Assembly: GCA_021300395.1 (NCBI GenBank)
Contig: JAJTEO010000043.1
Location: forward strand, 1 to 49,880
Length of the DNA: 49,880 nucleotides
Direction of reading: 5' to 3'
Source of the DNA: Fluviicola sp.
GTDB lineage: Bacteria > Bacteroidota > Bacteroidia > Flavobacteriales_D > Crocinitomicaceae
In this document: positions 1 to 49,880 of the stretch, piece by piece
Layout of the letters: each line of letters opens with the position of its first letter
Position numbering within the stretch: the first letter of the stretch is position 1
The notes under the pieces: model-generated
The model's database searches: none
Seen by the model: the letters and a program-made list of their open reading frames with translations, nothing else
What the model was told of the DNA's origin: nothing
Translations under genes and position numbers: made by a program

Positions 1-35
1 TCAAAACCAGCTTTTTTATGTAGTAAATTTCTATT

Positions 36-1196
36 TTATTCAACCTCTATTAAAGAAGCAACAGATTTTGCTTTTTCAACCAAATCAGAAACTTCTTCAT
101 TTCCAAATGCTAAAGCAACAGCCATTCTTCTATACGGCCTTGTAGTTGGTTTTCCAAAAAGTTTGAAATCAGTTTGTGGAATAATTGCAGCTTTATCTAA
201 CCCTCTGAAAATAGGAGTACTTTCACCTTCATTCATAGCTAAAACAACTGCACTAGCTCCATTTCTTTCTAATACTATTTCATTAACTGGAATCCCTAAA
301 ATTGCACGAGCATGTAATTCAAATTCAGATAAATTTTGAGTATTACCCAAAGTTACCATTCCAGTATCATGAGGTCTTGGTGATAATTCTGAAAAATAAG
401 CTCCTTCTTTTGTAATAAAGAATTCAACACCCCATATTCCAGCTCCTCCTAATGCTTTTGTAACATCAGCAGCCATTTTCTTAGCTTCTTCCAAATGCTC
501 AGCTTTCATTGGCATCGGTTGCCAACTCTCTTGATAATCACCTCTTTCTTGTCTATGACCAATTGGAGGACAAAATAAGGTTTCACCATCTTTTTGAGTT
601 AATGTCAACAATGTAATTTCGTAATCAAAATCAACAAATCCTTCAACAATCACTTCCAACAAATCACCTCTAGATCCTTCAATGGCGTATTTCCATGCCT
701 TCTCAATATCTTCAGTAGATTTAATAACAGACTGACCTTTACCTGAACTTGACATTAATGGTTTCACCACACATGGCATCCCAACAGCTTCAACCCCATT
801 TTGTAATTCTTCTAAGGTTGTTGCATATCTATAATTAGCAGTTCTAACACCTACTTCTTTCGCCGCTAAATCACGAATCGCTTTACGATTCATCGTGAAA
901 TTTGCTGCTTTTGCACTTGGTACGACTTGAATACCTTTTGATTCGTAATCGTAAAAACGTCCCGTTCTAATTGCCTCAATTTCAGGAACTATAATGTCTG
1001 GCTGATGTTTTGCAACAATTCGATCTAAAGCATCTCCATCTAACATATTAATTACTTCAAATTCATGTGCCACTTGCATTGCAGGAGCACCTTCATAACT
1101 ATCAACAGCAATAATATATTGACCTAATCTTTGACAAGCAATTACGAATTCTTTTCCTAATTCACCTGAACCCAATAATAATATTTTTTTTCTCAT
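36..1196 (-). CDS. purT: Formate-dependent phosphoribosylglycinamide formyltransferase (GAR transformylase 2)
   Basis: 386 aa, close to the roughly 390 aa of E. coli PurT. The family makes formyl-GAR from GAR, formate and ATP in the third step of purine synthesis, without a folate cofactor. Visible: an N-terminal nucleotide-binding turn GSGELGKE (residues 9-16), an ATP-grasp lid loop SSSGKGQS (149-156) and the metal/phosphate-binding motif [10 protein letters not shown] (270-279). The ATG at 1196 lies 46 bp after the stop of the upstream djlA-like gene on the same strand, so the two may be cotranscribed. The gene looks complete at both ends. Function is assigned from family motifs. Confidence 0.95.
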
Positions 1197-1204
1197 ACTT
1201 GTGA

Positions 1205-1242
1205 AATTTTAAATTTTGAATTTTGAATTTTAAATTTCGAAT
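1205..1242. repeat. AT-rich short-word repeat between purT and the djlA-like gene
   Basis: About 40 bp built from repeated words of the type AAATTTTGAATTT, filling almost the whole gap between the two genes. Similar words recur at 20078-20150. It begins right after the point where the djlA-like protein loses its J domain, so it may mark a rearrangement. Confidence 0.5.
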
Positions 1243-1842
1243 TCATACGGCATAATCAGAATTCACATCCCTGTAGAACATGTTTTTCACACTTTCAAAT
1301 TCTATCGCAGGAACTCCCATCATCGATGCAATCTGATTCAACACATTAATTTCTGTATTTGAAACAGAACCATCTGCTTTTGCAATTCCAAATAGATAAT
1401 GTATTAATTGCACACGAACTTCAGGTAATGTTCGCATTTTAATATCTAAACAAATTTGTTGCAAAGGAATTTCATCCGAATCAATAAAATGCTTTAACGT
1501 TTTTAAATGTGTTGACGCATAATTTGGTCCGAATTGATTATTTAAAAACAATTTAACATAATCTAACTCAGCTTTTAATACCTTCCCATCAGCTTTCATT
1601 ATAGCTGCAGACAAAGCCATCAACATCGTAGGAATATCATTTTGAGATGATCTCTGTTGATAATATTGAAATAAATCATCCGTAGAAAAACTTCTACCTT
1701 CCTTTTGAGCTTGAGCTTTTGCTGCACCTATAACATTTTGATAATTATCAATAACGTTACCAATGATAAATCCTAAAATTGCTCCTAAAAAGTTTTTACC
1801 TAATAAGAAATAACCTCCAACTGCTAAAATCCACTTAAACAA
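1243..1842 (-). CDS. DjlA-like TerB-domain membrane protein lacking its J domain
   Basis: 199 aa. Residues 1-30 form a glycine-rich hydrophobic membrane anchor (FKWILAVGGYFLLG...). Residues 70-185 form a TerB/DjlA-type helical domain with the paired signature ADGKV...E (about 84-92) and KADGSVSNTEI (about 155-165). In DjlA proteins this domain is followed by a C-terminal DnaJ domain of about 65 residues that usually opens with a Y-x-V/I-L-G motif. Here the protein ends in NSDYAV then stop, exactly where the J domain should begin, and no HPD motif occurs in the 46 bp before purT. The known family role is DnaK co-chaperone; without a J domain that role is doubtful. The ATG at 1842 is supported by the membrane anchor. 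Confidence 0.75.
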   Translation of the reverse strand: MFKWILAVGGYFLLGKNFLGAILGFIIGNVIDNYQNVIGAAKAQAQKEGRSFSTDDLFQYYQQRSSQNDIPTMLMALSAAIMKADGKVLKAELDYVKLFLNNQFGPNYASTHLKTLKHFIDSDEIPLQQICLDIKMRTLPEVRVQLIHYLFGIAKADGSVSNTEINVLNQIASMMGVPAIEFESVKNMFYRDVNSDYAV

Positions 1843-1863
1843 AATATGCGCTTTAAATTAAAA

Positions 1864-1890
1864 AAAGGCGAAACCTAAATTCCGCCCTTT
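1864..1890 (-). terminator. Possible weak terminator after htpG
   Basis: An imperfect hairpin (AAAGGGCGGAA pairing with TTTCGCCTTT on the minus strand, with a bulge) followed by a T-run, 17 bp past the htpG stop. Confidence 0.4.
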
Positions 1891-1906
1891 AAAAGTAATT
1901 ATTTTT

Positions 1907-3796
1907 TTATACTAATTCGATACTTCTATCGATGAAATGACTTAATGCCTCTCCTTTCAACATACCTTGAGAAAGCAAAGCTAAATCTGTCAACTGTTTA
2001 ATTTTAGAAGTTTTATCTTCCTCTTTATCAGCTGCTAAAACTTCAGATATTTTTGCATGATTCCCATTTACAACCATATTATATGTTTCAGGAAATGCAC
2101 CAAAGAAACCTGCTCCACCTAATTTTTGTTGTTCCATCATACGACGAATAAACTCTGGTTGCGTAATAACAATTGGAGCATCATCTGAACTCATACTTTC
2201 AAATTGAACGATGAATTTTTCTTTATTTACAACTTGTTCAAAAAGTGGTTTTAATTTCTCTTCATCTTCTTTTGAAAGCTTCGATGGAATTTCTTCATCT
2301 TTTTGGATTAATTTATCCAATGTGTCAGCATCAACTCTTGCAAAAGTTATGTTATCAAAAGTTTGTTCCATTTTTGAAACAAAATGAGGAGTCAAAGGAC
2401 CTTCTAAATGCAACACATCATATCCTCTATCTTTCGCCTTTTTAACAAATGAAAATTGCTCTTCTGGACTATTCGTGTATAAGAACACAATTTTACCATC
2501 TTTATTTGTTTGAAGTGCTTTGATTTTCTCTTGATATTCTTCAATTGTAAAATATTTACCTTCATCATTTTTTAATAAAGTAAATCCTTTCGCTTTCTCT
2601 GCGAATTTATCATCTGACAATGAACCATATTGAACAAATACTTGTAAATCATCCCATTTAGACTCAAAATCAGCTCTATCTTTCTTGAACATCTCAGCTA
2701 ACTTATCAGCAACTTTTTTAGTAATGTGAGCAGAAATTTTCTTCACATTACCATCGCTTTGTAGGTATGAACGAGATACGTTTAATGGAATATCTGGAGA
2801 ATCAATTACACCATGTAATAACGTCAAGAATTCAGGTACGATTTCAGCTACGCTGTCCGTGATAAAAACTTGATTTGAATATAGATTAATTTTATTTCTT
2901 TGAACCTCAACGTTTTCTTTAATTTTTGGAAAATATAATATCCCTGTTAAATTAAACGGATAATCTACATTTAAATGAATGTGAAATAAAGGGCTATCAA
3001 AACTTGTTGGATATAATTCTCTGTAAAATTTATCGTAATCATCAACTGATAAATCAACAGGAGCTTTCGTCCATGCTGGCTCAGGATTATTGATTTGATT
3101 AGGAACATCAACAGAAATACGTTTTACATTTCCTTTTTCATCTTTTTCACCTGATGGATCATCAATGTATTCCGTTTTGTTTCCGAAGAAAACTGGACTT
3201 GGTAAAAATTTACAGTATTTATTTAAAATTTCAGAAATTCTAGCTTTTTCTAAAAACTCAATTGAATCTTCAGCTATAAATAAAACGATGTCTGTCCCTC
3301 TATCTTCTTTCTCTATTTCAGTTATTGTAAATTCTGGTGAACCGTTACTTTCCCATTGAACAGCTTTAGCTCCTTCATGTCTTGACAACGTTCTAATTTG
3401 AACTTTTTCAGAAACCATAAAAGCTGAATAAAAACCTAAACCAAAATGTCCTATGATTTGTTCAGCTCCTTCTTGCCCTTTGTATTTTTGTAAAAATTCT
3501 TCTGCACCAGAAAAAGCAATTTGATTGATATACTTGTCGATTTCCTCTTCAGTCATACCAATACCTCTATCTCTAATCGTTAGTGTTTTAGCTTCTTTAT
3601 CTAAAATCACATCGACTCTTAACTCACCTAATTCACCTTTAAACTCACCATTTGAAGACAAAAAGCGTAATTTTTGACTAGCATCAACTGCATTTGAAAC
3701 TAATTCTCTAAGGAAAATTTCATGATCTGAGTATAAGAATTTTTTAATAATTGGAAAGATATTTTCCGTTTGCACATTAATTTGTCCTGTTCTCAT
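1907..3796 (-). CDS. htpG: Molecular chaperone HtpG (Hsp90)
   Basis: 629 aa, the normal length for bacterial Hsp90 (E. coli 624). The GHKL ATPase domain is N-terminal: LRELVSNAVDA (about 30-40) carries the catalytic Glu and Mg-binding Asn, DRGIGMT (about 77-83) binds adenine, and IGHFGLGFYSAFMV (about 115-128) is the ATP lid. The middle domain (about 230-500) and C-terminal dimerisation domain (about 510-629) are present without gaps. It is a cytosolic ATP-dependent chaperone. The ATG at 3796 gives the standard start MRTGQINVQTENIFP. It is transcribed divergently from the membrane protein that starts at 3934; the 137-bp gap shows no promoter I could identify with confidence. Confidence 0.97.
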   Translation of the reverse strand: MRTGQINVQTENIFPIIKKFLYSDHEIFLRELVSNAVDASQKLRFLSSNGEFKGELGELRVDVILDKEAKTLTIRDRGIGMTEEEIDKYINQIAFSGAEEFLQKYKGQEGAEQIIGHFGLGFYSAFMVSEKVQIRTLSRHEGAKAVQWESNGSPEFTITEIEKEDRGTDIVLFIAEDSIEFLEKARISEILNKYCKFLPSPVFFGNKTEYIDDPSGEKDEKGNVKRISVDVPNQINNPEPAWTKAPVDLSVDDYDKFYRELYPTSFDSPLFHIHLNVDYPFNLTGILYFPKIKENVEVQRNKINLYSNQVFITDSVAEIVPEFLTLLHGVIDSPDIPLNVSRSYLQSDGNVKKISAHITKKVADKLAEMFKKDRADFESKWDDLQVFVQYGSLSDDKFAEKAKGFTLLKNDEGKYFTIEEYQEKIKALQTNKDGKIVFLYTNSPEEQFSFVKKAKDRGYDVLHLEGPLTPHFVSKMEQTFDNITFARVDADTLDKLIQKDEEIPSKLSKEDEEKLKPLFEQVVNKEKFIVQFESMSSDDAPIVITQPEFIRRMMEQQKLGGAGFFGAFPETYNMVVNGNHAKISEVLAADKEEDKTSKIKQLTDLALLSQGMLKGEALSHFIDRSIELV

Positions 3797-3933
3797 ATTT
3801 TTTCTAATTCAAAAATTTATGAATAAACATTCTTCAATCACTATGCCATTTGAAGAATACTGACAAATAGTCATAGTGACTTTGATTTTAGTCATTTTAT
3901 TATACAAACTTTTTGATTATTTTTGAGAAGTTT

Positions 3934-5433
3934 ATGGATTTTCTATTAGCAATATTTTACATTTTTGCATTTTCATTAGTGCTATGGTTTTATAAGCCAT
4001 TAAAATTTAATTCATTACCTAATTGGATTCCAATCATTGGTTTTATTTTCAAAATTTTCATCGGATTTATTTTCCTTCAAGTATACGTTTATCATTACCC
4101 TAAAAATATTATTCCATCAGATTCAATTCGATTTTTTCATGATGCTAAAGTATTAAATGGTGTTTTCTTTACTTCAGAGAAAGAATATTTCAAACTTTTA
4201 TTAAGCATTGGAAATGAAAAGGAACAAATTAGACAATACTTAAGTGAAACACATCTTTGGGACTCAGGAAGACTTTCTATTTTAAATGATTTCAGAAACG
4301 TAATTAGGTTAAATAGTTTAATTTATTTCATTTCTAATGGTTCAGCATTTACCCATATTATTTTTATGAGTTTCCTTTCATTTATTGGAATCCATCAAAT
4401 ATTTAAAGCAATTAGTCCAATTTCAAAATTGAAGCCAACATTTATTTTTTTCCTTTTATTATTTATTCCCAGCATGCTATTTTGGACATCTGGAATATTA
4501 AAGGAACCTATTGTTTTATTGGGAATTGGATTACTTATCAGAGTCATTTTTTATAAGGAACCATATAAAAATAAAATTCTGCCATTTATATTAAGTTTTA
4601 TCATTTTAATTGGCTTTAAACCTTATCTTCTTTTCTGTCTAATACCCGCCTTACTTTTTTCTATACTAAACAAATACTTATTTAATTATCAGTATTACAA
4701 ATCCATTATCACTATTGTTTTAACTACTTTAATAATTATTTTGTTTATTCCGAAAACAGTAAATCAAATAGTTCACTACGCATACAAAAGACAAACTAAT
4801 TTTGCACTATCTGGTAAAGGAGGTTTGATCATAGAAGGAAATTCATGCTTTTATCAAATTGAAAAAAAATCTGAAAAAAATATTTCAATCGACAAATTGA
4901 ATTACACAGCTAAAATCTTAAAGTCAACACAAGCTATTTGTTATTCAAACGATTATCATAAATTACCATTTAATGTCACACTTCAACCAAATTTACATAA
5001 CTACAAAATAAAATCAAACGAACCTCCTGCAAATAGCTACTTCGAGCATTCATCAATCAATAATTCAACAACTCAATTAATGAAAAATGTTCCAGAAGCA
5101 TTTATTAATGCATTGTTTCGACCTTTTATTACAGATTCTAATAGCAAGTTAAAATATCCTGCTATAATTGAAATTTTGAGTGTCTTCTCGTTTATTTTTA
5201 TTGCATTTTATTACCGTAGATCACTTTCAAAAGAAATGATAAATACCATCTTAAGTATTATTTTATTTGCAACAATATTATTACTTCTGATTGGATGGAT
5301 TACTCCTATCTCTGGAGCAATTTTCAGATATCGATTCCCAGTTCAATTAGCTTTAGTGATTATTGGAATTTTATTAATTGACCCTGCTAAAATCAAGCAA
5401 TTTTCATTTAATAAAAAAACGAAAAATGTTTGA
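3934..5433 (+). CDS. Predicted polytopic membrane protein, paralogue 1 of a tandem pair (unknown function)
   Basis: About 499 aa from the ATG at 3934; an in-frame TTG at 3913 is less likely. I do not recognise the family with certainty. There are about 9-11 hydrophobic segments: four or so in the N-terminal 240 residues, a hydrophilic loop of about 130 residues (about 285-410), then further membrane segments. Short conserved stretches shared with the next gene are SDxxRFxxxxKxLN in the first loop, PSxLFWxSGILKE near residue 195, FKPY near 235 and an FR(P)F/RYR pair near the C-terminus. The topology resembles GT-C glycosyltransferases or O-antigen polymerases, but no diagnostic motif proves it. 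It overlaps the next gene by 8 bp. Confidence 0.7.
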   Translation: MDFLLAIFYIFAFSLVLWFYKPLKFNSLPNWIPIIGFIFKIFIGFIFLQVYVYHYPKNIIPSDSIRFFHDAKVLNGVFFTSEKEYFKLLLSIGNEKEQIRQYLSETHLWDSGRLSILNDFRNVIRLNSLIYFISNGSAFTHIIFMSFLSFIGIHQIFKAISPISKLKPTFIFFLLLFIPSMLFWTSGILKEPIVLLGIGLLIRVIFYKEPYKNKILPFILSFIILIGFKPYLLFCLIPALLFSILNKYLFNYQYYKSIITIVLTTLIIILFIPKTVNQIVHYAYKRQTNFALSGKGGLIIEGNSCFYQIEKKSEKNISIDKLNYTAKILKSTQAICYSNDYHKLPFNVTLQPNLHNYKIKSNEPPANSYFEHSSINNSTTQLMKNVPEAFINALFRPFITDSNSKLKYPAIIEILSVFSFIFIAFYYRRSLSKEMINTILSIILFATILLLLIGWITPISGAIFRYRFPVQLALVIIGILLIDPAKIKQFSFNKKTKNV

Positions 5434-6898
5434 GGCATTCTATTTTTCGCTTCTTTTTTGTGGCATATTCTACGTCATTCTCAAATCTCGTTTTTTTAAA
5501 ATTGAAGAACTAAATAAATGGATTTTCCCATCAGTATTTGTATTTAAAACACTTATTGGATTTGGATTTGTTTATTATTTTCTAAACATTGGATTCAAAC
5601 CCGGACAACCCTCTGATGTTGAACGATTTTTAAATGAAGGAAAAGAATTAAACGCCGTTTTTTACAGATCTCCAAAAGATTATTTCTTAATGCTATTCAA
5701 TATCGGAGATCAACGTTTATTAGCTGCAAAGCATATGAATCATGCATTCTTATGGCGATCAAATGGATTAAAAATAATTAACGATACAAGAAATTTAGTT
5801 CGCTTCCATAGTATACTCAATTTTATCTCTTTCGGATATAATTCTATCCATATTTTGATTTTTGAATTCCTTTCTATTACAGGTTTGATCTTATTATTTA
5901 AAGGGCTAAAAAAAATCTCTTTACTAACCCCTCTTTCATTATTACTAATACTCGTTTTATTTCCTAGTTTATTGTTTTGGTCTTCAGGAATCCTAAAAGA
6001 AACGTTAGTTATTTTAGGAATAAGCCTATTTATCAATGCCTTATTTTATCAAATTAATTATTCAAATAAAATTATATTAAGTCTTATATCATTCGTCATT
6101 CTATTTTTATTCAAACCTTACATTTTAATATGTATTATTATTTCCTCAATATTTTATTGTATTTATATTTTAACGAAGACAAAATCTATAATATATAGCA
6201 CACTTTCATTTATCATATTATTCACACTTGTCTTATCAAATTCAAGCATTAGAAATAAAATCACTTCTAATATTACTACAAAACAAAATCATTCAAAAAA
6301 CATCGCTATTCCAGGTCTTCATGTAAGAGGAGACACATGTTTGTATTACTTCGAAAAAAAAGACTTTAATAAATTAAGATTTTATAATGACAGTCTTATC
6401 GAAGTAATAACTAAAACAAAAGCTCTTTATCGAGCAAGAAAAGATAAATATCCTTCAAGAATAATTGAAATTAAACCTTCGAACGAAATATTAAAAATCA
6501 GATTAAATACCCACGGTGCGAATAGTTTTTTTCATACAACTCCTATAAACAATCAATTTTCGCAATTAATTAAAAATTTACCTGAAGCTTTAACAAATTC
6601 ATTTTTCAGACCATTTCCTAATGAGAATGGAGGAATAATGAAATTCATTTCTATTCTTGAAATATATATCTTGTATGCATTTTTAATCTTTGTTTTACTT
6701 AAAAGACCAAAATTAAATAGCAATCAGAAGACTTTAGTTATTTCATTAATAATTTTTATACTTACTTTATTTGCATTAATAGGTTTGATTTCTTGTGTTT
6801 CTGGTGAAATTGTTCGTTATCGTTTGCCTGGAATACTCGCTCTGCTAATCGTTGGATTAATTTCTTATAAAAGAATCAAAACAAATAACAATGAGTAA
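5426..6898 (+). CDS. Predicted polytopic membrane protein, paralogue 2 of a tandem pair (unknown function)
   Basis: About 490 aa from the ATG at 5426, which overlaps the previous stop (ATGTTTGA) and implies translational coupling; a longer frame from 5378 is open but would overlap by 56 bp. It matches its neighbour in length, topology and motifs: PSLLFWSSGILKE near residue 200, FKPYIL near 240, a hydrophilic loop of about 130 residues holding RGDTCLYYFEKK (paralogue 1: IEGNSCFYQIEKK), NSFFHTTPINNQFSQL (paralogue 1: NSYFEHSSINNSTTQL) and a C-terminal RYRLPG. The pair arose by tandem duplication. A role in cell-surface polysaccharide is only a guess from topology. The next gene overlaps its end by 8 bp. 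Confidence 0.7.
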   Translation: MFEAFYFSLLFCGIFYVILKSRFFKIEELNKWIFPSVFVFKTLIGFGFVYYFLNIGFKPGQPSDVERFLNEGKELNAVFYRSPKDYFLMLFNIGDQRLLAAKHMNHAFLWRSNGLKIINDTRNLVRFHSILNFISFGYNSIHILIFEFLSITGLILLFKGLKKISLLTPLSLLLILVLFPSLLFWSSGILKETLVILGISLFINALFYQINYSNKIILSLISFVILFLFKPYILICIIISSIFYCIYILTKTKSIIYSTLSFIILFTLVLSNSSIRNKITSNITTKQNHSKNIAIPGLHVRGDTCLYYFEKKDFNKLRFYNDSLIEVITKTKALYRARKDKYPSRIIEIKPSNEILKIRLNTHGANSFFHTTPINNQFSQLIKNLPEALTNSFFRPFPNENGGIMKFISILEIYILYAFLIFVLLKRPKLNSNQKTLVISLIIFILTLFALIGLISCVSGEIVRYRLPGILALLIVGLISYKRIKTNNNE

Positions 6899-7548
6899 AT
6901 ACGTACTAATTACAGGAGCTACTTCAGGATTTGGAGAAGCGTGTGCTAGAATCTTTGCACAAAAAAATTGGAACTTAATAATTACAGGTCGAAGAGAAGA
7001 TCGTCTTAATCTATTAAAAAGCGAATTAACCACTGAATTTAATATCGATGTAATTTCAAAAGTATTCGATGTTAGAAATTTAGATGAAGTAAATAATGCT
7101 TTTCAATCTTTAGGTGAAGAGGTTCAAAATTCTCTAGAAATTTTAATTAATAACGCAGGACTTGCTGTTGGTAGAGGGCCTTTGGAAGATGGAGTTGTGG
7201 ATGATTGGGAAAGAATGATAGATACAAATATCAAAGGTTTACTATATGTATCGAAAGCGATAATTCCGATTTTAAAATCAAATAAAAAAGGTCATATTTT
7301 CAATATTGCAAAATATTAAAGTTACCAATATTGCACCTGGAGCAGCAGATACTGAATTCTCAATTGTACGATTTAAGGGAGATGAAAAAACTGCCAAAAG
7401 CGTATATGAAGGTTTTCAACCTCTACTCGCAAATGATATCGCAGAAACAATTTATTTTGTAGCTACTCGACCTGCACATGTTACAATAAATGATTTAGTT
7501 ATCATGCCAACAGCTCAAGCTAGCGCAACAATATTTCACAAAGTTTAA
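6891..7548 (+). pseudogene. Short-chain dehydrogenase/reductase (YdfG-like) with an internal deletion and frameshift
   Basis: The first part (6891-7319) has the Rossmann motif TGATSGFG (residues 7-14), the NNAG motif near 87 and the segment GHIFNI that precedes the catalytic Ser. The second part, in another frame (about 7312-7548), resumes at NIKVTNIAPGAADTEFS and ends with the typical tail MPTAQASATIFHKV. Between them about 40-45 residues expected in this family are absent, including the catalytic Ser and the Tyr-x3-Lys pair. Neither half can be an active oxidoreductase alone. The start overlaps the upstream gene by 8 bp, so it was the third gene of that operon. Either a genuine pseudogene or a sequence with a missing block at about 7304-7312. 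Confidence 0.85.
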
Positions 7549-7600
7549 AAAGATAAATAATATCATATTTTTTTAATCTTTTAATATTTAACTTTACCTT

Positions 7601-8683
7601 ATGAAAAAGTTATTAATCTATATTTCAGCGAGTTTAACCTTGTTTGCTTGTGGTAAAAAACCAGAAAGCACATTGCCAACAATTGAAACAATTACCGAAT
7701 CTGTTTACGCATCAGGTTCTGTTGAAAGCATTGATCAATATCAAGTATTTGCTTCTGTTAATGGTATAATTAGTAGTGTGAATGTTTCAGAAGGAGATCT
7801 TATCAATGCAAAAACTAAATTGTTTTCAATTTTCAACGAATCGTCAAGAATTAATAGAGAAAATGCTGAACTGAATGCTGAATTTTCTGATGTTAACTCC
7901 AATAATTCAAAATTAAATGATTTAAAATTAGCAATTGAATTAGCTAAAAATAAAATGTTAAATGACTCACTTACCTATAGCCGTCAAAAAATTCTTTACA
8001 GTAAAGAAGCTATTTCTTCTTCTCAATTAGAACAAAGTGAATTGGTATATCAAAGTTCAAAAACGAGTTATTTATCCAATCAATTAAAATATATTGATTT
8101 AAAAAAACAATTAAATCTGACGGATAAACAATCGAAAAACAATGTCAAATTAACACGTGAATTAGAAAATGATTTTTCTATTACAAGTGATATTAAAGGA
8201 CGAGTGTATAGCATCTTGAAAAAGAAAGGAGAAATGGTCAACACCCAAACACCATTAGCTATAATAGGTGATGCTAAGGCGTTTAAAATTGTTATGGAAG
8301 TGGATGAATATGATATTATTAAAATAAAAAAAGGTTTAAAAATTGTTGTTTCATTAGACAGTTACAAAGGTCAAACATTTGAAGCGGTTGTATCCAAAAT
8401 TGATCCTATCATGAATGAACGCTCTAAAACTTTTACAATAGAAGCTGCATTCATTAAACAACCTCCTGTATTATATCCCAACTTAACATTAGAAGCGAAT
8501 ATTGTTGTAAAAACTAAACAGAATATTCTTACAATACCTCGAAAATTCTTTATTAATGATCAATATGTCATTTTAGAAAATGGAGATAAAAAATACATCA
8601 AAATTGGATTAAAAGATTTTGAAAAAATTGAAGTTCTAAGCGGTTTAACCAAAACTGATAAGATCATAATCCCTGCTAAATAA
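7601..8683 (+). CDS. HlyD/MacA-type membrane-fusion lipoprotein of an ABC efflux system
   Basis: 360 aa. Signal sequence with lipobox LFAC, predicting lipidation at Cys17. Order: a biotinyl-lipoyl-like half (about 40-75), an alpha-hairpin/coiled coil (about 85-195, rich in Lys, Glu, Ser and Asn), the second lipoyl half (SDIKGRVYSILKKKGEMV, about 198-215), a beta-barrel (about 225-300) and a membrane-proximal domain (to 360). Such adaptors link an inner-membrane ABC transporter to an outer-membrane channel. Its stop is directly followed by the permease ATG at 8684, so adaptor, permease and ATPase form one operon. The substrate is unknown. Confidence 0.85.
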   Translation: MKKLLIYISASLTLFACGKKPESTLPTIETITESVYASGSVESIDQYQVFASVNGIISSVNVSEGDLINAKTKLFSIFNESSRINRENAELNAEFSDVNSNNSKLNDLKLAIELAKNKMLNDSLTYSRQKILYSKEAISSSQLEQSELVYQSSKTSYLSNQLKYIDLKKQLNLTDKQSKNNVKLTRELENDFSITSDIKGRVYSILKKKGEMVNTQTPLAIIGDAKAFKIVMEVDEYDIIKIKKGLKIVVSLDSYKGQTFEAVVSKIDPIMNERSKTFTIEAAFIKQPPVLYPNLTLEANIVVKTKQNILTIPRKFFINDQYVILENGDKKYIKIGLKDFEKIEVLSGLTKTDKIIIPAK

Positions 8684-9823
8684 ATGAACACTAAACTGAT
8701 ATTTAGTATTGCCAAAGCATTAATGTTAGCACGTTGGAAACAAACTCTTGTTGCCGCAGTTGGTGTTGTATTTAGTATTACAATGTTTGTTACTCTTTTA
8801 GGATTTATGAATGGATTAAATGACTTATTAGATTCATTAATTCTGAATAGAACACCTCATATTCGCTTATACAATGAAATAAAACCAACAAAAATTCAAC
8901 CGATTGATAGAGACCCTAATTATAAGTCTTCTCATAATTTTGTTGAATCTGTTAAACCAAATGGAGGGCGATTAGAAATTTACAACAATGCGTCTATCAT
9001 AAGCACCTTAAAAAAGGACAAACGAATTCTAGGGATTTCTCCCAAAATTGCAGCTCAAGTATTTTATAATGTTGGAGCAATTGATATGACTGGAACAATT
9101 AGTGGTATTGATGTAGAAGCCGAAAATAAATTATTTAAATTCAGTGAATATGTAGTTGGTGGAAACTATATTGATTTGAAAAATGTACCCAATAGTATTA
9201 TTCTCGGGAAAGTCGCTGCTGAAAAAATGCTAGCAGAAATAGGAGATATCATACAAGTTACATCTGCAAAAGGAGAACGAATGCAACTAAAAGTGGTTGG
9301 TTACTTTCAATCTGGACTTCAAGATATTGACAAAGTTCAAAGTTATGCTTCAATTAGTACCGCACAGAAAATATTAGGTAAAACAAATAATTACATCACA
9401 GATATTCAAATCAAACTACATGATATCAATCAAGCACCTGATATCGCGAGAGAATTTAGTGCAATTTTTGAAGTTGATGCAACCGACATACAAACAGCAA
9501 ATTCTCAATTCGAAACGGGAAGTGATATTCGAACGCTAATCTCTTATGCAGTAGGGATTACTTTATTAATTGTCGCTGGATTTGGGATCTATAACATCTT
9601 AAACATGATGATTTTTGAAAAAATGGATTCAATTGCAATTTTAAAAGCGACAGGATTTTCAGGGAAAGAAGTTCAAAGAGTATTTATTCTAATTGCACTT
9701 TCAATAGGATTCGTCGGTGGCTTATTCGGATTGTTTTTCGGTTTTGTGTTTTCAGTAATAATAGATAATCTACCTTTCAACACAGCAGCAATCCCCTCAG
9801 TTACTACAAGCAAAAAATATTGA
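8684..9823 (+). CDS. FtsX/MacB-type ABC transporter permease, C-terminus lost
   Basis: 379 aa in frame. An N-terminal membrane helix (about 18-42) is followed by a large periplasmic MacB-like domain (about 45-270) and two FtsX-family membrane helices (about 285-310 and 330-355), with the inter-helix motif EKMDSIAILKATGFSGKEVQRVF. Homologues continue with one more membrane helix and a short tail (about 30-40 residues). Here the frame leaves the family at about IPS (9800) and ends in the unrelated tail VTTSKKY. From there on, the ATPase coding sequence is read in another frame, so a block containing the permease end and the ATPase start codon is missing. Starts immediately after the adaptor stop. 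Confidence 0.8.
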   Translation: MNTKLIFSIAKALMLARWKQTLVAAVGVVFSITMFVTLLGFMNGLNDLLDSLILNRTPHIRLYNEIKPTKIQPIDRDPNYKSSHNFVESVKPNGGRLEIYNNASIISTLKKDKRILGISPKIAAQVFYNVGAIDMTGTISGIDVEAENKLFKFSEYVVGGNYIDLKNVPNSIILGKVAAEKMLAEIGDIIQVTSAKGERMQLKVVGYFQSGLQDIDKVQSYASISTAQKILGKTNNYITDIQIKLHDINQAPDIAREFSAIFEVDATDIQTANSQFETGSDIRTLISYAVGITLLIVAGFGIYNILNMMIFEKMDSIAILKATGFSGKEVQRVFILIALSIGFVGGLFGLFFGFVFSVIIDNLPFNTAAIPSVTTSKKY

Positions 9824-10469
9824 AAAAAGCTTTCATGATCCAATTACGATTAAGGTTCTGAATGAAATAAACTTCAGTGTAAATAAAGGTGAATTTGTTT
9901 CTGTAATAGGGAAGTCTGGTTGTGGTAAATCTACTCTACTTTATATTCTATCAACAATGGATACTGATTATCAAGGGGAATTGTTGATTGATCAAATCAG
10001 TATGAGTAAGAAAAAAGAAGCAGAATTAGCAAAAGTTAGAAATGAAAAAATTGGATTTGTTTTTCAATTTCATTATTTATTGAATGAATTTTCAGTTTTA
10101 AAAAATGTAATGCTTCCAGGACTGAAATTAGGGAAATATTCTGCGAAAGAAGTCGAATTTCGAGCAATGGAAAAATTAAAAATCCTAGGAATTGAAAACG
10201 AAGCTTTAAAAATGCCAAATCAACTTTCGGGTGGTCAAAAACAAAGAGTTGCGATTGCAAGAGCTTTGATTAACGACCCATTAATTATCATGGGCGATGA
10301 ACCTACAGGGAATTTAGATAAGAAAAATAGTCAAATCGTATTTGATGTATTTAAAGAGTTAGCAATTGAATCTAAACAGACATTACTAATTGTTACTCAT
10401 GATGGTGAATTTGCTCAGAAATCTGATAGAATCATAGAAATGGAAGACGGTAAGATTATTAGGCAATAA
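9801..10469 (+). CDS. ABC transporter ATP-binding protein (LolD/MacB type), start codon missing
   Basis: The frame is open from at least 9801: LLQAKNIEKSFHDP opens the nucleotide-binding domain as in homologues, but no ATG precedes it. The first in-frame ATG is at 9957, inside the domain and after Walker A, so a protein begun there would be inactive. Visible motifs: Walker A GKSGCGKST (about 9910-9937), Q-loop FQFHYLL, signature LSGGQKQR, Walker B LIIMGDEPTGNLD and switch THD. It would power the adaptor/permease pair. The loss of the start is shared with the loss of the permease C-terminus, which indicates one junction near 9800. Confidence 0.85.
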   Translation, partial: LLQAKNIEKSFHDPITIKVLNEINFSVNKGEFVSVIGKSGCGKSTLLYILSTMDTDYQGELLIDQISMSKKKEAELAKVRNEKIGFVFQFHYLLNEFSVLKNVMLPGLKLGKYSAKEVEFRAMEKLKILGIENEALKMPNQLSGGQKQRVAIARALINDPLIIMGDEPTGNLDKKNSQIVFDVFKELAIESKQTLLIVTHDGEFAQKSDRIIEMEDGKIIRQ

Positions 10470-10516
10470 AAAAGGTGTCTTCGTCAGAAGTTTCGAACTT
10501 CGCTCAGACACCTTAT
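10470..10516. terminator. Hairpin between the ABC ATPase and the convergent gene
   Basis: Outer stem AAGGTGTCT (10472-10480) with AGACACCTT (10506-10514) enclosing an inner palindrome GAAGTTTCGAACTTC, flanked by an A-run on the left. It can serve genes arriving from both sides. Confidence 0.7.
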
Positions 10517-10542
10517 ATAATATTTTAAATTACTGTTAATCT

Positions 10543-10968
10543 TTATAAATCATCTGGCAATGCAGCTTCTTTAAGAATTTTTTGCTTTGGCTTTAATTTA
10601 TCAATAAAAACAACTCTAAACTTTTCTCCATCTGGTGAAATTGCCATTTCAGAAATACCGTTTGAAATCGTAGGTTTTTGTTTTTTTGCATTTTTAAAGT
10701 CTTTCTCATAGTATTCCGTAGTATTATCGGCATATCTAAGTAAAATCGAAACGATTGTTCCATTTTCAACTCTTGCTTTACCTGAAACGCAATTCACTGT
10801 TCCGTCAGAGTTAAAAAAACTAATAATTACATTATCATGCATTGCATCAGCAACAGTTAACGCACCTCTTTTAGTAAAAGCTTCTTCTAATTTTTTAAAA
10901 CAGTCTGTTTGAGAATAAGAATTAAATCCAAAGAATAGTAGAGCAAGAATTAATAAACTTTTTTTCAT
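10543..10968 (-). CDS. Small secreted protein of unknown function
   Basis: 141 aa with a clear Sec signal peptide (MKKSLLILALLFFGFNSYSQ, cleavage near residue 20). The mature part is about 120 residues, polar, with two Cys (residues 23 and about 60) that could pair. I do not recognise a domain. It is convergent with the ABC operon and divergent from gmhA, so it is a single-gene unit. Confidence 0.6.
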   Translation of the reverse strand: MKKSLLILALLFFGFNSYSQTDCFKKLEEAFTKRGALTVADAMHDNVIISFFNSDGTVNCVSGKARVENGTIVSILLRYADNTTEYYEKDFKNAKKQKPTISNGISEMAISPDGEKFRVVFIDKLKPKQKILKEAALPDDL

Positions 10969-11074
10969 AATTATAATTTTTTTGGAGGCTTCTCCGATTC
11001 AAATATAAAACATTTCATCGAAAATCGTCTATTACCAACTTGATTTTTTTTATTTTTGACGAAATTCGATTTCC

Positions 11075-11647
11075 ATGAGTACAAAACAAATAGCAGACCA
11101 TTTTTTCGAGGCACAAGAAATTTTGCAAAAATTTAACAATTCGGAAAACTTTACAAAAATTGAGAATGCAGGTAAAATCATGGCTACATCAATTCAAAAT
11201 GGTGGAAAAATTTTAAGTTGTGGTAATGGTGGTTCGATGTGTGACGCAATGCATTTTGCTGAAGAATTAACAGGGAGATATAGAGAAAACAGAAGAGCTT
11301 TACCCGCAATTTCGATTTCAGACAACAGCCACATATCTTGTGTGTCAAATGATTACGGATATGATTTTGTCTTTTCTCGTTATTTAGAAGCTTTAGGCAA
11401 AGAAGGTGATGTTTTATTAGCAATATCTACATCTGGAAACTCTAAAAATGTACTTTTAGCAATTGAAACAGCTAAAAAAATTGGAATGAAAGTCGTTGGA
11501 TTAACAGGAAAAGATGGTGGGAAAATGGCTGAACAATGCGACGTAGAAATCCGTGCACCTTACTCAAATTTTGCTGATAGAGCTCAAGAAATTCACATCA
11601 AAGTAATTCATTCATTGATTGATTTCATTGAAAATAATATTGATTAA
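11075..11647 (+). CDS. gmhA: Phosphoheptose isomerase (sedoheptulose-7-phosphate isomerase)
   Basis: 190 aa, normal for GmhA. It converts sedoheptulose 7-phosphate to D-glycero-D-manno-heptose 7-phosphate, the first step of ADP-heptose synthesis for lipopolysaccharide cores. A single SIS domain is visible: [20 protein letters not shown] (about 50-70, with the catalytic Glu in AEEL), [11 protein letters not shown] (about 93-103), a phosphosugar-binding STSGNSKN (about 119-126) and [15 protein letters not shown] near the end, with the catalytic His. The gene looks complete. Other heptose genes are not adjacent. A possible -7 element TATTTTTG lies at 11051-11058, without a good -33 partner. Confidence 0.92.
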
Positions 11648-11683
11648 TCTAATCAAAAAATAGGACATTATTTCATTTTTAAA

Positions 11684-11706
11684 TCTCCTTTAAATTCGAA
11701 AGGAGA
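11684..11706 (+). terminator. Possible terminator hairpin after gmhA
   Basis: Stem TCTCCTTT/AAAGGAGA with a 7-nt loop, 37 bp past the gmhA stop. No T-run follows, so the assignment is weak. The rest of the 11648-11843 gap holds only the promoter of the next operon. Confidence 0.35.
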
Positions 11707-11803
11707 AATCTCTAATTCATTGTATTACAAAGTCTAAACTTCATCTAATTATAAGTTGTTAACAGACTGTTGAAAATCAATTGAAATAATACAGAATACC
11801 TGT

Positions 11804-11832
11804 TTGCAATCTAAAATAAATAACTAATTTTG
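11804..11832 (+). promoter_or_regulatory. Bacteroidota-type promoter of the fur-STAS-purA-OstA operon
   Basis: TTG at 11804-11806 and TAATTTTG at 11825-11832, spacing 18, match the TTG / TAnnTTTG consensus. The element ends 11 bp before the fur ATG, so the transcript would have almost no leader. Confidence 0.6.
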
Positions 11833-11843
11833 CGCCTTTACGA

Positions 11844-12296
11844 ATGGAATTAATGGTTACACAGGAATTACAATCAACTGTTAAAGATATTTTCGCTTCA
11901 TACTTGGAGCAAAACGGTCACAGGAAAACTCCTGAGCGCTTTGCCATACTTGCTGAAATATACAATTATCAAGGCCATTTTGATATCGAATCATTATATA
12001 TCAAAATGAAAAATCAAAATTATCGTGTATCAAGAGCGACTCTTTACAATACAATTGATTTACTTTTAGCTTGTAATTTAGTACAGAAACATCAATTTGG
12101 TAAAAACATTGCTCAATTCGAGAAATCTCATGGTTCAAAACAACATGATCATATTGTTTGTACTGATACAGGTGAGTTAATTGAATTTTGTGATCCTCGT
12201 ATCCAATCGATTAAAGCTACAATTGAAGAAGTATTTGGAATTACAATCCACCATCATTCATTATACTTTTACGGTGTAAAAAACAAAAAGAAATGA
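11844..12296 (+). CDS. Fur-family transcriptional regulator
   Basis: 150 aa. Winged-helix DNA-binding part: HRKTPERFAILAEIYNYQGHFDIESLYIKMK (about 26-56), with recognition helix VSRATLYNTIDLL (about 62-74). The metal-sensing C-terminal part includes KQHDHIVCTDTGELIEFCD (about 107-125), and the end HHHSLYFYG is typical of Fur proteins from Bacteroidota. It lacks the CxxC zinc pairs of classical Fur; the only Cys are scattered. The sensed metal or peroxide cannot be told from sequence. It is the first gene of a four-gene operon; its stop overlaps the next start (ATGA). Confidence 0.85.
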   Translation: MELMVTQELQSTVKDIFASYLEQNGHRKTPERFAILAEIYNYQGHFDIESLYIKMKNQNYRVSRATLYNTIDLLLACNLVQKHQFGKNIAQFEKSHGSKQHDHIVCTDTGELIEFCDPRIQSIKATIEEVFGITIHHHSLYFYGVKNKKK

Positions 12297-12640
12297 GTTT
12301 TACTTTTGAAATAAAAGAGCAAAATGATGTTTCGATTATCAGTATTGCTGGTAAGATTCTTTCGGATGAAAACATTTTGGATGCCATCCAAAAAATAAAC
12401 AAACACATTGAAGTTAAAAATTCAAAACTGATATTCAATTGCAGTAAATTATTACATATTAATTCTACAGGAATAAATTTCTTCATGAAAACGCTCACAA
12501 AATCAAGAATTCATAATGGAGATCTAATATTATGTGGCATAGCTGGAAATATTGAAAGTTTATTCAAAATAACAAAATTAAACGAAATTTATACGATTTA
12601 TAACTCTGAAGAAGATGCTATAAATCATTTTAAGAAGTAA
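12293..12640 (+). CDS. STAS-domain protein (anti-sigma-factor antagonist-like)
   Basis: 115 aa, one STAS domain: FEIKEQNDVSIISIAGKI opens it, and KLIFNCSKLLHINSTGINFF (about 44-64) matches the region holding the phosphorylatable Ser/Thr of SpoIIAA-type antagonists (here ST in NSTGI). It ends with the helix-rich segment seen in the family. It overlaps fur by 4 bp and is followed 4 bp later by purA, so it is tightly coupled to both. Partners such as an anti-sigma kinase are not in the window; the target is unknown. Confidence 0.75.
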   Translation: MSFTFEIKEQNDVSIISIAGKILSDENILDAIQKINKHIEVKNSKLIFNCSKLLHINSTGINFFMKTLTKSRIHNGDLILCGIAGNIESLFKITKLNEIYTIYNSEEDAINHFKK

Positions 12641-12644
12641 AAAG

Positions 12645-13811
12645 ATGAAAGTAGACGTATTATTAGGATTACAATGGGGAGACGAAGGAAAAGGTAAAAT
12701 CGTCGATGTATTAACACCTAAATATGACATTATTGCACGTTTTCAAGGTGGACCAAATGCTGGTCATACTTTAGAATTCGAAGGAATTAAACATGTTTTA
12801 AATACAATTCCTTCAGGAATTTTTAGAGAAGGTGTAAAAAATCTGATTGGAAATGGTGTTGTTATTGACCCTGTTTTGTTTCAAAAAGAATTGGAAAAAT
12901 TAATTCCTTTCAACATTGATTACAAAAACAGATTGGTAATTTCTAAAAAAGCACACTTAATCTTACCAACACACCGTTTATTAGATGCTGCTTCTGAAAC
13001 AGCAAAAGGTAAAAATAAAATCGGTTCAACTAAGCACATTGACATTTTAAATCACTTCGAAGGTTTCGAATACAATTTAGCTGAATTAGAAGGACCTTTC
13101 ATGGAAGGTATCGAAACATTGAAAACGTTACAAGCTGTTGATAGTGAACATTATTTAAATGATGCTTTGAAAGCAGGTAAAAGAATCTTAGCTGAAGGTG
13201 CTCAAGGAACAATGTTAGATATCGATTTCGGAACATACCCTTTTGTTACTTCTTCAAATACAGTAACGGCTGGAACATGTACCGGTTTAGGTATCGCTCC
13301 TTCTAAAATTGGAAATGTAATAGGTATATTCAAAGCATATTGTACAAGAGTTGGAAGTGGACCATTCCCTACTGAATTAGATAATGAAGTTGGTGAATTA
13401 ATCCGTAAACAAGGATTTGAATTTGGAGCAACTACAGGTCGTGCAAGAAGATGTGGATGGATTGATATTCCTGCATTGAAATATGCAATCATGATTAATG
13501 GTGTAACAGAATTGAATATGATGAAATCAGACGTTTTAGATTGTTTTGAAACAATTAACGTTTGTACACATTATATTATCAATGGAGAGAAAATGGATTA
13601 TTTCCCTTATGATGTAAACGATGTTGAAGTTACTCCTGTTTTAGAAGAAGTAAAAGCTTGGAATACAGATTTAACTAAATTGACATCTTACAACGATGCT
13701 CCAAAAGAATTAAAAGATTACGTTACATATTTGGAACGAATTTTGGAAGTTCCTATTACGATTGTATCTGTTGGTCCAGATAGAACTCAAACATTAGAAA
13801 CAAAAATATAA
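12645..13811 (+). CDS. purA: Adenylosuccinate synthetase with an in-frame deletion of an IMP-binding segment
   Basis: 388 aa; relatives have about 424-430. It joins IMP and aspartate using GTP on the way to AMP. Present: WGDEGKGK GTP loop (residues 11-18), GGPNAGHT (35-42), LAEGAQGTMLDIDFGTYPFVTSSN, TTGRARRCGW and the C-terminal GPDRTQT. Missing: after IGST (residue 129, base 13031) the sequence jumps to KHIDILNHFEGF. The intervening stretch of about 36 residues, which in every PurA I know carries GIGPxYxDKxxRxGLR with IMP-contacting Thr and Arg, is absent. The reading frame is kept. If the sequence is right, the enzyme should be inactive. It sits 4 bp after the STAS gene and 2 bp before the OstA-like gene. 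Confidence 0.9.
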   Translation: MKVDVLLGLQWGDEGKGKIVDVLTPKYDIIARFQGGPNAGHTLEFEGIKHVLNTIPSGIFREGVKNLIGNGVVIDPVLFQKELEKLIPFNIDYKNRLVISKKAHLILPTHRLLDAASETAKGKNKIGSTKHIDILNHFEGFEYNLAELEGPFMEGIETLKTLQAVDSEHYLNDALKAGKRILAEGAQGTMLDIDFGTYPFVTSSNTVTAGTCTGLGIAPSKIGNVIGIFKAYCTRVGSGPFPTELDNEVGELIRKQGFEFGATTGRARRCGWIDIPALKYAIMINGVTELNMMKSDVLDCFETINVCTHYIINGEKMDYFPYDVNDVEVTPVLEEVKAWNTDLTKLTSYNDAPKELKDYVTYLERILEVPITIVSVGPDRTQTLETKI

Positions 13812-13813
13812 GT

Positions 13814-15376
13814 TTGAAAAAACATTTTGACATACATAAAATTGCGCTTACATTAGGCGCAATTTTTTTGTTTTGCTATTTTGGTAGCAGTCAAAACAAC
13901 GTCCTTGAATTATTGCCAGGTGCTGAAAAAATGGGATACAATGAAAAATTGGGATTCCATTATTTAGTTGGCGGTGTCAATTTTACGTATCAAGGAAATA
14001 CAATGTATTGCGATTCAGCTCATTATTTCGATAAATCTAACGAAGTAAAAGCATATGGAAATGTACATGTAACAAAAGAAGAAATCAATCTATTCTGTGA
14101 CTCATTGTATTACAATGGAAAAACAAGAAAAGCTAAATTATGGAGTAAAGTTCGTGTTCGTGATTTAGAATATAAATTAACATCTGACACCGTTGAATAC
14201 GATGCGAAACAAGCATTAGCAATTTATCGATATGGCGGAAAAATAGAAAGCATTACTTCAGATGAAGTATTGACAAGTCGTATCGCTTATATGTATACTG
14301 ACACTAAAAACTTTATTTTCAGCGGTAAAGTAAACTATAAAGCACCTGATCTAAAAATGTCAACTGACACATTGAAATACATGTATCAGAAAAAGATAGT
14401 TCAATTTTATGGACCAACTAATATCAAAAACAAAGAAACAAAAATATACTGCGAAAAGGGTTGGTACAATACTGTAACTGAAGATGGAACACTCTTCAAA
14501 AAAGCGAAAGTCATCCAAGAAAATAACATTATTACGGGTGATACTTTAATCTATCAACCACAAAAAGGGATAATGATTGGTAAAGGAAACGTAACCATTA
14601 TTGATACAACTCAAAAAGTGGAATTGCGAGGAAATTATGCCTATTCAAATGATAAAACCAACATATCTTATCTTACAAAAAAAGCGTTAGCCTTGAAGTT
14701 TCTCGAAAACTCATCCAAAACTGGCCCTACTATTGACACGCTTTTTATTCATGCTGACACTTTATTTACAGTTAAAGATTCAACTGGAAAAGCTGAACTA
14801 ATGAAAGGATATCATCATGTTAAGCTTTTTAAAAACGACATGCAAGCAATGTCAGACAGTTTAGCTTATGACTTGAAAAAAGGAAAAATGCACCTTTATT
14901 ATTCACCAATTATTTGGTCTCAAAACTCTGAATTAAAAAGTGATTCTATGGAGGTACTTTTTAAAGATACGATCATCGAGAAAGTGAATTTATATAATCA
15001 TGCAACTGTTTTAATGGAAATTGATTCTGGAAAGTATTACAACCAAGTTGGAGGAAAAATGATTCATGCATTCTTTACGAATAATGAATTGATTAGAACG
15101 GATGTAAATGGAAATGCAAAAACTGTTTTCTTTCCTGAAAACACCGAAAAATCTGATACTGCAACTATAATCAAACGAATGGGTATGAATCGAATATATT
15201 CAAGTGATATTCGAGTATACTTAGATAGCGGAGAAGTAAAAGGCATTACTTATTTTGATAAACCTGATGGTGTATTTTACCCAATGAATCAGTTAAATAC
15301 TGAAGAACAATTTATTCAAGATTTTAAATGGAATGCTGTTTTACGACCTAAAACTTGGAAAGAACTTTTAAAATAA
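13814..15376 (+). CDS. OstA/LptA-like organic-solvent-tolerance family protein
   Basis: 520 aa. A signal anchor (about residues 8-27, ending before SQNN) is followed by repeated beta strands of the LptA/OstA jellyroll type: MYCDSAHYFDKSNEVKAYGN, LFCDSLYYNGKTRKAKLWS, LTSDTVEYDAK and, later, AMSDSLAYDLKKGKMHLY and SDSMEVLFKD. The repeated motif is x-SD-x-x-x-Y-D. Proteins of this fold carry lipopolysaccharide through the periplasm; placement next to purA is common in flavobacteria. The start is the TTG at 13814, 2 bp after the purA stop, because no ATG precedes the signal sequence. It is the last gene of the operon. Confidence 0.75.
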   Translation: MKKHFDIHKIALTLGAIFLFCYFGSSQNNVLELLPGAEKMGYNEKLGFHYLVGGVNFTYQGNTMYCDSAHYFDKSNEVKAYGNVHVTKEEINLFCDSLYYNGKTRKAKLWSKVRVRDLEYKLTSDTVEYDAKQALAIYRYGGKIESITSDEVLTSRIAYMYTDTKNFIFSGKVNYKAPDLKMSTDTLKYMYQKKIVQFYGPTNIKNKETKIYCEKGWYNTVTEDGTLFKKAKVIQENNIITGDTLIYQPQKGIMIGKGNVTIIDTTQKVELRGNYAYSNDKTNISYLTKKALALKFLENSSKTGPTIDTLFIHADTLFTVKDSTGKAELMKGYHHVKLFKNDMQAMSDSLAYDLKKGKMHLYYSPIIWSQNSELKSDSMEVLFKDTIIEKVNLYNHATVLMEIDSGKYYNQVGGKMIHAFFTNNELIRTDVNGNAKTVFFPENTEKSDTATIIKRMGMNRIYSSDIRVYLDSGEVKGITYFDKPDGVFYPMNQLNTEEQFIQDFKWNAVLRPKTWKELLK

Positions 15377-15409
15377 TTAGAGATATTATAATTGATATCT
15401 CTAATTATT
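15373..15409. terminator. Bidirectional terminator between the OstA-like gene and spoT
   Basis: AATAATTAGAGATAT (15373-15387) pairs perfectly with ATATCTCTAATTATT (15395-15409), with AT-rich flanks on both sides. It separates two convergent operons. Confidence 0.75.
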
Positions 15410-15425
15410 TAATTAATACTATTAT

Positions 15426-17663
15426 TTACTCAGCATCTTTCATATCCCAACGCTCAACACGTTGAACACCTTCTACTTGCTCGAATTTACCCATTAATTG
15501 CTCCAAATGCTCAGTATCATAAACCAACACTTTAATACGACCTTCAAAGACTCCATCATTCGTTTCAAAAGAAATAAATCTCATATCTACATTATGCTGA
15601 TTAGAAATGATTTCAGTTAATTTATTTACTAAACCAACACTGTCAATTCCATATAACTTAATTGCAGCAATACGCTCTGTTAAGTCTTCTTTTCTCCATT
15701 TTGCTTTCACGCATCTTGCAGCGTTTTTAGACATTAAATGAATTGCATTAGGACACGTATTTCGATGTATTTTAATTGCTTCATTGTTTGTTTGAAACCC
15801 AAAAACCTCATCTCCTGGAAGCGGATTACAACAACGTGAAATATGATAATGGATATTTTTGTAATTATCTCCAATGATTAAAGTGTCACTTTTTTCAAAA
15901 AATTTGGCTTTAGGATCATTTTCAACTAACTCTTTTTGCGCAAAAGAAGGGCCTTTTTTCTCATAAATAAGAAGTCCATTTTTCTCTTCAATCTCACGTA
16001 TTCTATTTAAATCAATTTTACCTTTAGCTATTCTAAAATACATATCAGTTGCATTTGCATAACCAAAAAAGCGTTCAACAACACTTATATTTTCTGCTAC
16101 AACTTTTAAATTAAATTGTTTTAATTTACGTTCTAAGATATCTTTTCCATCTTGAGCTACTACTTTTCTTTGCTCATTTAAGGAGTTTTTAATTTTTTGT
16201 TTAGCTCTTGCTGAAGTCACCATTCTTAACCAATCATCCACCGGTTTTTGTTTTGGTGAAGTAATGATTTCTAATTGATCACCACTATGCAAAGCATAAC
16301 TCAAAGGAACTAATCGATTGTTTACTTTTGCACCAATACATTTATTTCCAATGTCTGTATGTAAATCGTATGCGAAATCCAAAATTGTTGATCCATTTGG
16401 AAGAACTCTCAGGTCACCTTTTGGCGTAAACACATAAATTTCTTCTCTGAATAAATTCAATTTAAAGTCATTAACGAAATCCATAGCGCTTCCGCCTGAA
16501 TTTTCCATTAATTCTCTAACTTCCGTTATCCAACGATCGAATTTACTTTCTTCAGAATTAGATTCTTTGTATTTATAATGAGCTGCTAATCCTTTCTCAG
16601 CAATTTCATCCATACGTTTAGAACGAATTTGAACTTCAACCCATTTTCCAGTTGGTGACATTACAGTTGTATGCAATGACTCATACCCATTCGCTCTTGG
16701 AGTTGAAATCCAATCTCTTAAACGATCTGGACTTGGTTGATAGAAATCCGTAACGATACTATATATTCTCCAAGCATCTGGTTTTTCTAATTCAACAGGT
16801 GTTTCTACAATAATTCTAATTGCAAAAATATCATACACCTCATCAAAAGGCACACCTTTCGTGACCATTTTACGGTGAATAGATGAAATTGATTTTGTTC
16901 TTGCCTTTATTTCAAAGATATAACCTTCATGTAATAAAGCCTCTCTAATAGGATTTGTAAATCGACGAATAAATCGATCACGAACTAATTTAGTTGTCTT
17001 TAATTGTGATTCTATATTTCGGTAAACATCCGGATCAGTATAAGATAATGCTAAATCTTCTAGCTCACCTTTTATAGAATACAATCCTAAACGATGCGCC
17101 AAAGGAGCATATAAAAAGTTTGTTTCAGAGGCGATTTTTAATTGCTTATCAGGTTTCATTGAACCCAAAGTTCTCATATTGTGTAATCTATCAGCTAATT
17201 TGATTAATGCTACACGAATATCGTCTGAAATTGTTAAAATCATCTTACGGAAATTCTCCGCTTGAATCGAAACATTTTCATCAAAAACCTCTGGAATTTT
17301 AGTCAATCCATCAATGATTAATCGCACTTTTGGTCCGAATAAATCCTCAACATCTTGAAGTGTAATATGCGTATCTTCAACAGTATCATGAAGTAAAGCG
17401 CAACAAATTGAAGTTGCTCCTAACCCCATTTCTTCTGAACAAATTCTCGCAACAGCAATTGGGTGATAAATATATGGTTCGCCAGATTTTCTTCGCATGT
17501 CTTTATGTGCATCTACTGCCACGTCAAAAGCTTTACGAATCATTTTCGTATCTTCTTTTGATTTGACTTTTGCTGTACGCATCAAACCTTTGAAAGCATT
17601 TAGAATTTCTTTTCTTTCTTTTTCTAAATCTATTTCTGGAAAACCATTTACTGTTTCACTCAT
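15426..17663 (-). CDS. Bifunctional (p)ppGpp synthetase/hydrolase of the RelA/SpoT family
   Basis: 745 aa, full length for long RSH proteins. N-terminal HD hydrolase: HPIAVARI (about 67-74) and LLHDTVEDT (about 88-96), so the hydrolase residues are present. Synthetase domain about 240-390, with GYESLHTTV (about 324-332). TGS domain about 405-470 (VFTPKGDLRVLPNGST). A zinc-finger-like CCNPLPGD (about 608-615) and a C-terminal ACT domain (about 665-740). It makes and degrades the stringent-response alarmone and responds to amino-acid starvation. It lies 7 bp downstream of fahA on the same strand. Confidence 0.93.
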   Translation of the reverse strand: MSETVNGFPEIDLEKERKEILNAFKGLMRTAKVKSKEDTKMIRKAFDVAVDAHKDMRRKSGEPYIYHPIAVARICSEEMGLGATSICCALLHDTVEDTHITLQDVEDLFGPKVRLIIDGLTKIPEVFDENVSIQAENFRKMILTISDDIRVALIKLADRLHNMRTLGSMKPDKQLKIASETNFLYAPLAHRLGLYSIKGELEDLALSYTDPDVYRNIESQLKTTKLVRDRFIRRFTNPIREALLHEGYIFEIKARTKSISSIHRKMVTKGVPFDEVYDIFAIRIIVETPVELEKPDAWRIYSIVTDFYQPSPDRLRDWISTPRANGYESLHTTVMSPTGKWVEVQIRSKRMDEIAEKGLAAHYKYKESNSEESKFDRWITEVRELMENSGGSAMDFVNDFKLNLFREEIYVFTPKGDLRVLPNGSTILDFAYDLHTDIGNKCIGAKVNNRLVPLSYALHSGDQLEIITSPKQKPVDDWLRMVTSARAKQKIKNSLNEQRKVVAQDGKDILERKLKQFNLKVVAENISVVERFFGYANATDMYFRIAKGKIDLNRIREIEEKNGLLIYEKKGPSFAQKELVENDPKAKFFEKSDTLIIGDNYKNIHYHISRCCNPLPGDEVFGFQTNNEAIKIHRNTCPNAIHLMSKNAARCVKAKWRKEDLTERIAAIKLYGIDSVGLVNKLTEIISNQHNVDMRFISFETNDGVFEGRIKVLVYDTEHLEQLMGKFEQVEGVQRVERWDMKDAE

Positions 17664-17670
17664 ATTTCAA

Positions 17671-18942
17671 TTATTTTGCTGGTAATATTTTTGCTTTTAC
17701 TTCTCCAAATCCAATTCTAACATTGTCTTTTGTACTAAACCCTCTCATAATCACAGTATCGTGATCTAAGATAAATTTGCGTTCACTTCCGTCATTTAAC
17801 GTTAATGGCTTTGTTCCTTTCCAACCTAATTCTAACATAGAACCATATGAATTTGGAGTTGGTCCTGAAATTGTTCCTGACCCCATTAAATCTCCACAAC
17901 GAATGTTACAACCGTTCACCGTATGATGAGCTAATTGTTGCGCCATATTCCAATACATGTACTTAAAATTCGACTCACAAATCAACGATTCCTCTTTGTC
18001 TTCAGGTTGAATGTAAACTTCTAAATTGATATCATACGATTTGTTTCCTTCAAATTCCAAGTAACTCAATACATGAGGATTTTGTTCTGGTCCTTCAACT
18101 TTAAATGGCTCAAGCGCATCTAGAGTAACAATCCAAGGTGAAATTGACGAAGCAAAGTTTTTCGCTAAAAAAGGTCCTAATGGAACATATTCCCAAGATT
18201 GAATATCTCTTGCTGACCAGTCGTTAAATAAACACATTCCAAAAATATGATCTTCTGCTTCTGCTGTAGAAATAGAATCTCCTAATGGTTTACCGTCATA
18301 AGTAATAAATGCTGTTTCCAACTCAAAATCAACCATTCTACTTGGAGCATAAATTGGATTTTCTTCAGGATTTGGTTTAATTTGACCTTTAGGTCTGTAT
18401 ATATTTTGTCCTGAAAGAATTACTGAACTAGCTCTTCCGTGGTATCCAACAGGAATCCATAACCAGTTTGGTAACAATGCATTTGCAGGATCTCTAAACA
18501 TGATCCCTACATTCGTTGCATGCTCTTTACTCGAATAAAAATCTGTATAATCGCCAATTTGAACTGGCATTTGCATGATAACACTTCTATTTGGAATCAG
18601 CACTTGTTCAGCATGATGACTGTTTTTTTGTAACTCGTCAACATTCGCATCTAACAATTGTGAAATTCTATTTCTCAAATCACGCGTTGCTAACTTCCCT
18701 TTTTTCATCATTCGATTCAGATTATCTGTTTCGAAATCAGCTAATTCAAAAGGTTGGTTATCCAAATAACCTAGTACGTGTAACGTTTTTAAATCTAACA
18801 CATGGTCACCAATTCTCACCCCTACTCGACTTGTCAACGAAGAAGTTTTAAATACACCAAATGGTAAATTTTGAATAGGGAAATCAGAATTTTGAGGTAC
18901 TTCTACCCAACTTTTCAGTGACGGATTGTTTGCTGCAATCAT
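17671..18942 (-). CDS. fahA: Fumarylacetoacetase
   Basis: About 423 aa from the ATG at 18942 (MIAANNPSLKSWVEV); an in-frame start at 18969 would add nine unlikely residues. It hydrolyses fumarylacetoacetate to fumarate and acetoacetate, the last step of tyrosine breakdown. Visible: N-terminal SH3-like part (about 20-110), DFYSSKEHATNVGIMFR (about 134-150), PVGYHGRASSV (about 168-178), metal-binding FELETAF and DWSARDIQ, and the C-terminal GDLMGSGTISGP. Complete. It is followed closely by spoT on the same strand; no other tyrosine-degradation gene is nearby. Confidence 0.93.
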   Translation of the reverse strand: MIAANNPSLKSWVEVPQNSDFPIQNLPFGVFKTSSLTSRVGVRIGDHVLDLKTLHVLGYLDNQPFELADFETDNLNRMMKKGKLATRDLRNRISQLLDANVDELQKNSHHAEQVLIPNRSVIMQMPVQIGDYTDFYSSKEHATNVGIMFRDPANALLPNWLWIPVGYHGRASSVILSGQNIYRPKGQIKPNPEENPIYAPSRMVDFELETAFITYDGKPLGDSISTAEAEDHIFGMCLFNDWSARDIQSWEYVPLGPFLAKNFASSISPWIVTLDALEPFKVEGPEQNPHVLSYLEFEGNKSYDINLEVYIQPEDKEESLICESNFKYMYWNMAQQLAHHTVNGCNIRCGDLMGSGTISGPTPNSYGSMLELGWKGTKPLTLNDGSERKFILDHDTVIMRGFSTKDNVRIGFGEVKAKILPAK

Positions 18943-19117
18943 TTTTATTAATATAAGATTATAAAACAAAAGATAAAAGACAGAATAAACATCTGCCTTT
19001 CACCATATCTAATGTAGTTATAATTTATTTAAACTAAATAATTTTTATAAAAAATGAATAAACTGAACGTAGAGTTCAATATTTTCAAGCTTTAAATGAA
19101 TATTTTATCAATAGAGA

Positions 19118-20027
19118 TTATACGTTAAATCTAAAATGAAGAATATCTCCATCTTCAACAATGTATTCTTTCCCTTCAACTTTAAATTTACCAGCATCTT
19201 TTACTGCATTTTCAGAACCTAACGTTGTGAAGTCATTGTATTTCATTACTTCTGCACGAATAAATCCTTTTTCGATAAGATTCAAGTTCCGTAATATCAG
19301 CTTCTATTTTTGCTCCAATAACTAAAACTTCAGCGTTTTCATCTTTAACCGCTTCACGAACGATATCAACATATTTGTTTCCTGTTTTAACAGAAGATTC
19401 ATCAACATTACATAAATAAAGAACTGGTTTTGTAGTAATCAATTGAAATTTATCAACGATTTCCATTTCTTTTTCGTCCAATTTCAATGTACGAATTGAT
19501 TTCCCTTGCTCTAAAGCTTCTTTGATTCGTTGACACAATTCGTTTTCTTTCAAGATTTCTTTATCTCCTGATTTTAAAACTCTTGCTAACGTTGAAATTC
19601 TTTTTTCTACAGATTCTAAATCTTTTAATTGAAGTTCAATATCAATGATTTCTTTATCTCTAACAGGGTTTACAGATCCATCAACGTGAATAATATTTCC
19701 ATCATCAAAACATCTTAAAACATGAATAATTGCATCTGTTTCACGGATATTTGCTAAGAATTGATTCCCTAAACCTTCTCCTTTTGAAGCTCCTTTCACT
19801 AAACCTGCAATATCAACGATCTCCATTGTTGTAGGAACAACTCTTTCAGGATTTACGATGTTTTCTAAAACTTCTAAACGTGGATCTGGAACTGTGATAG
19901 TACCAACATTCGGTTCGATTGTACAAAAAGGAAAGTTTGCTGATTGCGCTTTCGCATTCGACAAACAATTGAACAAAGTTGATTTCCCAACATTAGGAAG
20001 TCCTACAATACCACATTTTAAAGCCAT
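19118..20027 (-). pseudogene. ychF: Ribosome-associated GTPase/ATPase YchF (OLA1 type) with an internal deletion and frameshift
   Basis: The N-terminal part (20027 to about 19275) gives 251 family residues: G1 GLPNVGKSTLFN (8-19), FCTIEPNVG, the G3 site DIAGLVKGASKGEGLGNQFL and NVDE. At ELESY it leaves the family. The last 51 residues of YchF ([14 protein letters not shown] to HFRFNV then stop at 19118) follow in another frame. About 62 residues in between are missing, covering the conserved LNLQTYFTAGVKEVRAW region. The frame from 20027 therefore ends at 19233 with a nonsense tail. YchF is close to universal, so a true null would be surprising. Confidence 0.9.
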
Positions 20028-20077
20028 TCTTCGTAAATTTTGAATGCAAAGATAGGAAAGAAATATTAATTAATTTT

Positions 20078-20150
20078 GGATTTTGAATTTTGAATTTTTG
20101 ATTACAATTTTAATCTAAAATCTAAAATTTATAATCTAAAATTAAAATTG
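20078..20150. repeat. AT-rich short-word repeat upstream of the SRPBCC gene
   Basis: About 70 bp of repeated words (GGATTTTGAATTTTGAATTTT, then AATCTAAAATCTAAAATTTA and similar). It resembles the block at 1205-1242 and sits between divergent ychF and the SRPBCC gene. Confidence 0.5.
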
Positions 20151-20176
20151 TTATTTTTATTCAAAAAAAAAAGAAA

Positions 20177-20710
20177 ATGATCATTTTGTACATCTTAGCT
20201 CCAATAGCTTGTTTATTCATGTTAATCAACTTTATTGGATTATTTTTCCCAAGATTAACTCGTATTCAGGAATCTATAATTATCAACGAAAAACCGGAAG
20301 TTATTTTCCCTGAAATTGTTTCACTAAACAAATTTGTAACTTGGGATCCGTGGTCAAAAAGAGATCCAAATATTCAACAATGTTTTGATGGAACTGAAGG
20401 TCAACTAAATTCAAAATATTCTTGGAAAGGAAATAAAGAAGTAAAAGAAGGTTCTATGACGATTGTTAAAATTGATCAAAATGAATTTGTTGAACACGCA
20501 TTAATTTTTGGCAAAGGAAATTCAAATAGAGCCATATTTAAATTGACTCCTACTGAAAATGGAACGGAAGTAATTTGGGGAACAGAAATCAACATGGGAA
20601 AATTTCCAATGGGTAGAATTATCGGCGCTCTTTTAAAAGGAATGTTAAGCAGAGATTTCATTCAAGGCTTGGAAAAATTAAAATCTAAAATTGAAAACGT
20701 TAACAAATAA
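20177..20710 (+). CDS. SRPBCC (START/polyketide-cyclase-like) family protein with an N-terminal membrane anchor
   Basis: 177 aa. Residues 1-22 form a hydrophobic helix (MIILYILAPIACLFMLINFIGLFF). After it comes a ligand-binding SRPBCC pattern: ESIIINEKPEVIFPEIVSLNKFVTWDPWSKRDP (about 37-69, with the typical W-x-P-W), a central sheet WKGNKEVKEGSMTIV and the end helix LEKLKSKIE. The ligand and role are unknown. Its stop is 3 bp before the M28 peptidase start, so they are probably cotranscribed. Confidence 0.75.
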   Translation: MIILYILAPIACLFMLINFIGLFFPRLTRIQESIIINEKPEVIFPEIVSLNKFVTWDPWSKRDPNIQQCFDGTEGQLNSKYSWKGNKEVKEGSMTIVKIDQNEFVEHALIFGKGNSNRAIFKLTPTENGTEVIWGTEINMGKFPMGRIIGALLKGMLSRDFIQGLEKLKSKIENVNK

Positions 20711-20713
20711 ATT

Positions 20714-21914
20714 ATGAAAATTCTATTTCTATTCCTTTCAATAAGTATTATTTCTTTTTCTCAAAATAACGATTCTACTTTCATTCGTAATGTATATAAC
20801 AAAGCATTAAGCGAAGGTAAATCTTATGAAGATTTAAGAGAATTATGTAAAAAAATTGGTGCAAGACTTTCTGGTTCTGCAGAAGCTGAAATGGCTGTTC
20901 AATGGAGTAAAACCAAAATGGAAAGTTACGGTTTTGACAAAGTTTATCTTCAAGAAATCAGCAAAAGCATCTGATGTAAAAGGAAAGATTGTATTCTTGA
21001 ATCAACCGATGAATGAAAAAGAAATCATCACTTTTAGTGCTTATGGCGGATGTTATGTGATCAGAGGGAATGGAGCGATTGAATCTGCAAAATTGGGAGC
21101 TGTTGGTGTTATTATCCGTTCGCTTGGTTTGCCGGTAGATGAACATCCACACACTGGTTCGATGCATTATGAAGATAGTATTCAAAAAATTCCTGCTGCT
21201 GCGTTAGCGACAAAAGATGCAGATATATTGTCAAACTATCTTAAGACTTCAAAAGTTCGATTTGCATACGAAATGGACTGCAAAAATTTTCCTGATGCCG
21301 TTTCATATAATGTCATAGCTGAATTAACAGGTTCAGAAAAACCAAATGAAATCATCACTTTTGGAGGTCATTTAGATTCTTGGGACACTGGAGAAGGTGC
21401 ACATGATGATGGAACGGGAGTCATTCATTGTTTAGAAGCTTTAAGAATATTAAAAACATTAAACTATAAACCTAAACATACATTAAGGGTTGTTTTCTTT
21501 ATGAACGAAGAAAATGGAAACAAAGGAGGTCAAACGTATGCTACTTGGTCAAAAAGTAGAGGTGACATTCAAATTGCAGCAGTTGAAAGTGATCGAGGAG
21601 GTTTTGCTCCAAGAGGATTTGAAATCGATGGAAATGAAAAATACTTAAACCTATTACAATCCTTTGCTCCTATTTTTAAACCTTATGATTTACATATTTT
21701 TGATAAAGGTTATGGCGGAGTAGATATTGGCCCATTAAAAAAATCATTTGAGGGAATTCCTTTATTTGGTTTTGTTCCGGATTCACAACGTTATTTTGAC
21801 TTTCACCATGCTCCTAGCGATGTTTTTGAAAGTGTCAACAAACGTGAATTAGAACTCGGATGTGCTGCAATTGGATCTTTAGTTTATTTATTGGATAAAA
21901 ATATTTCATTTTAA
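20714..21914 (+). pseudogene. Secreted M28-family zinc peptidase with an internal deletion and frameshift
   Basis: First part (20714 to about 20958): signal peptide MKILFLFLSISIISFS and about 80 family residues ending at KVYLQEI, after which the frame stops at 20974. Second part (about 20962-21914), in another frame: KASDVKGKIVFLNQPM to the end. It contains the catalytic and zinc residues GGHLDSWD, AHDDGTG, NEENGNKG, ESDRGG and DFHHAPSD. Relatives are about 455 residues long; the two parts sum to about 400, so about 50-55 residues are missing at the junction, in the protease-associated domain. The active-site half is intact but has no usable start or signal peptide. Confidence 0.88.
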
Positions 21915-21979
21915 TTCATTGAAAATTAGATTAATTAAGAATTAAATCAAAAAAAGTTTAATTTTTTCAATAAAAACTC

Positions 21980-22009
21980 TTGCAGATTAAAAATAAGTAT
22001 GTATCTTTG
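21980..22009 (+). promoter_or_regulatory. Bacteroidota-type promoter of tRNA-Asp
   Basis: TTG at 21980-21982 and TATCTTTG at 22002-22009, spacing 19, an exact match to the consensus. A leader of about 85 nt separates it from the tRNA, and includes an AT-rich palindromic stretch around ATTCGATTGTAATCGAA. Confidence 0.75.
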
Positions 22010-22099
22010 CAACGCTTTAAACGTAAGGCAAAACAATATTTAAGATTCATTTTTGAATATTCGATTGTAATCGAAAAGTCGTAAGACTTACAAAATATT

Positions 22100-22173
22100 G
22101 GTTTGGTAGTTCAGTTGGTTAGAATGCCGCCCTGTCACGGCGGAGGTCGCGGGTTCGAGTCCCGTCCAGACCG
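22100..22173 (+). tRNA. tRNA-Asp (anticodon GTC)
   Basis: 74 nt. Acceptor stem GGTTTGG pairs with CCAGACC (one G-T pair), with discriminator G73. The D arm contains AGTTCAGTTGGTTAGAAT; the anticodon arm CCGCC-CTGTCAC-GGCGG presents GTC; the T arm is GCGGGTTCGAGTCCCGT. CCA is not encoded. A complete, normal tRNA. Confidence 0.96.
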
Positions 22174-22210
22174 CTTTTAAAGTATAGCTTATATGGCTGT
22201 AAGCTTAGAA

Positions 22211-22250
22211 ACCCTAATAGAGTATCAATTTCTATTAGGGTTTTGTTTTT
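22211..22250 (+). terminator. Terminator of tRNA-Asp
   Basis: Perfect 11-bp stem ACCCTAATAGA/TCTATTAGGGT followed by TTTGTTTTTT, 38 bp past the tRNA. In the degenerate second copy of this region the hairpin is replaced by another palindrome (22631-22647). Confidence 0.85.
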
Positions 22251-22271
22251 TATATAACTTTCATTTGACAG

Positions 22272-22544
22272 ATGGAAAACTTTTACACCTATATCATCTT
22301 CAGTGAAGTCTTTGATAAATATTATAAAGGATTCTCTACAAATCCTAAACAAAGACTTATACAACACAATCTTGGCGAAAGTAAATTCACTTCTAATTTT
22401 GGACCTTGGAAATTAGTGCATGTTGAAATTTATAATTCAAAAAAAGACGCACTTATTAGAGAGAAAAAATTAAAAAAATACTCGAAAGCGCAAATTATTC
22501 AATTATCAAACTCACAATTAAATAAAATTAATGAACTAGGTTAG
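22272..22544 (+). CDS. Small GIY-YIG family nuclease downstream of tRNA-Asp
   Basis: 90 aa. Single GIY-YIG domain: YTYIIFS (5-11) and YYKG (17-20, the YIG motif with Lys for Ile), NPKQRLIQHN (24-33, with the catalytic Arg), GPWKLVHVEIY (about 44-54) and REKKLKKYSK (about 62-71, with the metal-binding Glu). Such small proteins resemble UvrC N-termini or free-standing nucleases; their targets are mostly unknown. It lies 98 bp past tRNA-Asp, beyond its terminator, and its stop is formed inside a degenerate second copy of the tRNA. The start is the ATG at 22272; a remnant of a second copy lies at 22681-22745. Confidence 0.8.
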   Translation: MENFYTYIIFSEVFDKYYKGFSTNPKQRLIQHNLGESKFTSNFGPWKLVHVEIYNSKKDALIREKKLKKYSKAQIIQLSNSQLNKINELG

Positions 22545-22604
22545 AATACCGACCCGTCATCCCCAAGAGACTTGGGGACGGGTTCGAGTCCCGTCCAGAT
22601 CGCT
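22539..22604 (+). pseudogene. Degenerate tRNA-Asp copy (3' two-thirds) with a palindrome in place of an arm
   Basis: Aligns with the intact tRNA-Asp from GGTTAGAAT to the end and 28 bp beyond (TTTTAAAGTATAGCTTGTATGGCTGT). The anticodon GTC is still readable, but the 3' half of the anticodon stem and the variable region are replaced by CCCCAAGAGACTTGGGG (22561-22577). The acceptor 5' strand and most of the D arm are absent, so it cannot be a functional tRNA. Confidence 0.85.
22561..22577. repeat. Palindrome CCCCAAGAGACTTGGGG within the degenerate tRNA-Asp
   Basis: A 7-bp stem (CCCCAAG/CTTGGGG) with a 3-nt loop. An almost identical palindrome lies 70 bp downstream. Confidence 0.8.
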
Positions 22605-22630
22605 TTTAAAGTATAGCTTGTATGGCTGTT

Positions 22631-22647
22631 CCCCAAGTAACTTGGGG
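22631..22647. repeat. Palindrome CCCCAAGTAACTTGGGG at the position of the tRNA-Asp terminator
   Basis: Same 7-bp stem as 22561-22577. In the duplicated unit it takes the place of the ACCCTAATAGA terminator hairpin of the first copy. Confidence 0.8.
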
Positions 22648-22680
22648 AATTGTTATTTATATAACTTTCAATTGACACAT

Positions 22681-22745
22681 TAAAAATTTTGACACCTATA
22701 TCAACTACAGTGAAGTCTTTGATAAATATTATAAAAGATTCTATA
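22681..22745 (+). pseudogene. Remnant of a second GIY-YIG gene
   Basis: About 60 bp nearly identical to bases 22277-22336 of the intact GIY-YIG gene (shared ACACCTATATCA and CAGTGAAGTCTTTGATAAAT). Its start codon has become TTA and an in-frame stop follows the first few codons. Completes a duplicated unit tRNA part - spacer - nuclease start. The remaining stretch to 22854 shows only a possible -7 element TACCTTTG at 22824-22831 for the next gene. Confidence 0.75.
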
Positions 22746-22854
22746 ATCTCAAGCAATTCACACCTATTTATCATTTGTTAATACATTTCTCAATTTCCTC
22801 AAAAACCATCCTTATTTAATCTCTACCTTTGTTTTCAATAATCATTTCGATTCA

Positions 22855-23142
22855 ATGAACGCAGAACAAGAACAAAAAATAAAGGATCTTATTTCAAAAT
22901 ACAATGACATTCTTTTAGTATCAATGCGTCTAGCAATTGCGGAAGACTTTGTGAACTTGATGCTCTTAAATCGAGATGATTCAGAATTTGTTTTAAAGGA
23001 TTTATTTCAAAACAAAGAGGAATTCAACAAGCTTATCATGAAAGAATTTTTGAAGAAAAATAGTTCTACGGTGATACAAGAATTAAAATTCATGGAGAAC
23101 CCACTTCCCGACTTTCAAAACTTATTAGCTAGAAAAAAATAA
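22855..23142 (+). CDS. Small cytosolic protein of unknown function
   Basis: 95 aa, charged, predicted largely helical (QEQKIKDLISKYNDILLVSMRLAIAEDFVNLMLLNR...). No signal, membrane helix or motif I recognise. It stands alone, convergent with selO (10 bp between stops). The ATG at 22855 follows a possible -7 element TACCTTTG (22824-22831). Confidence 0.55.
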   Translation: MNAEQEQKIKDLISKYNDILLVSMRLAIAEDFVNLMLLNRDDSEFVLKDLFQNKEEFNKLIMKEFLKKNSSTVIQELKFMENPLPDFQNLLARKK

Positions 23143-23151
23143 ACTTCTTTA

Positions 23152-24609
23152 TCAAGTTCCACAAAACGTCTGATAACCCAAATCAAAATCAGCCGGAACA
23201 ACTTGAAAATGATTAAATGTAGAATTGGATTGATAAGGATTTTTTAAAACCAATAAAAGTTCATTAAACAATTTAAAATCGTTCTTCTCAGCCCCATTCA
23301 ATAAAGCTTCTTCAACCAAATGATTTCGAGGAATAAAGGAAGGATTATTTCTATTCATTAAGCTCAAAACACTTTCAATTTCAAAATTTGATATTCTTTG
23401 ATTCCATTTAAGTTTCCAAGCTTGGAACTCTTCATTTAGATAAATTCCTTCTAATTCATCTAATGATTTTGAAATATTTAGAAATGTATTCGTATAATCC
23501 GATTTGTACTTTTGCATCCAACTCAAAAGCTCATCAACCAAACTCTTATCCTCAATTTGATGCTCAAGAATCCCTAATTTATCACACATCATTTTCAACC
23601 ATTTCGATTCGTAATCTTCAGGAAATTGATAAATAATCGTTTCACACAACTTCACTGCTTCTTCCTCTACTTCATGTATTATTGGCAATAATGCACTTGC
23701 AAAACGCGCCATGTTCCATTGTGTAATAGCTGGCTGATTCCCATAAGCATATCTACCATCACGATCGATGGAACTAAAAACAGTTTCAGGATGGTAAGCG
23801 TTCATAAAAGCACAAGGGCCATAATCAATTGTCTCACCCGCGATACTTACATTATCTGTATTCATTACCCCATGAATAAAGCCTACACGCATCCAATTTA
23901 CAATCAAATCAATTTGTTGATCTTGCACTTTTTTCAATAAAGCTAAAGCTAAATTATCTTCATTTAATAATTCAGGGTAATGTCGATCTATTACATATTC
24001 CGTATAATTCTGTAAATCTTCTTTTTTCAAATATTTAGCCGCATATTGAAACGTTCCTACTCGAATATGACTTTTTGCTATCCTCGTTAAAACACCACCT
24101 TCACTTACTTTCTCTCGATAAACTTCATCACCTGTCGCAATAACTGCTAAACTTCTTGTAGTTGGGATTTTCAAACCATGCATCGCTTCACTGATTAAAT
24201 ATTCTCGAAGCATTGCATAAAGAGTGGCACGTCCATCTCCGTTTCTAGAAAAATAAGTACGACCTGAACCTTTCAACTGAATATCAAAACGATCATTGTC
24301 TTTTGTTACATGTTCCCCAAGTAGAATTGCTCTTCCATCTCCTAAAATATTAAAATGACCGAACTGATGTCCAGCATACGCTTGAGCTAAAGGAGTTGTA
24401 TGTTCTGGAACTTGATTTCCTGATAATTCTAAAATAATTTGATCTTGAGTTAAATCATTTAAATCTAATTCATTCGCCAATTCTTGGTTATACAGAACTA
24501 AACGAGGTTCATTTACAGGAAATGGATTCAAAATTCGAAATAAATTTTCGTCTACCTTTAAATAGGTGTTATCCCAATTCCATTTATTTATCCTGTTATT
24601 TTCGCTCAT
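23152..24609 (-). CDS. SelO family protein (UPF0061, pseudokinase-fold AMPylase)
   Basis: 485 aa, similar to E. coli SelO (478). SelO proteins transfer AMP from ATP to Ser, Thr or Tyr of target proteins and are tied to redox stress. Visible: YAGHQFGHFNILGDGRAILLGE (about 78-99), LKGSGRTYFSRNGDGRATL (about 112-130), the EYLISEAMHGLKIPTTRSLAV helix, GVMNTDNVSIAGETIDYGPCAFM (about 248-270, with catalytic Asn and DYGP) and QPAITQWNMARFA. The C-terminal Cys is in FCGT, corresponding to the selenocysteine or Cys position of eukaryotic SelO. Single-gene unit. Confidence 0.9.
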   Translation of the reverse strand: MSENNRINKWNWDNTYLKVDENLFRILNPFPVNEPRLVLYNQELANELDLNDLTQDQIILELSGNQVPEHTTPLAQAYAGHQFGHFNILGDGRAILLGEHVTKDNDRFDIQLKGSGRTYFSRNGDGRATLYAMLREYLISEAMHGLKIPTTRSLAVIATGDEVYREKVSEGGVLTRIAKSHIRVGTFQYAAKYLKKEDLQNYTEYVIDRHYPELLNEDNLALALLKKVQDQQIDLIVNWMRVGFIHGVMNTDNVSIAGETIDYGPCAFMNAYHPETVFSSIDRDGRYAYGNQPAITQWNMARFASALLPIIHEVEEEAVKLCETIIYQFPEDYESKWLKMMCDKLGILEHQIEDKSLVDELLSWMQKYKSDYTNTFLNISKSLDELEGIYLNEEFQAWKLKWNQRISNFEIESVLSLMNRNNPSFIPRNHLVEEALLNGAEKNDFKLFNELLLVLKNPYQSNSTFNHFQVVPADFDLGYQTFCGT

Positions 24610-24749
24610 TAGTCATATATTTTGAAATAGTACTTCAATCAAAGATACAACTTCCATTGTTTTTAATTCGTCTTTTAAAATTCAATCGAATGATTTTAAT
24701 CATTTTTAACTGATCAAATTAAGATTAACTTTGACAAAAATATTTTAAC

Positions 24750-25208
24750 ATGAAAGCAAAAGCACCAAAGCATTCTGAAACAATTATGACTCAAATCGTT
24801 TTTCCAAATGATACAAACCCTATGGGAATTTTACAAGGAGGAAGATTGGTTCATTGGTTGGATACTGCTGCCGCTATTTGTTCTCAAAATCACGCTGAGC
24901 ATATTTGTGTTACAGCATCAATAGATAGCGTGAAATTTAAAGCACCTGCAAAAGTTGGTGACATTGTAACTATTAAAGCAAAAGTTACAAGAGCCTTTAC
25001 TTCATCAATGGAAATTTTTGTTCAAGCTTGGGCTAAAAAAGTGCTTACCCAAAAAGAATACTTAATTAATGAAGCTTATTTTACATTTGTAGCCATTGAT
25101 GATAACGCAAATCCAACTCAAGTTCCAGGACTAAAACCATCGACAGAAAAAGAAAAAATAGAGTATCAATTAGCTGAAGAAAGAAAATTGGCTCGATTGA
25201 AAGTATAA
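24750..25208 (+). CDS. Hotdog-fold acyl-CoA thioesterase
   Basis: 152 aa, one hotdog domain: PNDTNPMGILQGGRLVHWLDTAAAI (about 20-44) contains the family Asn/Asp and the helix start, followed by SVKFKAPAKVGDIV (about 62-75). It hydrolyses acyl-CoA to free acid and CoA; chain-length preference cannot be read from sequence. A -7-like TAACTTTG lies at 24726-24733, 16 bp before the ATG, without a clear -33. Single-gene unit, convergent with exbD. Confidence 0.85.
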   Translation: MKAKAPKHSETIMTQIVFPNDTNPMGILQGGRLVHWLDTAAAICSQNHAEHICVTASIDSVKFKAPAKVGDIVTIKAKVTRAFTSSMEIFVQAWAKKVLTQKEYLINEAYFTFVAIDDNANPTQVPGLKPSTEKEKIEYQLAEERKLARLKV

Positions 25209-25407
25209 TAGATCCAAAACTCTTATAGCTATAATCACAAATAAAAAAAGGAGCTATCCAAAAAGATTAATTATAGTTTTGATTTAAACCATCTAAGTAA
25301 TTAAAGGTCATATAAGCTAATTTTCATCTAACTAAATACAAATTGTTAATTAGTATTAATTGAAACTTATATACTCTAAAAACCCCTTAAATGGTTGACT
25401 AAAAAAC

Positions 25408-25436
25408 AAAGGGCGTCCTTTTGGGACACCCTCTTT
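25408..25436 (-). terminator. Terminator after exbD
   Basis: Hairpin AAAGGGCGTCC / GGACACCCTCTTT with one mismatch and a TTTTG loop, followed (minus strand) by a TTTGTTTTTT run. It may also stop the convergent thioesterase transcript. The rest of the 25209-25460 gap shows nothing else. Confidence 0.65.
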
Positions 25437-25460
25437 AATAGTATTTAATTATACTGGAAA

Positions 25461-25868
25461 TCACTTAGGACTCGTAGCAATCACAAATTTCAGATTGTTT
25501 CTAACTGCGATTTGCAATACATCTATTAAATCTTGAACTTGTAAATCAAACGGAATTCGAACAACAATTGATTGATCTTTACTTCCACTCAAATTAGATA
25601 GGATTTTAGTCTCTAACTCTTCAAAAGGAACTTCATCTTTATCTATGAAGTAATGTTTCATCTTAGCTTCATCTTGAGTAACTGAAATACTCAACATTTG
25701 CTTTCCTTGTTTATCGTTTTGCTCTGCTTTAGGCAAAGTCATTTTAATCACATTCGGATTTGCTAATGTCGAAATAATCAAAAAGAACAAAAGCAAGAAG
25801 AACATGATATCACTCAATGCTGAAGTAGCAACCTCAACATGAAATCGTTTATTTCGCTTTATCGCCAT
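25461..25868 (-). CDS. ExbD/TolR family biopolymer transport protein
   Basis: 135 aa. One N-terminal membrane helix SDIMFFLLLFFLIISTLA (about 18-35) carries the proton-relay Asp at its start; the rest is a periplasmic domain. With ExbB it forms the proton-driven stator that energises TonB-dependent outer-membrane transport. The start overlaps the end of the exbB gene by 20 bp. The TonB-like protein at 28.5 kb is its probable partner. Confidence 0.9.
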   Translation of the reverse strand: MAIKRNKRFHVEVATSALSDIMFFLLLFFLIISTLANPNVIKMTLPKAEQNDKQGKQMLSISVTQDEAKMKHYFIDKDEVPFEELETKILSNLSGSKDQSIVVRIPFDLQVQDLIDVLQIAVRNNLKFVIATSPK

Positions 25869-26601
25869 GATTTGGTCTTTGTAAAACTTGAATAAATTCT
25901 AATATGCTTTTTTGAACATTTAACGCGAAATTATCAATCATTCCGTTTAATAAATGGTATCCAGTAAATGCAATAATACCTACGATCAAACCTGAACCAG
26001 AACTAATCATTTTCTCGTATAAACCACCTGAAATGTTACCGATACTAATATCTTCAGAAATCGAAATGCTGTAGAAAATTTTAATTACCCCTGAAATTGT
26101 ACCAATAAATCCTAACGTTGGTGCAATACCTGCAATTAATCCTAAATGACCTAGCTTTCTCTCCATTTTACCAACTTCGATATTTACTACTTTCTCCATG
26201 TTAGATTCAATCTCAACCATTGGACGACCAATTGTTAAAACTCCTTCTTTAATTACATTCCCAAAAGCAGTTTGATCTCTATCAGCTGAAGAAACAGCAG
26301 CATCTATATTCCCAGTATTTAAACTAGATTTCACATCTGTAATTAAATGTGTATTGTATTTAGTTGTTCTTTTGATAAATAAATATCTTTCTACAATCAC
26401 AAAAATTGTATAAAACAATAAAATTGAAATTGGAATTAAGAAAAATCCACCTTTTATAAAGAAATCAAATGCAGAAATCTCTTCTGTTACAACCACTTTT
26501 TTAGCAGCATCAGCAACCGTTGCCGACGGACTTGAAATTTGTCCATTCGCTACTGAAGCGAATATAGAAGTTAAAACTATCAACCCCAGGTATTTTCTCA
26601 T
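25849..26601 (-). CDS. MotA/TolQ/ExbB family proton channel protein
   Basis: 250 aa. Residues 1-20 look like a cleavable signal peptide, as in many Bacteroidota ExbB proteins. Three membrane helices: about 50-70 (FFLIPISILLFYTIFVIVER), about 150-175 (GLIAGIAPTLGFIGTISGVIKIF, the conserved proton-path helix) and about 195-220 (SGSGLIVGIIAFTGYHLL). It forms the pentameric part of the ExbB/ExbD motor. Complete; first gene of the exbB-exbD pair. Confidence 0.9.
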   Translation of the reverse strand: MRKYLGLIVLTSIFASVANGQISSPSATVADAAKKVVVTEEISAFDFFIKGGFFLIPISILLFYTIFVIVERYLFIKRTTKYNTHLITDVKSSLNTGNIDAAVSSADRDQTAFGNVIKEGVLTIGRPMVEIESNMEKVVNIEVGKMERKLGHLGLIAGIAPTLGFIGTISGVIKIFYSISISEDISIGNISGGLYEKMISSGSGLIVGIIAFTGYHLLNGMIDNFALNVQKSILEFIQVLQRPNHGDKAK

Positions 26602-26735
26602 TTTAATAAAGTTTAAAAAATAACAGCGTGAAAATAAATATTATTTTCCATTTTTTCAGAAATACTTATTAAGACCGAATTGTTGTTAACATCAAACTGT
26701 AATGAGTTTTTAAGATTCGCTCACAACTAACCAAA

Positions 26736-26981
26736 TCAATTCCCTTTCATTAAACTCTCAATTACTTTTCTTGATTTCCACTTCTTTATTTGCAATTCTC
26801 GTTGAGTAGCTTCCGATTTAGATTGATAATTTTCTTGATAAACGACTTGCCAATCACCAACCCCACCAGTAAAACCTTTATGATTGGAATTATGTTTTAA
26901 CAATCGCTCTTGTAGATTAGATGTTGAGCCAATGTAATATTTATTCTTTTTAATTGAAAACAGGATATAGGTGTGATACAT
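26736..26981 (-). CDS. Small GIY-YIG family nuclease downstream of tRNA-Val
   Basis: 81 aa, GIY-YIG domain of the UPF0213 type: YHTYILFS (2-9), KYYIGSTSNLQERLLKHN (14-31, with Tyr, Gly and catalytic Arg), GDWQVVYQENYQSKSEA (about 42-58) and RELQIKKWKSRK (about 61-72, with the metal-binding Glu). All core residues are present. It begins 44 bp past a degenerate tRNA-Val copy, on the same strand, so the arrangement mirrors the tRNA-Asp locus at 22.1-22.8 kb. Target unknown. Confidence 0.85.
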   Translation of the reverse strand: MYHTYILFSIKKNKYYIGSTSNLQERLLKHNSNHKGFTGGVGDWQVVYQENYQSKSEATQRELQIKKWKSRKVIESLMKGN

Positions 26982-27044
26982 TTTTAATAATTTAATTCAA
27001 AAAAGGTTAGATTTTCATTAAGTGTGGGAAATACAGGATTCGAA

Positions 27045-27060
27045 ATCCGATGAATCGGAT
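27045..27060. repeat. Palindrome ATCCGATGAATCGGAT inside the degenerate tRNA-Val T arm
   Basis: A 7-bp stem ATCCGAT/ATCGGAT with a 2-base centre; inserted relative to the intact tRNA-Val. Confidence 0.8.
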
Positions 27061-27075
27061 CAAGCTCTGTGACCC

Positions 27076-27093
27076 TCCCGATTGAAATCGGGA
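27076..27093. repeat. Palindrome TCCCGATTGAAATCGGGA in the anticodon-arm position of the degenerate tRNA-Val
   Basis: An 8-bp stem TCCCGATT/AATCGGGA with a 2-base centre; replaces the anticodon stem-loop of the intact tRNA-Val. Confidence 0.8.
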
Positions 27094-27161
27094 TGCCCTG
27101 AACCAGCTGAGCTAATTTCCTTTTTTTTAACATTCATTTTAAACTAAAGTTTAAGCAAAAA

Positions 27162-27189
27162 AAAAGACTTACATAAATGTAAGTCTTTT
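27162..27189 (-). terminator. Terminator of tRNA-Val
   Basis: AAAAGACTTACA pairs with TGTAAGTCTTTT over 12 bp, followed on the minus strand by a run of T. It lies 9 bp past the tRNA and before the degenerate copy. Confidence 0.85.
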
Positions 27190-27198
27190 AATTAAGTG

Positions 27199-27273
27199 TG
27201 GGAAATACAGGATTCGAACCTGTGACCCCCTGCTTGTAAGGCAGGTGCTCTGAACCAACTGAGCTAATTTCCC
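27199..27273 (-). tRNA. tRNA-Val (anticodon TAC)
   Basis: 75 nt. Acceptor GGGAAAT/ATTTCCC with discriminator A; D arm TAGCTCAGTTGGTTCAGAGC; anticodon arm CCTGC-CTTACAA-GCAGG presents TAC; T arm ACAGGTTCGAATCCTGT. CCA is not encoded. Complete. Confidence 0.96.
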
Positions 27274-27318
27274 TTTTTTTCAACTTTAAAAACCTCGTTT
27301 GGTTCGTTGTTGTGAGTG

Positions 27319-27348
27319 CAAAGATAGGCACATTTTTTATTTCTGCAA
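27319..27348 (-). promoter_or_regulatory. Bacteroidota-type promoter of tRNA-Val
   Basis: On the minus strand TTG at 27348-27346, then TATCTTTG at 27326-27319, spacing 19; identical in spacing and -7 sequence to the tRNA-Asp promoter. It lies about 45 bp upstream of the tRNA. Confidence 0.75.
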
Positions 27349-27366
27349 GTGTTTTTCAAAAAAAAA

Positions 27367-28518
27367 TCAAAAAAAATCGCTCAATAAAAAGAAGCTTCCA
27401 AAAACTAAAATTGTATCTTCTTTTTTTACAGATAATTGCGCATTTTTTAGAGCTTCTTTTGGATTAAGAAAAAAAGTTGATTTTAATTTAAATTCTTTTG
27501 ATTCTTCCATCAATTGAATTAGTTTCGCACTTCTTTCATTACTAAATTCTGTAAAAAAGTAATTCGCTTCTTTAGGAAACAATGAAAATATACTTTTAAT
27601 ATCTTTATCTGAACTTGTTCCATAAATGATATGAAGCTCTCCTTTATTTATTTTTAGAATTGAATCTAAAGTCGCTTTAATACCGTCATAATTATGAGAA
27701 ACATCCATAATCGTTAAAGGCTCTTCATTCATCACTTGTAAACGTCCTCTGAATCCTGTATTTGCAGAAAGTTTTTTCAATCCATTCGCTATTACCTGCT
27801 CTGATATCTCAAAACCAATTGATTTTAGATATTCTAGAGCTAAATAAACAGACTTGTAGTTTTTTATCTGATAATCACCTAACAAGGGAAAAGTAGCTGG
27901 TATTTGCACAGAAGCATCTTCAGCTAAAATAAGTGTTGAATTAGACTCAATCGCTTTCTTTTTAAAAACAGCTATTGTTTCAGGTAAAGTCTCTCCAACA
28001 ATAACGGGAACAGAATTTTTAATGATTCCTGCCTTCTCAAAAGCAATCTCTCCTAACGTTTCTCCAAGAAAATTTGTATGCTCTAAACCTATATTCGTAA
28101 TTATTGAAAGTATCGGTGTAATGATATTTGTAGCATCAAGCCTCCCTCCTAAACCTGTTTCAATAACACAAATGGACGTTTCTTTTTTAAGAGAGTGAAC
28201 CAGTGTCATTATCCAAGTGATTTCAAAAAAGGATGGTTCAAAATCAAGATTTAAACCTTTTACTTCTTCACAGAAAGAAATTACTTCCTCTTCAGAAATC
28301 ATTTCTCCATTTACTCGAATTCTTTCTCTAAAATCTTCGATATGAGGCGAAGTAAAAAGTCCAACTTTCTCTCCAGATTCAGTTAACACGGATGCCAACA
28401 TGCTTGACGTCGACCCTTTACCATTTGTCCCCGCAACATGAATAAACTTCAGTTGATCTTGTGGATTCCCGAAAAATTCAGCTAAACGAATACAATTAGC
28501 CAAACTAGGCTTACACAA
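27367..28518 (-). CDS. folC: Folylpolyglutamate synthase / dihydrofolate synthase, N-terminus lost
   Basis: 383 aa from a TTG at 28518; relatives have about 405-410. Present: P-loop HVAGTNGKGSTSSML (about 27-41), FTSPHIEDFRERI (about 55-67), the metal/glutamate region ETGLGGRLDATN and DVSHNYDG (about 273-280) near the substrate site. The family N-terminus (about 25 residues with a QxxGxxAYK-like motif) is absent: the frame begins CKPSLANCIRLAEFFGNP, where CKP matches the usual YKP. No ATG precedes it and an in-frame stop lies 18 bp upstream of the TTG. The TonB-like gene just before it is also cut short, so one deletion may have removed the end of one gene and the start of the other. The enzyme adds glutamate to folates. 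Confidence 0.85.
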   Translation of the reverse strand: MCKPSLANCIRLAEFFGNPQDQLKFIHVAGTNGKGSTSSMLASVLTESGEKVGLFTSPHIEDFRERIRVNGEMISEEEVISFCEEVKGLNLDFEPSFFEITWIMTLVHSLKKETSICVIETGLGGRLDATNIITPILSIITNIGLEHTNFLGETLGEIAFEKAGIIKNSVPVIVGETLPETIAVFKKKAIESNSTLILAEDASVQIPATFPLLGDYQIKNYKSVYLALEYLKSIGFEISEQVIANGLKKLSANTGFRGRLQVMNEEPLTIMDVSHNYDGIKATLDSILKINKGELHIIYGTSSDKDIKSIFSLFPKEANYFFTEFSNERSAKLIQLMEESKEFKLKSTFFLNPKEALKNAQLSVKKEDTILVFGSFFLLSDFF

Positions 28519-28545
28519 GCTTAAAATAAATGTTTAGTGCTTGAT

Positions 28546-29226
28546 TTATCTTGCCAAAACTTGATTAATTATTCGTTGATCGGTCGTTGTTGTTTTAGAA
28601 GTACTTTTCCCTCCAACAACTTCTCCTTCAGCATTTACAGTTAATTTCAAATAAATAGTTTGAGGTTCATCTGAATAAATATTATCATTATTTGGATTAC
28701 CATATCTTACACGACCACCTCCATCTCCACCTCCAGAACCTGATCCATTCCCTGGCCCATCACCAGATCCACTATCCATTCCAAATCCAGAACCTTTTCC
28801 ACCACCTTTTCCTGTTCCTGAACCACCATCTCCAAAATAATTTGTTGACGCTTCAGTAGAAGTTGCTGGATTCGTTTTATTATTTGAATTCGTTTTATTT
28901 GAGCTCCCGGATGTTACTTTTACATCAGTTGTCGAAGAATTTGAAGTCAATACTTTTGCAGATTGTTGTCTTGGAATTGGATCAACTCTATCATTTGTTG
29001 GAGTTCCTCCTCCCCCTCCACCTCCTGAAGTTGCAGCAAGATTCATTGCTTCTATTGGAATCGGCATATCCATTTCAACTTCAGGATAAACAGTTTCATA
29101 TATCGGAGGATCTGCTTGAGGAATAGTTGTGATTATTAAAAAAAGAAACATTAATCCCAATATCAAAAAAGAAATTAAAGCACTTATTTTCTTGTCTTTA
29201 TCTTCGTTATAAACTTCAATATTCAT
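28546..29226 (-). CDS. TonB-like energy-transducing protein, apparently C-terminally truncated
   Basis: About 226 aa from the ATG at 29226 (MNIEVYNEDKDKK); an upstream start at 29250 is possible. One N-terminal membrane helix (ALISFLILGLMFLFLIITTI, about 18-37), a short acidic/proline stretch, then a Gly/Ser/Asn-rich linker with runs of Gly (about 70-170) and a TonB-like domain start: DEPQTIYLKLTVNAEGEVVG (about 187-206). Related proteins continue for about 30 residues after QRIINQVLA; here a stop follows at once. TonB links ExbB/ExbD to outer-membrane receptors; without its C-terminal strand binding would fail. It lies upstream of folC on the same strand. Confidence 0.75.
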   Translation of the reverse strand: MNIEVYNEDKDKKISALISFLILGLMFLFLIITTIPQADPPIYETVYPEVEMDMPIPIEAMNLAATSGGGGGGGTPTNDRVDPIPRQQSAKVLTSNSSTTDVKVTSGSSNKTNSNNKTNPATSTEASTNYFGDGGSGTGKGGGKGSGFGMDSGSGDGPGNGSGSGGGDGGGRVRYGNPNNDNIYSDEPQTIYLKLTVNAEGEVVGGKSTSKTTTTDQRIINQVLAR

Positions 29227-29420
29227 ATTTCTAATTTTAATAAACTGCAAATCTTCTCTTTACACCTTGATTATTCTACGTAAAACAACAAAATAAGTTA
29301 TAAATCAATCAAGCATTTCGGAATAATTCAAAAAGTATCAACACCCTACTTTTAAAATCGTCTTTTATACATAATAACGAAAATTCAAATTGGTTACATC
29401 CAAAATGAATTGCAAAAAAA

Positions 29421-29445
29421 ATGGTAGCCTTTATTGGGCTACCAT
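29421..29445 (-). terminator. Terminator of the glutamate dehydrogenase gene
   Basis: ATGGTAGCC/GGCTACCAT, 9-bp stem with a 7-nt loop, followed on the minus strand by a T-run; 28 bp after the stop. The remainder of 29251-29420 shows nothing else. Confidence 0.8.
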
Positions 29446-29472
29446 TCATAATAATATTTAATGAACTCAGTG

Positions 29473-30702
29473 TTAAACCAACTGATTTAATGCGATTTCA
29501 AATGCGGCTTTAGCAATTCCTGTTTTACCAGCATTTTTAGCATGAGCATTTTCTAAAGCTTTATGAATTGTATTACTTGTATCTTCAAAAATTCCTTTAT
29601 CTGAAATTTCTTTTAAGTCGTTACTCATTAAGTAAGCAAAAACTCTAGCCATTCCACAGTTTGAAATGAAATCTGGAATGATTGAAATTGTGTTATCTGC
29701 ATAATCAGCGATTGGACCAAAGAAAATTTCTGGATCTGCGAAAGGAACGTTTGCTCCTGAAGAAATCACTTGAACTCCTGATTTCACCATTCTATCTAAT
29801 TGATCTTTTGTGATCATTCTTGAACCAGCACAAGGAATAAATACATCAGCTTGTAAATCCCAAACTTTAGCATTTACTTCATCGTATGAAATTAAATCTG
29901 GGTGAACTAATTCATTTCCGTTTTTATTTAAGAACATTGATTTAATTTCTTCAAAAGAAAAACCTTCTTCTTTAATCAAACCACCTACTCTATCAATAAT
30001 ACCAACGATTTTCGCTCCTTGTTGAGCTAAATAATAAGCTCCAGCAGAACCAACATTCCCCCAACCTTGTACGATTACTTTTTTACCTTCAACTGAACCA
30101 CCCCAAATTGAGTAGTAATGTTTAATTGATTGCGCAACACCATAACCAGTAATCATATCAGCAACAACATACTTACGATCGATACTTGGAGTAAATTGTT
30201 CATCTTCAATCACTTTTAAAACTCCATTACGAAGTTGTCCAATTCTATTGATTTTTTGAGCTTCTCTTGGTTGAAAGTGTCCGTTAAAAACACCTTCTTG
30301 CGGATGCCAAACACCACATTCTTCAGTCATTGGGATTACTTCGTGAATCTCATCCACATTTAAATCTCCACCTGTACCATAATAATGTTTCAATAAAGGA
30401 GTTACTGCAGCATACCATCTTCTCAAAACACCTTCTTTACGAGGATCTTTTGGATCAAAGTTAATTCCAGATTTTGCTCCACCAATTGCAGGTCCAGCTA
30501 CTGTAAATTTAACTTCCATTGTTTTTGCTAAAGACTCAACTTCACGTTTATCCAAACCTGCTCTCATTCGAGTACCACCACCGGCAGCTCCACCTCTTAA
30601 AGAATTGATTACTACCCATCCTTCAGCATCAGTTTCAGCATCTTTCCACTCAAATACTATTTCAGGTCTTTTATTTTCGAATTTGTAAAGTAAGTCTTTC
30701 AT
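29473..30702 (-). CDS. Glu/Leu/Phe/Val dehydrogenase (glutamate dehydrogenase type)
   Basis: 409 aa, complete. It reversibly deaminates an amino acid to the 2-oxo acid with NAD(P). Visible: GGGTRMRAGLDKREVESLAKTM (about 38-59), the catalytic Lys in AGPAIGGAKSGINFDPKD (about 69-86), GTGGDLNVDE (about 109-118) and the nucleotide-binding GWGNVGSAGAYYLAQQGAK (about 213-231). Substrate (Glu versus branched-chain) cannot be decided. A possible -7 box TATCTTTG lies at 30808-30815 on the minus strand, without a well-placed -33. It forms a single-gene unit. Confidence 0.9.
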   Translation of the reverse strand: MKDLLYKFENKRPEIVFEWKDAETDAEGWVVINSLRGGAAGGGTRMRAGLDKREVESLAKTMEVKFTVAGPAIGGAKSGINFDPKDPRKEGVLRRWYAAVTPLLKHYYGTGGDLNVDEIHEVIPMTEECGVWHPQEGVFNGHFQPREAQKINRIGQLRNGVLKVIEDEQFTPSIDRKYVVADMITGYGVAQSIKHYYSIWGGSVEGKKVIVQGWGNVGSAGAYYLAQQGAKIVGIIDRVGGLIKEEGFSFEEIKSMFLNKNGNELVHPDLISYDEVNAKVWDLQADVFIPCAGSRMITKDQLDRMVKSGVQVISSGANVPFADPEIFFGPIADYADNTISIIPDFISNCGMARVFAYLMSNDLKEISDKGIFEDTSNTIHKALENAHAKNAGKTGIAKAAFEIALNQLV

Positions 30703-30883
30703 AATTAATAATTTGTAAATTTAAAATTGTTCAGTACAATTAGTTTTGTTTATTTACAGTCAAAAATTGAAGTACATTTTGTTTAATAAACTTCAAAAAT
30801 TTATTTGCAAAGATAAAAAGAAAATATCGTTTGTTGCGTTGTAACCAATGTATTATTCATAACACATTTTAAAAATGATGTGA

Positions 30884-31957
30884 TTAATTTGGAGTATGTA
30901 AAATTCCACCTACAACATTTCTAGAAGCTCCTGTAACAGAATTAATTGTATTTGGTTCATTTTCTAAATACAAAGCTCCCAGAAAACCAAAGATTATTGC
31001 TTCCTTAAAATCAATAATTTCTTCAGATGGCAAAATAACTTCTCCATCAAAATACTTCTTAATTTTCTCAATCAAAAAACCATTTTTTGCTCCACCTCCA
31101 GTAATTAAAACCGATTTCAATTTCTGATCATTTAAAATGGCACCTATTTGGATAGCAATATGCTCAATGATGGTTCTCAAATTATTTTCAATATCACGAT
31201 CAAACTTTATTAACGGATAAAAATGAGTTTCTAACCATTCAGTTCCTAGTGATTTTGGCGCAGATTGCGAATAGAAATCCAATTTATTCAACAAATCAAG
31301 TAAAAAGAAATTAATCTCTCCTGATTTTGATAATTCACCATTTTTATCATATCTCAACCCCTTTGATTCAACCAATCTATTCAGTGGTAGATTACCTGGA
31401 CAAATATCAAATGCAATAATTTCATTATTTTTCATAAAACTGACATTCGAAATACCTCCAATATTTAGAAATGAATCAGCCAGTTTATTAAACAATTTAA
31501 AATCTCCAATCGGAACAAGAGGTGCTCCCTGTCCTCCTGCCACAACGTCTTTTGTTCGGAAATCATTTATCACTTTAATTCCCGTTAAAAAAGACAAAGT
31601 TGTCCCACAACCAATTTGATAAGTAAAACCGTTTTCAGGTTGATGATAAATTGTTTGACCATGAGAGGCAATTACATCTATTTTTTCAGTCTGAATTTCA
31701 TTTTTATCAATAAATTGATTTACTAAGGTTGCGTATAACTGTCCAATTTTTTTATCTAACTGTAGCATCAAAGGAACAGAAAGTTTAGTCGCATTTTTTA
31801 ATTCTAAAATAAATTCATCTTCATAAGCATAAGATTCTGTATAAAGCACATCAAAACTCCATTCATTATTCTTTGATTTTGTGTACTTTACATAAGAAAC
31901 ATCTAAACCATCCATAGATGTCCCAGACATTAAGCCGATAACATTATAACTTCTCAT
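30884..31957 (-). CDS. anmK: Anhydro-N-acetylmuramic acid kinase
   Basis: 357 aa, normal length. It phosphorylates and opens 1,6-anhydroMurNAc to MurNAc-6-phosphate during peptidoglycan recycling. Visible: GLMSGTSMDGLDVSYV (8-23, the phosphate-binding loop), IASHGQTIYHQP (about 92-103), GGQGAPLVPIGDFKLF (about 142-157), NIGGISNVSFM (about 166-176), FDICPGNLPLNRLV (about 183-196) and GGGAKNGFLIE (about 288-298). Complete. It is divergent from the acyl-CoA dehydrogenase gene with 80 bp between the starts. Confidence 0.93.
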   Translation of the reverse strand: MRSYNVIGLMSGTSMDGLDVSYVKYTKSKNNEWSFDVLYTESYAYEDEFILELKNATKLSVPLMLQLDKKIGQLYATLVNQFIDKNEIQTEKIDVIASHGQTIYHQPENGFTYQIGCGTTLSFLTGIKVINDFRTKDVVAGGQGAPLVPIGDFKLFNKLADSFLNIGGISNVSFMKNNEIIAFDICPGNLPLNRLVESKGLRYDKNGELSKSGEINFFLLDLLNKLDFYSQSAPKSLGTEWLETHFYPLIKFDRDIENNLRTIIEHIAIQIGAILNDQKLKSVLITGGGAKNGFLIEKIKKYFDGEVILPSEEIIDFKEAIIFGFLGALYLENEPNTINSVTGASRNVVGGILHTPN

Positions 31958-32037
31958 AGTGTTAAATGTATGAAAATTTAAATAATATCAGTAAATTTGT
32001 CATCGATAATTTTGTTAATATATCAAACTATAACGAT

Positions 32038-33180
32038 ATGAATTTTGAATTAACTGAAGAGCAATTAGCGGTAAAAGAGGCTGCAAGAGATTTTGCTCAA
32101 AACGTATTAAAACCAGGTGTAATCGAAAGAGACAACCTTCAAAAATTTCCAGCTGAAGAAATCAAACAATTAGGTGAACTTGGGTTCATGGGTATGATGG
32201 TTAGTCCAGAGTACGGTGGAAGCGGAATGGATACTATTTCATACGTTTTAGCAATGGAAGAAATCTCTAAAGTTGATGCTTCTACCTCTGTTTGTATGTC
32301 AGTAAACAACTCTTTAGTTTGTTGGGGATTAGAAAAATACGGAACAGAAGAACAAAAACAAAAATACTTAGTTCCTTTAGCTAAAGGAGAAAAAATCGGT
32401 GCTTTCTGTTTATCAGAGCCTGAGGCTGGTTCAGATGCAACTTCTCAAAGAACTACTGCAATCGACATGGGGGATCATTATTTATTAAATGGTACTAAAA
32501 ACTGGATTACGAATGGTTCTTCAGCTTCTACTTATTTAGTAATTGCACAAACAAATATTGAAGCAGGACATAAAGGAATTAATGCTTTCATCATCGAAAG
32601 AGGAATGGAAGGATTTATCGTTGGTGCAAAAGAAGATAAAATGGGTATTCGTGGAAGTGATACACATACTTTATTATTCAATGATGTTAAAGTTCCAAAA
32701 GAAAACAGAATCGGAGAAGATGGATTTGGTTTCAGTTTCGCTATGAAAGTATTATCTGGAGGTAGAATTGGAATTGCTGCTCAAGCTTTAGGTATTGCTG
32801 CAGGAGGTTTAGAATTAGCTTTAGCATACTCAAAACAACGTTCTGCTTTCGGAAAAGAAATCTATAAACACCAAGCAATCGCTTTCAAATTAGCTGATAT
32901 GGCTACAGAAATTGATGCTGCAAGATTATTAGTTCATAGAGCTGCTGCTGACAAAGATGCTGGTAGAAACTACGATCAATCTGGAGCAATGGCGAAGTTA
33001 TACGCTTCAAAAGTAGCTATGGAACAAACAGTTGAAGCTGTTCAGATTCACGGTGGTTACGGATTCGTTAAAGAATACCACGTTGAACGTTTAATGCGTG
33101 ATGCTAAAATTACTCAGATTTACGAAGGAACTTCAGAAGTTCAAAAAATCGTTATCTCAAGAAATATTTTGAAAGATTAA
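32038..33180 (+). CDS. Acyl-CoA dehydrogenase (short-chain type)
   Basis: 380 aa from the ATG at 32038 (MNFELTEEQLAVKEAARDFA); an in-frame start at 31966 would add 24 residues not seen in the family. It oxidises acyl-CoA to enoyl-CoA, with FAD. Visible: FCLSEPEAGSDATSQRTTA (about 122-140), WITNGSSASTYLV (about 157-169), and the C-terminal IHGGYGFVKEYHVERLMRDAKITQIYEGTSEVQ, where the Glu in YEGTSE is the catalytic base. Complete. TAAATTTG (31992-31999) and TAATTTTG (32007-32014) resemble -7 boxes but have no clear -33 partner. Confidence 0.93.
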   Translation: MNFELTEEQLAVKEAARDFAQNVLKPGVIERDNLQKFPAEEIKQLGELGFMGMMVSPEYGGSGMDTISYVLAMEEISKVDASTSVCMSVNNSLVCWGLEKYGTEEQKQKYLVPLAKGEKIGAFCLSEPEAGSDATSQRTTAIDMGDHYLLNGTKNWITNGSSASTYLVIAQTNIEAGHKGINAFIIERGMEGFIVGAKEDKMGIRGSDTHTLLFNDVKVPKENRIGEDGFGFSFAMKVLSGGRIGIAAQALGIAAGGLELALAYSKQRSAFGKEIYKHQAIAFKLADMATEIDAARLLVHRAAADKDAGRNYDQSGAMAKLYASKVAMEQTVEAVQIHGGYGFVKEYHVERLMRDAKITQIYEGTSEVQKIVISRNILKD

Positions 33181-33199
33181 TTTCGATTAATATTCATAA

Positions 33200-33237
33200 A
33201 AAAACCGATTCAAGTATTTTGAATCGGTTTTTTTTAT
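33200..33237. terminator. Bidirectional terminator between the acyl-CoA dehydrogenase gene and the T9SS gene cluster
   Basis: AAAACCGATTCAAG / TTGAATCGGTTTT, about 13 bp of stem with a TATT loop and T-runs on both strands. Confidence 0.9.
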
Positions 33238-33246
33238 GTCTTTATT

Positions 33247-34968
33247 TTAGTACTGCACTCTTCTTAAAGAAGTACCATCAGAATAAACATCAAATACAAT
33301 TCCTGAGTAATTCAAATCTACCGTTTGACCCAGATAATTGATTGTATTAATAATTTTCTGTACTTCTCTTTTTGATCTTAATGATACAATATCAGAAACA
33401 GTCTCTACACCATTGAAATCAACTTGTCTCAATCTATAATAAACTTCAGTCTCTTCATTTAATTCATCGTCATGTATAACATAAGAATTCAATTTTGTAG
33501 AATTTCCTGCTCCGTTTACTCTTGCAATTGGATTAAATAAATAACCATCATTACTTTTCTCAACTATAAAATAATTATTATTAAACTCTGATGCAGTAAC
33601 CCATTGTATTTTATTAGATTTTTCTGATGATTTAGCATTAAAATACATTAACTCTATTGGCAACACTACGCTAGATGGACAAGTTCCTGAAAAAGTTGGA
33701 ACAGTTGGTGTGGTAAAAGCAGGGGGACTTCCTCCATTATTTGTGTATGTCCCACTATGATTAACGACAGAAGGTGTACCGGAATTTGTTATAACAATAC
33801 TTCCACCAGACTCAACATCTAATTGATTTCCAGATGATGCAAAAGTTGTGTTTGTAGCTGTAACTGAACCAGATTCACTAAAAACATCATTACCGCCATA
33901 TCCAAAAGCACTTTTAGCTGTATTTCCTGAAAAATAACAATTCGTAAGTGTTAAATCTCCGCCATTAGTTGTCAATGTTCCGTATGTACTTCCTGTAGGA
34001 TTCGTATTATTCCGAACTAACACTCTTGTAAAAACTGTTGTGCCTCCATAAAACGCTGCTGCACCACCATATTTCGTTGAATTATCATAGGTATCGCTAT
34101 ATTCAATTATGCAATCAGTCAAAACTAAATCTCCAGTAGTTTGATAGATGGCAGCTCCTTCAGATCCATCATGGTCAGTTTGAGAACCAGAAAACAAACA
34201 ATTGGTATAAGTGACATCTGTAGTTGAGTTTGCAACGGTAATAGATAAAGCAGCTCCATTAGATATTGTCGCTGCACTACTCTTATAATTCCCTATAAAT
34301 GCTGTATTCGTAACATTCAAGACAATACTTGACCCTTTTACATCAATCCCTCCAGATGCACCGTGCGAAGGATCCCCATTACAATACATACCTCCACCAT
34401 TAATATTAACTGTTGAATTTGAATTAATTGCAATTGTAGCATATTTACTTGAACCACCGTTTGTATTACAAATAACATTTGTAAGTGTTACACCCGGTGA
34501 ACCTGTATTTCCAATTTGTAAACATTGGCCATCAACATTCGAAGAGTACTTTGTAAATTGAATGTCCTCAAGGGTTACACTAGCACTAATTTCAGCAAAG
34601 TGATATGCCCCGTGAATACCAGAATAATCATTATCAAAAATAGTTTTCTTATTCCCCGCACCTATTATGGTAATATTCTCAGTAAAAGTATATCCATAAT
34701 TTTGAGTTTGAGACCCACCCACCGAACTGGTATAAGTACCTGCATCGACATAAATCATATCACCGTCTACAAATGGACCATATGCTGCCCAAAGCGCTCG
34801 AAATGTTGCTTTCGGTGAAGATGCAGCAGTACCATTGTTAGCATTATTACCAACTGCAGTAGTGAAAATATCATCACTATTTAAAGTTGCATCATTGATG
34901 TAATAGTTTGCACTTCTTAAAACACAAGAATGAACAAAAACAAAAAAAATAACATTAAAAATTCTCAC
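33247..34968 (-). CDS. Secreted beta-helix protein with a T9SS-type C-terminal region (surface protein 1)
   Basis: 573 aa. Signal peptide about 1-18 (FNVIFFVFVHSCVLRSA). Residues 20-460 are a right-handed beta-helix style repeat region rich in Asn, Thr and Gly (DAGTYTSS, TFTENITIIGAG, LTNCYFSGN). Residues about 465-573 form the conserved tail: PIELMYFNAK...WVTASEFNNNYFIVEKSNDG...INTINYLGQTVDLNYSGIVF then DVYSDG. The same tail closes all five large genes here. T9SS cargo proteins have a C-terminal sorting domain that is cut off on the surface; I infer export by T9SS from this shared end. Complete. Confidence 0.8.
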   Translation of the reverse strand: MRIFNVIFFVFVHSCVLRSANYYINDATLNSDDIFTTAVGNNANNGTAASSPKATFRALWAAYGPFVDGDMIYVDAGTYTSSVGGSQTQNYGYTFTENITIIGAGNKKTIFDNDYSGIHGAYHFAEISASVTLEDIQFTKYSSNVDGQCLQIGNTGSPGVTLTNVICNTNGGSSKYATIAINSNSTVNINGGGMYCNGDPSHGASGGIDVKGSSIVLNVTNTAFIGNYKSSAATISNGAALSITVANSTTDVTYTNCLFSGSQTDHDGSEGAAIYQTTGDLVLTDCIIEYSDTYDNSTKYGGAAAFYGGTTVFTRVLVRNNTNPTGSTYGTLTTNGGDLTLTNCYFSGNTAKSAFGYGGNDVFSESGSVTATNTTFASSGNQLDVESGGSIVITNSGTPSVVNHSGTYTNNGGSPPAFTTPTVPTFSGTCPSSVVLPIELMYFNAKSSEKSNKIQWVTASEFNNNYFIVEKSNDGYLFNPIARVNGAGNSTKLNSYVIHDDELNEETEVYYRLRQVDFNGVETVSDIVSLRSKREVQKIINTINYLGQTVDLNYSGIVFDVYSDGTSLRRVQY

Positions 34969-35077
34969 TATTTATTTTTTTAAAATGAAATAGTTACAAT
35001 TATTTACAAACACAAAGTTATTTTATCTTTTTAACAAAAAATGAAATTTTGATTTAAATAAATGGAATTAAGTATTA

Positions 35078-38000
35078 TTACTGAATTCTCCTAACTGAAG
35101 TTCCATCAGAATATACATCGAAAACAATTCCTGAATAACTTTCATTCACTTCTTGCCCAATAGTATTAATTACCTTTATTATTTCACCAGATAATTTTGT
35201 CATATCAACTGCAACAATTTGTGTTTTTGTTTCTTCACCATTGTAGTCGATTTGTGTCAATCGATAGTAATTAATTCCATTTACATAGTCCTGATCCTCG
35301 ATTGAATAATTTATGATATGAGTAGAATTACCTGCACCATTAACCCTTGCAATCGGAGAAAAGTGATACCCATCAAAACTTCTTTCAATCACAAAGTAAT
35401 CATTGTTAAGTTCTGTAGCTGTTGCCCAACTAACCAAAACATTATCTACTTTTGATTTTGCTTCAAATTTTATTAACTCGATTGGTAATGGTATAGCAGC
35501 TTCAACAGCTATCGTCCACCATGAAAATGCATCTATGTTAGAGAATGAATTTGTATTTGCACTTGTGTTTTCATTACTACTTTTCACAACCCAAGTTGAA
35601 CCAGCATCTGTAGATCTCCACAATTTAAAAGAAGACTCACTTGCTCCTAAACCATTTAATTCATTATCAAAATAATTAAATAATAAAGTTGCTGCTAAAC
35701 CTGTGTTATTTGTAGGACTGATAATAAAATAACGCTGAATACTTTCATTCCCTTCTACATTTTGAACAGCATGACCTCTACTAATAGTCGTTGTACCAAA
35801 GTCGGCTGATGAAGTTAACATCACACCCATTCCACCAACATTGAATGCATTTGGATTATTGATAGCTAACGTAGTTGTAATTAAACCAGTAGGGCCATAA
35901 ATTCGATCGGTATTACTTTCTCCAACAATAGTTCCAGTAGATGATAAATCAATGTTATAACCATTCAAGAATACATCAGCTGTCGCCCCTGACATATTCA
36001 AATTATTAGTAACAACAATCCCTCTATTCAATGTTAGTCCTGTACTCGAATTACTATTCGTTAAATTATAAAAAGTAGTTGTTGCAGAACCTGTAATACT
36101 TTGATTTGTTGAGCCATTAAAAGTAACCGTTTTTGATCTGTTTGTGAATGTTCCACTATTTGACCAATTACCAGACAAAGCAATATCATAATTTGAAGTA
36201 CCCGAATTAAAACTTGCATCTAAAGTAGTTCCTGACATGATTGTTAAACTTCCAATAATATTAATATTTGAAGCTAACCTTACTGTTGGTTTTGTTGACT
36301 GAGAAGTTGCATTTGAAATAATTACATTTGGCATATCAGCCGAAGAACTAATTGTAAACACCTGACTATTTGATGTGCTTGCATCCCCAAATTGAATAGT
36401 TCCTCCACTTACGTTATAAGTACCTGAAATATTATAGTAATCTTTCGAATTACTTGTTTTATTTCTAATAATAATTGTTCCACCAGACATATTAAATGTA
36501 GATGAATTTGAACTCATATCAAATGCGGCTATACTTCCTGAAGCACTACCATAAATATTTAATAAAACTACTCCTCCACTTTGCGTATAAGTATATGGAT
36601 TTGCTCCTGCAGATGTAGGAGCAATTCTACCTGCAACATTTAAATTTCCACCTTCAATAATTATTCTTGCTGAACTACCTTTTGTTCTTAAACTATTACC
36701 TGTAGAATTACCAATATTCATAGTTCCTTGAGTTATTTTCAAGTATCCTGAAACATCCCAAGAATCACCACTTGCAGTGATTGTTACATTTGGATTATTT
36801 AACCAAAAACCACATGTAGAAAGAATTTCATGAGATTTTCCAGTATAAAATATTTGATTTGAATAAGTATAAGTACCTGAAAACTTTATTGTTCCATTTA
36901 ATAATTCATTTGCAGTATTAGCTGAATAATGTAAAAATTCTGTATTCGTTGAAAAATTAGTCGGCATAATTTCTAGAATATTTGCACTTGAAGTCCCCAT
37001 ATCTACTGTCATCACATTGAATTTTGTAGTACCACCAGTTCCTGAAATCGTTTGATTTCCATTTTTGTTAAATGTCACATCACAAGATCCATTCGTATAA
37101 AAATCTAACACATTATTATTGACAATATTTCCGGTTGTAGTTAAATAAGCATAACCAGCGGAATTAGGAGCATTAAACGTTCCTGTTGAAGAAATAGAAA
37201 TATCTCCAGAAACATCAAAAGACCTACTAGAATTTCCATTAATTGAATTGTTATCAAATTTGCAGAATTTGTTGGCACTAATGTAGCAGTAATCCAAGAT
37301 GAATTATCTGCTGAAGATTGCCAAGCTGAAGCTGTATTCCAGTTCCCTGTCGTATTTAACGATCGATAATAATCGGTTGGAGCAGAACCTTGAGTTACAA
37401 TCAATGTTTGGTTAACATTTGTAGCTGCAGAATAATTAGAATTTCCACTTTGAGATGCTGTAATAACTGTTGAACCTGCACCTACTATTGTTACAGTGTT
37501 TCCAGAAACTGTAGCTACTAATGGATTTGAACTTGTATATGTAATTGTTAAACCAGAACTAGCCGAACCTGTTAATGTAAATGCTGCATCACTTGTTGTT
37601 TTACTTGCTAATGCTCCAAAAGTAATTGTTTGGGAAGCTTGAGTAATGTTTGCCGAAAGTCCTGTAGGTTGTGTCAAAGTATAATTTCCAGAATTTGCAC
37701 CTCCTAATGTTGATGTTGATGTTACTGAAATTCCTGTCCCAACATTTGCACTTGCAAAAGTTCCTGTTCCTGTTAAAGTAACTACATCGGGAGAAATGAT
37801 TCCATTTAAAGTACCTGTAATAGTCGCATTAGTCGTTCCATTATAGATTTTATTATTTGCTGATGCCGAACTAACTGTTAATGCAACTGCAGTGATGGAA
37901 GCAGTTAATGTTGGTTGAGTTATCGAATAGTTACTGCTTGGTACTGTAAAAGAACCTGATCTAGTTAGTGTTTTATTTGTTCCAACGTTAACATTTGGAA

Positions 38001-38982
38001 AAGCCCATGTTACAAAATCACTAACCGTAAAAGATTCACTATTCATTAAACCTGAATAAGCTGCAGTACCAGTCATTACTACAGAAGTCGTTCCATCATA
38101 CGTTTTAGATGTTCCTGACAAACCTGAAATAGTCAACGCTTTTTTAGAAACATTACTTGAAGCAGTTGCAACATTTACGGTAGTTGCTCCTGAGCTAGTC
38201 AAAACAACATTACCTGAATAAGTCCCAACTGCAGTAGCAACAGCTAAACGAATATAGATCGTTGTTGAAGCTACAGTTCCACTTAATTGAGTTAATGTCT
38301 GAGTTGATGCGAAACCTGAAGCTCCTCCAGCAGTTTTGGAAACTTCAAATCCTGCAGGCGGAGTTATTAAAACATCATTCGTCAGCAATGAACCAGAAAC
38401 AGTAAAATTTGATGTTGAACTAGCTGTACCATATGTTGTTGAAAGTGCGCTTAATGTTCCTGTTGTTAAAATTGTTGGGGAAGTAGCTGCCGCAGCCGTA
38501 ATAGAAACATCATCAATTGTTAAATTAGAAGATCCTTTTGTAAATGTCCATCTTATATACCTAGAAGTTGAGCTAAGAGAATATGTACCTTTAGTTGTAC
38601 AAGTTGTAGGTAAATCTGTAGAACCAGATAAATTAATAATTGTCGACCAAGTACTACCGTTAGCAGATTCTTCAACAAGTAATGAAGAAGTTGTAGCAGA
38701 ATTTGATTTTACAACAAAAGATAATTGATTCGGAGATGCATTAAAATTTACGGTTGAATATTGAGCTGATGCATCAAATTTACCACCATTACTCCCTGAA
38801 CATGCGAAAGAAGTACTATAATATGTCCCCATCGATTCTGTCCATCCTGTTGGAGCTGTACCCCAAGAACTTCTAGAGACAGGTAATGTCGCTTGTGAAA
38901 AAGCAAAATTTGAAAGAATAAAGCAGAAGATATAGCCTAAATAAATGATAAATCCTCTACTTTTTTGTTGTCCAGTTTTCAT
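35078..38982 (-). pseudogene. Large secreted protein with YDG/MBG repeats and a T9SS-type tail, broken near 37260 (surface protein 2)
   Basis: The first frame, 38982 to 37141, starts with a signal peptide (to about SQATLP, residue 33), then a lectin/carbohydrate-binding-like domain (about 35-165) and tandem YDG/MBG-type Ig repeats (KTYDGTTSVVMTGTAAYSG, KIYNGTTNATITGTLNG). It then runs into an unrelated tail LITIQLMEILVGLLMFLE. The second frame, from about 37260 to 35078, holds a beta-helix-like part and the standard T9SS-type tail ending YSGIVFDVYSDGTSVRRIQ. The halves match one design but are out of register: after PTNSAN a stretch that normally follows is missing. Either a broken gene or a missing block. 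Promoter at 39152-39181. Confidence 0.75.
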
Positions 38983-39151
38983 AATGTTAAAAATAAAAAT
39001 ACATTACAAAGCGGTTTCAGTATGGAAAAATCCATCATCAAGGATGCTCACTTTTTATTTAAAAAGCAATATTTCTTTGCTTCACTATTCTTTTAATTTA
39101 TAAATCCATTTAAAGTTAAATTCAAACTTTTCGTTGACTTATAATTCATTA

Positions 39152-39181
39152 CAAATTTAGAGAATCAAAGTGAATCGACAA
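39152..39181 (-). promoter_or_regulatory. Bacteroidota-type promoter of surface protein 2
   Basis: On the minus strand TTG at 39181-39179, TAAATTTG at 39159-39152, spacing 19. It gives a leader of about 165 nt before the start at 38982. Confidence 0.55.
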
Positions 39182-39280
39182 TATTATTTTTATGTTAAAA
39201 AACTGATTATCAACATTTACCGATTTAGTAAATGGATTTACTATGGATATCCCCAATGTTCTTTTGATAACTTAGTCCAA

Positions 39281-39306
39281 AAAAAAAGCACTAGAAATCT
39301 AGTGCT
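39281..39306 (-). terminator. Terminator of surface protein 3
   Basis: AGCACTAGA/TCTAGTGCT, 9-bp stem with a 2-base centre, followed on the minus strand by a run of nine T. Confidence 0.85.
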
Positions 39307-39331
39307 AAATTTTCATTAATATTAAATTAAC

Positions 39332-42300
39332 TTATTGAATTCTTTTCACAGTTGAACCATCTGAATAAACATCAAAAACAATTCCTGAATAATTCTTATC
39401 GACTTCTTGACCGATTGAATTTACTGTTTGCATAAATTGAGTGTTTTTCTTAGTCATATCAACAGAAACAATTTTAGAGGTCGTTTCTTCTCCATTATAA
39501 TCTGTCTGTATTAATCGATAGTAATTTATACCATTGATATAATCTTTATCAATAGTCAAATAATCAATTTTGTGTGTTGAATTTCCAGCACCATCTATTC
39601 GAGTAATTGGAGTAAAATGAGTTCCATCGAAACTTCTTTCAATCGTAAAATAATCATTGTTTATTTCTGCAGCAGTTTCCCAATTTAATTTCACATCATT
39701 CTGTTCTGATTTCGCTTGGAAATAAACTAATTCAATTGGAAGTGGAACTGCTTGATCTCCTGCAGCTCCAAATGAACTAAATGTTGTCAAAGAATTCCAT
39801 GTTAAAATATTTGAACCCGGATTAAAACTTGACGAGCCTTGTTCTGTCCCAGTTAAAAAAGTACATCCTGTAGGTTTATACCATGTTCCACTACTTAATT
39901 TAACTGGCTCGAAAGTTGTTTCAGAACCATTAATGTCAGCATTATCATAAGTGTAAGATATCGAGTATGTTGGACTTGAAATCCCCGATGGACTCACTTC
40001 CCAAAATCTATTTATATAATTTGTAAGTGACGGATTTAAACCTGGCACTTTAACTGGTTTTGTATACGTTGTAATAGATGAATTCGTTAAAGTTGCTGAA
40101 GATAGTGTTAATGATAATGGAGTATAATAGTTTGCATCTCCAACAGGGAAACTATAACTTGTCAATGAATTTACATAGTGTTTTACATTTCCAATAACAC
40201 CACTATTATCATAAGCTACTACATAAGACGATGAACTTCCACCTGAAATTGTAGCATTAGCAGATGAACTTCCTAATGTTAGAGTATAGCTTACTGTTTT
40301 AATCAAACCTGAAGTTAACGTTAAACTCGTTTGTGCAGTAATATTTGATGCTAAAGTAGTAAATGCACTACCTGATTTATTTGTTGCTAATTTATTGAAA
40401 ACTTCACCTGAATATGCTGTACCTGCCATATCACCTGTAACACTCACATTATCTAAAGAACAATTATTTCCAAATTGCGAAGTAAATAAAAAGGCAATCT
40501 GCAATGAAGCTTGGTTTTCAGCACCAACTGGTAAAGTTACAGATTGAGTCGTCCATCCATTTGACACACTATATCTTGTAACATTCGAACCTACTGATGT
40601 CCAAACACTTCCATCTGTTGAATATTGAACAGTAACATAATCGTTTGAAGCTGAATAACCATTATCTCTATACCAATCAAAATTCACGACAATATTCGAA
40701 TAATTCGTAGTAGAAAAACCACTTGTTCTTCTTAGTCTAATTTGATTCCCACTTGTTGCAGAATAGGAGTTAAATTTTGCAAAATATGTTCCTGCCGAAG
40801 CTGCAGATACTGTTGGATTAGATGAAGAAGAAACGTAAGTTAACGCTGGAGCTGTTGTTACATTCGTAACCAAAGTTGTTCCCCATCCTGAAGGAATAGA
40901 ACCTGAGTTCTCAAAACTTTCAGTCAATAAACTAGTTCCTGTAGAACCTCCTATAATAGCTGAAGTTGATGATACTGTTGAATTACCTGTTCCATCAAAA
41001 GTGACAGTTCCAGTTCCTTCTGTAAAATAATCTCCAGAACTTGTCCAATTTCCTGCTATATTAATATCAAAAGTACCTTGAGCTAATTTCCCTCCAGATA
41101 AAGTTGCATTTCCATTGATATCGATGTTTCCAAAAAGTGTTTTAGTGCCAGATCCACTCGATACAAAATGATTATAACTAGCTGGAATTACTTTCTGTGC
41201 ACTACCACTATTATAAGTAAATGTCCCATAAAACGTTGGAACTGCATCAAAACCTGAAATCACATAATTTGAGGCACTTGCATAGGTATTATTTATTGCA
41301 TGACCAGAAACATTCCCCATTGTGAACGTACCTGTTCCAGAAGCCCTATAGATTCTATTGGCAAGATTTAATGTTAAAGCATTTCCAGTTGTTCCTAAAT
41401 TAAAATTCCCTCCAACTGTTACATCGTTCGGATTTGTAGCTATACCTCCCGCAGTATTTGCATTTGCAATAGTTAAATCATTCAAAACAGTTAAAGTAGT
41501 TCCTGATCCAATTGTAACGGTATAACCATTATTTGTTCCAATTTGTAAATTATAAAAAGAAACGGATGGAATTGTTTGATTTTTGGCTACCCAATTATTG
41601 CCAGAAGCAAAAATTGTAGTACCTGTATTTTCATTAAATGATGCATCATCAATAGCTATAGTTGCACCTTCAACTCTGAGTGAACCAGTTCGATGATAAA
41701 AAAGAGTGGATGATTCTACAGTAAAACTAGCAACATATAAATTAAAGCCATTCATATCAAAACCAGAAGTTCCATATGTATTTTGAATTTTAAAAGATTG
41801 TATCGTTAATGTATTGAGTATTTTGTAAAAAGACAACCTATTTAACCCTACACCAACACTCATTGTTGTCATATTACCTGAACCTGAAATTGTAGCATAA
41901 TTTCCAGAGTTTCCTCCTTCAAAATTGACGAAAAAAGTTGAGGTTTTATTGTAAGTTCCATCAATAATAGCATTTCCATAAATAGATGTATTGTGACCAG
42001 TAGTTAATGATGTGAAGTAAAAAAATGCTCCTGAAGCTATTCTTAAATCATACATAGGTTGTGATGTAGAAGCATCTGAAACAGTAGGATAATTTGAAAG
42101 TCCACTTGGTACATAAATACTAGAATATCTTGTTGGTATTACATCACCTTCCCAATTTGAAGCTGTACTCACCTCAGTACTAGTTGAACCATCCCATAAT
42201 TGACCGGCATAATCTCCTACATAAACGTCAGCATCCCAACCTGAACCAACAACTGAGCCATCTGATGTAAATTTAACAGTTATACTTCCACTCGTAGCGA

Positions 42301-42670
42301 CATACATATATGAAGTACTTATTGTACCTGAATTTGACTGCTCTCCAATTAATCTATCAGATGTTGTAGTACCATCATACACAAAAAAATAATCTGCAGA
42401 ACTTTCAGTTGAAAGAGAATTAAGTTTAATTCGAATGTATTTTCCTGCTGCGCAATTAAATGTATAAGTAGCTGTTACACTACTTGAATAGTTACTTCCA
42501 CTCCCTCCATTATCATAAAATTTATCAGGAGACGCAGATGTAGCGGTTATCGTAGCTGATTGAGAACCTGAAGTTCCCATTGTAAGGGTTGCTGCTAAAG
42601 AATTTAAGGTAGAAAATAGAAAAGCAATATATAAAAGCTTAGAATTGAATAAACGTTTATAGTCCATCAT
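39332..42670 (-). CDS. Large secreted CUB-like and beta-repeat protein with a T9SS-type tail (surface protein 3)
   Basis: 1112 aa. Signal peptide about 1-27 (LLYIAFLFSTLNSLAA). A CUB-like domain about 35-155 (ITATSASPDKFYDNGGSG, FNCAAGKYIRIKL, DYFFVYDG). A long beta-helix-like stretch follows (about 160-620), with a MAM/concanavalin-type insert (about 615-760). The tail PLPIELVYFQAK to YSGIVFDVYSDGSTVKRIQ ends it. About its last 700 residues are closely similar to surface protein 4 (tandem duplication). Probably exported by T9SS and cell-surface or extracellular; ligand unknown. Complete. Confidence 0.8.
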   Translation of the reverse strand: MMDYKRLFNSKLLYIAFLFSTLNSLAATLTMGTSGSQSATITATSASPDKFYDNGGSGSNYSSSVTATYTFNCAAGKYIRIKLNSLSTESSADYFFVYDGTTTSDRLIGEQSNSGTISTSYMYVATSGSITVKFTSDGSVVGSGWDADVYVGDYAGQLWDGSTSTEVSTASNWEGDVIPTRYSSIYVPSGLSNYPTVSDASTSQPMYDLRIASGAFFYFTSLTTGHNTSIYGNAIIDGTYNKTSTFFVNFEGGNSGNYATISGSGNMTTMSVGVGLNRLSFYKILNTLTIQSFKIQNTYGTSGFDMNGFNLYVASFTVESSTLFYHRTGSLRVEGATIAIDDASFNENTGTTIFASGNNWVAKNQTIPSVSFYNLQIGTNNGYTVTIGSGTTLTVLNDLTIANANTAGGIATNPNDVTVGGNFNLGTTGNALTLNLANRIYRASGTGTFTMGNVSGHAINNTYASASNYVISGFDAVPTFYGTFTYNSGSAQKVIPASYNHFVSSGSGTKTLFGNIDINGNATLSGGKLAQGTFDINIAGNWTSSGDYFTEGTGTVTFDGTGNSTVSSTSAIIGGSTGTSLLTESFENSGSIPSGWGTTLVTNVTTAPALTYVSSSSNPTVSAASAGTYFAKFNSYSATSGNQIRLRRTSGFSTTNYSNIVVNFDWYRDNGYSASNDYVTVQYSTDGSVWTSVGSNVTRYSVSNGWTTQSVTLPVGAENQASLQIAFLFTSQFGNNCSLDNVSVTGDMAGTAYSGEVFNKLATNKSGSAFTTLASNITAQTSLTLTSGLIKTVSYTLTLGSSSANATISGGSSSSYVVAYDNSGVIGNVKHYVNSLTSYSFPVGDANYYTPLSLTLSSATLTNSSITTYTKPVKVPGLNPSLTNYINRFWEVSPSGISSPTYSISYTYDNADINGSETTFEPVKLSSGTWYKPTGCTFLTGTEQGSSSFNPGSNILTWNSLTTFSSFGAAGDQAVPLPIELVYFQAKSEQNDVKLNWETAAEINNDYFTIERSFDGTHFTPITRIDGAGNSTHKIDYLTIDKDYINGINYYRLIQTDYNGEETTSKIVSVDMTKKNTQFMQTVNSIGQEVDKNYSGIVFDVYSDGSTVKRIQ

Positions 42671-42856
42671 TTGTAGTTTGTAGTAATAGTTTAAATAATA
42701 GCTCTAAAATATAATATTAGCACGTCAAACTTAATGAAAAAAGAATCGAATAAAAGCTTTGTGTTATCAAATAAGTCCCTGAAATTAAACTTAATGCGTT
42801 TAGTAATGCTTAAATATTAATTTTATGCATCAAATTTTAATTTAATTCAAAAAAAA

Positions 42857-42884
42857 AGCTGTTTCAAATAGATTTGAAACAGCT
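42857..42884 (-). terminator. Terminator of surface protein 4
   Basis: AGCTGTTTCAAAT / ATTTGAAACAGCT with a small loop, 12 or more bp of stem, followed on the minus strand by a T-run; 20 bp past the stop. Confidence 0.85.
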
Positions 42885-42903
42885 CAATATTAGAAAAAAT
42901 CAA

Positions 42904-45050
42904 TTATTGAATTCTTTTCACAGAACTTCCATCTGAATACATATCAAAAACAACTCCTGAATAAGACTCATTTACTTCTTGACCTGCAGTATTGACAGTC
43001 ATCACTTTTTCACCTTGAATTTTCGTCATATCCACAGCAACTATTTCCGAAGAAGTTTCAGTACCGTTGTAATCTGTTTGAATTAAACGATAGTAATTAA
43101 TTCCATTACTAAATTCTGTATCAATCAAGAAGTACGAAATAGTGTGAGTTGAATTACCTGCACCATCAACCTCTGAAACTTTTGAAAAACTCTCACCATC
43201 AAGACTTCTTTCAACTGTAAAATAATCATTGTTGATTTCTGATGCTGTTTTCCAATTTACTTTTACATTGTTTTGATATTTTTTTGCTTCAAAAGACAAC
43301 AATTCAATTGGTAACGCAACAGCTTGATCTCCGGCTCCACCAAATGAACTAAAACTTGTCAAATTAGACCAAGTCAATGTGTTTGTTCCAGCATCTAAAG
43401 CCGCTGTTCCTTGAGCTGTTCCTGTTAAAAAAGTACATCCTGTTGGTTTGTACCATGTTCCACTGCTTAATTTTACAGGTTTGAAATTAGTTTCTGAACC
43501 TACAATATCAGCATTATTATAACTGTAAGCCATAGTATAAGTTGGACTTGTTATTCCTGAAGGGCTCACTTCCCAAAATCTATTTACATAATTTGTTAAT
43601 GACGCGTTTAACCCGGTAACTTTAACACCTTTTGTGTATGCTGTAATAGATGCACTTGATAATGTTGCTGAAGTTAAAGTGAAAGTCATCGGTACATAAT
43701 AATTTGCATCACCAATTGGCAATGAATAAGCTGCATTTGAATTTACAAAATGCTTTACATATCCAATTGTTCCGCTATTATCATAAGCAACAACGTAAGA
43801 AGAAGAACTACCACCAGTTACAGTTGCATTTGAAGATGATGTTCCCAATGTTAACGTATAACTTGCCGTTTTCAAGAAGCCTGAAGTTAAGGTTAAACTA
43901 GTTTGAGCAGTAATATTTGATGCCATTGTTGTCGATGCTCCACCAGTCTTATTCATTTGTAATTTATTAAATACTTCACCTGAAAATGGTGTTCCTGAAT
44001 CGCCAGTTACACTTACATTATCTATATGACAATCGTTACCAAACTCTGAAGTAAATAAAAATGCAATATAAATTGTCGCTTGATTTTCAGCACCTGCAGG
44101 TAAAGTAACACTTTGACTAGTCCATGAATCTCCACTTGCTGAATATCTAGTAATTGATGAACCAACTGATGTCCATGTCGAGCCATTAGTCGAGTATTGA
44201 ACATTCACATAATCATCATCTGTATCGTAACCATTATCTTTAGTCCAATCAAAATTTACTACAATATTAGAATAGTTAGTTGTTGAAAAACCTGAACTTC
44301 TATGCAATCTCATTTGCCCTGTACCAGAAGCTGTAAATGAATTAAACCTCACAAAATAAGACCCATTTGAAGCGCTAAAGCCTGTTGGATAAGAACTAGA
44401 TGACACACAAGTAATCGCTGGATTAACACCACCATCTGTAACTAAAGTAGTGCTCCAACCTGCACTTAAAGCTCCTCCATTTTCAAAACTATCTGAAAAC
44501 AAACTAGAACTTCCTCCACCTAACATTGCTGTTGTAGCCGAAACCGTTGCATCTCCAGAACCATCAAAGGTTACTGTTCCCGTTCCCTCTGTGAAATAAT
44601 CCCCTGAACTTGACCAATTCCCTGCGACTGTTATATCAAATGTACTTTGCGCTAATTTCCCTCCTGACAAGGTAGCATTACCATTAATATCAATATTACC
44701 AAATAACGTTTTTGTCCCTGATCCAGTTGAAACAAAATTATTATAAGTTGCAGGGATTACTTTTTGAGCACTTCCACTATTATAGGTGAAAGTACCATAA
44801 AAGGTTGGTGTCCCAAAACCTGAAACAGCATAATTAGAAGCACTTGCATAAGTTACATTTATAGCATGACCAGAAACATTTCCCATCGTTATTGTTCCTG
44901 TTCCTGATGCACGATAAATTCGATTCGCTAAATTCAATGTTAAAGCATTTCCTGTGTTACCTATAATCATATTGTTAGCTACAGTCACATCATATGCATT
45001 TGTAGCAATCCCTCCAGCTGAACTTGTATTTAAAAAAGTTAAGTCATTTG
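42904..45050 (-). repeat. Long direct repeat shared by surface proteins 3 and 4
   Basis: The 3' ends of the two genes, about 2.1 kb each (39332-41470 and 42904-45050), code for nearly the same segments, for example LTLNLANRIYRASGTGT, SGSAQKVIPA and TLFGNIDINGNATLSGGK in both. The differences are scattered, so this is a diverged duplication and not a recent identical copy. It could recombine to fuse the genes. Confidence 0.75.
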
Positions 45051-47133
45051 TTACTGCTAAACCAGATGCTGTGCCCAATGTAGTTGTATAACCATTTTGA
45101 GTTCTAATTTTTAAATTATAATAAGTCGTAGTCCTTACCGTTTGATTACTTGGAGAATAAGTATCACCTTGACAATAATAAACTGTACCTGTACCTGGAT
45201 TAAAGTTGCCATTAGTTGTAAAATAAGGATTAATATCATCCCCTGGATTTGCCCACATTGAAGCATCTGGATTTCCCCAAATATTCAAATTACCTGCTCT
45301 CAAATATAAAGTTCCTTCTTGAAAGAAAAATTCAGTTGTTACATCATAACCATTCATATCGAAAGACCCACCTGTTTGCACATAAAAATGTCTAACATTT
45401 ACATTGTTTTGTAATGTATAACTTGATCCACTTTCAAAAGAAAAGGGACTAGCAACACCTGAGAAAAAATTACCCGTTCCGCCAAATGTTTTACTTGAAC
45501 CATATAAATAGATATAAATTGTACCTGTATGATTAATTGTACCATTATTTACTAAATTCCCATAGATATCAATAGTACCAATTGAAGTATTTTGAAGTGT
45601 TAACGTAGCTCCTGAATTTATAGTAATATTTAAACATTCAGCTGAAACACCTTCTGCAATTGTTGGTGCATATGTTGTACCTGATGGAATTGTAACATTA
45701 TCTGAAGAAGTTGGCACAACAGTTCCTGACCAATTTGATGCTGTATTCCAACTAGTACTTGTACCTCCAACCCAAGTTAAATTATTCGAACTAGTTGAAC
45801 ATCCAGAAGAATTTGATGAACCACTCCAATCCCAGCTACTATTTACTGCAGCAACATGAACATAATAGGTTGTACTAGGATTTAACCCAGTAAAAGTGTA
45901 AGTAACTGTTGGAGAATTAACTAATTGAGAACCGACAGAGTAATCTCCGAAATATGTTGCATTTTGATCTATTAAAACATAATAATAACTAGCACCTGTA
46001 CTAGCAGACCAAGTAGCAGAAATAGAAGATGATGAGACTGTGGAACAAGTTAATCCTGTAACATTTAAAGGTACTGTCTTAAAAGTTGAGGAACTCGCCC
46101 ATGAACTGTATGAACTACCACCACAATCACTTCTTACATACAAAGTATATGTCGTATTAGCAGACAATCCAGTTACAGAAGCAGAAACTACTCCTGCACC
46201 TGTTGTTCCACTTGCAGCTAAACCTGTTGCACCACTTCCTCCAGCACCAGAAGATCTAACTTCCCACTGATAACCATTTGCAGGAGCAGAACCTGGAGCA
46301 GTCCAAGAAGCTGTACATGTTGTTTGGGCTATCGCACTAGTCGTTAATGAAGAAGGTGCAGAACAAGATGATACAGGAGTAAAAGTATATTTTTGACCTT
46401 CAGCAGGTTTTGCAGACAAGCTGGTTGTAAATGTTCCTGATTGAGCTGTAGGCGAAGTACCTGTTCCATTTAAAGTTAAATAGGCACCTGCCGCATCATA
46501 AATTCCTATCGAAGCAGAACCCGAACTTACAGCAGTTGCCCCACGTGAATAATAATATTCAATAACATTAGTTGTTTCATACAACCATATTTGAAAAGAA
46601 ATCACATCGCCACCTGCCGAATAATTCCACTCAGACTGATACCATTCAATTTTCAAAATTCTATTTGGAGCTGAACCCGAAGTAACATATCTTGGATAAT
46701 TCCCATTTTGTAAATCATCCCACAAAGGAAACAAACAAGGCTTCATTAAATTAGCATTCGATGACGAATTGGTTACATATGATGAATTTGTTGCAGTAAA
46801 TGACAACCAACCATTACTTCCAACTCTACAAATCGAATAATCTGTACCTGAAAAATTAAACGTAAAAGGTAAGGTAAGTGTACTTGAATAATTTTCATCA
46901 TCAGTTGGTCCGGAAAAACCAGTAAAATTAGTCGTACCAGTTAATACATTATAAGTTGAAGAACTAGCTGAAAAAGTATAACTACTTGCTTGTGAGTATA
47001 TTTCATTTACAGAAGTAAACAAAAATAAAACTAAAACAACAAATTTTAGAAAATTTAAAATAACAGCATTTCCATTGCAATAAACAGATTGTTTTACGTT
47101 CGAGTCCATAACCATATAATTTAACATCATCAA
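42904..47133 (-). CDS. Giant secreted fibronectin-III/beta-repeat protein with a T9SS-type tail (surface protein 4)
   Basis: 1409 aa. The frame starts MMMLNYMVMDSN; the hydrophobic signal NFLKFVVLVLFLFTSVNEIYSQ lies at about residues 27-48, so a start at a later Met is possible. Order: an all-beta domain about 50-250, two fibronectin-III repeats (about 255-350 and 352-445; typical CSAPSSLTTSAIAQTTCTAS), a beta-helix-like region (about 450-880), a MAM-like insert (about 890-1050), a beta region and the common tail ending YSGVVFDMYSDGSSVKRIQ. Bases 42904 to about 45050 are closely similar to 39332 to about 41470. Probable T9SS cargo. Complete. Confidence 0.8.
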   Translation of the reverse strand: MMMLNYMVMDSNVKQSVYCNGNAVILNFLKFVVLVLFLFTSVNEIYSQASSYTFSASSSTYNVLTGTTNFTGFSGPTDDENYSSTLTLPFTFNFSGTDYSICRVGSNGWLSFTATNSSYVTNSSSNANLMKPCLFPLWDDLQNGNYPRYVTSGSAPNRILKIEWYQSEWNYSAGGDVISFQIWLYETTNVIEYYYSRGATAVSSGSASIGIYDAAGAYLTLNGTGTSPTAQSGTFTTSLSAKPAEGQKYTFTPVSSCSAPSSLTTSAIAQTTCTASWTAPGSAPANGYQWEVRSSGAGGSGATGLAASGTTGAGVVSASVTGLSANTTYTLYVRSDCGGSSYSSWASSSTFKTVPLNVTGLTCSTVSSSSISATWSASTGASYYYVLIDQNATYFGDYSVGSQLVNSPTVTYTFTGLNPSTTYYVHVAAVNSSWDWSGSSNSSGCSTSSNNLTWVGGTSTSWNTASNWSGTVVPTSSDNVTIPSGTTYAPTIAEGVSAECLNITINSGATLTLQNTSIGTIDIYGNLVNNGTINHTGTIYIYLYGSSKTFGGTGNFFSGVASPFSFESGSSYTLQNNVNVRHFYVQTGGSFDMNGYDVTTEFFFQEGTLYLRAGNLNIWGNPDASMWANPGDDINPYFTTNGNFNPGTGTVYYCQGDTYSPSNQTVRTTTYYNLKIRTQNGYTTTLGTASGLAVTNDLTFLNTSSAGGIATNAYDVTVANNMIIGNTGNALTLNLANRIYRASGTGTITMGNVSGHAINVTYASASNYAVSGFGTPTFYGTFTYNSGSAQKVIPATYNNFVSTGSGTKTLFGNIDINGNATLSGGKLAQSTFDITVAGNWSSSGDYFTEGTGTVTFDGSGDATVSATTAMLGGGSSSLFSDSFENGGALSAGWSTTLVTDGGVNPAITCVSSSSYPTGFSASNGSYFVRFNSFTASGTGQMRLHRSSGFSTTNYSNIVVNFDWTKDNGYDTDDDYVNVQYSTNGSTWTSVGSSITRYSASGDSWTSQSVTLPAGAENQATIYIAFLFTSEFGNDCHIDNVSVTGDSGTPFSGEVFNKLQMNKTGGASTTMASNITAQTSLTLTSGFLKTASYTLTLGTSSSNATVTGGSSSSYVVAYDNSGTIGYVKHFVNSNAAYSLPIGDANYYVPMTFTLTSATLSSASITAYTKGVKVTGLNASLTNYVNRFWEVSPSGITSPTYTMAYSYNNADIVGSETNFKPVKLSSGTWYKPTGCTFLTGTAQGTAALDAGTNTLTWSNLTSFSSFGGAGDQAVALPIELLSFEAKKYQNNVKVNWKTASEINNDYFTVERSLDGESFSKVSEVDGAGNSTHTISYFLIDTEFSNGINYYRLIQTDYNGTETSSEIVAVDMTKIQGEKVMTVNTAGQEVNESYSGVVFDMYSDGSSVKRIQ

Positions 47134-47264
47134 GATAATTAAATTATTTAATAAATAAACTTTAAATGAATAAATTACTGTTTAAAACGATATTATTTAC
47201 CCTAGTAATTATTATTTGATAAATTTTAAATCATAAATAGTTCTTTAACTCAAAAAAACATAAC

Positions 47265-47301
47265 AAAAAAAGCGAGTAATAATTTCTCCTTACTCGCTTT
47301 T
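47265..47301 (-). terminator. Terminator of surface protein 5
   Basis: AAAAGCGAGTAA / TTACTCGCTTTT, 12-bp stem with a 10-nt loop and a T-run on the minus strand, 32 bp past the stop. The rest of 47134-47264 shows nothing else. Confidence 0.85.
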
Positions 47302-47332
47302 CCTTTTGAAAATTTAAACCTAACCTTTTAAC

Positions 47333-49880
47333 CTAAAACTGTATTCGTTTTACCGATGTACCATCTGAATAAATATCGAATACAATGCCTTTTGCTGTTT
47401 CATCAACTTCTTGACCTAGAGAATTAACTGTCATAATAATTACACCTTTATTTTGTGTTTGTGACATATCAACTGAAATAATATCTGAATAAGTTTCCTC
47501 GCCGTGAAAACTTGTTAATTTTAATCTATAATATAAAATTGTTCTATCAAAATCAGAATCCATTGTAAAATAGCTAATTGTATGTACAGAGTTTCCTGCA
47601 CCATCAACTCTTGTTATTTCAGAAAAATCTTTACCATTCTCACTTCTTTCTAATGTGAAATAATCATTATCAACTTCAGATGCTGTTTGCCATGAAACTT
47701 TCACATCTTTTTGATATGGCTTTGCATTAAATGAAACCAATGTTATTGGCAATGTTACAGCATATTGTTGAGAACCTAATGTAAAAGGGCTATACGCTGA
47801 CCAATTGGTATTCGACGATACAACTCCTGAAGAAGTTCCCGAAATATTATTTCCACCAGCATTCTCCCAGGCTGTACCTGTGAAATGTGCTACAATTAAA
47901 TCAGATGCATTTGGTGCGTATACATTACTGTTTGAACCCCAAGACAATTCTATTGTTGCATCTGAAGCTCCTGAACGGTCAATTGTCCAGTATTCTCTTT
48001 TACTTGGTTGGTAAATTGACCCTCCTGTTACGGTATATGTCCCATATCCAGCTCCATAATATTTCACGGTCCAAGTAGTTGCTGATGAACTAGATGGAGT
48101 AACTGAAGCCTGTCTATATAAAGTACTTGTACCTACAGGAAATGTAAATTTCGTAGTAGAGTTTGTGTTTTTCTTACAAAAACCTACAATACATTTTGTA
48201 TCTGCAGCACCTGAAACCGAACCAGTAGTTTCAAATGTTACCGCTTCTGTTGAAGAAGATGCTGAAATATTACCTGAAGTAAATGTTAGTACTCCGTTAA
48301 TCGTAATTCCTTTTGAAACTGTTAAACCAGCAGAATTATTTAAGGTCAAATTATTAAACGTCGTATTAGAATTTCCATTAATTGTTTGAGCTGAAGTTCC
48401 ATTAAAAATAGTCGTTCCTGCACCAGAAGTAAATGTTCCATTATTTGTGAAATCTCCTTTAACAGTCAAATTATAAACGGATTGATCCAAAGTTGCACCT
48501 GCTTCTACAATTAAACTTCCAATAGTTGTATTACTTCCTAAAATTGGCTGAGAAGTGACACATGTATTTGTGGAAGAAATGATTACTCTATCATTTAATG
48601 ATGGAGCAACTGAAGGAACACTATAGGTTGAACCATTGAATGTTTTCCAATTTGACAACGTATTCCATGCAGTACTTGAACCATACCAAATAAAATCACC
48701 AGAAGCCACAGTTGTTGAAACAGTTGGATTGGAAGAAGTTGTCGTCACTACATGTGTTGTTGTTACCGGACCACTACATCCTGCTGCACTTGCTGTGATT
48801 GTTGTTGTTCCACTCCATCCTGCTGCATACGTTACAGCACCTGTCGAAGCATTGATGCTATTTCCGCTAAATGCTAAAGTTGTTGCATCTAAACTATATG
48901 TGATTCCTGTTGAATTCGTTGCTGTAGTTGTTGTCGTAACTGTTGCAGCTCCTTGACAACGGGTTGATGTTGCCGGGGAAAATGCATTGATTGTTACTGT
49001 TGGGGTTACAGTAAATGAAACATCGCTCGTTGTTGCTGAACATCCTCCATTTGCTGCAATAGTGTAACGCACCGTTGCTGTTGTATTTGCCGCAACATCT
49101 GCCGGAGTATAAGTTGTTCCAGAAATAGTTCCTCCACCTGCTATCACTGACCAAGAACCTCCTGAAGGAGTACCTGTCAATGCCTTGGTTTGTGTTTCAC
49201 AAATATCTGCAGTAGTCGTGGTGTTGGTTGCTGTTCCTGCATTTGAATTCACTGTAAATGAAACATCGCTCGTTGTTTCTGAACAACCTCCATTTGCTGC
49301 AATCGTGTAACGCACCGTCGCTGTTGTATTTGCCGCAATATCTGCCGGAGTATACGTTGTTCCAGAAATAGTTCCTCCACCTGATATCACTGACCAAGTA
49401 CCTCCTGAAGGAGTACCTGTCAATGCCTTGGTTTGTGTTTCACAAATATCTGTCGTAGTTGTGGTGTTGGTTGCTGTTCCTGCATTTGAATTCACTGTAA
49501 ATGAAACATCGCTCGTTGTTGCTGAACATCCTCCATTTGCTGCAATAGTGTAACGCACAGTTGCTGTTGTATTTACTGCAACATCTGCCGGTGTATAAGT
49601 TGTTCCAGAAATAGTTCCTCCACCTGATATCACTGACCAAGAACCTCCTGAAGGTGTGCCTGTCAATGCCTTGGTTTGTGTTTCACAAATATCTGTCGTA
49701 GTTGTGGTATTAATCGCTGTTCCTGCATTTGAATTCACAGTAAATGAAACATCGCTCGTTGTTGCTGAACATCCTCCATTTGCTGCAATCGTGTAACGCA
49801 CAGTTGCTGTTGTATTTACTGCAACATCTGCCGGTGTATAAGTTGTTCCAGAAATAGTTCCTCCACCTGATATCACTGAC
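47333..49880 (-). CDS. Giant secreted Ig-like repeat protein with a T9SS-type tail (surface protein 5), 5' end outside the window
   Basis: At least 847 aa; the frame is open to the window edge, so the true start lies beyond 49880. From the N-terminal side: near-identical 81-residue Ig-like repeats (each with [31 protein letters not shown] and [20 protein letters not shown]), a linker and an Ig-like unit, a beta-helix-like part, another beta domain (about residues 560-710) and the common tail ending [19 protein letters not shown]. The tail differs slightly from the others ([11 protein letters not shown]). Inferred T9SS export. Its repeat number is probably variable. Confidence 0.8.
49008..49880 (-). 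repeat. Tandem 243-bp repeats (81-residue Ig-like units)
   Basis: About 3.6 copies, period 243 bp, starting near 49008 and running to the window edge with only scattered base differences (for example A/G/T changes in ATATCTG and ACTGCAA). The period is a multiple of three, so the frame is kept. Assembly of such arrays is unreliable. Confidence 0.85.

Follow-up and report, generated by a model that had tools for sequence, protein, structure and literature searches.

Small GIY-YIG nuclease genes paired with hairpin-bearing partial copies of structural RNA genes: a candidate homing-like cassette in Bacteroidota

The window analyzed here, a stretch of 49,880 nucleotides from Fluviicola sp. (assembly GCA_021300395.1, contig JAJTEO010000043.1, positions 1 to 49,880), contains two loci in which an intact tRNA gene, a broken copy of the same tRNA and a small GIY-YIG nuclease gene are found side by side. 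The first locus, at tRNA-Asp, comprises the following features:

22100..22174, plus strand: intact tRNA-Asp(GTC), the anchor gene (ARAGORN, Rfam), identical in the cassette-free locus L092
22210..22251, plus strand: terminator-like stem and T run of tRNA-Asp (sequence), the stem being common to L092 and L093
22272..22544, plus strand: GIY-YIG nuclease gene of 90 aa, tRNA-Asp clade (ORF, Pfam PF01541)
22539..22603, plus strand: broken tRNA-Asp copy, from the D-loop to the 3' end (sequence, repeat alignment)
22560..22578, no strand assigned: hairpin TCCCCAAGAGACTTGGGGA, a 19-nt palindrome in place of tRNA positions 39-50 (12 nt) of the copy (palindrome analysis)
22604..22628, plus strand: copy of the tRNA-Asp downstream spacer (repeat alignment)
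22629..22649, no strand assigned: second hairpin TTCCCCAAGTAACTTGGGGAA in place of the terminator stem, a sister of TCCCCAAGAGACTTGGGGA
22664..22745, plus strand: truncated second nuclease copy, start codon lost (sequence, repeat alignment)

The tRNA-Asp, its terminator, the 90-aa GIY-YIG gene and the partial second unit had already been placed by a first-pass annotation made from the letters alone, and ARAGORN, Rfam, the ORF, Pfam and repeat alignment show its coordinates to be right. Its repeat period of about 422 bp holds for the first segment but not as one single offset: 22539-22559 is 86% identical to 22117-22137 at an offset of 422, 22579-22629 is 96% identical to 22150-22200 at 429, and 22642-22745 is 87% identical to 22235-22338 at 407, the shifts arising because two palindromes were swapped in for segments of the tRNA and of the terminator. 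The stop codon of the nuclease ORF falls in the first bases of the broken tRNA-Asp copy, and the truncated second nuclease remnant has ATT in place of the ATG of the first copy. The palindromes, absent from the first-pass annotation, are the most informative part of the cassette.

The second locus, 5 kb from the tRNA-Asp, is built on tRNA-Val:

27198..27273, minus strand: intact tRNA-Val(TAC), the anchor of the second cassette (ARAGORN, Rfam)
27025..27121, minus strand: broken tRNA-Val copy
27076..27093, no strand assigned: hairpin TCCCGATTTCAATCGGGA in place of the anticodon arm of the broken tRNA-Val
27046..27059, no strand assigned: second hairpin, TCCGAT..ATCGGA, in the T-arm of the broken tRNA-Val copy
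26736..26981, minus strand: GIY-YIG nuclease gene of 81 aa, tRNA-Val clade (ORF, Pfam)

Here the intact tRNA is followed by the broken tRNA with its two palindromes and then by the GIY-YIG gene, so that the earlier statement that the same design recurs at tRNA-Val is correct for the ingredients but not for their order, the broken tRNA standing before the nuclease gene. Four GIY-YIG matches were found in the source genome (an 83%-complete assembly), namely the Asp, Val and Met cassettes and a 604-aa frame that is uvrC-like, as labelled from its length. The tRNA-Met locus, on another contig, reads tRNA-Met, terminator, nuclease, broken tRNA-Met with a palindrome, and nuclease start. The sole remaining short GIY-YIG gene found in the genome is thus also part of a tRNA cassette, which strengthens the earlier judgement that chance is less likely.

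At the protein level, Pfam PF01541 scores 58.7 bits for the 90-aa protein of the Asp cassette and 63.7 bits for the second protein (cut-off 22.6), and six residues are invariant in 12 diverse members (Y6, Y17, G19, R27, H31, E63), which we take to be the conserved Tyr, Tyr, Gly, Arg, His and Glu of the GIY-YIG active site. The nearest solved structures by sequence are UPF0213 proteins and SLX1, and a search against PHROGs at E 0.01 assigned no family to any of the three cassette proteins. GIY-YIG genes are commonly carried by group I introns, and those introns that sit in tRNA anticodon loops share with the cassettes the anticodon arm as a break point, whereas the tRNA of a cassette is rescued by duplication and no splicing is involved. 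A group I intron is ruled out, as Rfam scans at gathering scores detected no intron RNA in positions 21900-27500 of the window or in 34 loci (21 of them tRNA-type), and the NCBIfam model for group I intron endonucleases scored 23.3 and 15 bits for two of the three proteins, below its cut-off of 56.

The association with RNA genes extends across Bacteroidota. A GIY-YIG family search in 40 genomes provided at least 93 usable rows, consisting of short frames and two longer ones (L006, L011), with other long frames (about 258 aa and more) set aside; ARAGORN called the nearest tRNA or tmRNA on the same strand, upstream of the nuclease gene in 44 of the 93 rows and downstream of it in five; in one row it was on the opposite strand, and in 43 there was none. 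Among 87 proteins placed on a tree, 32 formed a supported clade without any same-strand case, while 47 of the 55 others were RNA-gene-associated. The tRNA-type lineage and a control sister lineage were drawn on this tree after the adjacency had been seen, and both were searched by profile over loci L001-L211, with the nearest RNA gene sought within 700 bp. Overall, 154 of 190 distinct tRNA-type matches had a same-strand tRNA or tmRNA in this range (126 upstream, 28 downstream), none had its nearest one on the opposite strand, and 36 had none in range, including 13 at contig edges and seven further matches that are array members 716-1295 bp from their tRNA. Since array members are not independent, we also counted by locus, and a same-strand RNA gene was present in 119 of 138 tRNA-type loci. 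The control GIY-YIG lineage in the same genomes (n = 36) showed zero same-strand cases, one on the opposite strand and 35 with none, ruling out chance adjacency; enrichment beside tRNA genes, on which the first-pass annotation had let its proposal stand or fall, is thus evident from 154/190 against 0/36.

Some individual calls call for a closer reading. Three of the 154 are undetermined ARAGORN calls on hairpin-bearing copies (L010, L032, L054), and the downstream "tRNA-Phe" that ARAGORN reports for L125 is likewise a hairpin-bearing copy. Counted as having no tRNA or tmRNA were L120 and L121, which abut the RNase P RNA gene on the same strand, and L057, which lies behind tmRNA. In further order-level loci, a same-strand tRNA within 300 bp was found in 13 of 19 and a strict TCC..GGA hairpin in only 11 of 19; three of these loci, at tRNA-Phe, are without the strict hairpin. 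A scan of GTDB genomes with the Val profile yielded 174 relatives, of which the best 80 are nearly all titled Bacteroidota; among these 80, a TCC..GGA hairpin lies nearby in 73; for the nearest tRNA, ARAGORN called Val in 51, Arg in three, another or no definite isotype in 15 and no tRNA in 11, many of the 15 being taken to be hairpin-bearing copies misread by ARAGORN. A cargo gene of phages or plasmids is ruled out, given that one cassette protein matched 15 of 50,697 records in a phage collection, three of 72,556 records matched in a plasmid collection, all of them with less than 60% identity, and the Val profile found no relatives in viral contigs.

The hairpins are concentrated at the cassettes. 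TCC..GGA palindromes reach a density of 3.76/kb within 100 bp of tRNA-type genes versus 0.084/kb at 0.8-2.5 kb, and 0.04-0.44/kb near the control lineage (11 palindromes in all bins), and 157 of the 219 palindromes near tRNA-type genes have a tRNA-matching flank, compared with 4 of 438 shuffled flanks. The window itself holds seven TCC..GGA palindromes versus 1.16 in shuffles, four in the two cassettes and three AT-rich ones elsewhere. Ordinary terminators were considered and rejected, as terminator-like palindromes were excluded from the counts and most hairpins lie inside tRNA copies, and so was a generally dispersed repeat, with palindromes at 0.8-1.5 kb from the genes occurring at 0.27/kb, the level of shuffled sequence (0.28/kb). 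The replaced stretch of tRNA measures 3, 8, 10-12 or 17 nt in 68 of 71 two-sided cases: in Val, Ala, Arg and others the hairpin replaces the entire 17-nt anticodon arm, in Met 10 nt just 3' of the anticodon, and in Asp 8 or 12 nt. The chief departure from a break in the anticodon region is seen in the Asp/Gly cassettes, which are broken in the T-loop. When the replaced piece was located by the tRNA flanks alone, a palindrome sat flush with it in 18 of 19 cases for Met, in 10 of 11 altered copies of the Asp 38|51 type, in 16 of 20 for Asp/Gly and in 72 of 118 for the Val type, the last total being inflated by native neighbouring tRNAs. A stricter, unconditioned test found a clear 22-nt tRNA 3' copy downstream in 40 of 73 loci with the tRNA upstream; 30 of these 40 copies have an arm of at least 6 bp, versus nine for the intact tRNA and three for shuffled sequence, and 10 of the 40 are without such an arm. 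When the two broken copies of the window were folded as single-stranded DNA, their z-scores were -2.36 (Asp) and -2.79 (Val); as the intact tRNA-Val folds at -3.76 and the intact tRNA-Asp at -0.81, the copies do not stand out by folding energy alone. A cassette is one GIY-YIG gene, mostly of 75-105 aa, together with at least one partial RNA-gene copy in which a hairpin replaces a defined stretch.

The exact replacement of the anticodon arm in Val, Ala and Arg, and the fact that ARAGORN can still take broken copies for tRNAs, would suit a system acting on RNA, in which the nuclease cleaves tRNA as a toxin or in defence and the hairpin-bearing copy serves as a decoy or antidote RNA. We regard this as highly improbable: in other clades it is the T-loop or part of the D-arm that is replaced, a mirror class described below keeps only the 5' half of the tRNA, tmRNA and RNase P RNA are used as well, and in PADLOC two of the three proteins matched only weakly and in part (PDC-S14, best E 6.6e-4 over 33 residues) and the third not at all.

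Nuclease lineages keep largely to one kind of tRNA, and the hairpin type tracks the nuclease subclade. On a tree of 135 tRNA-type loci (84 columns, 42 of 130 forks open), the isotype changes 34 times (116 rows, 14 states) compared with a shuffled mean of 82.0 and minimum of 74, and the hairpin class TCCC/TCCG changes four times (74 rows; shuffled mean 21.3, minimum 14), with the caveat that these shuffles, like the permutations below, ignore relatedness. Within tRNA-Asn alone (n = 15) the hairpin changes twice, a weak test given a shuffled minimum of two. The phylum-wide sets consist of new genomes but were fetched with tRNA-type profiles. When the Met profile was applied to 296 phylum genomes, 13 of the 14 best (source genome not counted) were at tRNA-Met, with G091 giving no clear call, and the next five all had tRNA-Asn. 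The Val profile was less strict (nine best genomes: Val in six, Arg in two, a contig edge in one), and the seven best new genomes for the Asn profile (L319-L325) had tRNA-Asn in two, a tRNA-Leu 700 bp off in one and no tRNA in four, three of which are near a contig end. As the isotype clades roughly follow host families, as read on the tree, recent horizontal transfer is not indicated. Between different RNA genes, hairpin similarity drops with nuclease distance (Spearman -0.256, the lowest of 500 permutations being -0.142, with loci without an RNA gene treated as their own gene).

This pairing of hairpin type and nuclease clade across different RNA genes bears on a further explanation. Ssn of Neisseria is reportedly a stand-alone GIY-YIG single-strand nuclease acting on TCCC..GGGA-like (dRS3-like) palindromes, of which the genome is said to hold hundreds of dispersed copies; the likeness to the cassettes, in pattern only, is a stand-alone GIY-YIG domain with a palindrome near its gene. 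In a module of this kind the nuclease would act on the hairpin itself, cutting it in single-stranded form while DNA is replicated or taken up, and the cassette would move by the released tRNA-homologous ends or would mainly edit incoming DNA, the tRNA serving only as a convenient anchor. In line with this, GTGGA-like palindromes (e.g. GTGGATACTATCCAC) occur in six of the nine loci of the tmRNA clade, two of the six being L062 and L078, at which the search for an RNA gene came up empty, and in two of 126 loci elsewhere on the tree; L044, without a tRNA, has the TGCTGAC..GTCAGCA palindrome of L046 at tRNA-His; and array units run from hairpin to hairpin. On the other side, most cassette palindromes are contained in the broken tRNA copies next to the gene; farther out they are rare in the loci examined, down to the 0.084/kb given above for 0.8-2.5 kb, a picture that, should it hold genome-wide, would differ from the hundreds of dispersed sites reported for Ssn. 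The position of the hairpin in the tRNA is fixed for each clade, a constancy that a substrate-only role does not need. The TCCC..GGGA core itself resembles the Neisseria dRS3 repeat, which is ATTCCC(N8)GGGAAT in the excerpts of PMC3898611. On balance we consider such a module rather unlikely.

In phylum-wide searches, matches occur in regular tandem spacing. Read base by base, the tRNA-Asp locus L133 has five units of 315 bp; the tRNA-Met locus L134 has five units of about 365 bp, three of which are of equal length and 98.9-100% identical. A unit in both consists of the tRNA 3' end, terminator, nuclease, tRNA piece and hairpin, and three units each are found at L135 (Ser) and L137 (Arg). The latter two belong to a mirror form in which the nuclease gene is directly 5' of the intact tRNA (Ser at L135; Arg at L106, L137 and L140). 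Mirror units open with the tRNA 5' half, which has a palindrome at the D-loop and stops within the anticodon arm or close to it; the nuclease start codon of L135 and L137 comes immediately, or three bases, after the end of this half. The final ORF extends as far as the acceptor stem of the intact tRNA or enters it. At L141, L250 and L274, hairpin-bearing tRNA pieces form arrays that have no nuclease gene, and here too the tRNA is broken in its anticodon arm.

It could be argued that all this is a passive by-product, with a GIY-YIG repair gene having hitch-hiked via tRNA-targeting integrases or replication slippage. It is general knowledge that tRNA genes are common integration sites and that partial tRNA copies mark islands, and islands integrated by tyrosine recombinases resemble the cassettes in the adjoining intact tRNA and the tRNA 3' fragment at the far end. 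We nevertheless give this account very little credence. The cassette unit of about 0.3-0.43 kb (about 315-430 bp in loci read base by base) has no room for an integrase gene or cargo, and no site-specific integrase is therefore contained in the element; the cassettes have, in addition, a hairpin at the break and tandem arrays, for a given isotype their hairpin keeps its place across much of the phylum sample, and neither the complete lack of opposite-strand neighbours (0/190) nor the unassociated sister lineage fits a by-product.

Comparison within the genus (12 genomes, source genome included) shows alleles with no unit, with one and with more than one. Of the 12 genomes, 11 have the gene that precedes tRNA-Asp, and in six of these 11 it is followed by tRNA-Asp within the fetched stretch, the others being L095, L096, L098, L099 and L100. 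In G010, the tRNA-Asp and terminator are present with the cassette cleanly absent, between nearly identical flanks and with an upstream protein that is 100% identical; G011 also has a tRNA-Asp locus without a cassette. G003 carries a single unit between direct repeats (tRNA 3' half and terminator) that match perfectly over at least 85 bp, in G006 (L094) a second unit has begun, its nuclease copy with a start codon and cut off by the contig end, the source window has a second unit in truncated form, and the tRNA-Asp cassette of G009 is frameshifted and decayed. The comparison of relatives with and without the cassette, suggested by the first-pass annotation, thus found the tRNA-Asp locus of G010 to be cassette-free and others occupied, and gain elsewhere and precise loss from G010 by recombination between direct repeats are equally possible. 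G010 lacks a tRNA-Val at the corresponding place, so no empty site is available for comparison at the tRNA-Val locus. The nuclease ORFs are under purifying selection in six pairs, with dN/dS of 0.14-0.34 in three Asp pairs (0.34 versus G003, 0.21 versus G006) and 0.11-0.17 in three Val pairs (0.17 versus G009, 0.12 versus G011). The tRNA-associated cassette proposed at the outset is borne out by adjacency, the cassette-free G010 allele and the five-unit arrays, its nuclease activity and copying being predictions.

Taken together, we think that these loci are probably minimal, chromosomal, homing-like selfish cassettes anchored in structural RNA genes, in which the nuclease is predicted to drive cleavage, homing and amplification. 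Each clade of the nuclease would cut or nick its RNA gene at a point of its own, where the broken copies have the hairpin; since many direct units, the mirror form and the nuclease-free arrays all have their break in the anticodon region, cutting of the RNA gene there is the simplest reading. The break would then be repaired by recombination through the tRNA-derived homology flanking the nuclease gene: with a cassette-bearing template, the nuclease and the hairpin-bearing copy would be copied into the empty allele, and at an occupied locus repair would add or remove tandem units. In most loci an intact RNA gene is left beside the cassette, a pattern of rescue by partial duplication, and for this reason the host tolerates the cassette without splicing. 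The coupling of hairpin and nuclease suggests that the hairpin is the cognate site of the nuclease, which may bind or process it as single-stranded DNA, or that it may make the broken copy uncleavable. Against the homing reading we count the tRNA-type genes with no RNA gene in view (L044, L062, L078, L084) and the intact tRNA-Asp, which is identical in occupied (L091) and empty (L092) loci; only the broken copy is altered, and, the intact tRNA not being recoded, the classical protection of the donor from self-cleavage is missing.

REP and REPIN palindromes pair with RAYT, a Y1 transposase, and like the cassettes couple a short palindrome to one small enzyme gene; the cassette enzyme is instead a GIY-YIG protein, and its palindromes are tied to RNA genes. 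The nearest worked-out analogue is SegB and the related free-standing GIY-YIG homing endonucleases of T-even phages. As with free-standing homing endonucleases, the cassette gene lies beside its presumed target and is absent from the empty allele (G010), whereas no altered target protects the donor allele (the tRNA-Asp being identical) and carriage by phages is not seen. In the available parts of PMC13096335, the SegB gene of T6 is a small GIY-YIG gene beside tRNA genes with no intron, its nuclease activity drives tandem amplification of a segment containing tRNA and nuclease, and, in section 10, no particular isotype is favoured. SegB is phage-borne, the cassettes chromosomal (15/50,697 phage records below 60% identity, none in viral contigs), and the hairpin-bearing broken tRNA copy is a feature of the cassettes, none being described for SegB in those parts of PMC13096335. 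Among the best matches of literature searches in open-licence PMC articles, no title or abstract start described bacterial chromosomes in which GIY-YIG genes accompany broken tRNA copies that bear hairpins.

It is possible, and we put this forward only tentatively, that the cassettes represent an undescribed class of mobile elements widespread in Bacteroidota: single-gene cut-and-rescue cassettes of 0.3-0.43 kb located in the genes for tRNA, tmRNA and RNase P RNA, with a cognate hairpin and a constant break site in a single RNA gene for each nuclease lineage. Such an element would propagate by disrupting an RNA gene that the cell cannot do without and restoring a copy of it, as a natural counterpart of cleave-and-rescue gene drives, with the nuclease-free arrays (L141, L250, L274) as non-autonomous derivatives. 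The presence of empty, single-unit and multi-unit alleles in one genus makes the mechanism of spread directly testable. If true, odd pseudo-tRNA calls in Bacteroidota genomes would be explained and a route of tRNA gene duplication and breakage shown, and the clade-specific hairpins and break points would constitute a natural library of sequence- or structure-specific mini-nucleases. The cassettes would then be among the smallest mobile elements known, in a large bacterial phylum, and would persist within genes that rank with the most conserved of the cell while needing neither splicing nor an integrase.

Two protein-coding genes upstream of tRNA-Asp in the window have reading frames that may be disrupted:

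19233-20027, YchF-like GTPase ORF, 264 aa
20714-21914, M28-type peptidase gene, in two overlapping frames

In relatives with a near full-length match, the M28-type peptidase is encoded in a single frame of 452-469 aa, with an internal stop in two of them, and its split state in the window reflects either a frameshift or an assembly error. A frameshift is also possible in the YchF-like ORF, since its 264 aa fall short of the usual length of this GTPase family.

At the tRNA-Val locus of the relative G010 (L293), the TolQ-like gene is 100% identical, and neither tRNA-Val nor the cassette is present beside it, their place being occupied by a different sequence. Related arrangements were observed elsewhere: in two genomes (L120 and L121) a tRNA-type GIY-YIG gene immediately precedes the RNase P RNA gene and shares its strand, and three loci (L141, L250, L274) carry hairpin-bearing tRNA pieces in tandem, with units of 68-98 bp, without a nuclease gene.

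Among the best 80 of 174 relatives, Bacteroidota-type cassettes also occurred on five contigs whose titles name Kuenenia, Actinomyces, Bifidobacterium, Limnohabitans and Gracilibacteria (L212, L213, L242, L247, L263), which are probably mislabelled or contaminated assemblies. At L055 and L022, the nuclease ORF seems to continue into the broken tRNA, producing C-terminal tails such as RLAQLVRVPQLRD, and such extension is a possible origin of odd protein annotations. At L219, L224, L257 and similar loci, ARAGORN reported tRNAs such as Ile, Gln or Stop beside the cassette, at the position expected for the hairpin-bearing copy, and calls of this kind probably give rise to false tRNA annotations.
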